A DNA stretch of 64,000 nucleotides. It comes from Archangium lipolyticum (GTDB lineage Bacteria > Myxococcota > Myxococcia > Myxococcales > Myxococcaceae). Positions 1-64,000 of the stretch are shown here, one piece after another. The stretch lies in NCBI RefSeq assembly GCF_024623785.1, contig NZ_JANKBZ010000007.1, positions 124,001 to 188,000 on the forward strand, read 5' to 3'. Within the stretch, counting starts at the first letter, position 1, and each line of letters begins with the position of its first letter. The translations under genes and the position numbers were made by a program. The notes below the pieces were generated by a model. The model saw nothing but the letters and a program-made list of their open reading frames with translations, did no database searches and was not told where the DNA came from.

Positions 1-61
1 CAGTTGTCTGGCGCCAAGTACCGGAGGTGATGGGACTCTGTCAACGGAATGCGCGCATTCC

Positions 62-1921
62 TCACGGTGCGTTCGGGCCGACATCCTCCAAAGACAGCGG
101 CGCGTGGACGATGGCGGCGGTGGAGTACTCATCCGCGCCGACATCGTTGGTGGAGCGGATCTGCCCATCCATGTCTTCCGCGATGTAGGCGTACGTGCCC
201 ACCGCCGTGTTGATGGCGGGGCTCGTGGAGGACAGCTTCTGCAGCCCGTTGCTCGTGGTCAGCGACGGATTGACGTTGCGGATCTCACCGGACGTCCGCG
301 ACCTGTTGTTCAGGGTGGAGCCGTATCCGATGTTGCCCTGGAACAGCGTGTTGCTCGTCTTGGTCTCGTTGTAGAGCGTGCCCGTCGTGTTCCGGATGAG
401 ATTGTTGGCGACCTTCGAGTCCACCGGCGCGTACGTGTATTTCTTCCCGATGACGAGCCCCGTGGTGCTGTTGACGACCGTGTTGTTCACGACCTCGGTC
501 CGGTAGACCCGCCAGTGCTTGCTCAGATCCGTGCTGGTGTAGTTGCTGGAGTCCGGCCCTCCGTCGAAGTCGCCTCCATCGATGAGGAGCGCATCGTCGG
601 TCAGCTTCTCCAGGTAGTTGTTGTAGACCTTGTGGTCGGTTCCATAGATGCGGATGCCTCCCACGCCGGCCTTGGTGCCATCACCCAGGATGAAGTTGCC
701 GTAGATGCTGTTGTGATTGCCGTGACGCGCGGTGAGCTGTCCCTGTGAGTTGACGACCGTGTTGTAGCGGATCGTGTTGTGGCCGCTCTTGATCGAGATG
801 AACTCCGGGTCCCCGTCGCAGCGCTCGAACACGTTGTACTGCACGGTGGCGTAGGCATCGAGCATCGACACGGCGGACAGGCCCAGGCGGAGCGTCTCCA
901 GCCCGTTACTGAGGCGCGGTCCGATGTCGTGGAAATAGTTGTATTCGATCACATCGTACTGGGTCATCTGGGTGGAGTAGTTCCCATCCATGGCGATGAC
1001 CGGACCGGGGTCGCTCTTTCCCCCGAAGTCGTTGTGGTCGATCCGGTTGTGATGGCTTCCGCTCCCCTTGAGCATCAGCCACTTCACCTCGGTGCCGTTC
1101 TCGATCAGGTCGAAGGTGTTCCGGGTGACCCGGACGTTGTTGGAGCCATCGAGCACGATGGCGCTCGCGCCGGTGTTGGTGAACTTCAGGCCCTCGATGA
1201 CGACGTAGGAGGAGCCGGACACGCTGAGGGAGGCACTACCGGAGATGATGGCCCGGCCCCGGTTCGCGGCCTTGAGCGTGATGGGATTGGAGGCGGTCCC
1301 ATTCTTGTTCTGGATGCTGAAGGCACCGGTCTTCGTATAGGTGCCGTCCGCCAGGACGATGGTCGTGCCCGCGGTCGCGTTGGTGAGGGCCGTGGTGAGC
1401 TGGGCGGCGGTGGAGACGTTCACGACATTGCCCGGCGTCTCCGCGGCGCTGCCGTAGATCTCCACTTCCAGGTAGCTGTTCCAGGCATTGGAGGTATTGC
1501 CATACCCCACGAGCCTCACGTAGCGCGCGGACCCCACATCCGTGAAGTCGAACGTCTGGATGCTGCTCGACAGGCTGCTCGTCACGTTCGAGCGCACCGT
1601 GGAGAACGTGGTGCCATCCGTGGAGGTCTGGATGTCGAAGGTGAACGTCCGGGATGCGCCGTTCAGGAAGGCGATCTTCACATAGGCCACCTTCTTGTTG
1701 GCGCCCAGGTCGAACCGGATCCACTGCCCATCACCCTCCGCCGACCAGCGGGTGTTCAGATCCCCATCGACCGTATTGGCCGGGACGTTGCCGTCATCCG
1801 CGCTCGCGGTGACGGAGGTTCCCGGGATGGAGAACTTCTCATCCGCCGCGAATCCCAGGGAAGGGGCCAGTGTCAGGAGCAGGCTCGAGCCAATCACAAG
1901 CTTCCGATGTGCCATTCGCAT
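62..1921 (-). CDS. Secreted polysaccharide lyase family 6 (alginate lyase/chondroitinase-B type) with discoidin (CBM32-like) domain
   Basis: Predicted secreted enzyme that cleaves uronic-acid polysaccharides (alginate or dermatan-like) by beta-elimination. After a signal peptide ending near GFAADE comes an F5/8-type C (discoidin) domain, about residues 30-155, with the typical DGDLNTRW signature. A right-handed beta-helix follows from about residue 170. The PL6 catalytic pair is visible: Lys378 in ISIKSGHN and Arg399 in LTARHGN. Their 21-residue spacing equals that of characterised PL6 lyases. The ORF extends further upstream, but the ATG at 1921 (MRMAHRKL) follows a GAGAGGA ribosome site and begins a clean signal peptide. 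The exact substrate cannot be told from sequence. Confidence 0.88.
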   Translation of the reverse strand: MRMAHRKLVIGSSLLLTLAPSLGFAADEKFSIPGTSVTASADDGNVPANTVDGDLNTRWSAEGDGQWIRFDLGANKKVAYVKIAFLNGASRTFTFDIQTSTDGTTFSTVRSNVTSSLSSSIQTFDFTDVGSARYVRLVGYGNTSNAWNSYLEVEIYGSAAETPGNVVNVSTAAQLTTALTNATAGTTIVLADGTYTKTGAFSIQNKNGTASNPITLKAANRGRAIISGSASLSVSGSSYVVIEGLKFTNTGASAIVLDGSNNVRVTRNTFDLIENGTEVKWLMLKGSGSHHNRIDHNDFGGKSDPGPVIAMDGNYSTQMTQYDVIEYNYFHDIGPRLSNGLETLRLGLSAVSMLDAYATVQYNVFERCDGDPEFISIKSGHNTIRYNTVVNSQGQLTARHGNHNSIYGNFILGDGTKAGVGGIRIYGTDHKVYNNYLEKLTDDALLIDGGDFDGGPDSSNYTSTDLSKHWRVYRTEVVNNTVVNSTTGLVIGKKYTYAPVDSKVANNLIRNTTGTLYNETKTSNTLFQGNIGYGSTLNNRSRTSGEIRNVNPSLTTSNGLQKLSSTSPAINTAVGTYAYIAEDMDGQIRSTNDVGADEYSTAAIVHAPLSLEDVGPNAP

Positions 1922-2160
1922 TCCTCTCACCCTCTTTGGAGTTCCGTGAACCGCATTGCTCACGCTCGGGCGGCTATACCTCATTGTGCATGATTTCCAG
2001 CTTTGGATTCGATATTCCGTTTTCCTGATTTTGATAGGGTTGGATTTTGCGCCTGGAGGCTGCCGAGCTCGAGCAAGGGCTGGGCGGCCCGTGTGGCACT
2101 GGCCCTCGTCCCCTCCACGTCTCCATCTTCCTTCTGGAGCTGCTCGCGAGGAGGACGCGC

Positions 2161-2784
2161 ATGACGCACGACGAACTCTTGTCCCATGTTTCCGCGCACG
2201 CCGGGCTCCCTGGCCCGGAGGCGGCGGAGCGGACCGTTCGCGCGGTGCTCGAGGTCATCGGCGAGCGCCTGGCCTGGCCCGTCGTCCAGTCGCTGGCGGA
2301 GGACCTTCCGGGCCCGCTGGCCGCGGGCCTGCGCGGAGTGACTCCCCATCAGGTCTTCAACCTCGCGGAGCTCCATGCGCGCGTCGCGAGCCGGCTCGAG
2401 GTGCGGCTCGGACTCGCCGTGGAGTACACCGGAGTCGTCTGTCAGTTCCTCGCGGAGAGCCTGTCCCCCGGGACGTTGCACCGGCTCCGCGAGGCACTGC
2501 CCGAGCAGATGAGCGCTCTCTTCGCTCCTCGTGAGCCTGGCGAGCCCTTCGAGCACGTCCATGTCGAGCCGGGCCACCGCACGCTGGCCGAGGGCCGGCC
2601 GGGAAGCCGGCACCCGTTGTCCGAGTCCCGTGCCGAGAGAGCGCACTCGCACTCCGTGGCACGGGAGGACAACCCGCACGGGGACACGAAGCTCTCCAGT
2701 GCCATCGGGCTCACCCAGGAGCGGGAGCAGGAGACGCTCGCGGCCGCACACCCGGGCTCGGAGGAGCATCCCTCACGCGAGTGA
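2161..2784 (+). CDS. DUF2267 domain protein
   Basis: Cytoplasmic protein of 207 aa with a DUF2267-like arrangement: a helical repeat near the N terminus (MTHDELLSHVSAHAGL through ERTVRAVLEVIGERL) and a second similar half about residues 60-125. The last 80 residues are polar, low-complexity and rich in Arg, Glu and His. The ATG at 2161 has a strong GAGGAGG site; an earlier in-frame ATG at 2047 has none. No catalytic motif is visible and the family has no established biochemical role. It stands alone between the divergent PL6 gene and a downstream dehydrogenase. Confidence 0.7.
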   Translation: MTHDELLSHVSAHAGLPGPEAAERTVRAVLEVIGERLAWPVVQSLAEDLPGPLAAGLRGVTPHQVFNLAELHARVASRLEVRLGLAVEYTGVVCQFLAESLSPGTLHRLREALPEQMSALFAPREPGEPFEHVHVEPGHRTLAEGRPGSRHPLSESRAERAHSHSVAREDNPHGDTKLSSAIGLTQEREQETLAAAHPGSEEHPSRE

Positions 2785-3103
2785 GACCGGAGCAGGCGCG
2801 CGAAAACAACCCCCGCGAGCCCCGGGTGCCTCTCCCAAGCACCCAGGGCCCGCGGGCCCGTCGACGACCGTTACGCTCCGCTCTCGCGGAGGGGCCATCG
2901 AGCCACGAGCACCGATGCCCGCCAGAGACCGGGCCCGTGGTGCGCCTGCCAACCGACGGTCTCATTCTGTTTATCTGATGGGTCTGACATGCCCGCGCGG
3001 CCCACTCCGTCCGGGGCTCGCCGACGGGCTGTCACCGCCCCAGGTATCGTTCCGGGCCGGGCCGCGGCACGGCGGCTCCTACTCACTCCACGAGGGAAGA
3101 CAC
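2785..3103. other. Intergenic region, 319 bases, no gene seen
   Basis: This stretch separates the DUF2267 gene from the short-chain dehydrogenase. It is GC-rich and has no ORF with a credible start or protein-like composition. The only AT-richer patch is around 2968-2985 (CATTCTGTTTATCTGATGG), which may hold the promoter of the downstream dehydrogenase. No hairpin followed by a T-run was found. Confidence 0.5.
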
Positions 3104-3895
3104 ATGGGCATGTTGAAGGACAAGGTGGTTCTGGTGACGGGTGCGAGCTCGGGCATTGGCTGGGCGACGGCCATCGCGCTCGCGGCGGAGGGCGCCAGGG
3201 TCGTCGCGAGCGCGCGGCGCGAGGCCAGAGGCCATGAGCTCGTCTCGTTCATCCAGGAGCGCGGCGGAGAGGCCACCTGGGTCCGCGCCGACATGCAGGT
3301 GGAGCGGGATATCGAGGCGCTCGTCCAGACGGCCCTCTCGAAGTACGGCCGCATCGACGCCGCCTTCAACAACGCCGGGAGCGGCTTCATGAAGCCGCTC
3401 ACCGAGGTGACCAACGAGGACTACGAGTCCCTCATGAACATCAACCTCCGCGGCACCTTCTGGTGCATGAAGCATCAAATCAACGCGATGCTCGCGAGCG
3501 GTGGAGGGTCCATCGTCAACTGCGCCTCGGTGGGGGCGGCGCGGGCCCTGCCGGGGCTCTCCGTCTACAGCGCGACCAAGGCCGGCATCGCGGCCCTGTC
3601 ACGCGGCGCGGCGATCGACTACGCGCAGAAGGGCATCCGGGTGAACTCGGTGAGCCCCGGGGTCATCGAGTCGGAAATGGCCACCGAGGGCTGGCGCCTG
3701 AACGATCCCCAGGGCCGGGCCTTCGCCGCCTCGCTCCACCCGATGAACCGCGTGGGGATGCCCGACGAGGTGGCCTCGCTCATCGTCTTCCTGTGCAGCG
3801 ACAAGTCCTCGTTCATCACCGGCGAGGACTTCGCGGTCGACGGCGGCATGTGCGCGTCGGGGATGCAGGCTGTCACGCTGCCGCGTGCGGGCTGA
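3104..3895 (+). CDS. SDR family NAD(P)-dependent oxidoreductase
   Basis: Classical short-chain dehydrogenase/reductase, 263 aa, a soluble Rossmann-fold enzyme. Visible motifs in order are the cofactor site TGASSGIG (residues 12-19), NNAG, the catalytic Ser in NCAS, the active-site YSATK (Tyr-X3-Lys) and the C-terminal GEDFAVDGG typical of the FabG-like branch. The ATG at 3104 follows GAGGGAAGA and puts the first beta strand at the N terminus, so the long upstream extension of the ORF is not coding. The substrate is unknown; the family covers many alcohols, sugars and steroids. It converges on mltG, which ends two bases away. Confidence 0.92.
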   Translation: MGMLKDKVVLVTGASSGIGWATAIALAAEGARVVASARREARGHELVSFIQERGGEATWVRADMQVERDIEALVQTALSKYGRIDAAFNNAGSGFMKPLTEVTNEDYESLMNINLRGTFWCMKHQINAMLASGGGSIVNCASVGAARALPGLSVYSATKAGIAALSRGAAIDYAQKGIRVNSVSPGVIESEMATEGWRLNDPQGRAFAASLHPMNRVGMPDEVASLIVFLCSDKSSFITGEDFAVDGGMCASGMQAVTLPRAG

Positions 3896-3896
3896 C

Positions 3897-4913
3897 TCAG
3901 TACACGTTGTACTTGCGGCGAAGCGCCTCGTGCTCCTCCGCGTTGCGCGAGGGATGCAGGCGCCGCTCGGCATCGTGGAGGTAGTACCAGAACTCGCTCG
4001 GCTTGGGCTCGAGCGCGGCCTGGAGCGACTCGACCGAGGGGGCGCCGATGGGACCCGGCGGCAGCCCCTTGCGGTGGCGCGAGTTCCACGGGTCCGAGGT
4101 GTCACGCAGGCGCTGGAGGAACGCCAGCCGGTCGTTCCACTCGGCCAGCTCGTAGCGGGAGGTCGCGTCCACGCCCAGGGGGAAGCCCTTGTCCACGCGC
4201 TTCCAGAGGATGCCGGCCACCAGCGGACGCTGGGCGGGCACGGGCTCCTCGCGCTCCAGCATCGAGGCCATCACCACCAGCTCGTGGAGGCTGCGCCCGC
4301 TGCGCTCGATGGCCGCCTTCTGGGGGGCGTAGAAGCGCTCGGCGAAGGTGTCCAGCTGGCGCTGGATGAGCTCCTCCACCTTGAAGGCGCCGGGCACCAC
4401 CCGGTAGGTCTCGGGGTAGAGGTAGCCCTCGAGCGTGGTCCGGGGCAGGGTGAAGGGCGCGGTGAACCGCTCGGGACGGCTGGCGGCGGCGATGTAGGCG
4501 CCGGGCTTGATGAGGCCCGCCGTGGCCAGGGCCGCGTCGGTGTCGCGCAGGCGCCAGCCCTCGACGATGACGAAGGGGACGTCATCGGGGATGGGGTTGC
4601 CCTCGAGCGCGGTGGCGATCTCCGCCATCGTCATTGACGGGCTCACCGCGTGGCGCCCCGCCTTGGGGGCGAACTGGCCGCGGCGGAAGAGGTGCCAGCG
4701 CCAGAGCCGGGCATCGCGAATCAGGCCCTGTGACGCGAGCTGGGGGCCCAGGCCGCGTCCGGTGACGCCCTTGGACACGGTGAACTCCACGGTGGGAGCA
4801 CCCGGCGGGGCCGCGGCCTGCTTCACCTGGCTCTCCGCCCAGAAGAATGTACCGGCAACCGCGCCCGCTGCGAGGACGACGAGCACCAGGAGGACGAGAA
4901 GAATGCGCTTCAT
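3897..4913 (-). CDS. mltG: Endolytic murein transglycosylase MltG
   Basis: Inner-membrane lytic transglycosylase that cuts nascent glycan strands and so sets peptidoglycan chain length. One N-terminal membrane helix (residues 3-25) anchors a periplasmic part with a LysM-like region followed by the YceG fold. The catalytic Glu lies near residue 220 in ASMLEREE, the equivalent of ASIVEKE in E. coli MltG. The downstream WKRVDKGFPLGVDATSRYEL and GLPPGPIGAPS blocks are also typical. Start is ATG at 4913, preceded directly by an in-frame GTG. The length (338 aa) is normal. It is divergent from the PilT-like gene across about 220 bases. Confidence 0.94.
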   Translation of the reverse strand: MKRILLVLLVLVVLAAGAVAGTFFWAESQVKQAAAPPGAPTVEFTVSKGVTGRGLGPQLASQGLIRDARLWRWHLFRRGQFAPKAGRHAVSPSMTMAEIATALEGNPIPDDVPFVIVEGWRLRDTDAALATAGLIKPGAYIAAASRPERFTAPFTLPRTTLEGYLYPETYRVVPGAFKVEELIQRQLDTFAERFYAPQKAAIERSGRSLHELVVMASMLEREEPVPAQRPLVAGILWKRVDKGFPLGVDATSRYELAEWNDRLAFLQRLRDTSDPWNSRHRKGLPPGPIGAPSVESLQAALEPKPSEFWYYLHDAERRLHPSRNAEEHEALRRKYNVY

Positions 4914-5133
4914 CACCGGTGCAGGTTAGCACCCGCGCGCTTCCGCGAGGCCCAAAGTCGACGGCTCACTTCGCCTGCCGGACAGGAGGCGGGCTGGGAG
5001 GGGCACGGACAAAGTGTCGCTGGGCTCGCCGACAACCGGACATTCCGGCGGGCCCGTGCGTCGTTCTCCCTGGACAGGCCGGCCCGACAGGCCCGGCATG
5101 CGGGTTGCTCGGAGGCTCGGCAGGAGGGAAATC

Positions 5134-6390
5134 TTGGGACTGGAATCCTTCATCCGGCTCGCCCGGGAGCAGGGGGCGAGCGACATCCACCTCGAGGGCG
5201 AGATGCCGGTGGCGCTCCGGGTGCGAGGCGCGCTGCGGCTCATCGGGGAGGCGGTGCCGTCCTCCGTGCTCACCGCCATGGCCCGCGACATCATCGGGGA
5301 CGCCGGCTGGTCCGAGTTCATCGAGCGCTGCTCGCATGACGTCTCGCGCACGGTGATGGGCCAGCGCTGCCGCATCAACATCCTGCGCAGCGCGCGCGGC
5401 GTGGGCTTCGCCATCCGCCTCCTGGCTTCCTCCCAGGCGACGTTGAAGAAGCTCAACCTCCACCCCGATCTGCGCCGCTTCGTCGAGCCGACCCACGGCC
5501 TGCTCCTGGTGAGTGGTCCCACCGGCTCCGGCAAGACGTCCACGCTCGCGGCGCTGCTGCAGGAGATCAACCTGAGCGAGGCCCGCCACATCATCACGGT
5601 GGAGAGCCCCATCGAATACGCGCTGGTGCCGCGCCTGTCCTTCATCCGCCAGCGCGAGGTGGGCAGGGACACACCTTCCTTCGAGCAGGCGCTCGTCGAC
5701 GCGCTCCGGGAGGATCCGGACGTCCTCATGGTGGGGGAGATGCGCGAGCCGGAGGTGATGCGCCTGACGCTGAGCGCGGCGGAGACGGGGCACCTCGTGC
5801 TCGCGACCGTGCACTCGGCGAGCGCCGCCGAGGCGCTCCAGCGCGTGGTGTTGGCCTTTCCTCCAGAGATACAGGGCGCGGTGTGCGCCCAGCTCGCGGA
5901 CTGCCTGGTCGGCGTGGTGTGCCAGCGGTTGCGCTACCGCCCGGACCTCGGCATCCGTGTGCCCGAATGCGAGGTGCTTCCGGGCAGCACCCCGGTGAAG
6001 AGCCTCGTGCGCCAGGGGCACTTCTTCAAGCTCCCGTCGGCCATCGAGACGGGCGCGGCGGACGGCTCCTGGACGTTCACCCGCTACGCGGAGTGGCTGG
6101 AGCGGAAGACGGACTGGCACCAGCCATCCACCGCCGAGGAAGCCTCCGCCGAGCCGCATTCCGAGCCGGCTCCGCGGCTCCGTGTTCCGCCACCGGCCCG
6201 GCCCTCCGAGTCCCTCTCCCGGCCGCCGCCTCCCTCCAGGCCGAAGCGCGTCGCTCGGGAGGACACGCGACCCGTGTCTCCTCCGCCGTCCGAGGAGGGG
6301 GTCTTCGTCCTCGACGAGGAGGCGCAGGACGATCTGTCGGCGCTCGTCCGCGAGTTGGAGCGAGGTGGCTCCGGCTCCAAGAAGGAGTAG
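5134..6390 (+). CDS. PilT-like type IV pilus retraction ATPase paralogue with proline-rich tail
   Basis: Secretion-ATPase superfamily protein of the PilT/PilU branch, which powers type IV pilus retraction. The N terminus LESFIRLAREQGASDIHL matches PilT starts. Walker A is GPTGSGKTST, the Asp box and Walker B are around REDPDVLMVGEM, and the His box is TGHLVLATVHS. The end of the PilT core is VKSLVRQGH. A Pro/Arg/Ser-rich tail of about 90 residues follows and is absent from canonical PilT. TTG at 5134 is preferred because AGGAGG sits six bases upstream and the start then aligns with PilT; an ATG at 5098 has no ribosome site. No other pilus genes adjoin, so it is probably an accessory paralogue. 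Confidence 0.85.
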   Translation: MGLESFIRLAREQGASDIHLEGEMPVALRVRGALRLIGEAVPSSVLTAMARDIIGDAGWSEFIERCSHDVSRTVMGQRCRINILRSARGVGFAIRLLASSQATLKKLNLHPDLRRFVEPTHGLLLVSGPTGSGKTSTLAALLQEINLSEARHIITVESPIEYALVPRLSFIRQREVGRDTPSFEQALVDALREDPDVLMVGEMREPEVMRLTLSAAETGHLVLATVHSASAAEALQRVVLAFPPEIQGAVCAQLADCLVGVVCQRLRYRPDLGIRVPECEVLPGSTPVKSLVRQGHFFKLPSAIETGAADGSWTFTRYAEWLERKTDWHQPSTAEEASAEPHSEPAPRLRVPPPARPSESLSRPPPPSRPKRVAREDTRPVSPPPSEEGVFVLDEEAQDDLSALVRELERGGSGSKKE

Positions 6391-6414
6391 GCGCTCCTGC
6401 CTTCCCCTATGCGT

Positions 6415-7722
6415 TCAGGGGGAGGGGACGAAGCGCACGTCCACCCAGTAGTTGGCGTCCTTGTAGGAGGCCGAGGGGAAGCCTCCGCCCGTCCGGTAGA
6501 CATAGACGCCATTGCCTCCCACGCTCGCGCTGCCCGGCGCCGTCAGGTTGCCGCTGACGACGGCATTCGCGAGCCCGGACACATCGCGCGCGAACTGCCC
6601 GTTCGACGAGTAGTAGGACGCCACGTAGGTGGTGCCGGCGGTGATGGCGACGGGCGTGGGGAGCGCCACCTCCTGCCAGCCGGGGATGCGGCCGTCCTTC
6701 ACGGGCACCTCGGCCAGGAGTGCTCCACCGCTGGTCCACAGCCGGGCCACGTAGCCGCTGGCGTTGGCCTTTCCCCGGTAGAAGCGGAGCGCGGTGACGG
6801 TGCCGGCGACGTTGCTCCGGAACCTCACGCCGATCTCCACGGCCCGGGTGTCCGGCTCCACGGCGGCGCCCGGGACGCGGTCTCCGAAGAGGGTCTGGCT
6901 CCACGGGAGGGTGAGGGTGGCCACCACCGGGCGGTGATCCGACTGCGAGCTGGCGCCGACGACGCTCGCCGAGACGGGAGAGGTCCACGCGGAGCCGAGC
7001 ATCACGTAGTCGATACGCCGCGTCGGGATGCTCGCGTCGTGGGTGTAGCCGCTGCCCGAGCCGCCGCGGGTCCAGGCATCGGTGAACTGCTGGCGCAGGC
7101 TCGTGATGCCGGACTCGGACGGCGAGGCGTTGAGGTCCCCCCCGAGCAGCGCCCACGGCTTGCCGGCGAGGGCGGCCTTGACGTCCTCGGCCTGGTTCAG
7201 CCGCTCGGTGGCGCCAGTGGTGCCGAAGTGGGTGATGGCCACGGGGATGACGTGTGCGGCGTCCAGCTCCACCTCCATCACCGCCAGGATGCGCTGCTCC
7301 GCGGCGGAGCGGAGGGGGATGCGTTGCGAGGTGCGGATGGGGTAGCGGGACAGCAGGGCCAGCCCGTACTGGCCTCCGTCGTAGCTGAGCAGCGAGGGCT
7401 GGAAGGCGGAGTACATCCCCGTGAGCGCGCCGAGCCTCGCGGGCTGGTCCACCTTGCCCGAGCGGTTGGTGAGGACGTCGACCTCCTGGAGCACCACCAG
7501 GTCCGGCGCCTGTGCGTTGATGACGCTCGCGATGCTCTCCAGGCCGCTCAGCTCGCCGTGTTTGATGTTGTAGGTCATGAACCGCAGACCCCCACCCGGA
7601 GTGAGGGCCTGGGTGCTCTCACCGGAGAGGGGTTGTGTGTCGGTGGAGGACTCGGGTGGTGCGCAGCGGGCGAGCGCGGCGGCCAGCGCGAGGGCGAGGA
7701 CGAGAAGGGTGGGGCGGCGCAT
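6415..7722 (-). CDS. Exported endonuclease/exonuclease/phosphatase-family lipoprotein with DUF4082 domain
   Basis: Begins with a lipoprotein signal peptide (LALALAAALARC). An EEP (DNase I-like) domain follows, about residues 45-275: FMTYNIKHGE at its start, LQEVD with the metal-binding Glu, GGDLNASP, RIDYVML and a final SQSDHRPV His. All residues of the family active site are therefore present. The C-terminal 150 residues form a DUF4082 beta-sandwich (LFGDRVPG to YWVDVRF) that often adjoins secreted enzymes or carbohydrate-related domains. It could act on nucleic acid, phospholipid or phosphoinositide. Start ATG at 7722 follows CAGGAG; the longer ORF lacks support. Confidence 0.87.
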   Translation of the reverse strand: MRRPTLLVLALALAAALARCAPPESSTDTQPLSGESTQALTPGGGLRFMTYNIKHGELSGLESIASVINAQAPDLVVLQEVDVLTNRSGKVDQPARLGALTGMYSAFQPSLLSYDGGQYGLALLSRYPIRTSQRIPLRSAAEQRILAVMEVELDAAHVIPVAITHFGTTGATERLNQAEDVKAALAGKPWALLGGDLNASPSESGITSLRQQFTDAWTRGGSGSGYTHDASIPTRRIDYVMLGSAWTSPVSASVVGASSQSDHRPVVATLTLPWSQTLFGDRVPGAAVEPDTRAVEIGVRFRSNVAGTVTALRFYRGKANASGYVARLWTSGGALLAEVPVKDGRIPGWQEVALPTPVAITAGTTYVASYYSSNGQFARDVSGLANAVVSGNLTAPGSASVGGNGVYVYRTGGGFPSASYKDANYWVDVRFVPSP

Positions 7723-7817
7723 GAGGGGGCTCCTGGGGAAGGGCCGGAGGTTACCCCCGCCGGAGTGGTATACCCACCCTCCATGACGGGCCATGAGCCC
7801 GGGGAGGTTTCTTCCAC

Positions 7818-8690
7818 ATGTTTCGCATCGGAATCACCCTGGCCATCCTCCTGCTGGGAACGCGCGGCGCCGCCCAGCAGCATGAGCACGAGCATGAGCA
7901 CCCGAAGGCTGCTCCTTCCAAGTCGGAGGCGTTCTTCGGCAAGGAGGAACTGTCCCGCCAGGTGGGGATCCACGAGAAGGGCTGCAAGAAGGGCGATGCC
8001 CAGGAGTGCTTCAACCTGGCCCTGGCCTACGCGCAAGGGCTCGCGGTGCCCAAGGACGATGCGCGCGCGGCCACCTTCTACAAGAAGGCGTGTGACAAGG
8101 CCTTCCTGGCCGCGTGCAACAACCTGGGCATCGCCTACATGGAAGGCGTGGGGGTGAAGAAGGATCCCAAGCAGGCGCTCTCCTTCTTCGAGAAGACGTG
8201 CAAGGCGGAGGATGCGAAGGGGTGCTTCAACGTCGGCATGGCCCACGCGTCGGGGTTCGGGGTCGCGAAGGATCCGGAGCGCGCCGCCACCTTCTTCGAC
8301 AAGGCCTGCGGCAAGGGCCACGCGGATGGGTGCTTCAGCCTCGGCGTCGCCCACGCGCAGGGCAACGGCGCGAAGAAGGACCCGGAGCGCGCCGCCGCGC
8401 TCTTCACGAAGGCATGCGACGCGGGGAACATGACCGCCTGCAACACCCTCGGCGTGTCCTATCTGTCGGGGACCGGCGTGAAGCAGGACAAGAAGCAGGC
8501 CTTCGACCTCTTCTCGAAAGCGTGCGACGCGGAGCTGCCGGGAGGCTGTTTCAACCTCGGCCTCTCCTACCGGTACGGCAATGGCGTGGCGAAGGATCCG
8601 GCGCGCACCAAGGCCCTCTTCGAGAAGGCCTGCCAGCTCCAATTCCCACCCGCCTGCGAGGCGCTCGGGGCCTCTTCCCGAGCGCAGTAG
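7818..8690 (+). CDS. Secreted Sel1-repeat protein with paired cysteines
   Basis: A signal peptide (to about residue 19, GAAQQ) leads into a short His/Glu cluster and about seven Sel1-like repeats of 36 residues (consensus A..C.NLG.AY..G.GV.KD...A...F.KAC). Each repeat carries two Cys, one in the KAC motif and one in AC.NLG, as in the disulfide-pinned Hcp proteins of Helicobacter. It is therefore predicted to be periplasmic or secreted with one disulfide per repeat. Sel1 repeats are protein-binding scaffolds and no enzymatic role is implied. It is divergent from the EEP lipoprotein gene, about 95 bases apart. Confidence 0.9.
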   Translation: MFRIGITLAILLLGTRGAAQQHEHEHEHPKAAPSKSEAFFGKEELSRQVGIHEKGCKKGDAQECFNLALAYAQGLAVPKDDARAATFYKKACDKAFLAACNNLGIAYMEGVGVKKDPKQALSFFEKTCKAEDAKGCFNVGMAHASGFGVAKDPERAATFFDKACGKGHADGCFSLGVAHAQGNGAKKDPERAAALFTKACDAGNMTACNTLGVSYLSGTGVKQDKKQAFDLFSKACDAELPGGCFNLGLSYRYGNGVAKDPARTKALFEKACQLQFPPACEALGASSRAQ

Positions 8691-8697
8691 CCGGGGC

Positions 8698-9786
8698 TCA
8701 CGGCCCGCGGGGCAGGCCCCTGCCGGTGGCGAGGTACACGGCGAAGCTGCCCAGCCAATGTCCGCCCTCGTAGTGCGCACCCGTCACGGCCTGGAGCCCC
8801 GCCTCGCGGTGGAGCTTCGCCGTGGCCCGGAGCGAGCGCAGCCGCTTGTCCTGGGGCGGCAGGCCGGCGGCGATGCCCTCCAGCATCCACGCCCGGCTCA
8901 GGTTCAGTCCATCCAGGTGCGCCAGCTTCGGATCCGTCGGATCGGTCACCACCGCTGGCGCGAGCCAGGCCGTCGAGCCGTTGGAGGGAATGTCCGGCAG
9001 GAAGTCCCGCAGCCACGTGGCGAAGCGGTCCGGAGGGAGGATGCGTCTCATCAGGTCCGCCTCGGCGATGCACGGCGAGAGGAAGTCCTGGCCGCCGGGC
9101 TCGTACGCGAGCGGGCACCGGCGATCCTTCCCGTAGAACGCGTCCACCCGCGCCTTCAGCAGCTGCTCCATGTCGCTGTCCCGGGCCTGCCTCGCCCAGT
9201 CCAGGATGAGCCCGAAGGCGAAGGCCGTCTGGTCGTGCTCGCCCACGCGGATGGGCCGAGAGAGCTTGGGGAGCCACTCGCGGATCCTCCCGGCCGCGCG
9301 CTCCTCCAGGGGCTTCAGCGTGGCCGCCCATTCGCGTGCCTGGGGCTCATCCCACTCCCTCAGCTCCGCCGCGAGCTGGAGCAGCCAGGCCAGACCATAG
9401 GGCCGTTCGAAGGAGACCCGGCCCGGTCCGCTCAGGTAGCGCGTCTCCGCCTCGATGTTCGCGGGCGTCAGGCTCCTGGCCACCGCCGCCCGGGCGCGCG
9501 GAGTGAAGGGCGCCTCCGGGAACGTCCGCGCCAGCCGCACGAGCAGCCAGTGCCCGTGGACGGAGGAGTGCCAGTCATAGCAGCCGTAGAAGGCGGGGGT
9601 GAGCTCGCGGGGCGGGCGCGCATCCGCGTCCGTGCTCAGCACGTGAGCGATCTTGTTCGGGTATTCCCGATGGACGCACGTGAGCGCGAGCTCCGCGAAG
9701 CGCGCGGCGGCGTCGGCGCCGAAATCAGGAGGAGGGGGCGTGCTGGCGGTGACCATTCCGTAGCTCAGCAGCAGGGGGAGGAGCAT
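8698..9786 (-). CDS. DUF2891 family exported protein
   Basis: A 362-aa protein with a signal peptide (MLLPLLLSYGMVTAS). It matches DUF2891 in composition and motifs: FYGCYDWHSSVHGHW near residue 65, YLSGPGRVSFERPYGLAWLLQL, and GHWLGSFAVY close to the C terminus. The family is predicted to be an alpha/alpha toroid resembling glycoside hydrolases or cyclases, but no function is known. ATG at 9786 is the only start giving a signal peptide. It lies 47 bases downstream of the prenyltransferase gene on the same strand and could be co-transcribed with it. Its convergent neighbour, the Sel1 gene, ends seven bases away. Confidence 0.8.
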   Translation of the reverse strand: MLLPLLLSYGMVTASTPPPPDFGADAAARFAELALTCVHREYPNKIAHVLSTDADARPPRELTPAFYGCYDWHSSVHGHWLLVRLARTFPEAPFTPRARAAVARSLTPANIEAETRYLSGPGRVSFERPYGLAWLLQLAAELREWDEPQAREWAATLKPLEERAAGRIREWLPKLSRPIRVGEHDQTAFAFGLILDWARQARDSDMEQLLKARVDAFYGKDRRCPLAYEPGGQDFLSPCIAEADLMRRILPPDRFATWLRDFLPDIPSNGSTAWLAPAVVTDPTDPKLAHLDGLNLSRAWMLEGIAAGLPPQDKRLRSLRATAKLHREAGLQAVTGAHYEGGHWLGSFAVYLATGRGLPRGP

Positions 9787-9833
9787 GCGGCGACTGTAGC
9801 ACCGCGCTTCCGGAGCCGGCCGTCTCCCGCGAG

Positions 9834-11660
9834 CTACCGCACCAGCCTGAGGCCGAGCGTGAGCGGCCACAGCGGGCCGGCCTCCCGCGCCTTCAAGGCA
9901 TACGCCAGGAGATCCTCCCCCATGCCGGCGAAGTGGGTGTTGACCTCGTCCACGAGCGACAAGGCTCGCTGCTCCTCCTCTGGCGTCCACGTGTGCGAGG
10001 AGATCACCGCCCGGATTCCCTGCCCGCCCATCTTCTCGTGCGCGTCCTCCAGATCCTGGTGGGGCTGGCCGAAGTAGTAGAGCGGCTTGCCCGTCTGCGC
10101 CGTGAACTCCCGGCCCGCCTGCCGGAACCGGCTGAAGCCCACGTCCGAGGCGGCCTCGACGGCCTCCAGGATAACCAGGCGCAGGATGGGGGTGGCCTCG
10201 CGCACCATGCTCATGAGCTTGTTGATGAGCTGGCGCGTCTTCGCGCAGTGGTCTCCCCAGAGCAGGCTCAGGGAGTCCACCAGGTCCACGCGACCGTTCA
10301 CCCCCAGGGTCTCCACGTCCCGCATGAAGTACTCCCAGTGCTGCTCGTCCACGGTGGTATGCGCGTTGAGGATCCGTTGAATCTCGTCCCGCGAGGAGAG
10401 ATCCCTCAGGCCGAACCTCATGAGGTCCGAGAAGCCCATGGTCATGGGCGCCAGGCAGGGCGCGAAGCCGAGCCGCTGCCGGGGATCGATGCTGCGATCC
10501 TCGACGAAGGCGAACAGGGGCAACCGGGCCAGTTCCTGCTTCTTGGTGTCGATGTACTCCAGGACCCGATTCATGTGCGGCCTCGTCGTCGTGGCTCCGT
10601 ATGCCTCTGGAGCCAGATAGAAGGTGGTGCGAGCCTGTCTCCGCTGGTGCCGCAGGGAGGCCCACTGGACGAGCCCCCGCCCCGCTTCGAGCGGGCGATC
10701 CGAGATGGCGGCCAGCACCTGTTCGAAGAGGCCCCGATCCCTTGGCTCGAGGATCTGGCGGATGGCTCGTACCGAGTGCAGATCATCCACCACATAGGCG
10801 CGCAGTGGGAAGTGGAGGGTGGAGCTGAAGGGGCGCGCGGCGTTGTCGGAGGTGAAGGCGAAGCAGGTCAGCGGCGGCCGGGCGGTGAAGGGCCCCTCTC
10901 CCCCGCTCAGTGCCCGGCAGAACGAGCGTGGCTCGCCCGGCATGTACTCTCCTCCCCGGGACAGCACCTCCTCGAGGTCCTCCACGGTGGCGTCCTGGTG
11001 CGCCACGTAGAGCTTCACGCGCGCCGCCGGGCCCGCCGACAGGTCCAGCGAGAAGTAGACGAGCCGGTCCTTCGGGCCGCGGCGCATCACCTCCTGGGAG
11101 ATGAACCGCCAGGAGCCCGTGAAGCCGAGCCGGTCCAGTGCTTCCCGGGTGAGCTCCGACTCCTGCCCGGGCCCGCGTGCCAGCGGATTCAGGTACACCT
11201 TGAAATCCGGTTTGCCGCCTGCCTTCAGGCCGAACGCATGCCACAGGGAGAAGCTCGCCCCGGGGTTGCGCGGCTCGAAGAGCTCCCTCACACGCTCGAG
11301 CCGGTCCAGGGTGATGCCCGAGTGGCGGCGCAATCGCTCGCACAGCGCCAGCCCATCCACCCAGCTCGACTGAAGCGTGGTGGGCTCTCCCTGCGCCTCC
11401 ACCAGGAAGCGCACCTCGGGGGTACGTCCATCCAGCGCGAGCGACAGCTCATAGGGCGAGTGGTCATCGGTGATGTCGGAAGCCCAGACCGGCTCCGTGC
11501 CGATGCGCCGTTGTCCCCAGGGGCTCGTCAGCAGCTCGAAGAACTTCAGGACCGTTCGCGTGTCCTCTTCCGTGAAGCCAACGGCGCGGCACATCGCCGT
11601 GAGCTTCGCCGAACCAAACGCATGGAAAGTCTGTGACGCAATGCGCGCGCGCGCCTGCAT
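9834..11660 (-). CDS. DMATS-type aromatic prenyltransferase fused to heme-oxygenase-like domain
   Basis: Two domains in 608 aa. Residues 30-355 match the ABBA-fold DMATS indole prenyltransferases: the catalytic Glu71 in SPYELSLAL, Arg84 in EVRF, and the diphosphate-binding Lys/Tyr pairs at FKVYLNP (153-159), VKLYV (215-219) and TTFYLAPEAYG (345-355). Residues 365-608 resemble the TenA/PqqC/heme-oxygenase-like helical fold seen in diiron oxidases and N-oxygenases. Candidate metal ligands are H434, E439, H441 and D448, then H534, E538 and H541 in GQPHQDLEDAH. This suggests one polypeptide that prenylates an indole or aromatic amino acid and oxidises it. The second-domain call rests on motif resemblance. 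Start ATG at 11660 has GGAG upstream. It follows a 2OG oxygenase gene 110 bases upstream. Confidence 0.78.
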   Translation of the reverse strand: MQARARIASQTFHAFGSAKLTAMCRAVGFTEEDTRTVLKFFELLTSPWGQRRIGTEPVWASDITDDHSPYELSLALDGRTPEVRFLVEAQGEPTTLQSSWVDGLALCERLRRHSGITLDRLERVRELFEPRNPGASFSLWHAFGLKAGGKPDFKVYLNPLARGPGQESELTREALDRLGFTGSWRFISQEVMRRGPKDRLVYFSLDLSAGPAARVKLYVAHQDATVEDLEEVLSRGGEYMPGEPRSFCRALSGGEGPFTARPPLTCFAFTSDNAARPFSSTLHFPLRAYVVDDLHSVRAIRQILEPRDRGLFEQVLAAISDRPLEAGRGLVQWASLRHQRRQARTTFYLAPEAYGATTTRPHMNRVLEYIDTKKQELARLPLFAFVEDRSIDPRQRLGFAPCLAPMTMGFSDLMRFGLRDLSSRDEIQRILNAHTTVDEQHWEYFMRDVETLGVNGRVDLVDSLSLLWGDHCAKTRQLINKLMSMVREATPILRLVILEAVEAASDVGFSRFRQAGREFTAQTGKPLYYFGQPHQDLEDAHEKMGGQGIRAVISSHTWTPEEEQRALSLVDEVNTHFAGMGEDLLAYALKAREAGPLWPLTLGLRLVR

Positions 11661-11770
11661 GGGTCACTCCCGGCGAACGACTTCGGAGAGGTAAGGCCCG
11701 CAACCGGACGCGGAGTATCCTTACATCAGAAATGGTTTTCGGGGAGTGGGTTCGTGCTCACACGTCCGGT

Positions 11771-12883
11771 CTACGTCTCCGAGCTCCCCGCGCGCATGCG
11801 GTTGAGCCGATCGTAGTGCCGGTAGCCCAGCTGGGAGAGTGCGCTCTCGGGCGCCAGCCCAATGTCCACCAGTGTCTTGATGTCGTAGGTGCCCGTGAGC
11901 ACCGGCGGTGCGTAGTCACGGATTGCGGCAGGCGTACGGAACTTTTCCAATGGGAAGAGTATGTGACTGGTGTGCACGTGCATGAAGTGGGCGGCGGACT
12001 GACGCGACCAGCCTGGAACACCGGGGGCGGTGATGACGTGCGGTGTCGCGAGAAACGTACCGCCTGTGAGGATTTCCAACTGTTGACCCACCTGCGCGAC
12101 GATGCAGCCGGCTGGAGCCGTGCCGCGCACCATGTGTCCCTTTGGGTCCTCCGGCGTCGCGCGCGTGCGGAGGTAGAGCCCGCTCTTGTCATCGGGCCGC
12201 GGGGCGGGGCGCCCGCTCGGATCGAGGAAGCGCCCACCGGGAAGGAGTGTGAGCAGGTTGAAGTCGGTGTGCTCCTCGCCCCAGACGATGTTTGTGTTCA
12301 CCTGGGAGGCATTGAGGGGCAGGTAGTGCAGCGTGCGCGTGACGTGCGGGGCGCGTTGGCACAGGTCGGCGAGCGTGTGCTCCGGCAGCCCGAGCGCCAC
12401 CGCCGCGCCGCGCAGCAGCTTCAGGCCCGCCTCGTGTAGGGAGCGGCCGAGCGTGAGGAAGCCTTCCTGGAAGTACGGAGGCGCGTCGGGGGGCCACACG
12501 TTCTCCGGGTAGAGCTGGGGGAACTCGAGCGCGGAGGTCTCGTCGGCCGGGTAGGGCGCGACGAAGTAGCACTCCTTGAAGTCCGGCTGACCACTGCCGG
12601 CGACGGCCACCTCGGTGTTCGGAGGCGTCCAGCCGCGCTGGTACCAGATGTCCGCGCGGCCATAGGGCCTCTTGGCCGCCTCCGGGCGGGCGATGAACGC
12701 GGTGAACGCGTCATAGAGGCGCTCGAGCGCCTGGGGGTCGATGCCGTGGTTCTTCACGTACACGAGGCCGAAGACGCCGAAGGCCTCGCGGAGCGCCGCC
12801 GCGCCGCGCTCGACGCGGGTGGGGTCGCCCGACGAGAGGTCGGCGAGGTCGACAGTGGGGATGTTCATCGGGGTCTCTGCCAT
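11771..12883 (-). CDS. Isopenicillin N synthase-family 2OG-Fe(II) oxygenase
   Basis: Soluble non-heme iron dioxygenase of the IPNS/gibberellin-oxidase type (DIOX_N then 2OG-FeII_Oxy). The N-terminal motif is IPTVDLADLS ... GLVYVKNHGI. The iron ligands are His and Asp of EEHTDF and the distal His of ATPHVI. The 2OG-binding Arg-X-Ser is shifted to SRQSAAHF, so the co-substrate pocket may be atypical. Such enzymes hydroxylate, desaturate or cyclise small molecules. ATG at 12883 (MAETPMNIP) is preferred over the longer ORF; an ATG at 12868 is also possible and ribosome sites are weak. It lies upstream of the prenyltransferase fusion on the same strand, which suggests a joint pathway. Confidence 0.87.
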   Translation of the reverse strand: MAETPMNIPTVDLADLSSGDPTRVERGAAALREAFGVFGLVYVKNHGIDPQALERLYDAFTAFIARPEAAKRPYGRADIWYQRGWTPPNTEVAVAGSGQPDFKECYFVAPYPADETSALEFPQLYPENVWPPDAPPYFQEGFLTLGRSLHEAGLKLLRGAAVALGLPEHTLADLCQRAPHVTRTLHYLPLNASQVNTNIVWGEEHTDFNLLTLLPGGRFLDPSGRPAPRPDDKSGLYLRTRATPEDPKGHMVRGTAPAGCIVAQVGQQLEILTGGTFLATPHVITAPGVPGWSRQSAAHFMHVHTSHILFPLEKFRTPAAIRDYAPPVLTGTYDIKTLVDIGLAPESALSQLGYRHYDRLNRMRAGSSET

Positions 12884-12962
12884 GGGGGTGCTGGTGTACC
12901 TCGCCTTCCCCCTCGGGAGGAACATGCTCGCAGTGGAGCGGCCCCGCGACGGCCCCGGGCCC

Positions 12963-13967
12963 TCACTTCGGCCAGAACGTCACCGCTCGCGCGCCCTCCG
13001 AGCTCCAGACGAGCTTCCTGCCCCGGTAGAGGCGTGGATGCCCACCGGAGTCGGCGAGCGATATGAGCAGGAAGGGCCCTTGGACCTGGAGGCTGACCAG
13101 GTCGTTCTCGCGGAAGGTGTGGCCGGGGAGTGGGACGGCCTTGCCCTTCTCCACCCTCCGGAGCAGGCCGGTCGCCAGCAGCTCGTCACCGAAGGGCGTG
13201 CCCCAGAGCGCCAGCGTGTAGCCGCCGCGCTCGAGCGAGGTCCACTCGCCATCGGGTTGCTCCGGGGTGAGCTGGTACAGCTGGTCGAGCAGCACGTCGT
13301 CGTCGAGCTCCTTGGGGGCGAAGCGCGGATCGAGCACGCGGTTCGAGCGCTCGCCAAGCTGCTTGCGGAGCGCCAGCACGCCGGTTCCGGAGGACTCGTC
13401 GGTCGCCTTCGAGTCGAGCCGTGTCCACGCACCGTCCTGGAAGGCGAAGGCATGGGCCATCAGTGGAGGGCCCGCGCCGTCCGTGACCTTCTGCATGGAG
13501 AGCCCGAGCAGCCGGCCCCCGGCATCGAACCCGAACTCGATGAGCTCGCCCAGCGGGGGCAGGGGAAGCTCCTCGACGGCGCCCGTCGCGAGCTCCACGA
13601 GGAACAAGCGGTCCCGGAAGGCGGGGGAGGGGAACTTCTCGGGGAACGTGGGCCTGCCCACCACGGGCGCGCTGACGCCGCCGCGCCAGAACCGCGCCGC
13701 GCCTCGCTTGCCGTCCCGGCTCAGCGCCGTTGCTCCGCCCTGACAGTCCACCGCGAGCTTCGCGAGGACCTGGCGAGCGGCCGAGACGGGGTCGAACCGG
13801 GCCCACTCGCAGCCCTCACCCGCGGGTTCGAGCAACGAGACGGTGGACCCGGTCGCGCGGAAGACGGGGGCCGCCGGTTCCGTCCGGGAGGGGGGGCCTT
13901 CCTCGGCGTGGGCCGGAGTCAGGGGCACGAGCAGGAGCGAGGCGAGCAGCGGGAATCCTGGCGACAT
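12963..13967 (-). CDS. Exported protein of unknown function
   Basis: A 334-aa protein with a signal peptide (MSPGFPLLASLLLVPLTPAHA). The mature part is beta-rich and punctuated by short turns: FRDRLFLVELATGAVEEL, SLERGGYTLALWG and PRLYRGRKLVWSSEG. This could reflect a propeller or WD-like fold, but no family was recognised. There are two cysteines (GCEW, VDCQ). It is the first gene of the minus-strand run that continues, 79 bases later, into the 2OG oxygenase, and it is divergent from the histidine kinase. A link with the oxygenase/prenyltransferase cluster is possible but unproven. Confidence 0.6.
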   Translation of the reverse strand: MSPGFPLLASLLLVPLTPAHAEEGPPSRTEPAAPVFRATGSTVSLLEPAGEGCEWARFDPVSAARQVLAKLAVDCQGGATALSRDGKRGAARFWRGGVSAPVVGRPTFPEKFPSPAFRDRLFLVELATGAVEELPLPPLGELIEFGFDAGGRLLGLSMQKVTDGAGPPLMAHAFAFQDGAWTRLDSKATDESSGTGVLALRKQLGERSNRVLDPRFAPKELDDDVLLDQLYQLTPEQPDGEWTSLERGGYTLALWGTPFGDELLATGLLRRVEKGKAVPLPGHTFRENDLVSLQVQGPFLLISLADSGGHPRLYRGRKLVWSSEGARAVTFWPK

Positions 13968-14064
13968 GTAGACTCGGGCGGATCGGATTTGAGCATTACC
14001 CTACAGTGATGAATCCGCGATGTGCAGGGGCGGGCCCCGCCGGTATGCTCCAGGCAGACGATAC

Positions 14065-15369
14065 GTGAGGTCATCCATCCTCAGCGGAGTGAGAACGAGC
14101 ACGGGCAGGAGGGCGCTGCTGTTCGCCGCGGTCCTTCCGCCGCTGACCTTGCTGGACGTGTTCGCCTTGCCCTCCTTGAGCCTGGGCGCGTTCCTGACGC
14201 GAGTGGCCTGGGGCCTGGGGCTGGTGGTCTTCACCCTGCTTTTCGAGCGGGGCTCCGAGACGCAGCGGCGCCTGCTCCTGTTGTGCAATGGCGCGATCGG
14301 CAGCCTGTTCTATCTGGCCCTCGTCTACTTCACGGGAGAGCTCGCGAGCCCGTATGTCCTGCTCGTGCCCACCCTGCCGCTGCTGGCGGCCTTCGTCTAC
14401 CCGGAGGAGTCCGGTTCCGCCGTGGCCAGCGGTGTCGCATGCACGCTGGCCATCGTGGCGTATATGTGGATGGGCAAGGGCTCCGTCGAGCAGGCCGCCG
14501 GGTGGGCGGGCATGGTGGGAACGGCCACGTTCTTCGGATTGGTCGGCTCGGGCCAGTTCCGCAAGACCGCGGCGGCGCTGAACGAGGTGCGCGTGGAGCG
14601 GGCCCGCCGGGAGGCGCTGGAGAAGCTGGCCATGGCCGAGCTCCAGCGCGCCCAGTCCGAGAGGCTGGCCACCGTGGGCCGGCTGGCCGCCAGTGTGATG
14701 CATGAGATCAACAACCCGTTGGCCTTCGTTCGCGCCAACCTCCACTTCATCCAGGGCGAGGTGTTCACCCAGCCGCTGGCGCCCGGGCTCCGCCAGGAGT
14801 TGGAGGAGGCGTTCTCCGAGACGCACTCGGGCATGGAACGCATCCAACAGATCATCCTGGATCTGAAGGGCTTCTCCCACAGCATGGACGCCGAGGAGGC
14901 GCGCGAGTGCTCGCTGGCGGAGGTGGTGGAGGACGCGGCGCGGCTGGCGTCGATCCGGCTCAAGAGCGTAGGGGAGCTGAAGGTGGAGGTTCCCTCGGCG
15001 CTGCCCAAGGTGTTCATCACGCCCCGGCGGCTGGCGCAGGTGCTGCTCAACCTGCTCGTCAATGCCGGTGACTCGCTGGAGGATGCGAGGGTACCCCGGG
15101 GGGAGATCCGCGTGCACGGCGAGGTGCGGGGGCAGCGCGTGGTGCTGGTGGTGGAGGACAACGGCCCGGGCTTCCCGCCGGAGGTGCTGCCACGCCTCTT
15201 CGAGGCCTTCTTCACCACGAAGGGCCCGGAGAAGGGCACGGGCCTGGGGCTGTCCATCTCCCGCGAGCTGGTGGAGCGCTTCGGCGGAAGCCTCGTCGCG
15301 GAGAACCGCCAGGAGGGGGGCGCTCGCCTGCGCATCGAGCTGCCCATCTACGCTCCACCAGCAGGCTGA
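14065..15369 (+). CDS. Membrane sensor histidine kinase
   Basis: Two-component sensor with about five or six membrane helices (residues 10-165) and essentially no periplasmic domain. A short coiled linker (NEVRVERARREALEKLAMAE) leads to the HisKA dimerisation helix with MHEINNPL (phospho-acceptor His) and a HATPase_c domain: N box NLLVNAGDSL, G1 VEDNGPGFP, F box FEAFFTTK and G2 GTGLGLSIS. This architecture resembles NtrB-like kinases. The start is uncertain: GTG at 14065 is used here; ATG 14020 and GTG 14089 are alternatives. No response regulator adjoins, so it is an orphan, as many myxobacterial kinases are. Confidence 0.88.
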   Translation: MRSSILSGVRTSTGRRALLFAAVLPPLTLLDVFALPSLSLGAFLTRVAWGLGLVVFTLLFERGSETQRRLLLLCNGAIGSLFYLALVYFTGELASPYVLLVPTLPLLAAFVYPEESGSAVASGVACTLAIVAYMWMGKGSVEQAAGWAGMVGTATFFGLVGSGQFRKTAAALNEVRVERARREALEKLAMAELQRAQSERLATVGRLAASVMHEINNPLAFVRANLHFIQGEVFTQPLAPGLRQELEEAFSETHSGMERIQQIILDLKGFSHSMDAEEARECSLAEVVEDAARLASIRLKSVGELKVEVPSALPKVFITPRRLAQVLLNLLVNAGDSLEDARVPRGEIRVHGEVRGQRVVLVVEDNGPGFPPEVLPRLFEAFFTTKGPEKGTGLGLSISRELVERFGGSLVAENRQEGGARLRIELPIYAPPAG

Positions 15370-15403
15370 GGGCCAGGACCAACGGCCTGGCTCGGCCCGT
15401 CGC

Positions 15404-17149
15404 TCAGTCCACGTGGACGATCACGTCGGTGAAGTACTGGCTGGAGGAGGACGCGTCCTTGCAGTCCGTTCCGTTGATCTGATGTGAGCCCATGTCGAGC
15501 AGGAGCCGCACGTCCTTCGTGCCGGGATAGGGGATCACCCCCTCTGGAGAGGAGCTCGATGGCGCGGTCAGGTCCAGCACCTTCACCGGCGCGCTGCTCG
15601 CGTCGCCGCTCCACTTCCAGAGCGCGAACGGCCCGTTGCTGTCGTCATGGGGCCCGCTGAGGATCAGCACCGCCTGGTGGGACCCCGACCAAGCCATGCC
15701 CCGGATGCCATACCCACCCAGGTTCACCAGGAGGGCCTGGCCGAACTTCGCCCTGGCTCCTCCGACCACCTCGTCCGGATTGGTCAGCGTGACCATCAGG
15801 GCACTCGAACCGGATTTCGGGTTGCGGAAGCCGAGCACGAGCCCACCCGTGGGCAGCGCCGCCAGCCCCTCGATGTTGGTTCCATTCACCTTCGGGGCCA
15901 GGTCCGCGACCGTGGCCACCGTCAGCCGCGAGCGCTCGTTCAGCAGCGAGATGATGGAGGTATCCGGGTTGGCCCAGTTGGACGCATCCAACATGTCCTT
16001 CAGCAGGTTCGAGGAGGTCCCCGCGACCTGAAGTGAGACATTGGGTGCCGAGCCCGAGAGGTCCAGGGCGAAGAACTTGTAGCGGGAGGTCTCGAGTTCC
16101 CCGTCCTTGTTCCGGGCATGCGAGGTGGTCACGTAGATGCGGTTCCCCACGCGCGCGGCGTCCTCGAAGTCCGCCTCGTCCGAGGAGGAGAGGCCAATCG
16201 CGCCGCTCAGATCCTTGCTCTGGACCGGGGAGGCGCTCCTGCCCTGGGCGTAGATGCGCGCGGTCTGGGACTCATCGTTGAAGTTCAGGAAGTGGGCGTC
16301 GTCGAGCCTCACTCCGCCCGAGCCATCGCAGATGCCCCGGTACGTCCCCGCGAGCTGTGCTCCACCGTCCGTGCCCGCGTCGGTGCCACCATCCCCGCCG
16401 CCCGTACCCGCGTCCGTGCCGGGCAGCTCCCAGGTCACCGTCAGCTTCGGGCGGGAGGGCCGGGTCGAGTACTCGCTGGAGCGGATCTCCAGCCGGTTGT
16501 CATTGTCCTTGTTGGCGATGATGACACCGTGGTTGCTGGAGGGCGTGGTCAGCCACCTCCGCACCACCTCGAGCCCGTTCGCATTCAGCGTGACGGTGTA
16601 CGTCCCCGTCGCGGTGGCCCGGATGGAGCCCAGCGAGGCCGTGTTCCGGTCGCCCGCGCCGTCCGCGCCATTCGAGGCCCAGTCGTTGCTGTCATCCGCC
16701 TGCTTCCACGTGACCTGGCCCTCGGTCCATGCGCGCGTCAGCTCGTAGAAGTCGTAGGTCTGATCCGCCTTGTCGGACACCGTGACGGTGATCGAGGCCG
16801 CGCGGACGAGCGCGTTCGCAGGGATGCTCGACACGTCCCACTTCAGCAGGATGTAGTTCTCGTTGCCGCTCCCGGAGGGCGTGTCGCCGCTCGCCGAGAT
16901 GCTGGTGTCGCCGCCGTTGTTGGTGTCGGGGTTCTGCTCCTCGATCATCGAGTCACGGGTACCGGCGTAGCTCGAGGACGGAGACACCCCGTCCTGGAAC
17001 GACGTGCTCTGCGTGCCCAGCAGCGCCTGGGTGTCGGTAGAGAACCCGGACTCCTCGCCGCTCTCGTCGGATTCCCGCGGTTCACACCCCGCGGCGAGCA
17101 GGAAGCCCACCGCCATTGCTCCGAGGACTGGAGCCTTCAATCCACGCAT
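15404..17149 (-). CDS. Lipoprotein with DNRLRE-type and DUF3616 domains
   Basis: A lipoprotein signal peptide (MAVGFLLAAGC) precedes a DNRLRE-type beta-sandwich, residues 45-235: SSYAGTRDSMI, YILLKWDVSSIPANA, WTEGQVTWKQADD, HGVIIANKDNDNRLEIRSSE. A Gly/Thr/Asp-rich linker (TDAGTGGGDGGTDAGTDGG) leads to a DUF3616 domain of about 320 residues, likely a beta-propeller (GLAALPTGGLVLGFRNP, GYGIRGMAWSG). It is probably displayed on the outer membrane. Such DNRLRE modules are common in secreted carbohydrate-active proteins. The substrate is unknown. ATG at 17149 has AGGGAG upstream. It converges with the histidine kinase across a weak 6-bp hairpin (15372-15391). Confidence 0.8.
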   Translation of the reverse strand: MRGLKAPVLGAMAVGFLLAAGCEPRESDESGEESGFSTDTQALLGTQSTSFQDGVSPSSSYAGTRDSMIEEQNPDTNNGGDTSISASGDTPSGSGNENYILLKWDVSSIPANALVRAASITVTVSDKADQTYDFYELTRAWTEGQVTWKQADDSNDWASNGADGAGDRNTASLGSIRATATGTYTVTLNANGLEVVRRWLTTPSSNHGVIIANKDNDNRLEIRSSEYSTRPSRPKLTVTWELPGTDAGTGGGDGGTDAGTDGGAQLAGTYRGICDGSGGVRLDDAHFLNFNDESQTARIYAQGRSASPVQSKDLSGAIGLSSSDEADFEDAARVGNRIYVTTSHARNKDGELETSRYKFFALDLSGSAPNVSLQVAGTSSNLLKDMLDASNWANPDTSIISLLNERSRLTVATVADLAPKVNGTNIEGLAALPTGGLVLGFRNPKSGSSALMVTLTNPDEVVGGARAKFGQALLVNLGGYGIRGMAWSGSHQAVLILSGPHDDSNGPFALWKWSGDASSAPVKVLDLTAPSSSSPEGVIPYPGTKDVRLLLDMGSHQINGTDCKDASSSSQYFTDVIVHVD

Positions 17150-17280
17150 GTCTTCTCCCTCGCGCCAGCGGACGCGGGGGCGGACCGTCACCGATCCAGG
17201 TTCAGGCGCATCGTCACGATTGGGTCGAGATTTCGTGGCGTCTGTTTGGCGCTTCCCGCTTTTCTGTGTTCAATCCGCCC

Positions 17281-18474
17281 ATGCGAGAGAGGAACTGGAC
17301 ACGCCGCGAGTTCATGCGGCTCACGGGGCTGGGCTCGGTGGCAATGAGTCTGGCATGCACCAGGAGCACATGGACCGGGGTTCCCCAGCCCCCCAAGGAA
17401 CTCTGGGTCTACGTTGGCACGTACACCTCTGGTGGGAAGGGCGAGGGGATCTATCTCTGCCGGCTGGACCTGGCGACGGGGACCCTCCATCGGGTGGGTG
17501 TCACCCGGGGCGTGGCCGAGCCGTCCTTCCTGGCCATGGACCGGGAGGGACGCTACCTCTATGCCGTCAATGAGCTGACGGAGCTCGATGGCAAGCCCGG
17601 TGGCGCAGTGAGTGCCTTCCGCATCCATCCCCAGACACGGGAGCTGACCTTCATCAATCAGCAACCCACCCAGGGAGGCGCGCCCTGCCACCTGGCGGTC
17701 TCCGCCAATGGCAGGTTCGTGCTGGTCGCCAATTACGTCGGTGGAAACGTCTCCGTCCTTCCGGTCCGGCCGGAGGGTGGACTGGACGCCGCCATCGACG
17801 TGAAACAGCACGAGGGCTCGGGAGCCAATCCCAAGCGTCAGTCAGGCCCGCACGCCCATCAGGTCGTGTTGGATGCCGCCGATCGCCACGCTTTCGTGCC
17901 GGACCTGGGGCTGGACAAGATCATGGTCTACCGCTTCGACAGCGAACAGGGACGATTGACCCCTGGAGAGCCGGGCTGGGTGTCCACCCAACCCGGGGCG
18001 GGACCGCGTCATCTCACCTTCCATCCCAATGGACGGTTCGCCTTCGGCATCCACGAGATGAGCCCGACGATCACCGCTTACGCCTACGACGAGAAGTCCG
18101 GCGTCCTGAAGGAGCTACAGACCGTCCCGGCCCTGCCACCCGGCTTCACCGGGACGAGCTACGGCGCGGACATCCACGTCAGCCCCGATGGCCTCTTCCT
18201 CTATGGCTCCATCCGCGGTCACGACAGCATCGTCGTGCATGCCATTGATTCCTCGGGCCGGCTGACCTACGTGGAGCACGTGCTCACGCGAGGACGGTGG
18301 CCGCGCAACTTCGCCATCGAACCCACCGGCAGGTACCTGCTCGTGGCCAATCAGCACACCAACGACATCTTCTGCTTCGAAAGAGACCGCCAGACCGGAA
18401 GGCTGACGCCTGCCGGTGAGGCGGTGGAGATCCCCTCTCCCGTGTGTCTGCTGGTGGTTCCTCCCACGGTCTGA
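17281..18474 (+). CDS. Tat-exported lactonase family protein (6-phosphogluconolactonase/YbhE-like propeller)
   Basis: Seven-bladed beta-propeller of the lactonase family (PF10282). Blade signatures are VYVGTYTSGGKGEGIY, GRYLYAVNE, GRFVLVANY, GPRHLTFHPNGRFAF, GLFLYGSIRGHDSI and GRYLLVANQ. The N terminus carries a twin-arginine motif (TRREFM) and a hydrophobic segment ending SLAC, so it is predicted to be a Tat-exported lipoprotein rather than the cytoplasmic Pgl of the pentose-phosphate pathway. Its lactone substrate is unknown. ATG at 17281 is preferred because it starts exactly at the Tat signal. It is divergent from the DNRLRE lipoprotein and convergent with catalase. Confidence 0.9.
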   Translation: MRERNWTRREFMRLTGLGSVAMSLACTRSTWTGVPQPPKELWVYVGTYTSGGKGEGIYLCRLDLATGTLHRVGVTRGVAEPSFLAMDREGRYLYAVNELTELDGKPGGAVSAFRIHPQTRELTFINQQPTQGGAPCHLAVSANGRFVLVANYVGGNVSVLPVRPEGGLDAAIDVKQHEGSGANPKRQSGPHAHQVVLDAADRHAFVPDLGLDKIMVYRFDSEQGRLTPGEPGWVSTQPGAGPRHLTFHPNGRFAFGIHEMSPTITAYAYDEKSGVLKELQTVPALPPGFTGTSYGADIHVSPDGLFLYGSIRGHDSIVVHAIDSSGRLTYVEHVLTRGRWPRNFAIEPTGRYLLVANQHTNDIFCFERDRQTGRLTPAGEAVEIPSPVCLLVVPPTV

Positions 18475-18491
18475 CGGGCGGGCCGAGCCTG

Positions 18492-20177
18492 TCAGGACTT
18501 TCCGGAGGACCCCTCGCCCGAGGCCCGGGGAGAGGTGAGGGAGTCGCCCTTCGGGTCGGGGCCGCCCGTGGAGGATTGGAGTGCCTCTGGCGGGAGGCGC
18601 TCCTTCAGAGAGGCGGGCAGGGTGCTGGGAATGGCGAGCCCCAATCCCGCGGACACCCGCCGGCCGTATTCCGGATCGCACTGGCTGAAGTGCCAGAGCA
18701 TGCGCTCCTGGATCTCCCGCGTGCAGCCCTTCAGCGCGCCGACGAGGTTGCCGATGAGCTCGTCGCGCTCCCAGTCCTCGAACTTGCGGAAGCGCTCACC
18801 GGCCTGGCGGTAGTTGTTCTGCCGGTCGATTCGCTGCCGTACCACCTTGCCCGCGATGTAGGGGGTGTGGTCCGGGCCGTCCGGAGGGGCTTCGCGCAGC
18901 CCGCCCAGGCCCGAGGGCTCGTAGTTGACGTGCGGGTTGCGGGTGAGCTCGTTCTCCTCCGTGTAGGCCATCTGTCCCGCCTGCTGGTGGCTGGCCACCG
19001 GCCGCTTCGGCGCGTTGATGGGCAGTTGCAGGTAGTTGACCCCCACCCGGTAGCGCTGGGTGTCCGAGTACGAGAACGTCCGGCCCTGCAGGAGCTTGTC
19101 GTCCGAGAAGTCCAGGCCGTCCACCAGCACGCCCGTGCCGAAGGCGGCCTGCTCCACTTCCGCGAAGTACTCCACCGGGTTGCGGTCCAGCACCATCCGC
19201 CCCACGGGCCGCAGCGGGAAGCTGTCCTCGGGCCAGAGCTTGGTCGCGTCCAGCGGATCGAAGTCGAGCTCCGGGTGCTCCCCATCACTCATGTACTGCA
19301 CGCAGAGCTCCCACTCCGGTGGCTCGCCCCGCGCGATGGCTTCGTACAGGTCCTGCGTGGCGTGGTTGAAGTTCTTCGCCTGGATCTGTTCGGCCTCGCT
19401 CTGGAGGAGGTTCTTCACGCCCTGCCTGGGCACCCAGTGATACTTCACCAGGACCGCCTCGCCCCTTGAATTGACCCACTTGTAGGTGTTGACGCCCGAG
19501 CCCTCCATGAAGCGGTAGCTGGCCGGCAGGCCCCAGGGGCTGAAGAGGAAGGTGATCATGTGCATCGCCTCGGGTGAGAGGCTGATGAAGTCGAAGATGC
19601 GCCGGGCATCCTGCCGTTGGGTGACGGGGTCCGGTTTGAAGGCATGGACCAGGTCCGGGAACTTCATCGCGTCGCGGATGAAGAAGATCTTGAGGTTGTT
19701 GCCCACCAGATCCCAGTTCCCGTCCTCCGTGTAGAACTTGACGGCGAAGCCACGCGGGTCGCGCAGCGTCTCGGGGGAGTGGCCGCCATGGATGACGGTG
19801 GAGAAGCGCACGAAGACCGGGGTGCGCTTGCCCTTCTGCTGGAACAGCTTCGCCCGCGTGTACTTCGAGATGGGCTCGTCGCCGACAGCGCCGTAGGCCT
19901 CGAAATATCCATACGCCCCGGCGCCCCGGGCATGCACCACACGCTCGGGGATGCGCTCCCGGTCGAAGTGGGTGATCTTCTCGAGGAAGTGGTAGTTCTC
20001 CAACGTGGTCGGGCCGCGTGCCCCCACCGTGCGCACGCTCTGGTTGTTGGAGACGGGGTGGCCCTGCCGGGTGGTCAGCTGGTTCTCTGTCGCGTCCTTC
20101 GCCCGGTCGTTGACCGTGCCGTGCCCCGTCCCCATCGCGAGCTGCTTCAGCAATGCCGCGTCCGTCTTCCTGCTCAT
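18492..20177 (-). CDS. katA: Monofunctional heme catalase
   Basis: Decomposes hydrogen peroxide. Core motifs are present: the distal His in [12 protein letters not shown], the Asn in [13 protein letters not shown] and the proximal heme Tyr in [13 protein letters not shown]. The last has Ser where most catalases have Pro. Length (561 aa) is slightly above the small-subunit norm because of a short disordered C-terminal tail, but it lacks the flavodoxin-like domain of large KatE enzymes. ATG at 20177 ([13 protein letters not shown]) is chosen over the longer ORF. No peroxide regulator or Dps-type partner adjoins. The symbol katA is family-level only. Confidence 0.93.
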
Positions 20178-20315
20178 CAGGTGGCCCCCTGGCTTTCGTT
20201 GCGCCCACACCCTTCATGGCCAGGTGGCGGGACGCCATGGGCCGGAGGTACATCGAGCCGGAACCGGACACGGGTACCACGAGAGCGTCCACCACCCGTC
20301 AACGGCAGGAGCCGC

Positions 20316-21107
20316 TCAGCAGACCGCGTCGCGCGTCCAGTCGTCGCGGCCATAGCGCTGCGCGACGAGCGCCTCGGCCCGCGCGCGCACGTGCGGGGCG
20401 AGCGGAGACCTGGCCCACGTCACGCCGAGCCGCTCGATGAAGCCCTGCTCGAGGGCCTCCGCCGCCTCGGTGTGGCTCACCTCGCGGCCCGCCGCTTCCG
20501 TCAGGTCCACCATCGCCCCGCGCAGCCGCTCCGGCGTCAGGCCGAACAGCCGTGCGTGCAGGGCGTAGTCCGTCGTGAGCGGCAGCGCGCCGTGTTGCAG
20601 GAAGGCGCCCTTCTGCCGCCGCTGCGCGCTGCCCACGAGCTTGCGCCCTTCCACCTTCAGCTCCTTGAGGGCGGGCGTGAGGAAGCACGCGCCGCTCGCC
20701 GGGTTGCGCTCGGGCCGCGAGGGCTCCAGCTCGGCCCGCACGCCGAATCGCCGCGCCAGCCCCGCGGCGATGGCCTCTGATAGCAGCGTGTAGTTCTGCT
20801 CGATGTTGTCGGTGAACGGTGACGCGACGCGGGCCACGAAGCTGTACGTGAGCTCTCCGTGATGCAGCACTCCGGAGCCTCCGGTCACCCGGCGGACCAT
20901 GTCGAGACCCTCGGCGCGTGCCGCGTCCGCATCGACGCTGCCGTAGGCCTGCGTGCGGCCGAGGCTGAGGCAGCCCGGACGGAAGACGTAGAGCCTCAGG
21001 GTGGGAACGAAGTCCTCCCGCGCGCTCGCTTCATCGAGCAGCGCCTCGTCGAGTGCCATCTGCCAGACTCCGGGCGCTTCCTCCAAGGGGTCGATGAGCT
21101 TCCACAT
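20316..21107 (-). CDS. Lipoyl/octanoyl protein transferase (LipM/LplA-like)
   Basis: Biotin/lipoate A/B ligase fold, 263 aa, in the cytoplasm. It attaches octanoyl or lipoyl groups to carrier lysines of GcvH or E2 subunits. Motifs are LSLGRTQ, the substrate-binding RRVTGGSGVLHH, ELTYSF, and GRKLVGSAQRR with the Lys that contacts the acyl-adenylate. A Cys in SGACFLTP sits where LipM-type octanoyltransferases keep their catalytic Cys, favouring LipM over LplA. There is no C-terminal LplA accessory domain. ATG at 21107 follows AGAGGA. It is divergent from the SulP operon over a 320-base gap containing an unusual repeat. Confidence 0.82.
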   Translation of the reverse strand: MWKLIDPLEEAPGVWQMALDEALLDEASAREDFVPTLRLYVFRPGCLSLGRTQAYGSVDADAARAEGLDMVRRVTGGSGVLHHGELTYSFVARVASPFTDNIEQNYTLLSEAIAAGLARRFGVRAELEPSRPERNPASGACFLTPALKELKVEGRKLVGSAQRRQKGAFLQHGALPLTTDYALHARLFGLTPERLRGAMVDLTEAAGREVSHTEAAEALEQGFIERLGVTWARSPLAPHVRARAEALVAQRYGRDDWTRDAVC

Positions 21108-21427
21108 GGGGCCATCCTCTTCTTCTCTTCTCGGAACGCAATGGCTCTCTGTCGAGCGGACGGGGCGGAATGCCCCATGCCCCGCGACGCGGGGCGTCAT
21201 GCCCCATGGGTTTCGAACAGGAGTCCCGTTGCGCCGCCTCGTTTCCCTTTGACGGGTGTCTTCACGAATCCTGGCACACGCGTTGCTCAAGGGAATACGC
21301 GAACGAATCACCTGCTTCTCACCCTCGGCACTGATAGGCCAATCACTCTCACTGGCGCCGATGAAGCTCTCTCTTGTCCCCCCGCAGGGAGAGCAGCCCT
21401 CCATCCTTTGTCAAAAAGGAAGAATTC
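21108..21427. other. Divergent intergenic region (320 bases) between lipM-like gene and SulP operon
   Basis: No coding sequence is credible here. The region must hold both promoters. Its lipM-proximal part contains the inverted and direct repeats listed separately (21170-21208). The SulP-proximal 100 bases are less GC-rich and end in the ribosome site AAGGAAG just before the start codon. No riboswitch class was recognised. Confidence 0.6.
21170..21208. promoter_or_regulatory. Candidate operator: direct repeats flanking a perfect palindrome
   Basis: ATGCCCCATG occurs at 21170-21179 and again at 21199-21208. Between them lies a perfect 8-bp inverted repeat, GCCCCGCG-A-CGCGGGGC (21179-21195). 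It sits about 65-100 bases upstream of the lipM-like start and about 220 bases upstream of sulP. It has no T-run, so it is unlikely to be a terminator. It could be a regulator-binding site or an mRNA leader hairpin. Confidence 0.4.
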
Positions 21428-22909
21428 ATGGACCTGAAGTCGTCGCTATCGAAGGACGTGCCCGCCTCGTTGGTTGTGTTTCTCGTGGCGTTGCCGCTGT
21501 CGCTCGGTATCGCCGTGGCATCGGGTGCACCGGTGCAGGCGGGCCTCATCGCCGCCATCGTGGGCGGCATCGTCGTCGGCATCGCCGGAGGTGCCCCTCT
21601 TCAGGTGAGCGGACCGGCGGCGGGTCTGTCGGTCATGGTCTACGGGTACGTGCAGAAGTTCGGTTTCGAGACGACGTGCGTGGTCGCCGCGATGGCGGGG
21701 CTCCTGCAGATCGCCGCGGGTTCGGCGGGGATCGCCCAGGCGGCGCTCGCCATCTCGCCGGCGGTGCTGCACGCGATGCTCGCGGGTATCGGCATCCTCA
21801 TCGCGCTCGGCCAGATGCACGTCATGCTCGGCTACGCGCCCAAGGGCTCGGCCATCAACAACATCACCGGGCTCGTCGACTCCATCTCCCATGTGAACAC
21901 CAGCGCGCTCCTGGTGAGCGGGACGACGCTGTTCGTGCTCATCGCGTGGAACCGTTTCCTCGCCAGGAAGGTGCCGTTCCTCCCCGGCTCGCTCGTCGCC
22001 ATCGCGCTGGGCACGGCCGTGTCGTTCTTCGTTCCCGGTGAGATTCCCCACGTGGCCATCGGCTCCGGCATCTTCAGCAATCTGCACGCCCCGTCCCTGG
22101 GAGGCGCGCATCTCGAGGATATGGTGCTGGCGGCGCTGGCGCTCTTCGTCGTCGCGAGCGCGGAGTCCCTGCTGTGCGCGGTGGCCACGGACCAGCTCCA
22201 CCCGGGGGCCCGGGCGAACCTGAACCGCGAGCTGTTCGCCCAGGGGCTTGGCAACGTGCTCTCCGGGCTCGCCGGTGGCCTGCCCATCACGGGCGTCATC
22301 GTGCGCAGCTCCGCGAACATCGCCGCCGGTGCGCGTAGCCGCGTGTCCGCCATCCTCCACGGCGTGTGGATGCTCCTGTTCGTCATGCTCGCCTCGGGCC
22401 TGCTGGCGCGCGTGCCCATGGCGGCGCTCGCCGCGCTGCTCGTGCACGTCGGCGTGAACCTGGTGAAGCTCAAGGAGCTCCGGAAGATCGCCGAGTTCAA
22501 CGAGGCGATCGTCTACGGTGTCACCCTGGCCGGCGTCGTCTTCATCAACCTGCTGTGGGGCATCGGCATCGGCTTCGGTCTGGCGCTCGTGCTGCTGCTG
22601 CGCCGCACGGCGGCGATCGGGTTCCAGGTGGATGCCCGGGGCGAGGAGCTCCACGTCCGGCTGAGCGGCACCCTGAGCTTCCTCGCGGTCCCCGCCGTCG
22701 TGGCGAAGCTGCGTGCCCTGCCCGAGGGCCGGACCGTTCACCTGCGGCTCGATGTCGATCAGATCGACCATGCCGCCATCGAGGCCATTCGTGGCTGGCG
22801 GGTGGGCTACCAGAACGCGGGTGGCAGGGTGGTGAAGGAGCCACTGGACGTGCTCTGGCGCGAGCTCCGGTCGCCAGCGGGTTCCTCCGCTCCCTCCGCC
22901 GCGGCCTGA
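21428..22909 (+). CDS. SulP family anion (bicarbonate/sulfate) transporter
   Basis: Polytopic inner-membrane transporter (10-12 helices) with the SulP signature near the start (FLVALPLSLGIAVASG and GGIVVGIAGGAPLQVSGPAAGL). Its short C-terminal cytoplasmic STAS-like domain covers about residues 405-475. Some SulP proteins (BicA) carry bicarbonate with Na+. The position as first gene ahead of dabA points to inorganic carbon rather than sulfate, by inference. ATG at 21428 has an AAGGAAG site. The next gene starts 25 bases after the stop, so co-transcription is likely. Confidence 0.88.
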   Translation: MDLKSSLSKDVPASLVVFLVALPLSLGIAVASGAPVQAGLIAAIVGGIVVGIAGGAPLQVSGPAAGLSVMVYGYVQKFGFETTCVVAAMAGLLQIAAGSAGIAQAALAISPAVLHAMLAGIGILIALGQMHVMLGYAPKGSAINNITGLVDSISHVNTSALLVSGTTLFVLIAWNRFLARKVPFLPGSLVAIALGTAVSFFVPGEIPHVAIGSGIFSNLHAPSLGGAHLEDMVLAALALFVVASAESLLCAVATDQLHPGARANLNRELFAQGLGNVLSGLAGGLPITGVIVRSSANIAAGARSRVSAILHGVWMLLFVMLASGLLARVPMAALAALLVHVGVNLVKLKELRKIAEFNEAIVYGVTLAGVVFINLLWGIGIGFGLALVLLLRRTAAIGFQVDARGEELHVRLSGTLSFLAVPAVVAKLRALPEGRTVHLRLDVDQIDHAAIEAIRGWRVGYQNAGGRVVKEPLDVLWRELRSPAGSSAPSAAA

Positions 22910-22934
22910 AGCGGACGAAAGGAAACGACGCCAC

Positions 22935-25469
22935 ATGGATACCACCGCCCTCGTGGACGGGTGGCTCGACGAGTGCCGCCCGAAGTTGCCCATCCAGAAT
23001 CCTCTCTGGGCCTACATCCACAACAACATCCTGATCAACCTCGAGGACCGTCCGTTCCATGAGGCGGTGCGAGAGGCGGCCGCGCTGTACCGGGCGCGGC
23101 CGTATGAGACCGAGTCCTTCTACCGCGCGGAGCTGGAGCGCGGCCGGATCCGGCGCGACTGTCTGGACGCGGTGCTCGCGTCGGCCCTTCCGGGGAGTGG
23201 GAAGGGCCGGGTGGAGCGCTTCCTGTCGGATGCGTCCGTCGGCAACGACGTGCCTCCAGCCTCCCTGCTGCGGATTGCCCCACGCCTGGATGCCGAGTAC
23301 CACGCGTCCTACGATCGGCAGTTGCAGGACTTCCTCGTGCCGCTCGTCGCCTCGTTCCTGGATCAGGGCATGGCGCACTGGACCAATCCCTACCGGACAG
23401 GCGCGCTCTGGGGCTTCTTCCTGGCGAGCGTGCACGCCACGCCGGGGTGGGGTTTCGACTGGGCGGGCACGCTGAAGGCGCGGCTGGAGGCGCATGAGCG
23501 GGCCGGCCGGTCGGTGGAGGCCATCATCGAGGCCGAGGTGCACGAGGCCGCCCCGGTGGGGCGCGGGGCCGCGTACTGCCTGGAGACGCTCTTCGCGCTG
23601 AAGGGCTGGTCGGGGATGATCCTGCGGCTCGAGGCCGATCCGGCGATCGCTCCCGTGGAGGCGCCGCCCGCGTCCCTGAAGGACTGGCTGGCGGTGATGC
23701 TCGTCACCACGCACGCGCTCGATGCGTGGCTCCTGGAGCGGCATGGCCGTACCCGGGAGGAGCTGCGCGCGCGTCCGTTCCTCGCGCCCGAGACGGCCAA
23801 CCTGGGGCGCCTGCACCTGTGGCAGGAGGCCTATGAGCGTTCCTTCGCCGGTGACTTCCTCGCGCACGTCGAGAGCGGGCTCCGCCCCGAGTCGCGAGAG
23901 CCCCAGCGCGGTGCGCCGCGTTTCCAGGCGCTGGTGTGCATGGACGACCGGGAGGAGTCCTTCCGGCGGGCGCTCGAGTCCGAGGCGTGCGGGGTGGAGA
24001 CCTGGGGAGGCCTGGGCTTCTTCAGCGTCGACATGCGCTTCGAGGCGGTGGGCGCGGCCCGGCCGACGCGTCAGTGCCCCCCCGTCATCGAGCCGTCGCG
24101 GACCATCTCGGAGGTGCCGGTCGACGGTGAGGCCCAGCGGTTGGATCGGGCACGCCGCGCGGGCCGCGCCGAGGGCAGGGCGCTGCTCTCCGGTTTCTAT
24201 CACTCGCGCACGCTGATCCGCGGCTTCTTCATCTCGCTCGCGCTCGGGTTGCTGAGCTTCCTCCCGCTCGTGATGAAGGTGCTGCTCCCGAGCCGGATGA
24301 CCCGGCTGCGCCGCGCCATCCAGAAGCGAGCCTTCCCCCACCCGAAGACGCGCATCGCGCTGGATGTGACGGGTGGATACTCGCTGGACGAGCAGGCCAA
24401 CATCGTCGAGGGCGTGCTCCGGACGGCGGGCCTCACGCGGAAGTTCGCTCCCCTGGTGGCGATGATCGCCCACGGCTCGACGAACACGAACAACCCCTTC
24501 CGGCAGGCGTACGGCTGTGGCGCGTGCTCGGGCAATCCGGGCGCGCCCAACTCGCGCTCCTTCGCGCAGATGGCCAACCGTGCCGAGGTACGTGAGCGGC
24601 TCGTGGCGCGTGGGCTCGAGGTGCCGGCCACCACGCTCTTCGTTCCCTGCTACCACGACACCACCACCGACCTCGTCGAGCTGCTCGATCGGGACCTGCT
24701 CCCGGCGGAGCGCCTGGAGGAGGTGCGGGAGCTGATGGCGCGGCTGGGGCGCGCCGCCCGGATGAACGCGGTGGAGCGGTGCCAGCGCTTCGGCCAGGCG
24801 CCGCGTGGGAGCGAGGTGGCGGCGGCCCAGCACGTGCTCGACCGCGGTCATGACCTCGCGCAGCCGCGGCCCGAATACGGCCACAACCGCGTGGCGGCCT
24901 GCATCGTCGGGCGGCGGAGCCTGACGGAGCGCACGTCGCTCGACCGCCGGGCCTTCCTCGTGTCCTACGACCCGCGGCAGGACACGGGGGGCACGCTGCT
25001 GCGCTCGGCCGTGCTCGGCTCGGTGCCCGTCGCGGTGAACATCGCCATGGACTACTACTTCTCGCGCGTGGACAGCGAGGGGTTCGGCGCGGGGTCCAAG
25101 CTCCCGCTGAACGTCGTGTCCCTGCTGGGAGTCGTCACCGGCTCCAAGAGCGACCTGCGCATCGGCATGGCCCGGCAGATGGTCGAGCTGCACGAGCCCA
25201 TGCGCATCCTCGTGCTCATCGAGGCGGAGACGAAGGACCTGCTCGAGCTGGTCGAGACGCACCCTCGCATGCGCCGCATGGTGTGGGGCGGGTGGATGCG
25301 GCTGGGGCGGGTCGACCCGTCGTCCCGGGCCATCGAACTCTGGAATGGGAACGGCTTCACGTCCTGGCGCGAGCTGTGGCCCGAGTTCCTCACGGCGGCG
25401 GGTGATGCCGCCGCGCTGCCGGCGGTGCTGGATCCCCGGCGAGACCGTCCGGTCGAGGTGTACGCATGA
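22935..25469 (+). CDS. dabA: DabA, inorganic carbon transporter subunit (DUF2309)
   Basis: Catalytic subunit of the DAB dissolved-inorganic-carbon pump, a beta-carbonic-anhydrase-like protein that works vectorially with a proton-channel partner. All four zinc-site residues of the family can be placed: C335 and D337 in VCMDDRE, H513 in IAHGST and C528 in YGCGACSG. The H-to-C spacing (15) equals that of Halothiobacillus DabA (H524/C539). Length 844 aa is normal. An ATG with an AAAGGAAA site starts it. Its last codons overlap the start of the next gene (ATGA), indicating translational coupling. Confidence 0.94.
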   Translation: MDTTALVDGWLDECRPKLPIQNPLWAYIHNNILINLEDRPFHEAVREAAALYRARPYETESFYRAELERGRIRRDCLDAVLASALPGSGKGRVERFLSDASVGNDVPPASLLRIAPRLDAEYHASYDRQLQDFLVPLVASFLDQGMAHWTNPYRTGALWGFFLASVHATPGWGFDWAGTLKARLEAHERAGRSVEAIIEAEVHEAAPVGRGAAYCLETLFALKGWSGMILRLEADPAIAPVEAPPASLKDWLAVMLVTTHALDAWLLERHGRTREELRARPFLAPETANLGRLHLWQEAYERSFAGDFLAHVESGLRPESREPQRGAPRFQALVCMDDREESFRRALESEACGVETWGGLGFFSVDMRFEAVGAARPTRQCPPVIEPSRTISEVPVDGEAQRLDRARRAGRAEGRALLSGFYHSRTLIRGFFISLALGLLSFLPLVMKVLLPSRMTRLRRAIQKRAFPHPKTRIALDVTGGYSLDEQANIVEGVLRTAGLTRKFAPLVAMIAHGSTNTNNPFRQAYGCGACSGNPGAPNSRSFAQMANRAEVRERLVARGLEVPATTLFVPCYHDTTTDLVELLDRDLLPAERLEEVRELMARLGRAARMNAVERCQRFGQAPRGSEVAAAQHVLDRGHDLAQPRPEYGHNRVAACIVGRRSLTERTSLDRRAFLVSYDPRQDTGGTLLRSAVLGSVPVAVNIAMDYYFSRVDSEGFGAGSKLPLNVVSLLGVVTGSKSDLRIGMARQMVELHEPMRILVLIEAETKDLLELVETHPRMRRMVWGGWMRLGRVDPSSRAIELWNGNGFTSWRELWPEFLTAAGDAAALPAVLDPRRDRPVEVYA

Positions 25470-26767
25470 CTCCCCAGCTCCTCACCCTGTTCATCCTCGC
25501 CTGGGCCGCGTCGATTCCGCTGCTGCTCGGGGCGGCCCAGCTCACGGGGCTCCGGTTGCCCGAGCGGCTGGTGCAGGGGCTCGCCGTGGCGCATGCCACG
25601 GGGGTGCTCTTCGCCACCTTCGCGCTCTGTGTCGTGTTCGTCGCGGGCCCCTCGTCGATGGTGGAGGTGTCGACGCCGCCGCTGCTCGTCACGCACGGCT
25701 ACGAGTGGAGGGCGGTGCTGCTCATCGACCGGCTCTCCGTCACGTACCTGGCGCTCGTCGCCCTCATCTACCCCGTCATCGTGCACTTCTCCCGGCCGTT
25801 CTTCCATCGGGAGGAGGGTTCCCAGCGCTACTGGTTCCTGGTGACGCTGCTGGCGTTCGCGCTCGCGGTGGTGTCGCTGGCGGGCAACGTCGACGTGCTC
25901 TACCTGGGCTGGGAGCTGGTGGGCGTGTCGTCGGTGATGCTCATCTCGTTCTTCTGGCGCAACCTGCGCAGCGCCCAGAACAGCCTGCGCGCGCTCATCT
26001 ACTACCGCTTGTGTGACCTGGGGGTGCTCGGCGCGGCGATGTGGATCCACCACGCCTTCCCCAGCTCGGAGTTCTCACACTTCGCGGAGGACGCGATGGT
26101 GCCCTCTGCCCTGGGGGTGGCGTTCGCGTTGCTGTTCGGCACGCTGGCGAAGTCCGCCCAGCTCCCCATGTCGCCCTGGCTGCACCGCGCCATGGAGGGC
26201 CCCGCGGCCTCGAGCGCCATCTTCTACGGCGCGCTCTCCGTCCACCTGGGGCCGCTGCTGCTGCTGCGCACCAGCGCGCTGTGGATGCCGCACCCCTCGG
26301 TCCGGATCGTCATGGCCTGTATCGGGCTGCTGACGGCCCTCTTCGCGGCGTTCGTGGGACGCACGCGGCCCGATGCGAAGACCTCGCTCGCGTACGCGAC
26401 GATGGCGCAACTCGGCATCATGTACGTGGAGATCGCCGCCGGGCTGCACACGCTCGCGCTCGTCCACCTGTGCGCGAACGCGGGGCTGAGGACGTGGCAG
26501 TTCCTGCGCTCCTCGTCGCTCATCCAGGACTTCCAGGACAACCCCATCGTGGGCACGGACGTGCGGCTGCAGCGGCAGTCGAACCTGGAGCGCCTGCTCC
26601 CGGCCTCTCTGCGCGGCCGGCTCTACCTGGCCGCTTCGAGGCTCTTCTGGCTGGACAGCATCCAGTGGAGCTTCGTCGCGCGGCCCTTCCTGGGTCTCTT
26701 CTCGTGGCTCGCCGCGATGGAGGACCGTCTGCTCGGGGGCTCCCCGAGCGAGCAGCGGAGCAACTGA
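25466..26767 (+). CDS. dabB: DabB-like NADH-quinone oxidoreductase subunit L-type membrane protein
   Basis: Antiporter-like subunit (Proton_antipo_M), about 12 membrane helices. It is predicted to give DabA a proton path. The key charged residues of the NuoL family are present: Glu in LGWELVG and Lys in AKSAQLPMSPWLHRAMEG. At 433 aa it is shorter than NuoL and lacks the long lateral helix. Its ATG overlaps the dabA stop, and its stop overlaps the start of the next gene (ATGA at 26764-26769). This is the organisation expected for a membrane complex. DabB or MpsA is the best functional name, by context. Confidence 0.9.
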   Translation: MTPQLLTLFILAWAASIPLLLGAAQLTGLRLPERLVQGLAVAHATGVLFATFALCVVFVAGPSSMVEVSTPPLLVTHGYEWRAVLLIDRLSVTYLALVALIYPVIVHFSRPFFHREEGSQRYWFLVTLLAFALAVVSLAGNVDVLYLGWELVGVSSVMLISFFWRNLRSAQNSLRALIYYRLCDLGVLGAAMWIHHAFPSSEFSHFAEDAMVPSALGVAFALLFGTLAKSAQLPMSPWLHRAMEGPAASSAIFYGALSVHLGPLLLLRTSALWMPHPSVRIVMACIGLLTALFAAFVGRTRPDAKTSLAYATMAQLGIMYVEIAAGLHTLALVHLCANAGLRTWQFLRSSSLIQDFQDNPIVGTDVRLQRQSNLERLLPASLRGRLYLAASRLFWLDSIQWSFVARPFLGLFSWLAAMEDRLLGGSPSEQRSN

Positions 26768-27840
26768 TGGTCGACACCTACCTGAATCTCCAGGGCCATG
26801 GGGCCGGGCTGCCCGTGGCCGTGCCGATACGCACTCCCAACTGGTGGTCCCTGTCGGTGGGGCTCATCGCCACCGTGGGCGTCTGGGTGTCGCCGACGCG
26901 CCCGCTCTTCGTCGCCTCGTGGGTCCTGCTGTTCGCGTGGGCGTGCGTGCGGGCCGGCATGGGTGGGCGGGAGAGGGCCACGCGGCTCCCCGTCCTGCCG
27001 CTGCTGGCGGGTCTGCTGACGACGGGGCTCGCCCTCTGGGGCACTCCCTCGCAGCCGCTCGCCGCGCTCGGGGCCGCCGTCGCGGGTGGCGTCATGCCGT
27101 TCCACCTGTGGCTCGAGAGCCTGCGCCGGCGGCTCGGGTACCAGGAGTTCCTGCTGCTCCTGCTGTGCCAGCCGGGCGTGGTGTGGCTGCACCGCTTCGT
27201 GGAGGGCAACCCCACGGTGTTGCACGGTGGGCTGGGGAACGTGCTGCTCGTGCTCTTCGTGGTGAGCGCGCTGCTGCAGTCCGGTCTGGGCCTGGTGAGG
27301 CGCGAGCCGGCGCGGGCGATCACCGCCATCACCCTGTCGCAGTCGTGCCTGCTGATGGCGGGGGCCTTCTCCGGACACGTGGGCTGGCAGGCGGCCCGGA
27401 CGCTCCTCGTCGCGACCGTGGCCGGCACCCTCGTGCTCCTGTCCGTCATCGGCATGCTGCGGGACACGTATGGCATCGAGCGGCTCGCCCCGGACAACGG
27501 GCTCGCGGACGTGGCGTCGGACCTCCACCGGCTGTTCCTCGCCATGGGCTGGCTCTTCGTCGGGCTCCCCGGAGGCTTGGCCTTCTTCGCCGAGGATCTG
27601 CTCTTCCACGCGCTCCTGGAGCGCTCCACGGCGGCGACGCTCGGGTTCCTGCTCGCATCGGGGTTGAACGCGATCGTGTTCTACCGGGTGTACCTGGGCC
27701 TCTTCTGTGGCAACACGCGGCTGGAGCTCCGGGAGGCGCTTCCGCCGCGTACGGCCTCACGCCGCCGGCGCGTGGTGCTGCTGACGGTGGTGACGGCGCT
27801 GGTCCTCCTCGGTGGCCTCGCGCCAGCGCTCTTCGTGTAG
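26767..27840 (+). CDS. Second, divergent NuoM/L-like membrane subunit of the Dab operon
   Basis: A 357-aa membrane protein with about 10 helices, related to proton-conducting subunits of complex I: GVMPFHLWLESLRRRLG, SALLQSGLGLVRREPARAITAITLSQ and GLPGGLAFFAEDLLFHALLE. It is shorter than its upstream paralogue. The conserved Lys found in AKSAQ of that paralogue is replaced (AVAGGVMPFHLWL), so it may be a structural rather than proton-translocating partner. The ATG overlaps the preceding stop, so expression is coupled. It is the last gene of the operon. It converges with the alpha/beta hydrolase, with a GC-rich palindrome (CCCCGGCCGGGG, about 27865-27876) between. Confidence 0.85.
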   Translation: MVDTYLNLQGHGAGLPVAVPIRTPNWWSLSVGLIATVGVWVSPTRPLFVASWVLLFAWACVRAGMGGRERATRLPVLPLLAGLLTTGLALWGTPSQPLAALGAAVAGGVMPFHLWLESLRRRLGYQEFLLLLLCQPGVVWLHRFVEGNPTVLHGGLGNVLLVLFVVSALLQSGLGLVRREPARAITAITLSQSCLLMAGAFSGHVGWQAARTLLVATVAGTLVLLSVIGMLRDTYGIERLAPDNGLADVASDLHRLFLAMGWLFVGLPGGLAFFAEDLLFHALLERSTAATLGFLLASGLNAIVFYRVYLGLFCGNTRLELREALPPRTASRRRRVVLLTVVTALVLLGGLAPALFV

Positions 27841-27878
27841 CGCCGCCGCGAGGCTGCGTGATGTCCCCGGCCGGGGGT

Positions 27879-28742
27879 TCAGGCGGTGGCTCTCGGCCGG
27901 GCGCTCGCGGGCAGGTGCGAGAGGACGAACTCCTCCACCAGTTGGAGCACCTGCTCGTAGCCAGCGTCGCTGTGGGGCTCGTGGTAGCCGCCCGGCACCA
28001 GGTGCATCTTCTTGTCGGGGTAGGCCACCTTGTCGAAGACCTTGCGGGCGCCGCCGGGCGGGTTGACGGAGTCCTTCTCGCCGTGGAGCAGCAGCAGCGG
28101 GACGCGCCAGTCCGGGAGGTGGGAGTTGATCCACCCGCTGACCTTGAGGGCCTCGAAGGCCCAGCGGGCCGTGCACTGGCGATGGACCAGCGGATCCGCG
28201 AGGTAGGCGGCGACCACCGCCGGATCGTTGCACATCGCCTCGGGCACCAGGTTCACCTTGAGCGGGTGCAGCGGACGCAGCTTGCCGAGCAGCAGCGCGG
28301 AGAGGACCAGGGTCGGTGTCACCACGGCGGACTCGAAGGGCGGGCCGCTGATGATCACCCCACTCAGGCCTTCCGGGTAGCGCAGGACGTACTCCATCCC
28401 GATGAGCCCGCCCATGCTGTGGGCATAGAGGAAGAGAGGCCGGCCGGGCTCATTCGCGGTGATCAGGGCCAGGAAGGACCTCACGTCGTCGATGTACTCC
28501 GACCACGACATCAGGTGTCCGCGCGGTCCCGGGGAGCGGCCGTGGCCCCGGAGGTCGAGCGCGTACACCGCGTGCCCCTGGGCGACGAAGTGGTTGACGA
28601 TGTTCATGAAGCGGCCACTGTGCTCGCCAATCCCGTGGACGATGGCCAGTGCCGTCCGCGGCTCACCGTGATCGGGGAGCCACCGCTGGTAGTACAGTTT
28701 CAGCCCACCCGCGCTCTCGAAGGTACCCTCTGCGTGATTCAT
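27879..28742 (-). CDS. Alpha/beta hydrolase, monoacylglycerol lipase/lysophospholipase-like
   Basis: Serine hydrolase of the Hydrolase_4 (PldB/MGL) type, 287 aa. It shows the oxyanion HGIGEHSGR, LDLRGHGRSPGPRGH, the nucleophile elbow AHSMGG, the acid in LHGEKDSVNPP and His in PGGYHEPHSD. It probably deacylates monoglycerides or lysophospholipids in the cytoplasm. No signal peptide is seen. ATG at 28742 is preferred because AGGA lies 8 bases upstream; ATG 28751 lies directly after AGG and is less likely. It may form a unit with the methyltransferase upstream (65-base gap). Confidence 0.9.
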   Translation of the reverse strand: MNHAEGTFESAGGLKLYYQRWLPDHGEPRTALAIVHGIGEHSGRFMNIVNHFVAQGHAVYALDLRGHGRSPGPRGHLMSWSEYIDDVRSFLALITANEPGRPLFLYAHSMGGLIGMEYVLRYPEGLSGVIISGPPFESAVVTPTLVLSALLLGKLRPLHPLKVNLVPEAMCNDPAVVAAYLADPLVHRQCTARWAFEALKVSGWINSHLPDWRVPLLLLHGEKDSVNPPGGARKVFDKVAYPDKKMHLVPGGYHEPHSDAGYEQVLQLVEEFVLSHLPASARPRATA

Positions 28743-28807
28743 GGAGATCATCCTAGCGCGGAGGGGATCCTCCACGGGAATGGGCGGCCAGGCGCCCCTC
28801 GGGCCCC

Positions 28808-29755
28808 TCACGTCGCGGGTTTGACCCCGCGTATCACCAGGCCCGTCATCACACCGAAGAAGCTCCCGGTGCGCTCGGCCTCCTCCATGAACCGGAGCCA
28901 CTCCTCGACCTCCGAGCGGGTCGCCACGCCTGCCTGGATGGCCTTCTCCAGCACCGCGCGCAGGCCGAACGTCTCCAGGTGGGGGAGGAACCAGGACGCG
29001 GACACCGGCGTGACCGTCACGTGGGTGAGGCCCTGGGCGTGGAACAGGCTCGGCAACTGCCGGCCGATCCATGGATTGCGGAGCTGATCGGTCCAGAAAT
29101 GGATCAGCTTTCGGACCACGGAGCGGTCGGGCCCGTTGAGGATCCAGCTGTCGAACTCCGGCTCGAAGAGCAGCACCGTCCCGCCCGGCCGGGTCAGCCG
29201 CACCAGCTCGCTGAGCGCCTTGCAGGGATCGTCCAGGTACAGGAAGACCCGGGAGCTGCGGCACGCGTCGAAGCTCCAGTCCGGGAAGTCCAGATGGTGG
29301 ATGTCTCCGACCCGGAATTCCACTGGCAGCCCGGGGTCCTCCGTCCGTCGGCGTGACTCGGCCACCATGTTCTCACTCAGGTCGACCCCCACCACCCGGC
29401 CTGTCTGGCCCACCAGCCGCGCCACCTCCCGGGTCACATCGCCCAGGCCACAGCCGGCGTCGAGCACCCGGGACCCTTCGCCCACCCCCAGAAGCCGATG
29501 GGTGAGCCGTTGGATCTCCTGCACCTGCTGGGTGTTGTTCAGGCTGTCCAGGAAGCGGACCGCGTTTCTGGGTGCCTCGGTGCGATCGATGTCATGGAAA
29601 CTCAAGGCCAGGTTGGAGCTCTCTCCCACGGGCACTCTCTCCTTGTGCTCTCTGTGTCTCCCGCGCCCGTCAGGGTCGAGCCCCCCCTGCCAGGGACCTC
29701 CTCTCCAGAGTGTCCTGGCGTCTCGTACGCCGCCGCGGTTGATCCAGGTTGTCAT
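28808..29755 (-). CDS. Class I SAM-dependent methyltransferase
   Basis: Methyltransferase of the UbiE/Methyltransf_11 type, 315 aa. Motif I is VLDAGCGLGDVTRE, the Asp loop is VVGVDLSENMVAESRRR, motif II is GDIHHLDFPDWSFDACRSSRVFLYLDDP and motif III is RPGGTVLLFEPEFD. The N-terminal 45 residues from the ATG at 29755 are Gly/Arg-rich and poorly conserved; translation might start later, at a GTG in VPVGESSNL. The substrate is unknown. Neighbours (a lipase-like hydrolase and an AlkB-like oxygenase) do not define a pathway. Confidence 0.86.
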   Translation of the reverse strand: MTTWINRGGVRDARTLWRGGPWQGGLDPDGRGRHREHKERVPVGESSNLALSFHDIDRTEAPRNAVRFLDSLNNTQQVQEIQRLTHRLLGVGEGSRVLDAGCGLGDVTREVARLVGQTGRVVGVDLSENMVAESRRRTEDPGLPVEFRVGDIHHLDFPDWSFDACRSSRVFLYLDDPCKALSELVRLTRPGGTVLLFEPEFDSWILNGPDRSVVRKLIHFWTDQLRNPWIGRQLPSLFHAQGLTHVTVTPVSASWFLPHLETFGLRAVLEKAIQAGVATRSEVEEWLRFMEEAERTGSFFGVMTGLVIRGVKPAT

Positions 29756-29957
29756 GGCAGGCCCCCTCTGGATCATTTCAGCCACGATGAGATTCCCGAG
29801 GGCCTCAACAAGGTATGGACGGAAGAAATAAGGACTTTCTTCATGGACGCTCGCCTGCTTGTGCCGGGTTCCTGGGGGAGGATCCAAAGCGTTGAGTGTG
29901 CGACAGAGGGCTGCCGCTGCTCCGTGAGATGGTCAATATGGTAGTGCGGGGTACACC

Positions 29958-30836
29958 ATGGCCCTACCTCCTCGCTTCGGCCGGTCGCTGGCCCAGAAGG
30001 CCCGTCAGCGCACGCCGGGCCACCACTACAACGCGAGCTTCCTGTCGGCGGCGGACCGCGCGGAGATCCTCTCCTGGCTCGGCACGCTGCACCCCCTGTG
30101 GGAGGAGCGTTACTCCAAGCACTTCCCGCCTCCGCCAGGGCAGTCGCAGCGGCGTCTGCTGCGCCCGGTGTACTGGCTGGGGAACTGGCAGTTCGCCTGC
30201 CTCGACTATTACCGGCCCCCGAAGGGGGTGAAGGATCGCTGCGTGAAGGCCGAGCCCTTCCCGGCGGTGTTGCAGCGCCAGGTGGCGAAGGTGGAGGAGC
30301 TGGCGCGCCGCATGTTCCGGGGCCCGGACATGCCCCCCGGCTGGCACCTCAACACGTGCCTGGTGAACTTCTACGGCAGCCGCCTCGAGGGCGATCGCTG
30401 GGTGGACACCGCGAGGGTGGGGGAGCACAAGGACTTCGAGCCGGGGCCGGTGGCCTCGCTGTCCTTCGGCGAGCGCGCGCTCATCCAGTTCGTCACCTCC
30501 ACCCGCCCGGGTGAGCGCGACGAGGTGGTGCTGGAGCAGTGGCTCGACGATGGCGCGCTGCAACTCTTCGGTGGCGCGCGCTGGAAGGAGCAGACGTTCC
30601 ACCGCGTGCAGCGGGTGGACACCCGCGCTGGCCACCTGCTGCCGCCCGAGATGCCGGACTTCCGCACCCGGCGCATCAACCTCACCTTCCGCTACGTGCC
30701 AGATGAACACGTGACGCCCTTCGCGCTGCTCTCACCGGAGGCCCGCGAGGACGTACGGCCCTATATGGAGAAGCTCGCCGAGGGCCGAGCCTTCTTCCGG
30801 GCGGAGCTCGAGCGGGAGCGCGCGGCGGGAGGCTGA
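29958..30836 (+). CDS. AlkB-like 2OG-Fe(II) oxygenase
   Basis: Non-heme iron, 2-oxoglutarate-dependent oxygenase of the AlkB superfamily, 292 aa. Features are the NFYGSRL strand, the iron ligands His and Asp in GEHKDFEP, the following VASLSFG and FHRVQRVDT with the distal His. RRINLTFR provides the 2OG-binding Arg. The order matches AlkB and ALKBH enzymes, which demethylate nucleic acids, but the nucleotide-recognition lid differs, so a protein or small-molecule substrate cannot be excluded. ATG 29958 follows GCGGGG. It is divergent from the methyltransferase gene and convergent with the ATPase. Confidence 0.82.
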   Translation: MALPPRFGRSLAQKARQRTPGHHYNASFLSAADRAEILSWLGTLHPLWEERYSKHFPPPPGQSQRRLLRPVYWLGNWQFACLDYYRPPKGVKDRCVKAEPFPAVLQRQVAKVEELARRMFRGPDMPPGWHLNTCLVNFYGSRLEGDRWVDTARVGEHKDFEPGPVASLSFGERALIQFVTSTRPGERDEVVLEQWLDDGALQLFGGARWKEQTFHRVQRVDTRAGHLLPPEMPDFRTRRINLTFRYVPDEHVTPFALLSPEAREDVRPYMEKLAEGRAFFRAELERERAAGG

Positions 30837-30839
30837 CGC

Positions 30840-32138
30840 TCACCACAGCCCGTGGGCGCGCAGCAGCGCTCCGAGCGGGGTGTCTCCCCGCTGGTACGCA
30901 CCGAAGAGCTTCGTGGCCGCCTCCACCGTGGGGTTGGCCCAGGCCTTCCACTCGCGCCCCTCGAGGAGCGTGGTCCCACAGTGGATGAGCGAGGCGCGGA
31001 CCTCCCCGGCGGACCCGAGCGGGACGTTGTCGAAGGGGAGCGGGTTCTGGCTGGTGAGGAAGACCTGCCGGGCACCGAGCCCGCGCAGGCAGGCCTCGAC
31101 GAGGCGGGGGTGCAGGCCGTTGGCCAGCTCGTCGGCGATGACGAAGTCCTCGTTGACGTCCAGGTAGTACAGGAAGGACAGCAGCCGCTTGTGCCCGAAG
31201 CCCAGCCGCTTCTGGGGGACCTCCGTGCCGTCCCGCCCGGTGAAGGTGAAGCCGAAGCGGCCGAACTCCAGCCGCCCGCCGTCCTCGTAGTTCCGCTTCT
31301 CCACCAGCTCCACGCGGAACCTCCCCGTGGCGAACCCCGCCAGGGTGACGAAACGTGCCAGGAAGCCGCGCTCCACGTCCTCGGGGCGGATGTCGACGGC
31401 GCCGGCCACGGCCTCGCGCTCCACCCGCTCCCGGAGCAGTCCCGGCAACCACGTGGGCAGTGACATCAGCCCGAGGGGGAACACCTCGTCGCCCCGCACC
31501 GCCATGCCGTACTGGAGCTTGCCGATCCGCTCGAACATCCCGAGCGCCTCGTCGAAGCGCGCGGGCGCGAGCAGGAAGGTGCGGCGCAGCAGCTCCTTGA
31601 GCCGGTCCTTCACCTCGGGCTCGAGCCGCTGGGCCGTCATGAAGAGGACGATCCACACGGTGCGATCCAACAGCGACCACCCCATGGACTGAGCGTAGGC
31701 GGGTTGCCCGTCCACCTCCCAGACCACGCCCGAGGCATCCGCGCGCATCACCAGCACGGAGGAGGGCGCGTCGAGCTGGAGGACCAGCTCCATGAAGGGC
31801 TCGAGCCGCGTCTCCTCCTTGGGAATGTGGAGTGGCATGAGCGCCGAGCCTTCGCCCGGCTCTTCCTCCATCAGGCGCCGCGGATAGGCGGAGAGCGGCT
31901 CGTTGCGCACGCGGAGGCGCAGCTCCATGCCCGGGAAGGCGAGGGAGTATTCGAGGGAGAACTCCTCGTGGATGAGCTCGGAGAAGTCCGAGGAGAGAGC
32001 ACGGGAGAGCAGGTCCAGCAGCATCGTCCTGCCGGTGCCGTTCTCGCCCAGCACCAGGTTGAACGATGGGCTGAACACGAGCTCGGTGCCGGGCGCGACG
32101 TTCCGATACCTGTGGACCTTGAGCTTCGTGAGCTTCAT
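30840..32138 (-). CDS. AAA/ABC-type ATPase (SMC/RecF-like) with Arg in Walker A
   Basis: P-loop ATPase of the AAA_21/OLD-like ABC class, 432 aa, cytoplasmic. The N terminus KLTKLKVHRYRNVAPG leads into LGENGTGRT (residues 30-38). Position 37, normally the invariant Lys of the P-loop, is Arg (AGG codon). GFGHKRLLSFLYYL resembles the ABC signature region, Walker B is DFVIADELANGLHP and the switch region is FLTSQNP. The middle is helical. Relatives act as DNA-binding or nuclease-linked ATPases in defence and repair, but no nuclease domain or partner gene is seen here. ATG 32138 was chosen because it directly precedes the first beta strand. Confidence 0.82.
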   Translation of the reverse strand: MKLTKLKVHRYRNVAPGTELVFSPSFNLVLGENGTGRTMLLDLLSRALSSDFSELIHEEFSLEYSLAFPGMELRLRVRNEPLSAYPRRLMEEEPGEGSALMPLHIPKEETRLEPFMELVLQLDAPSSVLVMRADASGVVWEVDGQPAYAQSMGWSLLDRTVWIVLFMTAQRLEPEVKDRLKELLRRTFLLAPARFDEALGMFERIGKLQYGMAVRGDEVFPLGLMSLPTWLPGLLRERVEREAVAGAVDIRPEDVERGFLARFVTLAGFATGRFRVELVEKRNYEDGGRLEFGRFGFTFTGRDGTEVPQKRLGFGHKRLLSFLYYLDVNEDFVIADELANGLHPRLVEACLRGLGARQVFLTSQNPLPFDNVPLGSAGEVRASLIHCGTTLLEGREWKAWANPTVEAATKLFGAYQRGDTPLGALLRAHGLW

Positions 32139-32159
32139 GGCGGGCTCTCTGAGAAAAAC

Positions 32160-32290
32160 CGCGCACCGTGCCACCCCTCATCCAGAGAGCCAAGTGACAC
32201 TTCACACGCGTTTACAGTCAGTAATCAGAAAAATTCCTGAAAAACATCAAATCGTCTTGCTCGTGCATCAGTACGTATGTCAAGAAAGGT
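32160..32290. promoter_or_regulatory. AT-rich divergent promoter region
   Basis: The interval between the ATPase and the M4 protease includes an unusually AT-rich patch for this genome (about 32208-32285, with GAAAAATTCCTGAAAAACATCAAAT). It is the likely promoter region for the protease and possibly the ATPase. No specific -35/-10 pair is convincing enough to assign. Confidence 0.4.
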
Positions 32291-32315
32291 CCTTCTTCTT
32301 CCGAGAGGTGTCGAG

Positions 32316-34529
32316 GTGAGGAACCGTTTCTCGAAGACGTTCTGCGCGGTGTGGCTGGGTGCGAGTCTGGCCGCCTGCGGTTCGATGCAGGAGGGCGAGG
32401 CGCCCGTGGGTTCGGGCGATGACTCGGACATCCAGTCCGCGCTGGCGCGCATCAAGGGCGCGCAGGTGCTGGGTACCGAGGACGGGGTTCCCTACGCCCT
32501 CCGGGGTGAGTTCGGCCAGGCGACGCAGGTGCCGGGCGCGCTGCGCGCGGGGACGGAGCTCGACGTACGTGCTTCGCTGAGCCTCGTGGCCCCGGTGTTC
32601 CGGCTGAACGAGAACGATCTGGTGCTCAGGCGCACCTCGGTGGACGCGAGCGGCCACCGGCACCTGCGCTTCCAGCAGACGAAGAACGGCCTGAAGGTGG
32701 TGGGTGGCGAGCTGGTGCTGCACGTGGACGCGGCGGGCAAGGTGTACGCGGCCAACGGCTCGGCCCGGGATGGCGCGAAGGTGTCCGCCGAGGCGAAGGT
32801 GGCGCCCGAGGCCGCGCTGAAGGTGGCCGCGGAGGGCTCGTCGGCGCGCTTCGCCGCCGCCCAGGGTGAGGCGAAGCTGGTCTACCTGCGCTCCGAGGGC
32901 AGCCAGGAGCCGCGGCTGGCCTACGAGGTGCGCGTGAAGGGCGAGCGCGAGGGCATGCCCGCCGATGATCTCGTCTACGTGGACGCGCAGCGCGGGGGCA
33001 TCCTGCTGGTCAACCCGCTCATCCACTCCGCGCTCAACCGCAAGGTGTACTCGGCCAACAACGGCTCGAGCACGCCGGGTACCCTCAAGCGCAGCGAGGG
33101 CCAGGCGGCCATCGGCGACAACCACGTCGACACCAACTACGACCGGTTGGGCGACACGTACAACTGCTACAAGACGCTGTTCGGCCGCGACTCGTTCGAC
33201 AACGCGGGCGCCACGCTCATCAGCACCGTCCACTACGGCTCCAACTACGTCAACGCCTACTGGGACGGCACCCAGATGGTGTACGGCGACGGCGATGGCG
33301 TGGACTCCGTCGAGCTGGGCCTGGATCTGGACGTGACCGTCCACGAGCTGACCCACGCGGTGACGGACAGCGAGTCGGACCTCATCTACTCGGGTGAGTC
33401 CGGTGGCCTCAACGAGTCCATGTCCGACATCTTCGCCGGCGTGTGCGAGAGCTGGACGCGCAACTGGGCCGTGGACGCGGACGTCTTCAAGATCGGCGAG
33501 GACATCTGGACGCCGGGCACCGCGGGTGACGCGCTGCGCTACATGGACGACCCGGCCAAGGACGGCGTCTCGCTCGACTCCTACGCGGACTACGCCGGCC
33601 AGGACGTGCACTACAGCTCGGGCATCAGCAACCTGGTGTTCTCGCTGCTGTCCAAGGGCGGCACGCACCCGCGCGGCAAGTCCAGCAACGTGGTGCCCGC
33701 CATCGGCCCGGAGAAGGCCGGCCACATCTTCTACAAGGCCAACACGGACCTCTTCACCGCCAGCACCACCTTCGAGCAGGCCAAGACGTACACGGTGCAG
33801 GCCGCCGAGGCGCTCTACGGCGCGGGCTCGGCCGAGGCCGCCGCGGTGAACGAGGCCTGGAAGGCCGTGGGCGTGCCGCCTCCTCCGCCGGTGGTGGACC
33901 CGCTGGCCAACAACGTGCCGGTGAGCAACCTCTCCGGCAGCTCCGGCAACAAGAAGTACTACGCGCTCGAGGTGCCCGCGGGCCAGCCCAGCCTGTCGTT
34001 CGAGATCAGCGGCGGCACGGGTGACGCGGACCTGTACGTGCGCTACGGCTCGGTGCCGAGCTCCAGCACCTACGACTGCCGTCCGTACAAGAGCGGCAAC
34101 GCGGAGGTCTGCACCTTCACCAACCCGCAGGCGGGCACCTGGTACGTGATGCTCAACGCCTACTCGGCGTACTCCGGCGTGACGCTCAAGGGCGCCTACA
34201 GCACGGGCGGTGGCGGTGGCACCGGCACGCCGGTGACCGAGACGGCCAGCGGCTCCGTGGCCCGGCGTGAGCTGGACAACTTCGGTCCGTACAGCGTGCT
34301 GGCCGGCTCCACCTTCAAGGTGACGATGACGGGCTCGGGCAATCCCGACCTGTACGTCCGCTTCGGCGCGGCGCCCACCACCAGCAAGTACGACTGCCGT
34401 CCGGCCGCCTCCGGTGCCTCCGAGACGTGCACGGTGACCGTGCCGGAGGGCCAGAGCAGCGCGTACATCATGGTGCGCGGTGCCTCCGCGGGTACCTACA
34501 ACCTGACCATCAACTACACCAAGCCGTAG
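32316..34529 (+). CDS. Secreted M4 (thermolysin-like) metalloprotease with two C-terminal PPC domains
   Basis: Extracellular zinc protease. A lipoprotein-like signal peptide (VWLGASLAAC) is followed by an FTP/PepSY propeptide to about residue 230. The M4 catalytic domain has HELTH at residues 343-347, the third zinc ligand Glu in GGLNESMSD and HYSSGISN for the substrate cleft. Two pre-peptidase C-terminal (PPC) domains (about 535-625 and 640-737) share DLYVRYG/DLYVRFG and YDCRP, and are usually removed on maturation. GTG at 32316 is preferred: GAGAGG lies seven bases upstream and it gives a clean signal peptide. ATG 32277 is the alternative. Such proteases serve myxobacterial predation. Confidence 0.93.
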   Translation: MRNRFSKTFCAVWLGASLAACGSMQEGEAPVGSGDDSDIQSALARIKGAQVLGTEDGVPYALRGEFGQATQVPGALRAGTELDVRASLSLVAPVFRLNENDLVLRRTSVDASGHRHLRFQQTKNGLKVVGGELVLHVDAAGKVYAANGSARDGAKVSAEAKVAPEAALKVAAEGSSARFAAAQGEAKLVYLRSEGSQEPRLAYEVRVKGEREGMPADDLVYVDAQRGGILLVNPLIHSALNRKVYSANNGSSTPGTLKRSEGQAAIGDNHVDTNYDRLGDTYNCYKTLFGRDSFDNAGATLISTVHYGSNYVNAYWDGTQMVYGDGDGVDSVELGLDLDVTVHELTHAVTDSESDLIYSGESGGLNESMSDIFAGVCESWTRNWAVDADVFKIGEDIWTPGTAGDALRYMDDPAKDGVSLDSYADYAGQDVHYSSGISNLVFSLLSKGGTHPRGKSSNVVPAIGPEKAGHIFYKANTDLFTASTTFEQAKTYTVQAAEALYGAGSAEAAAVNEAWKAVGVPPPPPVVDPLANNVPVSNLSGSSGNKKYYALEVPAGQPSLSFEISGGTGDADLYVRYGSVPSSSTYDCRPYKSGNAEVCTFTNPQAGTWYVMLNAYSAYSGVTLKGAYSTGGGGGTGTPVTETASGSVARRELDNFGPYSVLAGSTFKVTMTGSGNPDLYVRFGAAPTTSKYDCRPAASGASETCTVTVPEGQSSAYIMVRGASAGTYNLTINYTKP

Positions 34530-34560
34530 TTCCGGCTGGCGTCAGTCGAGGTTGAGCGGC

Positions 34561-34589
34561 GGGCGGCTCTCCGGAAGGGGGCCGCCCGT
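34561..34589. terminator. Hairpin between convergent genes
   Basis: CGGGCGGC (34561-34568) and GCCGCCCG (34582-34589) form a perfect 8-bp stem with a 13-base loop between the convergent M4 protease and UPF0489-like genes. There is no T-run, so it would need to act as a Rho-assisted or structural terminator. Confidence 0.45.
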
Positions 34590-34595
34590 CGTGCT

Positions 34596-35585
34596 TCATC
34601 CGGCGTGTTGGAGCCGCACGTTGCCGGGGAGCTGGCGCAGCAGGTTCATCAGCCGGAGCGACGAGTGGAGGCTGCCCTGGGTCTCCCAGGGATCGATCTT
34701 GTCTCCACCGTTGGTGAACTGGGGCGAGAGCACGAAGACGCGCACCCGGGCCCCTCTCATCATCGTGTGGAAGCGCGGGTCGCGCAGCAGGCCACCGCTC
34801 AGCCGCAGCTGGGGCGCGGGCTGGAAGTAGTCCAGGTCCAGGGAGAGCCAGTCCGCACCGGTCGCGCCGGGCTTGTCGAGCACCCGCCGCCAGTGCAGCT
34901 CCGTGGTGTCCACGAACCAGGGCACCAGGGTGGAGAAGCCCACGTCCCGGCCCGTCATCGTGGACGTCTGCTCGGCCTTCGCCGTGGTGAAGAAGACGTC
35001 CTCCTCGGTCAGCACGGGGGCCGAGCCCTCTGGCCGCTTCAGCCCCTCGATGAGCTTCCACCAGGTGGCCGCCTGCTGCGGCGTGCGCGCCTCCAGGAAG
35101 CCGTCCTTGCACCAATCGGAGTGACGGTCCGCGTGGAAGAGGCCTCGCGGCAGCTCACCCGTCGCCCGGTAGTGGTAGAGGGCCACGTCGAGCATGTGGT
35201 GGTCGCGGAGCACGTAGTCGGCCTGACCGGAAGGAGCCCTCATCACCAGGACGGTGCCCCGCATCACCGAGTCGACGTCGTGCATCGTGAGCGTCCCACG
35301 CCACGCGCGCTCCTCGAAGGCGAGCTGCTGTCCCTCGTAGGGCCGCTCGCCCGCGTCTCCGACCACCTCTTCCGGGCCGGACCACCGGTGCACCTTGCGC
35401 TCGAAGCGCTCCGCCTCTCCGTCCTCGAGGACCTCGCGGGCGACCTGCCGGATGTCGCTCGGCAGGCCAGGGCCGGGAATCTCCGGGGAGAAGCCGCCCG
35501 TCCGGCCGGGGCCCGCCACCGCGCGGAGCTGGAACGCATAGGCCGCGTCGGTGGGCTTCTTCCACTCGGAGTACCGGATGAGCAC
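34596..35585 (-). CDS. UPF0489-like protein with ureohydrolase-type metal motifs
   Basis: A 329-aa protein, apparently cytoplasmic. The block VLRDHHMLDVALYHYR is followed by LFHADRHSDW (DxHxD) and later WLSLDLDYFQP (SxDxD). These two motifs match the metal-binding signatures of the arginase/histone-deacetylase fold and of the UPF0489 family, whose function is unknown. This suggests a binuclear metal hydrolase, but the assignment rests on motif resemblance. The start at 35585 (MLIRYSEWKK) has only a weak ribosome site. It converges on the protease gene and lies downstream of an orphan thioesterase on the same strand, 113 bases away. Confidence 0.55.
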   Translation of the reverse strand: MLIRYSEWKKPTDAAYAFQLRAVAGPGRTGGFSPEIPGPGLPSDIRQVAREVLEDGEAERFERKVHRWSGPEEVVGDAGERPYEGQQLAFEERAWRGTLTMHDVDSVMRGTVLVMRAPSGQADYVLRDHHMLDVALYHYRATGELPRGLFHADRHSDWCKDGFLEARTPQQAATWWKLIEGLKRPEGSAPVLTEEDVFFTTAKAEQTSTMTGRDVGFSTLVPWFVDTTELHWRRVLDKPGATGADWLSLDLDYFQPAPQLRLSGGLLRDPRFHTMMRGARVRVFVLSPQFTNGGDKIDPWETQGSLHSSLRLMNLLRQLPGNVRLQHAG

Positions 35586-35698
35586 GGGGTTTCCCTCTCG
35601 ATGGCCGCCTGCCTGGTGGCCAGAGGGGCTCGGCGGCTCGGGCGGTAGATGACCGGGAACACCGGCGCCGTCACGGAAATTGCGCGGCCCCGCCGCCT

Positions 35699-36469
35699 CT
35701 AACCCGCCAGACCCTGGAGATCCTCGATGATGCCCTGGTGCAGCCGGCGCCGCTCCGTCGAGACGAAGAAGTGGTCATTGCTCGGCAGCATGCGCAGGCG
35801 GAAGCCGACGTTGGTCTCCCGGCACCAGGCCTGGGCCTCGGCGGGGCTGACCTCCGGATCCCCCTCGGCGCCGAAGGCCGAGATGGGCACTTCCAGCGGG
35901 GGCTCGCTCGTGTACTGGTAGCTCTCGGCGACACTCATGTCCGCGCGCAAAGCGGGCAGGACCTCCTGCTGGAAGTCCTCGCTGGCGAGCACCTCCCGGG
36001 GCAGGCGGTACCGGGTGCCGATCCGCGCCAGGAACTCCGCGTCCGGCAGGTGGCTGACGGGAGGTGGGAGCTCCCCCCGGATGAACAGCGCCGGGCTGGC
36101 CGCGAGGAAGAGGCGCAGCGGCATCGGCTCCCCGGCGCGGCGCAGCAGGCGCGTCAGCTCGAAGGCGATGTTGCCGCCGAAGCTGTGCCCGAAGAAGGCG
36201 GCGGGCATCTGATTGAGGAAGGGGCGCATCATGCCCGCCAGCTTCTCGATCAGCTCGGTGAAGTGGGTGATGGGGGCCTCGCTACGGCGGCTGGCCCGTC
36301 CTGGCAGCTCGATGGGGCAGACCTCGATGAACGAGGGGAGCTGGGTGGTCCATAGCCGGAAGATGGAGGCATCTCCTCCCGCGAAGTGGAAGCAGAACAG
36401 ACGCAGGCTCGCCTGTGGGCGCGGCTCGGGACAGGTGACCCAGCGGCGGTAGACGGGGGGAACGCGCAT
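35699..36469 (-). CDS. Orphan type II thioesterase (alpha/beta hydrolase)
   Basis: Type II thioesterase of the GrsT/TEII class, 256 aa, which usually frees mis-primed carriers in NRPS/PKS assembly lines. Signature blocks are LFCFHFAGGDASIF at the N terminus, PIELPGR, the nucleophile GHSFGGN, the acid region GDPEVSP and the His of NDHFF. No NRPS or PKS gene occurs anywhere in the window, so it must serve assembly lines encoded elsewhere. ATG at 36469 (MRVPPVYRRWV) is the natural start; the longer ORF adds an unlikely leader. Confidence 0.9.
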   Translation of the reverse strand: MRVPPVYRRWVTCPEPRPQASLRLFCFHFAGGDASIFRLWTTQLPSFIEVCPIELPGRASRRSEAPITHFTELIEKLAGMMRPFLNQMPAAFFGHSFGGNIAFELTRLLRRAGEPMPLRLFLAASPALFIRGELPPPVSHLPDAEFLARIGTRYRLPREVLASEDFQQEVLPALRADMSVAESYQYTSEPPLEVPISAFGAEGDPEVSPAEAQAWCRETNVGFRLRMLPSNDHFFVSTERRRLHQGIIEDLQGLAG

Positions 36470-36709
36470 GCGGGTGGGACCATGCTCCGCAGTGCGGGCC
36501 GTCGCGTCAATCCCCCGGTGGGGCACATTCGAGCACGACTTCCAGGGCTCTCGGAGGTCTCCTGGACACGGGTGTCGGCTGGTCCACGGAACGGGTGCAC
36601 GGCAACCACCGGTATTTCTTCTCAAGATCTGAGGATTTTCGCTCCCCCTGTCTGTGGATTCGCGGACGTGCAAACCATTGCGCGGACCTTCTGGGGGCCA
36701 GCTCGTGTG

Positions 36710-39076
36710 TCAGTCCTCCACCACGACCGTGATGGGCTGGCTCACCTGGGGACGGTGCACCATGGCCGCGGTGATGACGTGCTGGCCGGGCCTCAGGCTC
36801 CAGCGGAACTCGTGCGGGTACGTCACCGTGGCCACGGGCACTCCGTCCACCAGCCACACGATGGGCTCCGTACTGGGCGTCACGTCCGCCGCCAGCCGCA
36901 GCGTCGACGCCGACGCGGGCGTGTCCGGATCGTAGAGCAGCCGCACCGTGCCTCTCGGCTCGCGGATGGCCACCCTGGGCTCCAACTCCTCGGGCCGGCC
37001 CGGGCACAGCGGGCTCTCCCGCAGCGGCGCGATGTCCAGGTGCTGCCGCCGCGCCCACTGCTCGTACTCCTCCGGCAGCGCCAGCATCACCCGTGTCACC
37101 ACCTCGCGCTCCGGGCAGGTGGGGCCCGCCCGCATTCCATTGCGCCGGTCCAGCCGGACGCGCGCGTGGAAGGGGCAGCTCTCCGTGGGGGCCGTGCCCG
37201 GGACGAACCACTCGCTCTTGCGGTGGGGGCAGTCCTGCCCCGCCAGCCGGCCCGACAGCGGGCACACGTCGATGGCCAGCGAGCCCGAGGGCGGAGGGAA
37301 GGTGTCCAGCACGGGCCGGTACGGGCGCCACCCGGGCATCACCGCGTCGAGAATCTCGTGCACCGCGCCGGCCGCTCCGAGCAGTCCGCCCAGGCCGTTC
37401 ATCCGGCGCCAGTCGTGGTTGCCCACCCAGACGGCCACGAGCAGCCGGTCGCTGAAGGCCACTGCCCAAGCGTCGCGGTAGCCCTGGCTGGTGCCCGTCT
37501 TCACCGCCACGGCATACGGGTAGTCCAGCGCGCTGCCCGAGGGGAACGTGGGCCTCCGGGCCAGCGGGTCCGAGAGGATGTGGCGCACCAGCTGCGCCGA
37601 CTCGCGCGTCATCAGCCTGCGCGGGGGCACCACCGGCTCGTCGATGAAGCGCCTCGGGGAGCGCGTCTCTCCCTCGTGCGCGAGCACCAGGTACAGCTTC
37701 GCCAGCTCCTCCAGGGTGACGTGCAGGTTGCCCACCGCGAGCCCCAGGCCATAGTGGTCCGGCTCGTAGGAGATGCCGCCCACGTCCGCCTTCGCGAGGA
37801 AGCGCAACGTCGGCTCCACTCCGACCTGCTCCAGCACCCGCAGGGCGGGGATGTTGCGCGAGTTGCCCAGCGTCTCGCGCAGCAGCATGGGCCCCAGATA
37901 GGTGTGGTTGACGTTCTCCGGCAGATAGGACCGGCCGCTCTCCGTCCTCATGTCCATGGGCGTATCCGCCAGCTCGGTGGCGGCGGTGACGATGCCCTTC
38001 TCCAACGCCAGTCCATAGATGAAGGGCTTGAGCGTGGAGCCCGGCGAGCGCCGCTGCTTCACGAAGTCGATGGCCCCCCGGTGCTCCTCGCTGAAGAAGT
38101 CCCGGGAGCCCACGTACGCGAGGATGTCTCCCGTCTCCGTGTCCAGTACCAGCGCGGCGGTGTTGCCCGCCCCCGCGCCATCGAGCCGGTCCAGGTTCCT
38201 CTGGAGGATGCGCGCCACCTTCGATTGGATCTCCAGATCCAACGTGGCCGTGGAGATGGGCTGGGAACGGGCCCGGGCCAGCTCGCTCCACTCCAGCACC
38301 GCGTGCAGCGCCTCCGGCATGCGCTGGGGCCGGGGCACCAGGCCCAGGTCCGCCCGCAGTGCCTGCTCCAACTCCTCGTGCGAGAAGGCGCCCCGCGCGT
38401 GCAGGGCGCGGAGGATGCGGTGGCTGCGCTTGAGAGCCCGCCGCAGGCCATCCTCGGCGTACGGGTTCATCCGCCCGGGGAGCTGCGGCAGGCCCGCGAG
38501 GAACGCGGCCTGGGCCCAGGACAGGTCCTCCACTGGCTTGTCGAAGTAGAGGCGCGCGGCGCGCACCACCCCGTGCACCCGGTTTCCGTAGGGTGCGATG
38601 GCCAGGTATTGGCGCAGCACCTTCTCGTGGCCGTGCTCGCGCACGAGCAGCAGCGCCTCCACGGCCTCGCGCGCCTTGCGCCAGAGGTGGCGCCCTCCGG
38701 GCGTCTGCATCCGCGCCACCTGCATGGCCAGCGTGGAGGCCCCGGAGATGACGCGCAGGTTGCGCGCGTTCTGCAACAGGGCCCGCCCCACCGACGGCAG
38801 GTACACGCCCGGGTGCTCGTAGAAGTGCCGATCCTCCGTGACGAGCGTGGCCTGGACGATGCGCTCGGGCAGCACGTAGGGCACCGGCCAGTAGCCGAGC
38901 TCCCCGCCCGCTCCGGGCACCTCGCCCAGGTACGCGCCCCGCCGGTCCAGCACGAGGCGCGAGGGCTCGTAGGTGAGCAGCCCGTCCTGGAGGCTGGAGG
39001 CGAACCACACACCCGCTCCCAGCACCACCAGGACGAGCGCGGCCACCACCCGCCCGCGTGTCCACCTACTTCTCAT
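36710..39076 (-). CDS. pbpC: Penicillin-binding protein 1C
   Basis: Bifunctional peptidoglycan synthase, 788 aa. One N-terminal membrane helix precedes the GT51 glycosyltransferase domain (EDRHFYEHPGV, GASTLAMQVARM, KAREAVEAL). The transpeptidase domain follows with SPGSTLKP (nucleophile Ser), SRN and VKTGTSQG, and then a C-terminal BiPBP_C beta domain (about 700-788) typical of PBP1C. ATG 39076 overlaps the end of the alpha-2-macroglobulin gene by 11 bases. The pairing of pbpC with a bacterial alpha-2-macroglobulin is conserved in proteobacteria, where the two are thought to act together in trapping proteases and repairing the wall. Confidence 0.96.
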   Translation of the reverse strand: MRSRWTRGRVVAALVLVVLGAGVWFASSLQDGLLTYEPSRLVLDRRGAYLGEVPGAGGELGYWPVPYVLPERIVQATLVTEDRHFYEHPGVYLPSVGRALLQNARNLRVISGASTLAMQVARMQTPGGRHLWRKAREAVEALLLVREHGHEKVLRQYLAIAPYGNRVHGVVRAARLYFDKPVEDLSWAQAAFLAGLPQLPGRMNPYAEDGLRRALKRSHRILRALHARGAFSHEELEQALRADLGLVPRPQRMPEALHAVLEWSELARARSQPISTATLDLEIQSKVARILQRNLDRLDGAGAGNTAALVLDTETGDILAYVGSRDFFSEEHRGAIDFVKQRRSPGSTLKPFIYGLALEKGIVTAATELADTPMDMRTESGRSYLPENVNHTYLGPMLLRETLGNSRNIPALRVLEQVGVEPTLRFLAKADVGGISYEPDHYGLGLAVGNLHVTLEELAKLYLVLAHEGETRSPRRFIDEPVVPPRRLMTRESAQLVRHILSDPLARRPTFPSGSALDYPYAVAVKTGTSQGYRDAWAVAFSDRLLVAVWVGNHDWRRMNGLGGLLGAAGAVHEILDAVMPGWRPYRPVLDTFPPPSGSLAIDVCPLSGRLAGQDCPHRKSEWFVPGTAPTESCPFHARVRLDRRNGMRAGPTCPEREVVTRVMLALPEEYEQWARRQHLDIAPLRESPLCPGRPEELEPRVAIREPRGTVRLLYDPDTPASASTLRLAADVTPSTEPIVWLVDGVPVATVTYPHEFRWSLRPGQHVITAAMVHRPQVSQPITVVVED

Positions 39077-42000
39077 GCTCTCCCTTCACGAGGATGCGCA
39101 GGCCCTCGCCGCGGCCGCGCACCGACTCGCGGTACATCAGCTCGGCCCAGGGCGCCGGGTGCACGAAGGAGCCCTCGGTGGCGGCGCGCACCCGGAAGTG
39201 GAAGGTGTGCGTGCCCCGCGGCATCCGCAGGAAGTAGTAGCGCACCTCGTGGTCCAGCCGCTGCACGTAGGCCGGCGTGAGCGAGTCCGCTTGCGACGGC
39301 TTCGCGTCCGACGAGGCGTTCGCCAGCTCCGGGTTGAGCGGCTCGAGGCCCGCGGCGAAGGGCACCACCAGCGCCACGTGGTTGCGCTCCTCCTCGGTGA
39401 CGACGCGCGCGTGCAGCTCCAGGATGTCGCCCACCTTCAGGTCCTTCGCGTCCCCGGCCTTGTCGTCGAAGTGCGTCTGCTCGGAGCCATCCGCGTGCAG
39501 CCAGGTGGCGCCACGCGAGACGATGAAGCCCTGCTTGAGCGGCGTCACCTTGTCCCCTGGCGTGGCCGGCACGTATTGAGCCTCGACCCGCATGCCCACC
39601 GGGCCGCCCTTCACCGTGGCGGACAGCTGCGCGTCACTGGCCACCTCCGCCCGGGCCGTCTTCGTGTTCTTGTCCACCTGGAGCGTGGCTCCCGAGGACA
39701 GCGTCACGGTGGTGTCCGGCACGGTGGGCTTCGCCTTCTCCATGTACAGCGCCAGCGCGGCGATGGCCCGGCGGTTCTCGAAGGTGCTGCCGAAGCCCAC
39801 CTCCGCGTTCGCGTAGGAGAGGAGCGCGTCGCGCAGCTGGTCGAGCCGCTGCTCGGCCGGGTCGAGCCGCACCAGCGCCTCGAAGACGGCCGCCACGCTG
39901 GAGGGCCGCGAGCTGAGGAAGCCGTAGTCCCCCCACGAGGCACGGCGCCAGTTGAGCCCCTCGAAGACGGGCTTGCCCTTGCTCAGCTTGATGATGACGC
40001 TGTCCCACAGCTCCTTGCGCAGCACCTCCAGGTTGTTGCGGTACACCATGGGCTGCGCGGACATGGTGGTGGCCAGGTCCGCCAGGCTCTGGATGTCCAG
40101 GCGCTCGCGCAGCTGGAAGAGGTCGATGAGGTAGTGCTCGTCCAGCGAGCCCACGCGGGTGAGGGCGCGCAGCGCGGAGATCTGCTGGCTGTACCGCCAC
40201 TCCTGCACGAGCCCCGGGTAGTCGCTGCGCAGCACGCGCTTGAGGCCCTCCACCGCGCGCGTCTGGAGCTTCTCGTCCACCTTCAGGCCCGCGCGCCGCG
40301 CCGCGTCCAGGAACTCCACCGCCTGCGCCGTCACCTGCACATCGCCCGGTCCTCCCGGCCAGAAGGCGAAGAGGCCCTGCTCGTCCTGGTACTGGCCCAT
40401 CTCCTCCTGGATGCGCTGGACGTGCCCGGAGATCTGCTTGCCGAAGGGCGTCTTCACCGTCAGCTCGCGTAGCACCGCCGCCTGCGCCACGTCCGGATAC
40501 AGCTGCGACAGCTTCTGCTCGAGACAGCCGTGCGGGTACTCGGCCAGGTACTCCAGGCCGGACACCAGCTCCAGCACTCCGGGGATGGAGGTGATGAGCA
40601 CCTCCTGGGAGGCGGTTCCCGGACGGGCCGGCTCGGGCAGCGCCTTGAGCTGCGTGGTGCCCGCCTTCAGCGTGTCGAAGTACGCGAAGTGCTCCACCGA
40701 GCGGTCCGGCAGCACGGGCAGCTGCACCTCGAAGGCATCTCCGGCCTTGTCCGACTTGCGCTCGATGTCCACCCGCACCTTGAGCGTCTGCGGCTCGGAC
40801 ACGTCCGCGTTCTTCACGGTGATGGGCGTGACGAAGCTCATGGCCCTGTTGGCCTGCAGCTCCACGTTCTGACTGAGCGGCTGGAGGTCCGCCGGGCCCG
40901 ACACCTTCACCGCCACCGAGCCGGGGCCACCGCTGCCCTCGACCACCCGTCCCACCGCGCCGCCCCAGAAGCGGTCTCCCTGGCGCACGAAGCGGGGGAG
41001 CTGCGGCTGCACCAGCACCGGCAACCGCACGCGCAGCACCGTCTGCTTGTAGCCGAAGCGCTGCAGCCCGGAGATGGCCACCGCGCGCACCCGGAAGTTG
41101 GTGAGGTCGTCCGACAGCGGCACCTGCACCGTCAGCTTGCCGGACGCCGGCACCTGTAGCGTGGCCTGGTAGTACGGCACCGTCTGGAAGTTCTTGCGCA
41201 CCACGCGCTTGCTTCCACCCTCCATCTCCTCTTCCTCGCTGCCGTCACCGCCGGGCTCCTCCTCCTGCTCGAAGAGCTTGCCCACCAGGCTGTTGCGCGT
41301 GTCCCGCAGCGTGGTGCCGCGCGTGTTCTCCTTGATGAGCTCGTCGAGCGGGTTGAGCGTCCCCTCCGGCGCCAGTGACAGCACGGCCTCGTCCACCAGC
41401 CACAGCGTCACCTCGCCGGCCAGCGGCTTGCCCTGATCGTCCTTGAGGGTCAGCTCCACGGGAACGGTGGCCCCCGGGCGAGTCGTCTCCGGGTGCTTGA
41501 GCTCCACCGCCACCTGGTTGCGCACCGGCTCCACCTTCACGTCCACCGACGCCCCGAGCGTCTGCGGCCGGTAGCGCGCGTCATCCTTGTCGCCCTCGCC
41601 CAGGCGGCCTCGCATCAGCGCCACGTGCACCGGAACGTTGGGCACGTGCTGCGCCCGGATGGCCAGCTCGTGCACTGCCTTGCCACCGGACACCTCGTGC
41701 CACGTGTACGTGTTGCCGCCCGGCTCCTCCACCACCACCAGCGCGCGGCCCTCCTGGAAGGGGCTCTGGATGATGAGGCGCGCCGTCTCGCCCGGCTTGT
41801 ACGCGTCCTTGTCCGGGGTGAGCCCGAAGACACCCTGGCGCGACTTCTGCCAGGCGATCGGCGTCTGGCCTCCCACGTACAGGTCCGCCGACAGCGTCTG
41901 CACCCGGCCCAGCTTGTCGCGCGCCACCAGCTCCACCATGTACACGCCGGACTCCTTCAGCTCGAAGGGCGGCGAGACGGGCTTCTCCTCGGTGGTGATG

Positions 42001-44819
42001 AGCTTCTCCGCGAGCTTCACGTCCTCCTGCTCGGTGACGTACTTCGCCTCGCCGGTGGCGAAGTGCGTCTCGCGCAGCTGGCTGTGCCAGATGCGCTTGT
42101 AGAGGCGCACCGTCACCTCCTGGCCCTTCACCGCCTTGTCGTCCACGCCCACCGCGAGGATGTCCGGCGTCAGCGTGAACGGCTTGTCCGAGTAGCGCGG
42201 CAGCTTCATGCCCAGCACGAACGGCGGCAGCGCGCGCACCTCCTGCGCCGTCGAGACAGGCTGGTTGTCCGCGCCGGTGACGGTGGCCTCGAAGCGGTAG
42301 ACGCGCGCCGAGCCGTCCAGATCCAACGCCGGGTTGACGCTCATCTCGTCCGCGCCGTTGTCGTCCAGCGTCGCGTTGCGCGTCATCGTCTCGGGGGCCC
42401 GGCTCTGTCCCTCGCGCGCGAACTGGGTGCTGGAGGCGAAGAGGAAGCCCTCGCGCCCCTTGGGCACGTAGTAGTGGGGGCGCCGCGTGACGGTCCACGA
42501 GATGGGCTGTCCGGCCACGTTGCCGCCCGCGTAGTAGCGCGCCACCGCCTTCACCTTGAAGGGCCCATCCAGGCGCACCGTGGCGGGGCTGGAGAGCTGC
42601 ACCTCGAAGGTGGGAATGCGGTAGGCCTCCACCTTGAAGCCCCGGCGCGCGAGCACCCGCTCCGTGCGCTTCTCCACCAGCACGACCTGGAAGTCGCCGG
42701 TGGGCACGTCCTTCTCCTGGAACTCGGCGGAGAAGCCGTACAGCGCGGTGAAGGCCAGCGGGAGCGGCCACTGCCGTTCGCCCGGGCCCTCCACGCGCAG
42801 CAGGTACTGGTTCGCGTCGCCGGGGGACACGAAGTCCCCGCCCTCCTCGTTGCGCAGGAAGCCCTTGATGTAGACCTTCTCACCCGGCCGGTAGATGGGG
42901 CGCTCGGTGAAGAGGAAGCCGCGCAGTCCATCGTTCGGCGGCGGCGGCGTCTGCTGCGTCAGCCATCCCAGCCAGCCCGAGGACGCCGACCAGTGGTTGT
43001 TGGCGAAGGCCGCCGGGGCCTCGCGCGGATCCAACACGAGCACGTCCTCGCCATTGCGCACGGAGACGCGATCGATGCTCTCCCAGCTCGGCTGGGGGCC
43101 GAGGTTCGCCCGGCCCGCCGCGTCCGTGGTGAGCTCCAGCGTGAAGGGCTCCACGCGTGTCGCTTCCCTCTGCTTCGGGTCCGGAACGCGGTGATGGCCC
43201 TCCAGTACGATGCGCGCGCCGCGGACCTCCTTCGCCTCGTCCAGCGTGCGCACGAAGAAGACGGCCTCGTCCCGCTCCTCCACCGTGGTGAGCGAGAGGT
43301 TGGTGACCTGCACCCGGACATAGGCGCGCTCGGGGGCGCCGGTGAGCCGCCGCAGGCCCACGAGGTACGTGCCGGGCCGGGACTTGCCCACCACCGGGTT
43401 GAGCAGCGGCGCCAGGTCCAGGCCGAACGTGGTGGTGCCGCCGCGCTTGGGCAGGGGCAGGTCCACCAGCGTGGAGACGAGCGGCGAGCCCAGCAGCCGG
43501 ATGTTCGCTTTCAGCTCGTCCTCGCCGATGTAGGCGGGGTTCGGCCGCGTCGCGGGCTCCTCGCCGGGGAAGGGCGGCGCGCTCTCCTCGTTGATGACGA
43601 TGGGCCGGTTGGGGAAGGGCCACAGGCCAGGGTGGAGCGGATCCACCCGGTAGATGCGCACGTCCGCGCGCGCGTCGCCGTAGCCCTGCAGCGGCAGCAT
43701 GCTCGGGCCCCGGGTCTCCACCAGCGCGGTGGACTGCATCCAGCGCAGGAAGGGCCTCTTGAAGTCCAGGTGGAAGAAGACCTGGAGGTCGCCCGGATCT
43801 CTCAGGGGCCGGTCGCTGTCGTCACGGATGGGCGCGGCGCCGATGCGCATCCGGTACAGCGTGTCCGGCACGAACTTCCCGCGCAGCGCCACGCGCGTGC
43901 CGTACGTCTGGAAATGCAGATCCGGCACCGCGGGCTCCAGCCGCACCAGCTTCTTCAGCGCGGTGAGCGAGAGGCCCTCCACCGGCGCGGAGAAGACGAG
44001 CTGCGGCAGGTCTCCCTGGTTGCCGCACGAGAGCGCCATGTCCCGGGGCGTGGAGGCCCCGCCCGTCAGCGAGAACTGGCTCCCGCCGCACTGCACCTGC
44101 TGAAGGTGGAAGGCGGGCCGCGTGGACAGCCGGCCCACCCAGAGCACCTTGTCCTCGTCCCCCAGGGCGAGGCTCACGTTGACGCGCAGCTGCTTGCCCT
44201 CGGGCACGTCCTCCTCGAGGGTGATGGCGTAGACGGCCCGCTCGCGCTGGTTGCCGCGCGGCAGCTGCGACAGCGTCCAGTCCTTCAGCACGCGCGTGGG
44301 CGAGTCCGCCAGGCCGGGCAGGTCGCGCACCTCCAGCCGCAGCATCTTCTTGAGCGCGTCGAGCGGCAGCGACTGGGGGAAGGTGAGGGTGAAGGTCCGG
44401 AAGGGCCGCAGGTCCGAGCTGTCGGGCGACGGCGACATCTCCGAGGGCGCCGACATCATCGTGGTGAGGATCTTCCGCGTGCCGCGCGCCTCGAAGGAGA
44501 AGCGCGCCAGCGCGGGCCAGGGCTCGGCGGGGCGGAACTGGAGCGTCTTGCGATCCGCCCAGAACCACTGGCCGGGCCACGAGGGCTTCACCTCGAGCAG
44601 CTTCGCGCCATCGTCGGCGCTCTGCTTGCCGGGCCCCACGTTGTCGGGGAAGTAGACGGTGACCGGATCGAACCCGCGCAGGAACTGGTCGGGGAGGATT
44701 CTCACCCCCCCGCCTTCGGGGCGCTGGCTCTCGTCGGCCGGACGGTACTCCTGCGCCCGCGCGGGAGCGGCCGCGAGCAGCAGGAGCAGGCAGAGGACGG
44801 AGTTCAGGAGCGGTTTCAC
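39066..44819 (-). CDS. Bacterial alpha-2-macroglobulin with intact thioester
   Basis: Large periplasmic protease-trapping protein, 1917 aa, with a Sec signal peptide (LLLLLAAAPARAQ). The E. coli homologue is a lipoprotein; no lipobox is seen here. Multiple MG beta-sandwich domains fill the first 1100 residues (for example GFLFTERPIYRPGEKVYIKG, the MG/A2M hallmark). An acidic stretch (EQEEEPGGDGSEEEEMEGG) is probably the bait or linker. The thioester motif CLEQ starts at residue 1432 inside YPHGCLEQKLSQLYP, followed by the alpha-barrel TED. The start is GTG at 44819, inside a GTGA overlap with the preceding stop, so translation is coupled. It is followed by pbpC. Confidence 0.95.
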   Translation of the reverse strand: MKPLLNSVLCLLLLLAAAPARAQEYRPADESQRPEGGGVRILPDQFLRGFDPVTVYFPDNVGPGKQSADDGAKLLEVKPSWPGQWFWADRKTLQFRPAEPWPALARFSFEARGTRKILTTMMSAPSEMSPSPDSSDLRPFRTFTLTFPQSLPLDALKKMLRLEVRDLPGLADSPTRVLKDWTLSQLPRGNQRERAVYAITLEEDVPEGKQLRVNVSLALGDEDKVLWVGRLSTRPAFHLQQVQCGGSQFSLTGGASTPRDMALSCGNQGDLPQLVFSAPVEGLSLTALKKLVRLEPAVPDLHFQTYGTRVALRGKFVPDTLYRMRIGAAPIRDDSDRPLRDPGDLQVFFHLDFKRPFLRWMQSTALVETRGPSMLPLQGYGDARADVRIYRVDPLHPGLWPFPNRPIVINEESAPPFPGEEPATRPNPAYIGEDELKANIRLLGSPLVSTLVDLPLPKRGGTTTFGLDLAPLLNPVVGKSRPGTYLVGLRRLTGAPERAYVRVQVTNLSLTTVEERDEAVFFVRTLDEAKEVRGARIVLEGHHRVPDPKQREATRVEPFTLELTTDAAGRANLGPQPSWESIDRVSVRNGEDVLVLDPREAPAAFANNHWSASSGWLGWLTQQTPPPPNDGLRGFLFTERPIYRPGEKVYIKGFLRNEEGGDFVSPGDANQYLLRVEGPGERQWPLPLAFTALYGFSAEFQEKDVPTGDFQVVLVEKRTERVLARRGFKVEAYRIPTFEVQLSSPATVRLDGPFKVKAVARYYAGGNVAGQPISWTVTRRPHYYVPKGREGFLFASSTQFAREGQSRAPETMTRNATLDDNGADEMSVNPALDLDGSARVYRFEATVTGADNQPVSTAQEVRALPPFVLGMKLPRYSDKPFTLTPDILAVGVDDKAVKGQEVTVRLYKRIWHSQLRETHFATGEAKYVTEQEDVKLAEKLITTEEKPVSPPFELKESGVYMVELVARDKLGRVQTLSADLYVGGQTPIAWQKSRQGVFGLTPDKDAYKPGETARLIIQSPFQEGRALVVVEEPGGNTYTWHEVSGGKAVHELAIRAQHVPNVPVHVALMRGRLGEGDKDDARYRPQTLGASVDVKVEPVRNQVAVELKHPETTRPGATVPVELTLKDDQGKPLAGEVTLWLVDEAVLSLAPEGTLNPLDELIKENTRGTTLRDTRNSLVGKLFEQEEEPGGDGSEEEEMEGGSKRVVRKNFQTVPYYQATLQVPASGKLTVQVPLSDDLTNFRVRAVAISGLQRFGYKQTVLRVRLPVLVQPQLPRFVRQGDRFWGGAVGRVVEGSGGPGSVAVKVSGPADLQPLSQNVELQANRAMSFVTPITVKNADVSEPQTLKVRVDIERKSDKAGDAFEVQLPVLPDRSVEHFAYFDTLKAGTTQLKALPEPARPGTASQEVLITSIPGVLELVSGLEYLAEYPHGCLEQKLSQLYPDVAQAAVLRELTVKTPFGKQISGHVQRIQEEMGQYQDEQGLFAFWPGGPGDVQVTAQAVEFLDAARRAGLKVDEKLQTRAVEGLKRVLRSDYPGLVQEWRYSQQISALRALTRVGSLDEHYLIDLFQLRERLDIQSLADLATTMSAQPMVYRNNLEVLRKELWDSVIIKLSKGKPVFEGLNWRRASWGDYGFLSSRPSSVAAVFEALVRLDPAEQRLDQLRDALLSYANAEVGFGSTFENRRAIAALALYMEKAKPTVPDTTVTLSSGATLQVDKNTKTARAEVASDAQLSATVKGGPVGMRVEAQYVPATPGDKVTPLKQGFIVSRGATWLHADGSEQTHFDDKAGDAKDLKVGDILELHARVVTEEERNHVALVVPFAAGLEPLNPELANASSDAKPSQADSLTPAYVQRLDHEVRYYFLRMPRGTHTFHFRVRAATEGSFVHPAPWAELMYRESVRGRGEGLRILVKGEHEK

Positions 44820-47800
44820 GGGTTGGCTCCGATGCGATTGAAGAAGTCGCGCAGGTACTCCTCGGGGACGTCCGTCTTGGCGCCGGCGAGTCCCACGAGG
44901 ACGGGCTTGAAGGGGAGGGGACGCTCCAGCGTGCTGGGCGCGCGGATGGCGAGCAGGTACGTGCCCTTGTCCAGGGCGAGGAACTGCTGGCAGCCCTCGC
45001 CCAGCACACGCTGGGCGGTGTCGAGCACGGTGCACTCGAGCCGCTCGGCGGGCACTTGCAACCCGAGGCCCACGTGGCCGGGGGAGGCGGTGCTGAAGCG
45101 GAAGTAGCGCGTCTGGCCCGGCGATACCCAGCCGTCCTCCTTGGAGACGCCCTCGGTCAGCTCCTTCACCGGCTCATGCGTCCAGGTGACGTTGCCGGAG
45201 AGGGGCTGGCCCGCGAAGCCTCGCACCACCAGGCGGTAGGTGCCGGCCGGCAGCAGCCGGTCGATGGCGAAACCGCGCTCCAGGCCCGCCACCGCGATGA
45301 CGGTGTCGTCCCGGGTGAGCCCGAAGACGCCCGAGTCGCCCCGGAGGTGCACGACGGCGTCCGCGGGCAGGGTGAGGGTGCGCTCCACCGTCTCGCCAGA
45401 GAGGCGCAGGGCGCGTGCGGCGGGCAGCTCGGGTGCCTTCCCCTTGGAGGAGGGAGGCAGCAGGGCCGTGTTCAGCTGAGCCGGCGGAGCGAGCACCGCG
45501 CGCAGGCCGCCCGGGTTCGTCTCCAGCAGCAGACTTCCCCGGCGGCCCGGCGGCACCTGGGCGTTGCAGCCCTCCAGCCGCGTCCCATCCTCGAGCGTGG
45601 CCACGCACCGCGCCGCACCCGTCACCAGGTACTCGCGTGCGCCATCCGCCGCGTCGAAGGACAGCAGCTGCTGGCCGGGCACCCGGTTGAGCGTCTCGAA
45701 GAGGCGCGCGAGGGGCACGGCCGGCTTCGCCGCCTCCACCCCGAGGACCTCCGCCTGCACGCGGGAGTCGGTGGGAGACCAGACGAACACCGCGCCACCC
45801 GAGCCGCTCAGGACGCAGCGGGAGAGCGCATCGCCGGGCGAGCACAGGTCCACCGCCGTCCCCTTGCCGTCCACCAGCACGGCCCAGGCCTCCTGGGGAA
45901 GCGAGAGCTGCACGCGCGCCGGCTCGCCGGGCATCACCAGGCGGACCGAGGCACCGCCACTCCAGGTCAGGTCCTGCAACCCGGGCGTCAGCGTCATTGA
46001 GGAGCGCGGGACTGGAATGGCGAGCCGTGTGACGGAGGCCTCGCCCTTCTCAATCGCGGGCGTCCACCAGCGCGCGAGCGACTCTTCCGTGGGGCCAGTG
46101 GCCGCGAAGCACGTGGAGCTCCGCTGGTGCGACACGCCGCCGTCCAGCCGGCAGGCCGGGTAGGCCGGGTCTCCAAACGGCACGCTCACGCTCAGCAGGT
46201 GCAGGGCCTCCTTCTTCGAGCGCTGGCGCAGCAGCGTCACGTCCCGGCTCAGTGGGGCGCGCTCCGTCTCGGAGCTCTCCAGCGTGTCCACGCGCTCATC
46301 GAGGGAGGGTTTCGTCGCGCCGGTGGCTCCCGGTACGCCGAATACCCAGGCACCGGCCTCCAGCGAGGACTCGGGGCCGCACGGCCGCAGCGGACCCTGC
46401 TGCGAGGCGGGCAGGCAGTAGACACCCTTGCCCGTCTCGTAGCGGCCCGGCTTGGACACCTGCGCGCTCGTGGCCGGTCGTGCCGCCACGCTGGTGGTCA
46501 CCTTGGTGGGCTGGCCCAGTGTCCAGACGCGCACGCGCCAGGGCGAGGTGCCCGGCTTCAGCAGCATCAGGCACTCGCGGACATCCATGCGACGCGACAC
46601 CACCGCGCCGCGCTCGTCCTCCAGCGCGCACGAGAAGGGGGCCTTGGCGCGCAGGGTCACGTGTTGCAGCGCGTCCGCGGGCACGGGCGGCAGCGAGGCA
46701 CGCACCACACCGGTGCTCACGTCCAACGTGCCGCCCTCGGCGAGCACCCCGGCGTCCGTCACCTGGGCCAACGCGACGGAGACACGGCTGGAGCCCGGCC
46801 TCTGTGTCTGGCTCTCCAGCACCAGCGTGTAGTCCCCCGCGGGGAGCGGCTCGGCGATGGCGCAGTTCCAGTCCGCGCCATGGTCCGCGCTCTCCACCAC
46901 CAGCCGCCCCACGGCGTCGAAGACGCGGCAGCGCACGTCCGTGCTGCCACGCGTGGACAGGCGCAGCGTGCCGTCCACCGGCAGCACCAGCGAGTAGCGG
47001 CCGGGCGCGCTCACGTCCTTGTCCATGGGCGGCGCGAGCACCTCGGTGCGCAGGTACAGCGCGTAGGAGATGGCCACGTCGCCCCGGCTGTGCTCCGCCA
47101 CCAGCTTGTAGCGTCCGGGCTCGAGCGTGAGGGCCTGTCCATCGGGAGGTGGAGACGCCTTCGTCGGAAGCGGCTCCGCGACCGCGGCCGGCGCGCTCTC
47201 CTCCTCGTTCGCGGGGGGCGGGGCCTCCTCGGGGGGCGGGGCCTCCTCGTAGGACTCGGAGGGCTGCTCCTCTCCCTCTCCGCCACCCTCGCTCTCGGAG
47301 TACTCCGAGGACTCGGACGACTCCGTGTACTCGGGCTCCGGCGTCGGTTCCGGCTCCGGTTCCGGCGGAGGAGGCGGCGGCGGGGGCTCGTACGCCGTCT
47401 GCGGGGCGATGACATCCACGGGCTTGAGCGCGCCGTCCGAGGCCACCGCGTAGAGCCGGCCCTGCATGCCGTGGGTGAGCGTGAAGAACACGCTCATCCG
47501 CGCCGGGGCCTCGAAGGTGAATTCGTCCTTGCCGTCCTTGCCGAGGTCCGCCCGGTACCATTCATTGAAGCGCACCGGGTGCACCTTGTTGCTCTTGAAC
47601 ACCACCGGGGGGACCACGCGCTCCAGGGCGGTGCGGCGCATGGACTCCACCGTCAGCGGCAACTGCGTCCACAGGTACGTGCCCTTGGCCAGCCGCATCG
47701 GCTGCTCGCAGGCCGTGGGCACCGGCACCACCGGCCAGCCCTTCGGGTCGTCCAGGCGGCACTGGAGCGTCGCGCCCAGGGCCGCGGTGGAGAGGGTGTA

Positions 47801-50110
47801 GTCCGCGGCGCGGGGGACCGTGAGCCGCTGCTGGATGAGGTCGCCCGCGTCGACGCGGAAGAACGCCTCGCCATCGGCGGTGACGCCCTGGGCCGTCTTC
47901 ACGTCGCGGCGCTCCAGCAACACGGCCCCCCGGCCCCTGCTCTGGCCCGTGGTGCGCGCGGTGAGCAGGTAGCGGCCGGGCCGCAAGTAGGTGGACACGA
48001 GGCAGTTGCGCCCACGCCCTCCACCCGAGGCGCTGCCCACCTGTGGCACCACCGGCGTGCGGATGCTGCACTGGGTGGACAGCAGGCCCTGCGTCGTCAC
48101 GTGGTAGAGGCCCTCCTTCTTGACGTCGAAGGTGAGCGAGTGCGACTCGCCGCGATCGAAGTCGAACCAGGCGGGCTCGGACGGTTGGAGCGCGGGCAGC
48201 GGCGGGAAGGTGGGCGAGTACGTGCTCAGCGGCGGCTGCGCCTGGGGTGGTGGCGGGGGCCTGCGCAGCAGCAGGGACACGGAGCCGCTTCCCGGCTGGG
48301 ACAGCGTGAGTGTCCCGCCCGAGGCCGGGAGCTGGCAGCGCCCGTCACGCGCCTCCACCCGGTTGCCTCCCACGGCGCACGAGAAGGGCTCTCCGCCGGA
48401 CGAGCGCACCTCGGCGGTGACGCCCCGGGCCAGCGGCAGCTCGACGGGGCTCGTGCCATCGAGCACCACGGGCAGCGGCGAGACGGGGTCGATCGGCAAG
48501 GGCCGCACGTAGAGGCCGCGCAGGGAGTTGCTCGGACTCCGGTTGGCGAAGACACGGTAGGTGTGGCCCTGCTGCAGCTCCGCGCCCTGGATGAGACACG
48601 ACGTCTTGGTGGGCGTGTCCGCCTTGGGCTCGCGGCCCTCGGCGGCGAGGGTGAGGCGCTCGATGCCCTGGGTTCCGCCGTACAGCTTCAGCTCGTACAC
48701 GCCGGGCGCGGCCGTGTAGGGGACGCGGCACGTCTCCGCCTTCGGGTCCGTCTCGATGAGCCGGGTGCGTCTGGCGCCGTCCACCAGGTACAGCTCGCAG
48801 CGGCTCCTGCGATCACCGCTGGTGGAGAAGACGTAGCGTCCGGAGCGCGTCACCCGGAACCAGAGGGTGGCGGTGGAGCCGTTGTAGTTGAACGCGCGGC
48901 GGAACGGGCGCTCCGGGCCCACCTCCAGCACGTCGGACGCGACGGGGACCCAGTCCCTGTTGACCGCCGTCTCCAGCATGCAGCCCAGGGGCGCGCTGTC
49001 CGCGTCCACGGGCACCTCGTGCAGCCCCACCAGGAACGTTCCGGAGGAGGGGGCCACGAAGCGCGGCGTCACTCCGCCCTGGCCGTAGTTGCCGTCCGCG
49101 AAGGTGTCATCCGTCTCGAGGCTCGCCCACTGCAACGTCAGCCGCGTGCCGGGCTCGCCTCGGAGGAGCGCCACGTGCCGGCCCGGGCTCCCCGTCATCG
49201 CGCTGCACTCCGGGACGAGCGCCTTGGGTTGGATCTGGCAGCCCGCCTCGGCGCCCGAGGTGACGTTGCTGGCCCCCTCGTTGGAGAGGCCGTGGAGGCT
49301 CACGCGGCTGGAGGACTGGCCCCCCTCTCGGGAGAGGAAGATGGCGATGGGGCCCGAGGGCAGCTCCACCGCGCTCATCCCCCAGGGCGGCACGGTGACA
49401 CTCAGCGAGCGCTCCGGAGGCGCCTTCGGGAAGCCATAGGCCACGGAGAGGGTGTTGTCCTCCTTGCCCTCGGTCCACTCCTTCGGGGCGGTGCCATAGG
49501 TGGTGAGCAGGTAGTTGCCCGGCTCGAGCGTGGTCTCCAGCCACCACTCATATTGAGGTTGCCCGGCGCGGGGCTGGGTGGAGGCGTCCTTGATCTCGAC
49601 GGGCTCCAACCACGCGCCGTTGCGCCACAGCCGCACGTCTCCGGCGGTGCGGCCGGACACCCGCAGGCTGACGGGCTGGCGCTGGTCGAGCTTCAGCCAG
49701 AAGGAGGCCTGGTGGCGCGGGGCGAGCACCTGACGCACCTCGCGGCCCGGCTCCAACAGCACCGGCTGGGCGTTGTCCTCGGCATACGGAACGGCTTGAA
49801 GGTCCACCTTTCCCTTGGTGCCCTTGCCCTTGGTGTTCGACGCGAGGCGCAGCTTGTAGGTGCCCGCGTCCAGCAGCAGGTCCAACGTGCAGTTGGAGCG
49901 GCCGGCGGCGCCGTCCTGGGCGAAGGGGCCGCGCACCTGATCCACCAGCTCGCACGAGGTGCCGGAGGGGGTTCGCGCGGTGATGACCACGCGGGAGGCC
50001 GTGTCGAGGGTGACGAGAGTCTCCTGGTTGCCTCGCGCCGGGACGGAGGCGGGAGAGAGGCTGACGGCGTGCAGCACCAGGAGGGAGACCGACAGCGGAG
50101 AGAGGAACAT
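44816..50110 (-). CDS. Giant exported Cys-pair repeat protein, first gene of the A2M-PBP1C operon
   Basis: A 1764-aa protein of unknown function with a signal peptide (MFLSPLSVSLLVLHAVSLSPASV). The mature part consists of a dozen or so loosely repeated beta-sandwich modules resembling PPC domains. Each has one Cys early (CELVD, CELYLVD, CRLDDP, CRVFDA, CALEDE, CTVLDT) and one before a closing strand such as GTYKLRL, GVYELKL, GRYLLTA, GDYTLVL or GTYLLAI. This suggests one disulfide per module. A Pro/Glu/Ser-rich spacer of about 80 residues lies mid-protein (about 47145-47390). Its stop overlaps the A2M start (GTGA). An envelope-surveillance or A2M-partner role is inferred from context only. 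Confidence 0.75.
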   Translation of the reverse strand: MFLSPLSVSLLVLHAVSLSPASVPARGNQETLVTLDTASRVVITARTPSGTSCELVDQVRGPFAQDGAAGRSNCTLDLLLDAGTYKLRLASNTKGKGTKGKVDLQAVPYAEDNAQPVLLEPGREVRQVLAPRHQASFWLKLDQRQPVSLRVSGRTAGDVRLWRNGAWLEPVEIKDASTQPRAGQPQYEWWLETTLEPGNYLLTTYGTAPKEWTEGKEDNTLSVAYGFPKAPPERSLSVTVPPWGMSAVELPSGPIAIFLSREGGQSSSRVSLHGLSNEGASNVTSGAEAGCQIQPKALVPECSAMTGSPGRHVALLRGEPGTRLTLQWASLETDDTFADGNYGQGGVTPRFVAPSSGTFLVGLHEVPVDADSAPLGCMLETAVNRDWVPVASDVLEVGPERPFRRAFNYNGSTATLWFRVTRSGRYVFSTSGDRRSRCELYLVDGARRTRLIETDPKAETCRVPYTAAPGVYELKLYGGTQGIERLTLAAEGREPKADTPTKTSCLIQGAELQQGHTYRVFANRSPSNSLRGLYVRPLPIDPVSPLPVVLDGTSPVELPLARGVTAEVRSSGGEPFSCAVGGNRVEARDGRCQLPASGGTLTLSQPGSGSVSLLLRRPPPPPQAQPPLSTYSPTFPPLPALQPSEPAWFDFDRGESHSLTFDVKKEGLYHVTTQGLLSTQCSIRTPVVPQVGSASGGGRGRNCLVSTYLRPGRYLLTARTTGQSRGRGAVLLERRDVKTAQGVTADGEAFFRVDAGDLIQQRLTVPRAADYTLSTAALGATLQCRLDDPKGWPVVPVPTACEQPMRLAKGTYLWTQLPLTVESMRRTALERVVPPVVFKSNKVHPVRFNEWYRADLGKDGKDEFTFEAPARMSVFFTLTHGMQGRLYAVASDGALKPVDVIAPQTAYEPPPPPPPPEPEPEPTPEPEYTESSESSEYSESEGGGEGEEQPSESYEEAPPPEEAPPPANEEESAPAAVAEPLPTKASPPPDGQALTLEPGRYKLVAEHSRGDVAISYALYLRTEVLAPPMDKDVSAPGRYSLVLPVDGTLRLSTRGSTDVRCRVFDAVGRLVVESADHGADWNCAIAEPLPAGDYTLVLESQTQRPGSSRVSVALAQVTDAGVLAEGGTLDVSTGVVRASLPPVPADALQHVTLRAKAPFSCALEDERGAVVSRRMDVRECLMLLKPGTSPWRVRVWTLGQPTKVTTSVAARPATSAQVSKPGRYETGKGVYCLPASQQGPLRPCGPESSLEAGAWVFGVPGATGATKPSLDERVDTLESSETERAPLSRDVTLLRQRSKKEALHLLSVSVPFGDPAYPACRLDGGVSHQRSSTCFAATGPTEESLARWWTPAIEKGEASVTRLAIPVPRSSMTLTPGLQDLTWSGGASVRLVMPGEPARVQLSLPQEAWAVLVDGKGTAVDLCSPGDALSRCVLSGSGGAVFVWSPTDSRVQAEVLGVEAAKPAVPLARLFETLNRVPGQQLLSFDAADGAREYLVTGAARCVATLEDGTRLEGCNAQVPPGRRGSLLLETNPGGLRAVLAPPAQLNTALLPPSSKGKAPELPAARALRLSGETVERTLTLPADAVVHLRGDSGVFGLTRDDTVIAVAGLERGFAIDRLLPAGTYRLVVRGFAGQPLSGNVTWTHEPVKELTEGVSKEDGWVSPGQTRYFRFSTASPGHVGLGLQVPAERLECTVLDTAQRVLGEGCQQFLALDKGTYLLAIRAPSTLERPLPFKPVLVGLAGAKTDVPEEYLRDFFNRIGANP

Positions 50111-50129
50111 GAGGGCCTCTGGCAGAGGC
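50108..50129 (-). promoter_or_regulatory. Ribosome-binding-site hairpin before the giant gene
   Basis: On the minus strand the start codon is preceded by GCCTCT-GCC-AGAGGC-CCTC. The probable Shine-Dalgarno AGAGG lies in the 3' arm of a perfect 6-bp stem with a 3-base loop. This could hold back translation of the operon's first gene until unfolded. Only the complementarity is observed; the regulatory role is inferred. Confidence 0.4.
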
Positions 50130-50433
50130 GCCGCGCGAGGAGGGGCGCGGCCAGATGCGCCTCTGCATAGCAGCAATCATCAGGCCACCCCAAAGGGGCC
50201 CGGTGGGACGAGGAGTGTGGCCACCCGGACGCGCTGTCGCGGTCCATGGCCCACGGTGCTCCCCGGGCCCCACGCCATGGGATACAGCACCCTCGCTCGC
50301 TGGGGAGGGGGGAGGGCGGGCGAGAGCCCCATCAAACGGTGGGTTCGGGAGACGCGCCCCTATGTCCCGGGTGGGCCGAGGTCTCCACGTCTTGGCGATG
50401 GGCCGCCAGAGTGCGCAGCTTGCTCGGGTGAGG
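50111..50433. other. Divergent intergenic region (about 320 bases)
   Basis: It lies between the giant-protein operon and the HAD-like gene. Apart from the ribosome-site hairpin next to the giant gene, it is uniformly GC-rich with several CCCCGGGCCCC-like runs and no convincing promoter or gene. Reading frames that cross it are extensions of flanking ORFs without protein-like composition. Confidence 0.5.
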
Positions 50434-51111
50434 ATGCGCGGGCCCAAGGCAATCATCTTCGAGGTGGATGGGACGTTGGTGGACACCAACGTGTTGCGTG
50501 CGAGGGCCTGGCAGGATGCCCTGGCCCGGTACGGGCGTCAGGTGCGGCTGCCCCGGGTGCTCGCGCAGATGGCGCGCGAGGGAGACCGGTTCCTCTCCGC
50601 CTTCCTCCCGGAGGCCGAGTACGAGCGCTACGCCGAGGAGCTGGCGAGCTACCACCGCGCCATCTTCCACGAGCAGTACCTGGGGCGGGTGAAGCCCTTC
50701 CTCGGGGTGCCCGAGCTGCTCCGGCACCTGCGCGACGAGGGGTGGCGCATCGCCCTGGCCTCCACCGGGGACCCCGACGAGCTGGAGCACTACATCGAGC
50801 TGCTCGGGGTGGAGGACCTCATCGACGCGCGCACCACGGACGCCGAGGTGGACCACTCCCGGCTGAACGAGGAGATTCCCGCGGAGGCCATCCGCCTGTT
50901 GGGGCTGGATGGCACGGACGACACGCTGGCGATCGCGGGACTCCCCTACGACGTGGAGGGCTCCGTGCGCCTGGGGGTGCGGTGCATCGGGCTGGTGTGC
51001 GGCGGCTTCTCGGAGGACGACCTGCGCTCGGCCGGAGCGCTCGCCGTCTTCGGCACGCCGCAGGATCTGCTCACGCGCTACGCCGAGTCGCCGCTCGCCG
51101 CGGATGGTTGA
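50434..51111 (+). CDS. HAD-superfamily-like protein with degenerate active site
   Basis: The HAD phosphatase fold (Gph/PGMB-like) is clear: IIFEVDGTLVDTN at the N terminus, a helical cap, a PFLGVPELLRHLRDEGWRIALASTGD strand and a C-terminal GLPYDVEGSVRLGVRCIGLVCGGFS block. Key residues are replaced. The nucleophilic Asp of DxDGT is Glu10, the motif III Lys-Pro is Arg-Leu (DHSRLNEE) and the first motif IV Asp of GDTPYD is missing (AGLPYD). Phosphatase activity is therefore doubtful, and it may bind rather than hydrolyse. The start is uncertain: ATG 50434 fits the fold; ATG 50398 is the alternative. Confidence 0.8.
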   Translation: MRGPKAIIFEVDGTLVDTNVLRARAWQDALARYGRQVRLPRVLAQMAREGDRFLSAFLPEAEYERYAEELASYHRAIFHEQYLGRVKPFLGVPELLRHLRDEGWRIALASTGDPDELEHYIELLGVEDLIDARTTDAEVDHSRLNEEIPAEAIRLLGLDGTDDTLAIAGLPYDVEGSVRLGVRCIGLVCGGFSEDDLRSAGALAVFGTPQDLLTRYAESPLAADG

Positions 51112-51162
51112 GCCGGGCCCCGGGGCGATGTCACGCCTCACAGCGCCCGGCTCTCGTCCCCG

Positions 51163-52158
51163 TCACGCCGCCTTGGAGATCTCCTCGGCCTGCACCGCAC
51201 CGTCTCCCGAGCCGCCGCTGCGCGTCATGCGGCTGTAGAGCGACAGGGACGGATCGAAGAGGAACTTCAGCCACAGCGCCGTCCACGAGTTGTGGGAGTG
51301 CAGCGAGTCGTAGAACTCGGGGGCGAGCTGGCGCACCTTGGGCAGGCGCGTCCAGGGCACGCGCATCACGTCGTGGTGCTCGTTGTGGTAGCCGACGTTG
51401 AAGGCCACCCAGTTGAGGGGCCCGTAGTACGAGTACGTCTCCTGGGGCGGCTTGACCAGGTAGTGCTCCTGGATCCACCGCGCGCCCAGCGGGTGCAGGC
51501 CGATGGCGAAGATGGACGAGAGGAACATGTAGACGAGCGCGCGGGGCCCGAGCAGCGCCCAACTCGCGCCGATGAAGGCGAGCTGGATGGTCATGTTCGC
51601 CACGTACCAGCGGTCGAAGAAGGGCACGCGCCTGAGGCGCGGCACGCGCAGGGCCTGGAAGGCCCAGAAGTTGAGCATCCAGAAGGCCTTGCCGAAGAAC
51701 GTGTTGCCCACGAGCTTCGCCTCGAAGGGGGTGGCCAGGTCCGCGTCCAGCTCCGTGTCCCCTTGGAAGCGGTGGTGGATGAGGTGGTACTTGCGGAACG
51801 AGGCGGCCGCCGGGAACAGGATGGGCAGGTTGGTGAAGAGCTGCAGCGCGGCGTTGAGGCGCGGGCTGCGGAAGACGAGGTTGTGGGTGCACTCGTGGAT
51901 GAGCACCCAGAGGCCGTGGTCGATGAAGGCGCCGACCAGCCACGCGGTGGCCAGCAGGGCCCACCAGGGCGAGTCACGCAGGGCCCAGGCGATCGCCACC
52001 TGGCCCCCGACCAGGAGGAGGACGAACAAGGCGGTGATGCGAGTGGGGCCGCACAGCTCCTTGATCTCGGGGTGCGCGCGCAGGATGGCGCGGGCTCGCT
52101 CGAGGTGGGGCTCTTTCTCCGTGCTACGGGCAAACTCCAGAGGGCGCGACTGACTCAA
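51163..52158 (-). CDS. Fatty acid desaturase, dihydroceramide delta-4 desaturase (DEGS)-like
   Basis: Membrane di-iron desaturase, 331 aa. The N terminus (TEKEPHLERARAILRAHPEIKELCGP) matches the Lipid_DES domain of sphingolipid delta-4 desaturases. The three His boxes are HECTHN, HLIHH and NVGYHNEHHD, separated by four to six membrane helices. The usual eukaryotic role is to convert dihydroceramide to ceramide; myxobacteria are known to make ceramide-type lipids, so a similar role is plausible but not proven. ATG 52158 has a GGAG-like site (AAGGAGCT). It converges with the HAD gene. Confidence 0.86.
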   Translation of the reverse strand: MSQSRPLEFARSTEKEPHLERARAILRAHPEIKELCGPTRITALFVLLLVGGQVAIAWALRDSPWWALLATAWLVGAFIDHGLWVLIHECTHNLVFRSPRLNAALQLFTNLPILFPAAASFRKYHLIHHRFQGDTELDADLATPFEAKLVGNTFFGKAFWMLNFWAFQALRVPRLRRVPFFDRWYVANMTIQLAFIGASWALLGPRALVYMFLSSIFAIGLHPLGARWIQEHYLVKPPQETYSYYGPLNWVAFNVGYHNEHHDVMRVPWTRLPKVRQLAPEFYDSLHSHNSWTALWLKFLFDPSLSLYSRMTRSGGSGDGAVQAEEISKAA

Positions 52159-52253
52159 GACAGCTCCTTACGGTCGTACGAAGCGGGGGGGCGCGCAGCT
52201 TGTCACACCCGTCCCGTCCGACGCCATGCGTCATTGCGGCCCCCCTTCTACCA

Positions 52254-53432
52254 TCATTCCAGTGTGAAACTCTGGGCGCCGGCCTGGGTTCGGATGGATT
52301 GGAGGATGGCCTTGTCGAGGGTGTCGTTGCCCTCGGCCCCCGGTGCCTTCTTCTGGGCCTCCAGGTACTTCTGCCGCTCCAGGTTCAGCTGCTGGATGCG
52401 GTCGCGGATCGCCGCGCGCTCCTTTTCCTTGGCCTCGACGATGGCCCGGCGCTGCTCGAGGCTCTTGCCGCGCAGCTCCGCGGGCAGGTCCTCGTCCTTG
52501 AGCTTCTCCAGCCGCACCGCGCCCGTCTTCGTGCCGTCCACCAGGTCCCAGTTCGCGTTGTCGTAGAGCCGCGAGGCCTTGGACACCGCGCGCGTGGTGG
52601 CGCTCACGATGTTCGTGCTGGCGTTGGCATCCTGGGCGACCTGCCGGTTCTTCGCCTCCGCGCCACCGCGTCCGTAGCCCAGGTACGTCTTGTTCATCTC
52701 CACGCCCAGCCGGGCGATCTCCGCGTCCTGGGGCGCGGCCACCATGGCCACCGCCCGGTTCTGGTTGATGCTGAAGGACTGTCCGCCCGCGAGGGTGGCT
52801 CCGTCCGTCCAGCCGGTGCGGGCTCCTTCCTCGGTCTGGCCGCAGAAGATGGTGTTCACCACGATGCCGCGCTCCTTCGCCGCCGCGATGGAGGTCTGGA
52901 ACGGCACGGGTCCCTGGTTGAAGGGCTCGTTGCCCGCGATGTAGATGATCTTCAGATCTCTCTTGGACTGGCTCCACTCGAGCTGCTGCGTCGCCTTCTG
53001 GATGACCTGGCCGCAGAACTCGTCGCCGCCGTTGGTCCTCAACGAGAAGAGCTGCTCGGACACCCGGTCCAGATCCGTGGTCAGGGGCAGCACCTGGCGG
53101 ATGTAGCCTCCCTCGGGAGACAGCCCGCTGTTGCCGTACTCGTAGAGGGCGATCTCCAACCGCGCCGACTGCCCATCGCGCCGGGCGTTCTGGAAGGCAT
53201 TCACCACCGTCCAGAGCTGGCGCTTGGCCTGCTCGATGAGGCCATTCATGCTGCTGCTGGTGTCGAGCAGCAGGGCGAGCTGCACCCGGGGGGCGGAGAT
53301 GGCCGCCTCGAGCGCCCCGGGCGACACGGGAGGCTGGGACTGGGCCGCGGGCGGGGTGGGGGGATTGGAATGCGCGGACGCGAGCCCAGGCAGGGCCAGC
53401 AGGCCCAGGCAGAAAAGGGAGGATTTGAGCAT
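52254..53432 (-). CDS. Secreted von Willebrand factor A domain protein
   Basis: A signal peptide (MLKSSLFCLGLLALPGLASA) and a Pro-rich spacer precede a VWA domain, about residues 48-230. It has an intact MIDAS (LLLDTSSSMNG, with Thr and Asp equivalents around TNGGDEFCG), so it should bind a divalent metal and a protein partner. The C-terminal third is a Lys/Glu/Arg/Gln-rich helix likely to be a coiled coil (SLEQRRAIVEAKEKERAAIRDRIQQLNLERQ). It is predicted periplasmic or secreted. The partner is unknown. It is divergent from the patatin gene and on the same strand as the desaturase, 95 bases apart. Confidence 0.88.
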   Translation of the reverse strand: MLKSSLFCLGLLALPGLASAHSNPPTPPAAQSQPPVSPGALEAAISAPRVQLALLLDTSSSMNGLIEQAKRQLWTVVNAFQNARRDGQSARLEIALYEYGNSGLSPEGGYIRQVLPLTTDLDRVSEQLFSLRTNGGDEFCGQVIQKATQQLEWSQSKRDLKIIYIAGNEPFNQGPVPFQTSIAAAKERGIVVNTIFCGQTEEGARTGWTDGATLAGGQSFSINQNRAVAMVAAPQDAEIARLGVEMNKTYLGYGRGGAEAKNRQVAQDANASTNIVSATTRAVSKASRLYDNANWDLVDGTKTGAVRLEKLKDEDLPAELRGKSLEQRRAIVEAKEKERAAIRDRIQQLNLERQKYLEAQKKAPGAEGNDTLDKAILQSIRTQAGAQSFTLE

Positions 53433-53491
53433 GGGCGTTTCAACGAACGTCCTTGGAAAAAGATCTCCCGCGCTGATAGGCCCCCGCCGAC

Positions 53492-54550
53492 ATGACCTCG
53501 AGCCTCACCCTGCTGGCGGGCCCCGACGCGCTGCGCCTGATTCGTGAACGCGGCCTGCGCGCCGACGACATCGATGTTCTCCCCGGAGCCTCCGGCGGAC
53601 CGAAGTGGTTGGTGCTGGCCGGGCTCGACCGGGTGCTGTTCGGGGAGTTCCTCCAGGGACGGACCCGTCCGCTCCACCTCATCGGCTCCTCCATCGGAAG
53701 CTGGCGGCTGGCGTGTCTCGCCCAGAAGGATCCGGTGGCGGCGCTGGAGCGGTTCGCCGAGACATATATGGAGCAGCGCTATCCGCCCAAGCCCCCTCCC
53801 TCGCTGGTGAGCACCACCAGCCAGGGCATCCTGGACGCGCTCCTGGGGCCGGACGGCGAGGAGCAGATCCTCTCCCACCCCTGGGCTCGGCTGCATGTCA
53901 TCACCACCCGCTGCCGGGGCCTCACCGCCAGCGAGCAGCCCCAGGTGCAGATGCTCGGGCTCGCGCTCGGCGCCCTGGGCAACCTGGTGAGCCGCCGTAC
54001 CCTGGGGCTCCAGATGGAGCGGGTCATCTTCCACGGCGCGGGGGACACCAGCCCGTTCACGGGGCTCGCGGACCTGCCCTCCGTCCACCTGCCCCTGACG
54101 CGGGAGAACCTGCGCCCGGCCCTGCTGGCCTCCGGCTCCATCCCCCTCGTGTTGAGTGGGGTGCGCATCCCCGGGGCCGGGTCCAGCGTGTACCGGGATG
54201 GAGGGGTGCTCGACTACCACCCCGACCTGGCGTTCGGTCCGGGTGAGGGCCTGGTGCTCTACCCGCACTTCTACCCGTATGTGGTGCCCGGGTGGTTCGA
54301 CAAGTCCCTGCGCTGGCGCCGGGCGGGCCCCACCAACTTCCGCCGGGCGCTGCTCATTTCTCCGTCTCCCGAGCTCGTCGCGCGTCTGCCGTACGGGAAG
54401 ATTCCGGACCGGGAGGACTTCGTCCGGCTGCCGGATGCCGAGCGGCTCCGCGCCTGGCGGCAGGTGCTGGCGGAGGGGCAGCGGATGGGAGACGAGCTGC
54501 GTGAGTTGCTCGCCAGCGGGAGGCTGGCCGAACGCATCCGGCCCCTGTGA
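53492..54550 (+). CDS. Patatin-like phospholipase
   Basis: Cytoplasmic patatin-family lipid acyl hydrolase, 352 aa. The glycine-rich oxyanion loop is GASGGPKW (residues 32-39), the nucleophile elbow GSSIG has Ser67, and the catalytic Asp236 lies in DGGVLDYHPD. Both dyad residues are present, so it is likely active on phospholipids or acyl-CoA-type esters. ATG 53492 has only a weak ribosome site but starts directly at the fold. The following SPFH gene begins 157 bases downstream and may be separately transcribed. Confidence 0.88.
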   Translation: MTSSLTLLAGPDALRLIRERGLRADDIDVLPGASGGPKWLVLAGLDRVLFGEFLQGRTRPLHLIGSSIGSWRLACLAQKDPVAALERFAETYMEQRYPPKPPPSLVSTTSQGILDALLGPDGEEQILSHPWARLHVITTRCRGLTASEQPQVQMLGLALGALGNLVSRRTLGLQMERVIFHGAGDTSPFTGLADLPSVHLPLTRENLRPALLASGSIPLVLSGVRIPGAGSSVYRDGGVLDYHPDLAFGPGEGLVLYPHFYPYVVPGWFDKSLRWRRAGPTNFRRALLISPSPELVARLPYGKIPDREDFVRLPDAERLRAWRQVLAEGQRMGDELRELLASGRLAERIRPL

Positions 54551-54707
54551 GCAGTGGGTTTTCTGACGCACCCGCGTGCGCGTCGCCGGGTCCATCCAGC
54601 CACGCGGTGAGTCCGCGCGACCACGCATCGCGCCCCCCGGCTCCGTGTCTACCCGCTCGCCCGCCGGGCATCCGTCCTGCATTGCCCTCCATCCAGAGAG
54701 GGCACTC

Positions 54708-56024
54708 ATGAACGAGCAGAAGCAGAACGAAGAGAAGCAGGGCGAAGAGAAGCAGAGCGAGCCGAGACAGGACGAGCCGAGGCGGGGCGAGGTCCTCGCG
54801 AGGATGCTGTCGCTGGCGGGCGAGGCCGCGCGCGGGATGGTCAGCCGGGTCCGGTGGCTCATCTACGCCGAGCGGGGCCGCCGGGTGATGACCGGGCTGG
54901 CGGTGACGGGCGTCGTGGCCGGGGTGGTGGTCGCCCAGCCCGTCTGCATGATCGAACCGGGCGAGGTGGGCATCCGGGTCAACCGGCTCACCGGCAACGT
55001 CTCCGAGCTCCACGAGGGCTGGTCCTTGTTGGTGCCCCAGGTGCACCGGCTCAGCCGCTACAGCCTGAAGGACCAGACCTACTCGCCCACCCGGAGCGCC
55101 CGCGCCACGGATCCGGCCCCCTTCCAGTCCGTGGAAGGCCTGTCCATCGGCGTCGAGGTCAACATCCGCTACGTGCTCGACCCGGCGCGCATCCAGACCC
55201 TGGCCGCCCGGCTCCCGGAGAACGTGGGCCGCGACATCATCGAGCCCGCCATCGACGGCGTGCTGCGCCGCCACTTCGCCCAGCACACCGTCCGGGAGAT
55301 CTTCTCCACCCAGCGGGTCCAGATCCAGAAGGACATCTCCGCGGAGCTCGCGCCCCTGCTGGCCGCCGATGGCGTCCTCGTCCGCTCCGTCACCCTGGGC
55401 AACGTGGACCTGCCCCAGCAGTACCGCACCGGCATGGAGGCGCTGCTCGCCGAGGAACTGAACGCGGAGAAAATGCGCTACACGCTCGAGCTCAAGGACA
55501 AGCAGGTCAAGCAGTCCGCGCTGGAGGCCGAAGCCGACAAGGTCCGGCGCGAGAAGGCCGCCGAGGCCGCGGGCAACGAGGAGGTCATCGCCGCCAAGGC
55601 CAGGGCCGAGGCCATGCGCCACGTCCTCCCCTTCAAGGAGAAGGAGATCGAACAGCGGCGCCTGGAGGCCGAGGCCGCCAAGGTCTCCCGCCTCACCCTG
55701 GCCACCGCCGAGGCCGAGGCGCACCGCATCGAGGCCGCTGGCGAGGCCGATGCCCGGCGCAAGCTCGCCGAGTCCGACGCCTACCGCGTGGAGGTCACCG
55801 GCAAGGCCGCCTCCGAGCAGCTCGCCCGCGACGCCGAGCTCATCACCCGCAACCCGCTGCTCATCCAGAAGACGCTCGCCGACAAGCTGTCCGACAAGAT
55901 TCAAGTCATCATCGCGCCGCCGCAGGCGGGCGGGTTCATCGCCGGCAACCTGCTGGGACAGCCGCAGGGCGCGTCTTCGTCCCAGGCCGTGGCCAGCTCC
56001 GCGACGTCCACCCAGGAGGAGTAG
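54708..56024 (+). CDS. SPFH/Band 7 domain membrane protein
   Basis: A 438-aa flotillin/prohibitin-type protein. A charged, Gln/Glu-rich cytoplasmic N terminus (about 50 residues) precedes one membrane helix (VMTGLAVTGVVAGVVVAQPV). The SPFH domain covers about residues 80-270 (EPGEVGIRVNRLTG, VEGLSIGVEVNIRYVLDP, VREIFSTQRVQIQKDI). A long Ala/Glu-rich helix, about residues 255-400, should form coiled-coil oligomers. Such proteins organise membrane microdomains or regulate proteases. ATG 54708 follows AGAGAGGG. The next gene begins five bases after the stop, so the two form an operon. Confidence 0.9.
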   Translation: MNEQKQNEEKQGEEKQSEPRQDEPRRGEVLARMLSLAGEAARGMVSRVRWLIYAERGRRVMTGLAVTGVVAGVVVAQPVCMIEPGEVGIRVNRLTGNVSELHEGWSLLVPQVHRLSRYSLKDQTYSPTRSARATDPAPFQSVEGLSIGVEVNIRYVLDPARIQTLAARLPENVGRDIIEPAIDGVLRRHFAQHTVREIFSTQRVQIQKDISAELAPLLAADGVLVRSVTLGNVDLPQQYRTGMEALLAEELNAEKMRYTLELKDKQVKQSALEAEADKVRREKAAEAAGNEEVIAAKARAEAMRHVLPFKEKEIEQRRLEAEAAKVSRLTLATAEAEAHRIEAAGEADARRKLAESDAYRVEVTGKAASEQLARDAELITRNPLLIQKTLADKLSDKIQVIIAPPQAGGFIAGNLLGQPQGASSSQAVASSATSTQEE

Positions 56025-56029
56025 GCGCC

Positions 56030-57433
56030 ATGCTCGCCACGCTCGTCGCCATCGCCCTCGTGGTGCAGGACCAAGCGCCCCTGCGCGCCGCGCCGCAGGA
56101 CTCCGCTCCCCGCCAGGCCACCCTCTGGCAGGGCGAGTGGCTCGAGGTCCGGGGAGAGAAGCAGGGCTTCATCCAGGTGTACGACCATGGCCGCGAGCGG
56201 CCCGGCTACGTGCGCGAGCACCAGGTGCGCATCTACCGCCTGGACGAGGCGAGCGTGCCGAAGCTCCAGGCGGTGGTGGAGTTCCTGAAGGACACGCCGG
56301 GCGCGGAGGCGCTGGGCATCGGCTACGCGGCGGCGCTGCTGCGCGCGGCCCCCGCCTCGCAGGTGGGCCCGGAGCTCTTCGATGCGCTGGGCACCCTGGC
56401 GGACCGGCTCGCCCGGCGTGCCACCTCCAACAGGACGAACGACGTGGCCCTGGCGGCGCACCTCGACGTGGCGGCCAGCTACGGGGTGAAGCTCGTCAGC
56501 TTCGAGCGCGAGGGCCGCACCCGCGTCTGCTACGACGGCGAGGCCTTCCGCCGCGTGCTGGCGCTCGGGGGCAGCCCCGAGGCGAGGCTCCGGGCGGCGC
56601 TCTCGCTGACGCGGCCGGAGTGCATCGACCCGGCGCTCAACCCGGTGGCACGGCAGGCGCTCGATGAGTGGCGCGGCTCGGTGCTGGAGCAGGTGGATGG
56701 GGGCCGGCTGCCGGCGTACCTGGCCAACCGCCTCCACCTGCGGCGGGCCGAGGTGTACGCGGCCCTGTCCTTCCAGCTCTCCCGCCGCGGTGAGGCCCAG
56801 CGGGGCGCGAAGGCCAGTGCGCGCGCGGTGGAGGAGCTGGCGCGCGTGCTGAAGGCGGAGCTGACCGAGGAGGACAAGCCGGCCTATTCCATGGCCGCGG
56901 TGCGGGTGGGGGCCTCGCGCCATGCCTCGGAGCCCATGCCCGAGAAACCGGGCTCCGGGCCGGTGCTCGAGCTGGCGCAGGGGCAGCCGGGAGAGACCTG
57001 TCTGCGCCTGGTGGACGCGAAGGACCCCAAGGCCCCGCTGTCCGAGCGCTGCACCTATGGACTGGTGTGGCCCGGCTCCGTGCGGCGCTCCGCCCAGGGC
57101 TCGGCGGTGGCGGTGGCGGTGCAGATGTTGGAGGGCTGGACCGAGCTCTGGGTCTTCCACCAGGAGGGCGGCGCGTGGGTGCTGGATGCGCTGGCGCCCG
57201 CGGCGACCGAGCCCGTCCTGGGCTACGTGGAGCTCGCGGGCTTCTCCCCGGACGGCTCACGCGTGCTGGTGGCCCGCGAGGCCCTGGTGGACGGAAAGGT
57301 GAAGTCCTCCTTCCAGGTGCTCAAGCGAGAGACGTTGCTGCCAGAGAAGAGCGCCGGGAGCCCGGATGCCCTGGGCTCCTTCCAGCGGTGGAGCTCCTCC
57401 GACTGGCGGGGCCGTACCGTGGCCGTACGGTGA
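56030..57433 (+). CDS. Exported protein of unknown function, operon partner of the SPFH protein
   Basis: A 467-aa protein with a signal peptide (MLATLVAIALVVQDQAPLRA). A short SH3-like beta segment (TLWQGEWLEVRGEKQGFIQVYDHGRERPGYVREHQVRIY) suggests a wall- or ligand-binding module. A helical TPR-like central part (about 90-290) and a beta-rich C-terminal third with GYVELAGFSPDGSRVLVA, as in propeller blades, follow. No catalytic motif was seen. GGAGGAG from the end of the SPFH gene serves as its ribosome site. The tight coupling suggests it is a periplasmic partner of the SPFH membrane protein. Confidence 0.7.
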   Translation: MLATLVAIALVVQDQAPLRAAPQDSAPRQATLWQGEWLEVRGEKQGFIQVYDHGRERPGYVREHQVRIYRLDEASVPKLQAVVEFLKDTPGAEALGIGYAAALLRAAPASQVGPELFDALGTLADRLARRATSNRTNDVALAAHLDVAASYGVKLVSFEREGRTRVCYDGEAFRRVLALGGSPEARLRAALSLTRPECIDPALNPVARQALDEWRGSVLEQVDGGRLPAYLANRLHLRRAEVYAALSFQLSRRGEAQRGAKASARAVEELARVLKAELTEEDKPAYSMAAVRVGASRHASEPMPEKPGSGPVLELAQGQPGETCLRLVDAKDPKAPLSERCTYGLVWPGSVRRSAQGSAVAVAVQMLEGWTELWVFHQEGGAWVLDALAPAATEPVLGYVELAGFSPDGSRVLVAREALVDGKVKSSFQVLKRETLLPEKSAGSPDALGSFQRWSSSDWRGRTVAVR

Positions 57434-57521
57434 GTCATGATGCGGTGCGTCGTGTTGCCCCGTGGCTCCGTCTTTTCTTGAGAAATGATAGGGTGGCGCT
57501 CGAACTTTGCAGGAACACTTC

Positions 57522-58163
57522 ATGCGCCGCCCCTCCGTCTGGAAGAACCGAGGTTTCACGCTCATCGAGCTGATGATTGTCGTGGCGATCATCGGCCTCC
57601 TCGCCGCCGTCGCCGTCCCGAACTTCCTCAAGTTCCAGGCTCGCTCCAAGCAGGGCGAGGCCAAGGCCAACTTGAGGTCCTGGTTCGTCAGCCAGCGCGC
57701 CTATCTCCAGGAGAAAGGCGTCTACGCGGAGTCGCTCAAGACGATCGGCTTCTCGCCGGAGCGTGGCAACCGCTACGCCTACTACTTCGCCGACACCGCC
57801 ACCCAGGCGTGCGAGGAGCGCAAGAGCGACGGTTCCATCGCCTCGCCCGATTTCCCCAACTGCGTCACGGTGGACCAGGGCAGGTTCATGGAAACACCCC
57901 CCACGCCGACGCCCGCGGCGGTCAGCTTCACCTGGGTGGGCGCGGGGGATGACCCGAAGGCCCCGGGCCTCTCGGGCTCCTGCCCCGGTTGCAACATCGA
58001 TGGCTTCGCGGTGGGCAACATCGACAACGAGTCGATCGGCCTGGACACCTGGTACATCTCCACCAAGGACGCGAAGGTGAGCGCGCCTCCTTGCGGCAGC
58101 GATGAGCTCGTGGCCGTCTCGGGCGTGCCGTTCAACGTCTTCAACGACACCGACTGCGACTGA
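57522..58163 (+). CDS. Type IV pilin-like (PilA/pseudopilin) protein
   Basis: A 213-aa prepilin. The short leader ends RG followed by FTLIELMIVVAIIG, the prepilin peptidase site with Glu at +5, and the alpha-1 helix continues to FLKFQARSKQGEAKANLRSWF. The globular domain carries six Cys (ACEE, NCVT, SCPGC, PPCGS, TDCD), so a disulfide-pinned D-region is likely. It matches the PilA-like proteins of deltaproteobacteria, many of which are minor pilins or secretion pseudopilins. ATG 57522 follows GCAGGA; an upstream ATG at 57507 would lengthen the leader. An AT-rich stretch at 57475-57495 is a likely promoter. It is a single gene, away from any pil cluster. Confidence 0.9.
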   Translation: MRRPSVWKNRGFTLIELMIVVAIIGLLAAVAVPNFLKFQARSKQGEAKANLRSWFVSQRAYLQEKGVYAESLKTIGFSPERGNRYAYYFADTATQACEERKSDGSIASPDFPNCVTVDQGRFMETPPTPTPAAVSFTWVGAGDDPKAPGLSGSCPGCNIDGFAVGNIDNESIGLDTWYISTKDAKVSAPPCGSDELVAVSGVPFNVFNDTDCD

Positions 58164-58170
58164 AGGGGGT

Positions 58171-58189
58171 GGGCGGGTCAGACCCGCCC
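58171..58189. terminator. Hairpin between pilin-like and EF-G-like genes
   Basis: GGGCGGGT-CAG-ACCCGCCC is a perfect 8-bp stem with a 3-base loop, lying between the two convergent stop codons. No T-run follows on either strand. It is probably a bidirectional transcription stop. Confidence 0.55.
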
Positions 58190-58193
58190 CCGC

Positions 58194-60197
58194 CTATCGC
58201 TCCGCCGCCTCCTGGTGGTGCTGGACCACGACGCGCTCGGCCTGCTTGCCCACCAGCTCGGCGTAGTGATCGTGCCGCGCCACGAAGCCGCCCAGGCCGG
58301 ACGTGGCCGAGCGTAGCTCGACGATGAAGCCCTGCATCTCCGCCTGGGGGACGTAGGCGGTGAGCACCTCCCAGCCCGGTATCTCCGGGTGGGTGTCGAA
58401 GCCCAATATCTGTCCCCGGTGGCCGGTGACGAGCCGCTGTGCGCGCGGAATGGCTTCGTGTGGCACGTGGATGCCCACCTGGAGGATGGGCTCGAGCAGC
58501 ACCGGCTCCAACTTGGGCAGTATCTCCACCATGGCCAGACGCCCGGTGGTGCGGAAGGCCTGGTCCGAGCTGTCCACCGAGTGGTACGTGCCGCCGGTGA
58601 GGGTGACGGCCACGTCCACCACGGGGAAGCCGAGCGGCCCGCGTCTCAAGCCGTCCTTCACGCCTTCCTCCACGGCGGGGATGTACTGCTTGGGCACCGC
58701 TCCGCCCACGACGGCCGAGGTGAAACGGAAGCCCTCACCCCGGGGCAGGGGCTCCACGTCCACCACCACGTCGCCGAACTGCCCATGCCCGCCGGACTGG
58801 CGTTTGAAGCGCGCATGGTGCGAGCCCTTGCGGCGGAGCGTCTCCCGGTAGGGAATGGGCAGCGGGCGTGTCACCACGGGGACGCGCATGCGCGCGCGCA
58901 GGTGCTCGAGGGCCTCGCGCAGGTGCAGCTCGCCCTGTCCGCCGAGCAGCAACATCTGTGAATCCGCCTCCTGATCCACCGACAGGGAGGGGTCCTCCTC
59001 CACCAGCCGGGCCAGGGCACTCGTCAGCTTCACGTCATCGGTGCGCTTCTCGGCGACGATGGCGACCTGGTGCACCGGCGGCGGTGCCAGGGGCCAGTCC
59101 CTGGCGGTGTGCACGCGTGTGGGGTCGGCCAGGTCACCCGTGCGCATCGTCTCCACGCGCCCGACGGACACCACCTCGCCCGCGCGTGCCGTGCCGGCGG
59201 CGGTCTGCTTCGTCCCGTGCACCCGCTGCACGCCGCCCACGCGCCCGTTGGCCAGTGTGCCTCCGTCCTGCACCTCACCGCGCCAGACACGCACCATCGA
59301 CAGCTTGCCCACGTGGGGCAGGTGCTGCGTCTTGAAGGACTGCACCAGCGTGGGCCCGTCCCCGGGGAGGCCCAGGCGCTCGCGCGTCTCCTCCACCGTG
59401 GGGACCTCGTGCCGCAGGCCCTTGAGGAGCCGCTCCAGGCCCAGCCCCCGCTCCGCCGAGCCGAGGAAGACGGGCACCAGCCTGTCCTCCCGCAGGGCCC
59501 GCTCCAGCTGGCCATAGAGTGCCTCCGGTGGGGGCACCACGTCCTCCAGGAGCTGCTCGAGCAGCTTGTCGTCCAGGTCCGCCAGCCGCTCGATGAGCTC
59601 GCGCCGCGCGGTCTCCTCGCGTGGGCGGTCTCCGTCCGGCAGGGAGATGAGCGCGGGTTTTCCTTCCTGGCTCTCGCCCCAGGCGCGCTCGCTCACCAGG
59701 TCCACCACGCCCACCAGGTGCCCGCCCTGGCGCAACGGTATCTCGCGCAGCACGAGAGGGCGGGAGGAGACGGCCTGTAGTGCCTCCAGCACCTCCCGCA
59801 CGGACGCGCTCCCCTCATCGAGCACGTTGAGGAAGAGCAGGTGGGGGATGCGGTGTGCATCCAGGAAGGAGAAGAGGGGCGCCAGGGCCGCCGCGCGCTC
59901 GGGCGCGGCGTCACACACCACCACGGCCGCGTCGCTCACCATGAGGGCGTGACGTGCCTCCTGGGTGAACTCCGAGGCTCCCGGAGTGTCGATGAACGTC
60001 CATTGCTCACCGAGGAACCCGGTATGGGCCACGGACAGCTCGAGCGTCATGCTCCGTCCGGTGTCCGCACCGGCTGCTCCCGAAGCACGCACTTCCTCCG
60101 CACCCGTGGACCGCAACAGCGACTCGAACAGGGTGGTCTTTCCCACACCCTGGGGTCCTACGAGGGTGACGACTCTTGGCGACGCGGGATGTTTCAT
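58194..60197 (-). CDS. Elongation factor G-like GTPase (EF-G paralogue)
   Basis: A 667-aa translational-GTPase-family protein. Domain I has the P-loop GPQGVGKTTL, G3 as DTPG and a modified G4: FLNVLDEG where NKxD is expected. Domain II (VGKLSMVRVWRGEVQDGG) and domains III-V with QGELHLREALEHLR, the EFG_IV strand (QSGGHGQFGDVVVDVEPL) and GFPVVDVAVTLTGGTYHSVDSS follow. These correspond to the EF-G-like group found beside true EF-G in many bacteria; its role (recycling, mitigation of stalled ribosomes) is not settled. ATG 60197 has GGAGGG upstream and follows an in-frame GTG. No ribosomal genes adjoin, which supports a paralogue rather than FusA. Confidence 0.9.
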   Translation of the reverse strand: MKHPASPRVVTLVGPQGVGKTTLFESLLRSTGAEEVRASGAAGADTGRSMTLELSVAHTGFLGEQWTFIDTPGASEFTQEARHALMVSDAAVVVCDAAPERAAALAPLFSFLDAHRIPHLLFLNVLDEGSASVREVLEALQAVSSRPLVLREIPLRQGGHLVGVVDLVSERAWGESQEGKPALISLPDGDRPREETARRELIERLADLDDKLLEQLLEDVVPPPEALYGQLERALREDRLVPVFLGSAERGLGLERLLKGLRHEVPTVEETRERLGLPGDGPTLVQSFKTQHLPHVGKLSMVRVWRGEVQDGGTLANGRVGGVQRVHGTKQTAAGTARAGEVVSVGRVETMRTGDLADPTRVHTARDWPLAPPPVHQVAIVAEKRTDDVKLTSALARLVEEDPSLSVDQEADSQMLLLGGQGELHLREALEHLRARMRVPVVTRPLPIPYRETLRRKGSHHARFKRQSGGHGQFGDVVVDVEPLPRGEGFRFTSAVVGGAVPKQYIPAVEEGVKDGLRRGPLGFPVVDVAVTLTGGTYHSVDSSDQAFRTTGRLAMVEILPKLEPVLLEPILQVGIHVPHEAIPRAQRLVTGHRGQILGFDTHPEIPGWEVLTAYVPQAEMQGFIVELRSATSGLGGFVARHDHYAELVGKQAERVVVQHHQEAAER

Positions 60198-60367
60198 CAC
60201 CTCGCCCTCCTGCAGGCAGGCCTACGCTCCCAGGAAGGTGGGTCTCCCCGCCATGCACGGGAAGCGTGATGGCCAGGAGGATCGAGGGCCTTCCTCCATG
60301 CTCGCCCTCGACGTCCGGCGTGCGACGAAGGCCTCGTCCCCAAGGGAGGGCCCGAATGGGCGCGTGA

Positions 60368-60765
60368 CGCTCGGGGCCGCTTCCCTGTATCGATAGGCAG
60401 TTCGAGCCCTGGTACCACCATGAGCCCAAGGTGGTGCCGATCGCCTCGAACGTGGACCGGTTCTTCGACAGTTACTCGCGCTACCTGGAGACCCTGGCCG
60501 CGGACCCGCGCTACCAGGGGGGGCCGGCGAGATGGACCTCCGCTTCCCCTGGGACGCGACCGCGATTCTCTCGCGGGACGAGCGGCTGGTGGAATTGATG
60601 CGCGCGGGGCGCTTCGATTCGTTGATGAAGAACGTAGACGAGGTGACGCGCCGTTGGGCCGCCAATGTGATGACGCAGACGCGGGTTGCCCTGGGCGTCG
60701 TTGATCGCGACGCTCGCCACACCCTCCATGAGACGGCAAAGGGGATTGGACATGGCGAGCCGTGA
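60368..60765 (+). pseudogene. SMI1/KNR4 (SUKH)-like immunity protein remnant, truncated and frameshifted
   Basis: One frame reads RQFEPWYHHEPKVVPIA followed by SNVDRFFDSYSRYLETLAADP, which resembles the C-terminal half of SUKH-family immunity proteins. After a run of seven G at about 60517-60523 the sense continues in another frame as MDLRFPWDATAILSRDERL and LVELMRAGRFDSLMKN. One extra G would join them. The N-terminal half and a start codon are missing (an in-frame stop lies at 60365-60367), so it is a relic rather than a functional gene. It ends just before the inverted-repeat element. SUKH proteins protect against polymorphic toxins, which fits the toxin gene at the end of the window. Confidence 0.5.
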
Positions 60766-60767
60766 CC

Positions 60768-60895
60768 CTAGCAGGCTGCTGAAAAAGTCCGACGGTGGTC
60801 AGCCACGCCACTACCGGTTGGACAAGGCGTTGGACCCCAACCGCATATGTTGGGGGTCGAGCAGGGGCCCCGACCCTTTTTCAGCACCCTGCTAG
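60768..60895. mobile_element. 128-bp MITE-like element with terminal inverted repeats and CTAG target repeats
   Basis: CTAG occurs at 60768-60771 and 60892-60895. Just inside, CAGGCTGCTGAAAAAG on the left matches the reverse complement of the right end, CAGGGTGCTGAAAAAG, with one mismatch in 16. The interior is non-coding and has a second near-perfect inverted repeat (GACCCCAAC ... GTTGGGGGTC). The size, ends and target duplication fit a miniature element mobilised by a full-length insertion sequence elsewhere. The IS family is not assigned. Confidence 0.65.
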
Positions 60896-61009
60896 CAGGC
60901 AAGAAGCGCCAGGAGTCGTGAGCCAGCACTCCGCACTCCAGGTACTTGGCGCGCGTCCCGCTCCACGTACTGGGGCAGTCCGCGTCCCAGCTCGCTCTCC
61001 GGACACCTC

Positions 61010-61039
61010 CGGCGGCGGGTTCGATTCCCGCCGCCTCCA
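61010..61039 (+). tRNA. 3' end of a tRNA-Ala or tmRNA gene (probable attachment-site remnant)
   Basis: A T-arm (GCGGG-TTCGATT-CCCGC, 61015-61031) is followed by a 7-nt acceptor strand CGCCTCC and A at the discriminator position (61039). The T at acceptor position 70 would make the G3-U70 pair, the alanine identity mark shared by tRNA-Ala and tmRNA. No matching 5' half (GGGGGCG or GGAGGCG), D-arm or anticodon arm lies upstream at tRNA distance, so only a fragment remains. The sequence just before it (CTCTCCGGAC) resembles the tmRNA 3' region. CCA is not encoded. Such 3' ends are common integration sites. Confidence 0.6.
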
Positions 61040-61054
61040 CTGGATGTAGCACGG

Positions 61055-61093
61055 CCCCGGCCGCCATCAGGCGAGCCGGGGGTTTTTCTTTTT
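61055..61093 (+). terminator. Rho-independent terminator
   Basis: CCCCGGC (61055-61061) pairs with GCCGGGG (61075-61081) across a 13-base loop and is followed by GTTTTTCTTTTT. Placed 16 bases after the tRNA/tmRNA 3' end, it looks like the original terminator of that RNA gene, carried along with the fragment. Confidence 0.75.
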
Positions 61094-61099
61094 CGGCCG

Positions 61100-61341
61100 A
61101 GGCCGCCAGCGCCAGCCAGGCGAGCTGGCCGCACTCGTGACGCTGGACCTTGAGCTTCCTCATCTCGGCGCAGAGGGCCTCCCACAGGAACGTGGTGTAG
61201 AGGTCGATGTCTTGCGCGGGGTGTGCGTGCAGAGTTCAAGGGTGGCTTCTAGGCATCCGGCGAACATGCCCTCCCGCGCCTCGCCGGTGCCCACGAACAG
61301 GCGGAAGGTCATGCGCAGGTTGTCCCGCGTCAGGCTCGCCT
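61100..61341 (-). pseudogene. Unidentified broken gene fragment (minus strand)
   Basis: On the minus strand from 61341 one frame reads LTRDNLRMTFRLFVGTGEA and FAGCLEATLELCTHTPRK; after one missing base the sense continues in another frame as DIDLYTTFLWEALCAEMRKL and KVQRHECGQLAWLALAA. The joined text looks protein-like, but it has no start and runs into the tRNA 3' end and terminator. The family was not recognised. Integrase genes often end at such attachment sites, but no recombinase motif is visible, so none is claimed. Confidence 0.35.
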
Positions 61342-61350
61342 TTATGGTGG

Positions 61351-61903
61351 GCTTACCGCATTTCGAGTACGTGCTCGACGACCTGACGGCTGAGCGGGAA
61401 GAGGCGCTGAAAGCAAGGCCCGGTCCGCCGCTGGCACGGCTGGCGTGATTGGTGCTGCGCTACGGGTGTACCGGCAACTGTCCTGGAAGCTGCCGGAGTG
61501 GGCGGCCCTGTTCGCCCAGGTCCAGGCGGCTGCAGAGGGAAGCGAACACCTGGTGGTGGCATCCGTTATCTGCTGTGGACGGGGGACGAGGCCGTCCTTG
61601 AAGCGACGGGTCGGGTGCTACATTCCGTCCTGGTTGAGCAACGAGCGGAGGCGTTGATGCGGAGCTACGGCGAGGAGCTCATCGAGCGGGGCCTGGTGCG
61701 AGGCAGGGAAGAAGGGCTGACACGGGGCTTGAGACAAGGGCGTGCCGAGTACATCCTGCGGACTCTCGCCGTACGGGGGATTCATGTCGACGAAGCCTCG
61801 CGGCAGCGCATCCTCGATTGCACGGAGGTGGAAACACTCGACTGCTGGTTCGACCGGGCGCTCCAGGCAACGACCCTCTCCGAGCTGCTGGATGACGGGG
61901 ACG
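61351..61903 (+). pseudogene. Rpn/PD-(D/E)XK nuclease family (transposase-like) pseudogene
   Basis: Pieces of a recombination-promoting-nuclease-like protein appear in three successive frames: LPHFEYVLDDLTAEREEALK (to about 61445), LPEWAALFAQVQAAAEGSEH (61445-61560), then LLWTGDEAVLEATGRVLH, GEELIERGLVRGREEG and DEASRQRILDCTEVETL (from about 61570). The order and spacing match the C-terminal half of this family, including the GREEG repeat-like helix. The catalytic N-terminal half is absent and two frameshifts break the rest, so it is dead. Such genes spread in multiple copies in myxobacterial genomes and mark unstable DNA. Confidence 0.55.
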
Positions 61904-61997
61904 ATCCGGCAAGGACCCGCCGATCGATGAACCTCCGAGAGATTGCTGAATACTGCTGGCGCAATCGCATCCGGCTGCCGTTCCACGCTGAAGATGC

Positions 61998-62315
61998 GTG
62001 GGCCGACGATACCTTCATAAATCCAGACTCGCCGTCGTCTACAACGGACAGGATGCAAACGTCTTCGGCCGAATCCGAGCCCATTTCACACTACAGAACT
62101 CCGGGACCGGCGCTCTTGGTATCCGGTGGTATCCGCTCCACGACCGCCAATGGCACGTTTCCGCCTTGGCCTTGAAGCATCTTGAAGGGGACCGGTCTCT
62201 CGACTATGCCGATCGGGAGATGATCAAGAGGTATTGCATAAGCAAGACCGGACGGATAGCCGTTGAGCAGATGTGGCGCACCATCTACGGCTGGCCGGTT
62301 CTCTGCAAGGAATAG
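61998..62315 (+). CDS. Small protein of unknown function, possibly a GIY-YIG-like fragment
   Basis: From a GTG at 61998 a 105-residue frame reads RLAVVYNGQDANVFGRIRAHF, then TGALGIRWYPLHDRQWHVSAL, ending in MWRTIYGWPVLCKE. The VYNGQ ... GRI.AHF ... TGALG spacing is reminiscent of GIY-YIG nuclease cores (Y-G, Arg, His), but the match is weak. There is no good ribosome site and a stop lies just upstream, so it is probably the remaining part of a longer gene. It sits between the Rpn relic and the toxin gene. Confidence 0.3.
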   Translation: MGRRYLHKSRLAVVYNGQDANVFGRIRAHFTLQNSGTGALGIRWYPLHDRQWHVSALALKHLEGDRSLDYADREMIKRYCISKTGRIAVEQMWRTIYGWPVLCKE

Positions 62316-62677
62316 GGCCGTGGCCAAGCGCTGCCCGGTGTTACGCATAGGCGGAATAGAGGCCGTGTGGAGGGTGAGGGCTGGAGCGGTGTGGCCGAGG
62401 AGGGCCGCTGACAGGTGCCGCCCGAGCAGTGAGCCCGGTCGGTGGAGGGGCAGCGCAGCCCCGTGAGGTACACGCCTGCCCATGCTGCCCGCCCATGGTT
62501 CCATGAAGCCAGGGGCACGCGCACAGGGGTAGAGAACCGGGTTTCGTGCCAGCCCACCAGGTCCCTCTGACAACCCCATGCGTCCTGGAAAATGCGGCTT
62601 GCCTCCCTATCCCATGTAGGGTGAACAATCACCGGCTCACGCTCCTGGGGTGCTCCGAGGGGCAGGAGGAGCCGGTC
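62316..62677. other. Non-coding stretch upstream of the toxin gene (362 bases)
   Basis: No credible gene on either strand. Short minus-strand frames here are Pro/Ser/Arg-rich and lack starts. A somewhat AT-richer segment near 62590-62640 (TATCCCATGTAGGGTGAACAATCA) may hold the toxin promoter. The ribosome site AGGAGGA at 62664-62670 belongs to the toxin gene. Confidence 0.5.
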
Positions 62678-64000
62678 ATGCGTCAGCTTGTCACCCACGC
62701 CCTGTGCCTGGTGCTGATACCGATGTTGGCTCGAGGCGCCCCGCCCGGCCGAGCACTCGAGCCTGTCGAAGTGCGCGAGTACGACGGCGGCTGGGGGCGT
62801 AAAGGGGTCCAGCTCATCTTCAAGCGACTCCCTCCCGACCGCGACCAGGGGGCGCTGACCCTGGAGGACGGGCAAGCCATCCGTGCGGCCTTCGAAGAGG
62901 TATACGGCAAGCAGGAGCCACTCCCTCCGCCACGGTACCCCGGCGGGACGAGGCTCGCGAGTGTGGGGACGCAATATGTCAGCACGGCCCCTCCAGAGTG
63001 GCAGGAGAAGATTCGCAAGGACTATGAAGAGCTTTACAGGAAGGGGCCGTCTGCCCTCGCGTTGCCAAACAACCTGGAAAACAGCCGCTTCTTCCAGGCG
63101 CTGAGGCTCTCCCCTCAATATATGGGAGAGAGCGCACGCGAGGCGGCCCTGGAGCTGTTCAGCTCGCCCGCTTTTATCGTATCCATGGCCGCCTCAATGA
63201 CTTTGTATCTCGCGGCGCTCGCGGCACCTGAGCCCGTTCTGAGTAAGGGTTTTGTGGCGGCTGTCTCGCTATGGCTCCTGGTCACCTATGGCGCTACGGA
63301 AATCATGAACGTAGCGATGGCGGTCAAGCAACTGTACCAGGAGGCCGAGGCGGCGCAGGACTTCGAGCAGCTGGACAATGCCGCCCAGAACTTTGGCCCG
63401 AAGATAGGCGGCACGGCGCTGAGAGTCCTTGTGACGATAGCTCTGGGGCGGCTGGCGGGGAAGCTGCCTCAGGTGCCCAAGGCGCCGGGAGGAGGTGGAC
63501 TGTGGACAAGGCTCGGCATGCCCCGGTACGCCCTGTCGAGAAATGTCACACTGCAAGGGGCACCGGTCGTGCAGGGGGCCGGTGCGCAGGTGACGGTCGT
63601 GGTCGGAGAGGCAGCGGTTACAGAGACCTCCGTGGCGAACGGGACGGTCCTGCTGATGGGGGCTCTGCTGGGCACAGAGGCCTCCGCGGCCAATGCAGCC
63701 ATCAAGGCGGCTCGGACAACGGGAGGCTGCCGGGAAGACAACAACAAGGGTGATGCTCCAGAACACCACATTGCCACCGACAAGAATGGCAAGGCCGAAG
63801 TCAGAGGCGGCCCCTGGACACCACAGTTTGAGCCTCTCTTCGAACGAGCCGGCATGAGCCTCAATGATCCAGCGAACAAACTCTTTGTTATTGGCCATAA
63901 GGGACCGCACCCCGAGCAGTACCATCAAGAGGTTTATGACCGCCTGAATGACGCAATCAAGCTGTGCGCAGGGCCAGACGAATGCAGGCGCAAACTTACC
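62678..64000 (+). CDS. Polymorphic toxin with C-terminal AHH nuclease domain (SitA5-like), partial
   Basis: Open at the window edge; 441 codons are visible. ATG 62678 follows AGGAGGA by seven bases. The N terminus looks like a Sec signal (LVTHALCLVLIPMLARGA); no lipobox Cys is obvious, unlike typical SitA lipoproteins. Two hydrophobic segments lie mid-protein (FIVSMAASMTLYLAALAAP and VAAVSLWLLVTYGATEI). The C-terminal part matches the AHH/HNH-type nuclease: APEHHIATDKN, GGPWTPQFEPLFERAGMSL, NKLFVIGHKGPHPEQYHQEV. This is the architecture of kin-discrimination toxins of myxobacteria delivered by outer-membrane exchange or other routes. The cognate immunity gene should lie just beyond 64000. Codon use is less GC-biased than in its neighbours, suggesting transfer. 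Confidence 0.78.
   Translation, partial: MRQLVTHALCLVLIPMLARGAPPGRALEPVEVREYDGGWGRKGVQLIFKRLPPDRDQGALTLEDGQAIRAAFEEVYGKQEPLPPPRYPGGTRLASVGTQYVSTAPPEWQEKIRKDYEELYRKGPSALALPNNLENSRFFQALRLSPQYMGESAREAALELFSSPAFIVSMAASMTLYLAALAAPEPVLSKGFVAAVSLWLLVTYGATEIMNVAMAVKQLYQEAEAAQDFEQLDNAAQNFGPKIGGTALRVLVTIALGRLAGKLPQVPKAPGGGGLWTRLGMPRYALSRNVTLQGAPVVQGAGAQVTVVVGEAAVTETSVANGTVLLMGALLGTEASAANAAIKAARTTGGCREDNNKGDAPEHHIATDKNGKAEVRGGPWTPQFEPLFERAGMSLNDPANKLFVIGHKGPHPEQYHQEVYDRLNDAIKLCAGPDECRRKLT

Follow-up and report, generated by a model that had tools for sequence, protein, structure and literature searches.

The window analysed here is a stretch of 64,000 nucleotides from the 12.6 Mb genome of the soil myxobacterium Archangium lipolyticum. 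On its minus strand lies an open reading frame (9834..11660, stop codon included) whose 608-aa product joins a DMATS tryptophan prenyltransferase domain (residues 1-358, 10587..11660) to an AetD-like heme-oxygenase-like diiron (HDO) domain (residues 362-597, 9870..10577) through a flexible linker of about ten residues (356-365, 10566..10595), delimited by the junction alignment with two related genomes (G002 and G005) and by pLDDT values below 50 at residues 359-363. This reading frame carries all the motifs on which the initial annotation had relied, namely E71, FKVYLNP (153-159), VKLYV, TTFYLAPEAYG (345-355), HTTVDEQHW (434-442) and GQPHQDLEDAH (531-541), and the proposed fusion of a DMATS with a heme-oxygenase-like diiron domain was borne out both by sequence (phmmer) and by fold (Foldseek, VIA). 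As the same 608-aa frame is found at 90% identity in an independent genome (G003), an assembly, sequencing or frameshift artefact is excluded as its source, and the fusion is real. Comparison of the two orthologues gave dN/dS values of 0.26 for the DMATS and 0.36 for the AetD domain, indicating purifying selection on both. The AlphaFold2 model of the fusion (30-row alignment) has a mean pLDDT of 90.7, confidence being low only at residues 359-363 of the linker and 603-608 of the C-terminal tail, and a pTM of 0.66, so the relative placement of the two domains in it is to be taken as provisional.

Directly upstream on the same strand lies an IPNS-type 2OG-Fe(II) oxygenase gene (11771..12925, likely start 12883; DIOX_N E = 4e-18), and directly downstream a gene for a DUF2891 protein (8698..9786; Pfam E = 2e-137), separated from the fusion by about 110 and 47 bases, respectively, in the order and orientation previously annotated. 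Beyond the oxygenase gene, also on the minus strand, an open reading frame encodes a hypothetical protein with an N-terminal signal-like sequence (12963..13967), which the gene order of relatives identifies as the ancestral neighbour of the oxygenase gene.

The two domains and their active sites

The N-terminal half matches Pfam Trp_DMAT (PF11991) at residues 20-310 (E = 9e-17, 61.9 bits against a cut-off of 25), and also NCBIfam TIGR03429 (E = 2e-33), at 116 bits under the 164-bit cut-off of that family. In a phmmer search of the PDB with residues 19-363, the best match was 6ZRX, the 6-DMATS of Micromonospora olivasterospora (E = 3e-52), followed by IptA (E = 1.5e-46) and PriB, with the Streptomyces coelicolor 5-DMATS (E = 1e-37) ranking below them, the solved 6-DMATS enzymes scoring 181 and 162 bits vs 133 bits for the 5-DMATS. 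In the model, residues 6-360 adopt the ABBA prenyltransferase fold, were matched to DMATS by Foldseek as well, and superpose on 6ZRY with a VIA Z of 45.7 and 1.9 Å over 347 residues. Residues E71, K154, Y156, K216, Y218, Y348 and Y354 are kept in the alignment with 6ZRX and solved bacterial DMATS; we take E71 to be the catalytic glutamate and the lysines and tyrosines to bind diphosphate. The bacterial 6-DMATS enzymes (6ZRX; IptA, 7W8U; PriB, 5INJ) share with this domain the ABBA fold, the catalytic Glu and the Lys/Tyr residues at 31-33% identity, but the solved enzymes are stand-alone proteins, whereas the DMATS of the window is fused to an HDO. Judged from these similarities, the DMATS half most likely prenylates free L-tryptophan with DMAPP, and C6 would be the favoured position for the single reason that the closest similarity is to 6-DMATS.

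For the C-terminal half, the only significant PDB chains were those of AetD (phmmer, E about 1e-38 to 2e-38), while the generic Pfam family Haem_oxygenas_2 remained under its cut-off (E = 0.043). Structure prediction followed by fold search returned a heme-oxygenase-like fold that matches AetD: residues 362-596 of the model superpose on AetD with a VIA Z of 31.2 and 1.6 Å over 233 residues at 30% identity, and with a Foldseek TM of 0.92. Thus, of the earlier comparison with SznF, RohS, PqqC and TenA the heme-oxygenase-like diiron fold stands, but the match is specifically to AetD by sequence, Foldseek and VIA alike, and the generic HO/TenA/PqqC assignment was replaced accordingly. On sequence and model, the domain is classed specifically as AetD-like, a member of the Trp nitrile synthase family.

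AetD is the nitrile synthase of the aetokthonotoxin pathway in Aetokthonos hydrillicola (PDB 8TWW, 8JI3), an iron enzyme that converts tryptophan to an indole nitrile. Its Fe1 is bound by H79, H172 and E176 and its Fe2 by D76, E140, E176 and H179, Y167 hydrogen-bonds the substrate carboxylate, F44 and I146 clamp the indole, and S214 lies near C7 (PMC10654658, PMC11611611); F48 sits where other HDOs carry a Glu ligand (PMC11611611). The fused domain has the seven-helix heme-oxygenase-like fold with a 3His/3carboxylate ligand set, in the same D-x2-H / E / H-x3-E-x2-H pattern as AetD. Its predicted ligands D438, H441, E502, H534, E538 and H541 align with AetD D76, H79, E140, H172, E176 and H179, and the substrate tyrosine is retained as Y529 (AetD Y167), these seven residues lying within 10038..10349 of the minus strand. 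F410 corresponds to AetD F48, a hydrophobic residue of auxiliary helix 2 in place of the extra Glu ligand. With the six ligands, Y529 and F410 all present, both the iron site of the fusion and its amino-acid anchor look complete. A Trp-type substrate is expected here too. The pocket shares A142 with AetD (A504) and differs in three places, with M406, G508 and F577 standing where AetD has F44, I146 and S214; A504 and G508 are encoded within 10137..10151 on the minus strand. A further difference is that AetD occurs on its own and takes bromo-Trp as substrate, whereas the version in the window is fused to a prenyltransferase and is only about 30% identical to it.

Neighbouring genes and the origin of the fusion

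The initial annotation regarded the oxygenase, the fusion and the DUF2891 gene as one compact cluster, a reading for which the common strand, the short gaps and the retention of this order in G003 would speak. The whole surrounding region is syntenic in G003, however, so the conserved order is uninformative in this respect. Of 96 Myxococcaceae genomes, about 55 carry a copy of the 2OG oxygenase at 79-85% identity, and nearly all of these have no DMATS; in G001, G002, G004 and G005 it lies between the same Sel1-repeat and hypothetical-protein orthologues (the G005 contig ends before the latter), and neither a DMATS-AetD nor a DUF2891 gene was found beside it at that locus in these four genomes. 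The DUF2891 gene is conserved (83-84%) in G002, G004 and G005 as well, but at unrelated loci, where the orthologue of the window gene at 3897-4916 lies close to it. From their distribution across the family and from the related genomes compared, we therefore reject a cluster with the 2OG and DUF2891 genes; as a biosynthetic unit the three genes are scarcely credible, and we judge the 2OG oxygenase, the DUF2891 protein and the hypothetical protein not to be part of the system. Co-transcription of the fusion with the oxygenase gene is possible. Since both flanking genes occur elsewhere without a DMATS, the fusion seems to be a lone insertion at a rearrangement breakpoint.

An overlapping-gene counterpart of the fusion is present in G002 and G005, the two Archangium genomes with separate genes (G005, like G001, is of the same genus as the window genome). 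There, a DMATS gene (55% identical) and an AetD-like gene (45-47%) overlap at the same junction, the TGA stop of the former lying within the ATGA that begins the latter. In the window and in G003, a net 10-base difference before the overlap takes this stop out of the DMATS frame, and the former HDO start codon persists as Met363 within the linker. The closest sequences to the AetD domain of the fusion are nevertheless stand-alone genes in G018 and G062 (61-62%), not the G002/G005 pair (45-47%), so that the ancestor was an arrangement of this overlapping kind but not with certainty this very pair. Where relatives have the overlapping genes, the window has one covalently joined protein, which may keep the two active sites close to each other.

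DMATS and HDO domains in other genomes

A Pfam search of 195 Myxococcota genomes gave 16 DMATS loci in 9 genomes, a count that leaves out two distant DMATS-like matches in G081 (31-33% identity, below the Pfam threshold). An HDO-type domain is fused to the DMATS in 13 of them: two have the DMATS-AetD order, six an AetD-like domain N-terminal to the DMATS, one another HDO at the N-terminus (L043), and four a C-terminal PF14518 HDO (L041, L042, L044 and L045). The other three are stand-alone DMATS genes with an overlapping AetD-like gene (G002, G005) or with an AetD-like gene in the locus (G053), so that every Pfam-detected DMATS of these 16 loci is fused to, or shares its locus with, an HDO. 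Among 395 actinomycete genomes, the 18 DMATS loci examined contained no fused HDO. At one of these loci a distant HDO gene, about 27-31% identical to the myxobacterial AetD-family enzymes, lies directly downstream of the DMATS (L135, 5632-7478, minus strand); an apparent HDO beside another (L136) overlaps a P450 and was discarded. A cross-phylum search found AetD-like proteins in Phormidium, Mycobacterium sp. KBS0706 and Burkholderia multivorans, and in Hamadaea one that matched only in part; no DMATS was detected in the genomes of these carriers. Within the same family as the window genome, a distant AetD-family HDO is conserved in most genomes of one large genus (g23; e.g. G050, G060, G027 and G166), where this enzyme family is thus near-core.

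The six DMATS with an N-terminal AetD-like domain (L033, 8161-10065; L034; L035; L036; L037; L040, 7940-9784) form a single clade in the tree of these domains. In the alignment, in which the third core helix is uncertain, Y167 is missing from every one of these domains, together with two or more of the six iron ligands, while a moderate-confidence model (pLDDT 75) keeps the AetD fold (Foldseek E = 2e-7 to AetD). Because of the lost ligands and tyrosine, these domains are probably not catalytic but pseudoenzymes, perhaps serving in docking.

The window genome itself encodes a second DMATS-HDO protein (G000:C15; L041, 7898-9814, minus strand), only 40% identical. Together with its relatives L042 and L044 and with L045 it resembles the fusion described here in having an N-terminal DMATS and a C-terminal HDO, and differs in that the HDO part falls into PF14518 (E about 1e-10 to 1e-15) and that the DMATS are only 37-40% identical to that of the window. 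In L044 the gene overlaps an O-methyltransferase gene, and in L045 (8297-12919) the fusion is followed by a cytokinin-dehydrogenase-like FAD protein, of the family found at L046 (11962-13482), and a P450-like gene.

Both kinds of enzyme are already known. The initial annotation knew of no pathway with this fusion, and our literature search agrees, having found no description of myxobacterial DMATS or of HDO-prenyltransferase fusions in open-licence papers. A review of March 2026 singles out SznF as a characterised HDO unusual in its extra domain, a cupin, 'unlike other characterized HDOs' (PMC13108848). SznF is comparable in that an HDO domain is fused to a second catalytic domain within one small-molecule pathway, but its partner is a cupin, its substrate is an arginine and its ligand set is 3H/4C.

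Possible reaction of the fused enzyme

We propose that the fusion is a bifunctional enzyme that would convert Trp to dimethylallyl-Trp (C6 favoured) and then to a prenyl-indole-3-carbonitrile on one protein, a reading to which we give slightly better than an even chance. In the first step, the DMATS domain would move the dimethylallyl group from DMAPP onto the benzene ring of free L-tryptophan, with C6 as the likeliest carbon. Solved DMATS enzymes hold free Trp via its amino-acid part, and for this reason prenylation is the step most likely to come first. The AetD-like domain would then take the prenyl-tryptophan, possibly channelled from the first active site, with its amino and carboxylate groups on Fe1, and use O2 to remove two side-chain carbons, giving the nitrile with glycolate as by-product. 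If the chemistry is that of AetD, a peroxodiiron species would abstract a hydrogen from the beta-carbon, and a rearrangement and a second oxidation would lead to the nitrile; for AetD this mechanism is itself proposed, not established (PMC11611611). The prenylated, oxidised indole suggested earlier is supported as the probable product.

It is also conceivable that the same bifunctional enzyme releases a prenyl-skatole, or that its main product corresponds to the shunt product of AetD, a prenyl-indole-3-carbaldehyde; we consider this rather unlikely. SktA, an HDO that likewise acts on a substituted Trp and for which no fusion is reported, converts 5-bromo-Trp to 5-bromoskatole and carries T139, T142 and F214 when compared with AetD (PMC13108848), and AetD itself gives 5,7-dibromo-indole-3-carbaldehyde as a shunt product (PMC11611611). 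At the product-related positions 139, 142 and 214, the alignment places V501, A504 and F577 in the fusion, M, A and S in AetD, and T, T and F in SktA. The fusion therefore agrees with SktA, and not with AetD, at position 214, but has V and A instead of the two threonines, and its DMATS-linked relatives have A142 (or G).

Six AetD-like enzymes have A142 and G146 in common in the alignment (the two fusions, G002, G005, G018:C1 and G062:C137), and five of them are physically linked to a DMATS; the sixth, G062:C137, is close to the end of its contig and has no DMATS within reach, in a genome with three DMATS genes. At position 142 the unlinked AetD-like homologues carry T (in one case H), and at position 146 A, L or F. 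The G053 enzyme, whose DMATS is at a distance of about 4.5 kb, combines G142 with A146 instead. As the six sequences represent only two supported lineages in the tree, the link between these residues and the DMATS is a correlation with few independent points. Since I146 clamps the indole in AetD, a glycine at this position makes room for a bulkier ring, and A142/G146 could reflect space for the prenyl group and not the type of reaction. An identity of about 30% to AetD does not fix the reaction of the fused HDO, and this identity, the pocket enlarged at G508 and M406 and the very diverse reactions of the HDO superfamily (PMC13108848) leave room for a new reaction on prenyl-Trp, such as an oxidation or cyclisation involving the prenyl group, or N-oxygenation. 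We regard such a reaction as improbable, as the full AetD-type anchoring set (Y529, F410 and the six ligands) points to the amino-acid end as the part that reacts.

The two domains could further act on separate substrates, for instance the DMATS on a peptide or another indole and the HDO on plain Trp, with the fusion being incidental. AetD accepts Trp as well as 5-Br-Trp (PMC10654658), and AetD-like genes also occur in Archangium without a DMATS. However, fusion or adjacency of DMATS and HDO is repeated in several architectures, and the pocket changes track DMATS linkage, so that independent functions seem very improbable.

Gene context elsewhere bears on the sequential reaction that we favour. 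Besides the AetD-like gene, the DMATS loci of G018 and G053 encode a StyA-type flavin monooxygenase, a protein of about 200 aa of no assigned family, and PilZ proteins, whereas those of G062 and G065 have a tryptophanase and a P450 in place of AetD. A tryptophanase, which strips the Trp side chain, where an AetD-like gene sits elsewhere, fits an AetD-like enzyme that acts on the prenyl-Trp side chain, as we infer from this context. In Archangium the StyA-like gene is common without a DMATS too, and is thus not a firm partner. In the window, no StyA-like monooxygenase, PilZ protein, ~200-aa protein, P450 or tryptophanase was found.

Tentatively, and with rather less confidence than in the enzyme itself, we suggest that the fusion may represent a two-step pathway on one polypeptide to an unknown class of metabolites, the prenyl-indole-3-carbonitriles, and that the Myxococcaceae fusions may constitute a family pairing active or dead HDO domains with prenyltransferases for catalysis or docking. 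Nitriles are rare in nature, and the new route that AetD opened to them comes from one known pathway; AetD-like chemistry would thereby be placed in myxobacteria and joined to a prenyltransferase. The fusion is a natural candidate for a one-protein biocatalyst and suggests that there is a class of prenylated indole metabolites yet to be described, and the fused, overlapping, adjacent and dead-domain arrangements offer a natural series on the linking of two-step enzymes.

Two further observations were made on the loci compared. In L035 and L037, a DMATS lies beside a tryptophanase, a P450 and a StyA-like monooxygenase, likely a prenyl-indole pathway. In nearly all Myxococcaceae loci examined, including 8 of 8 extra test loci, the immediate neighbour of the AetD-family HDO gene is a member of the ~200-aa family; its members occur at L040 (10338-10934, minus strand), L050, L049, L053, L046, L035, L037, L055, L056, L057, L060 and L141-L148. 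Where scanned, they had no Pfam or NCBIfam match, and a PilZ protein is often adjacent. They share a C-terminal H..CR.RG..SCTY motif, reminiscent of V4R-type sensor domains.
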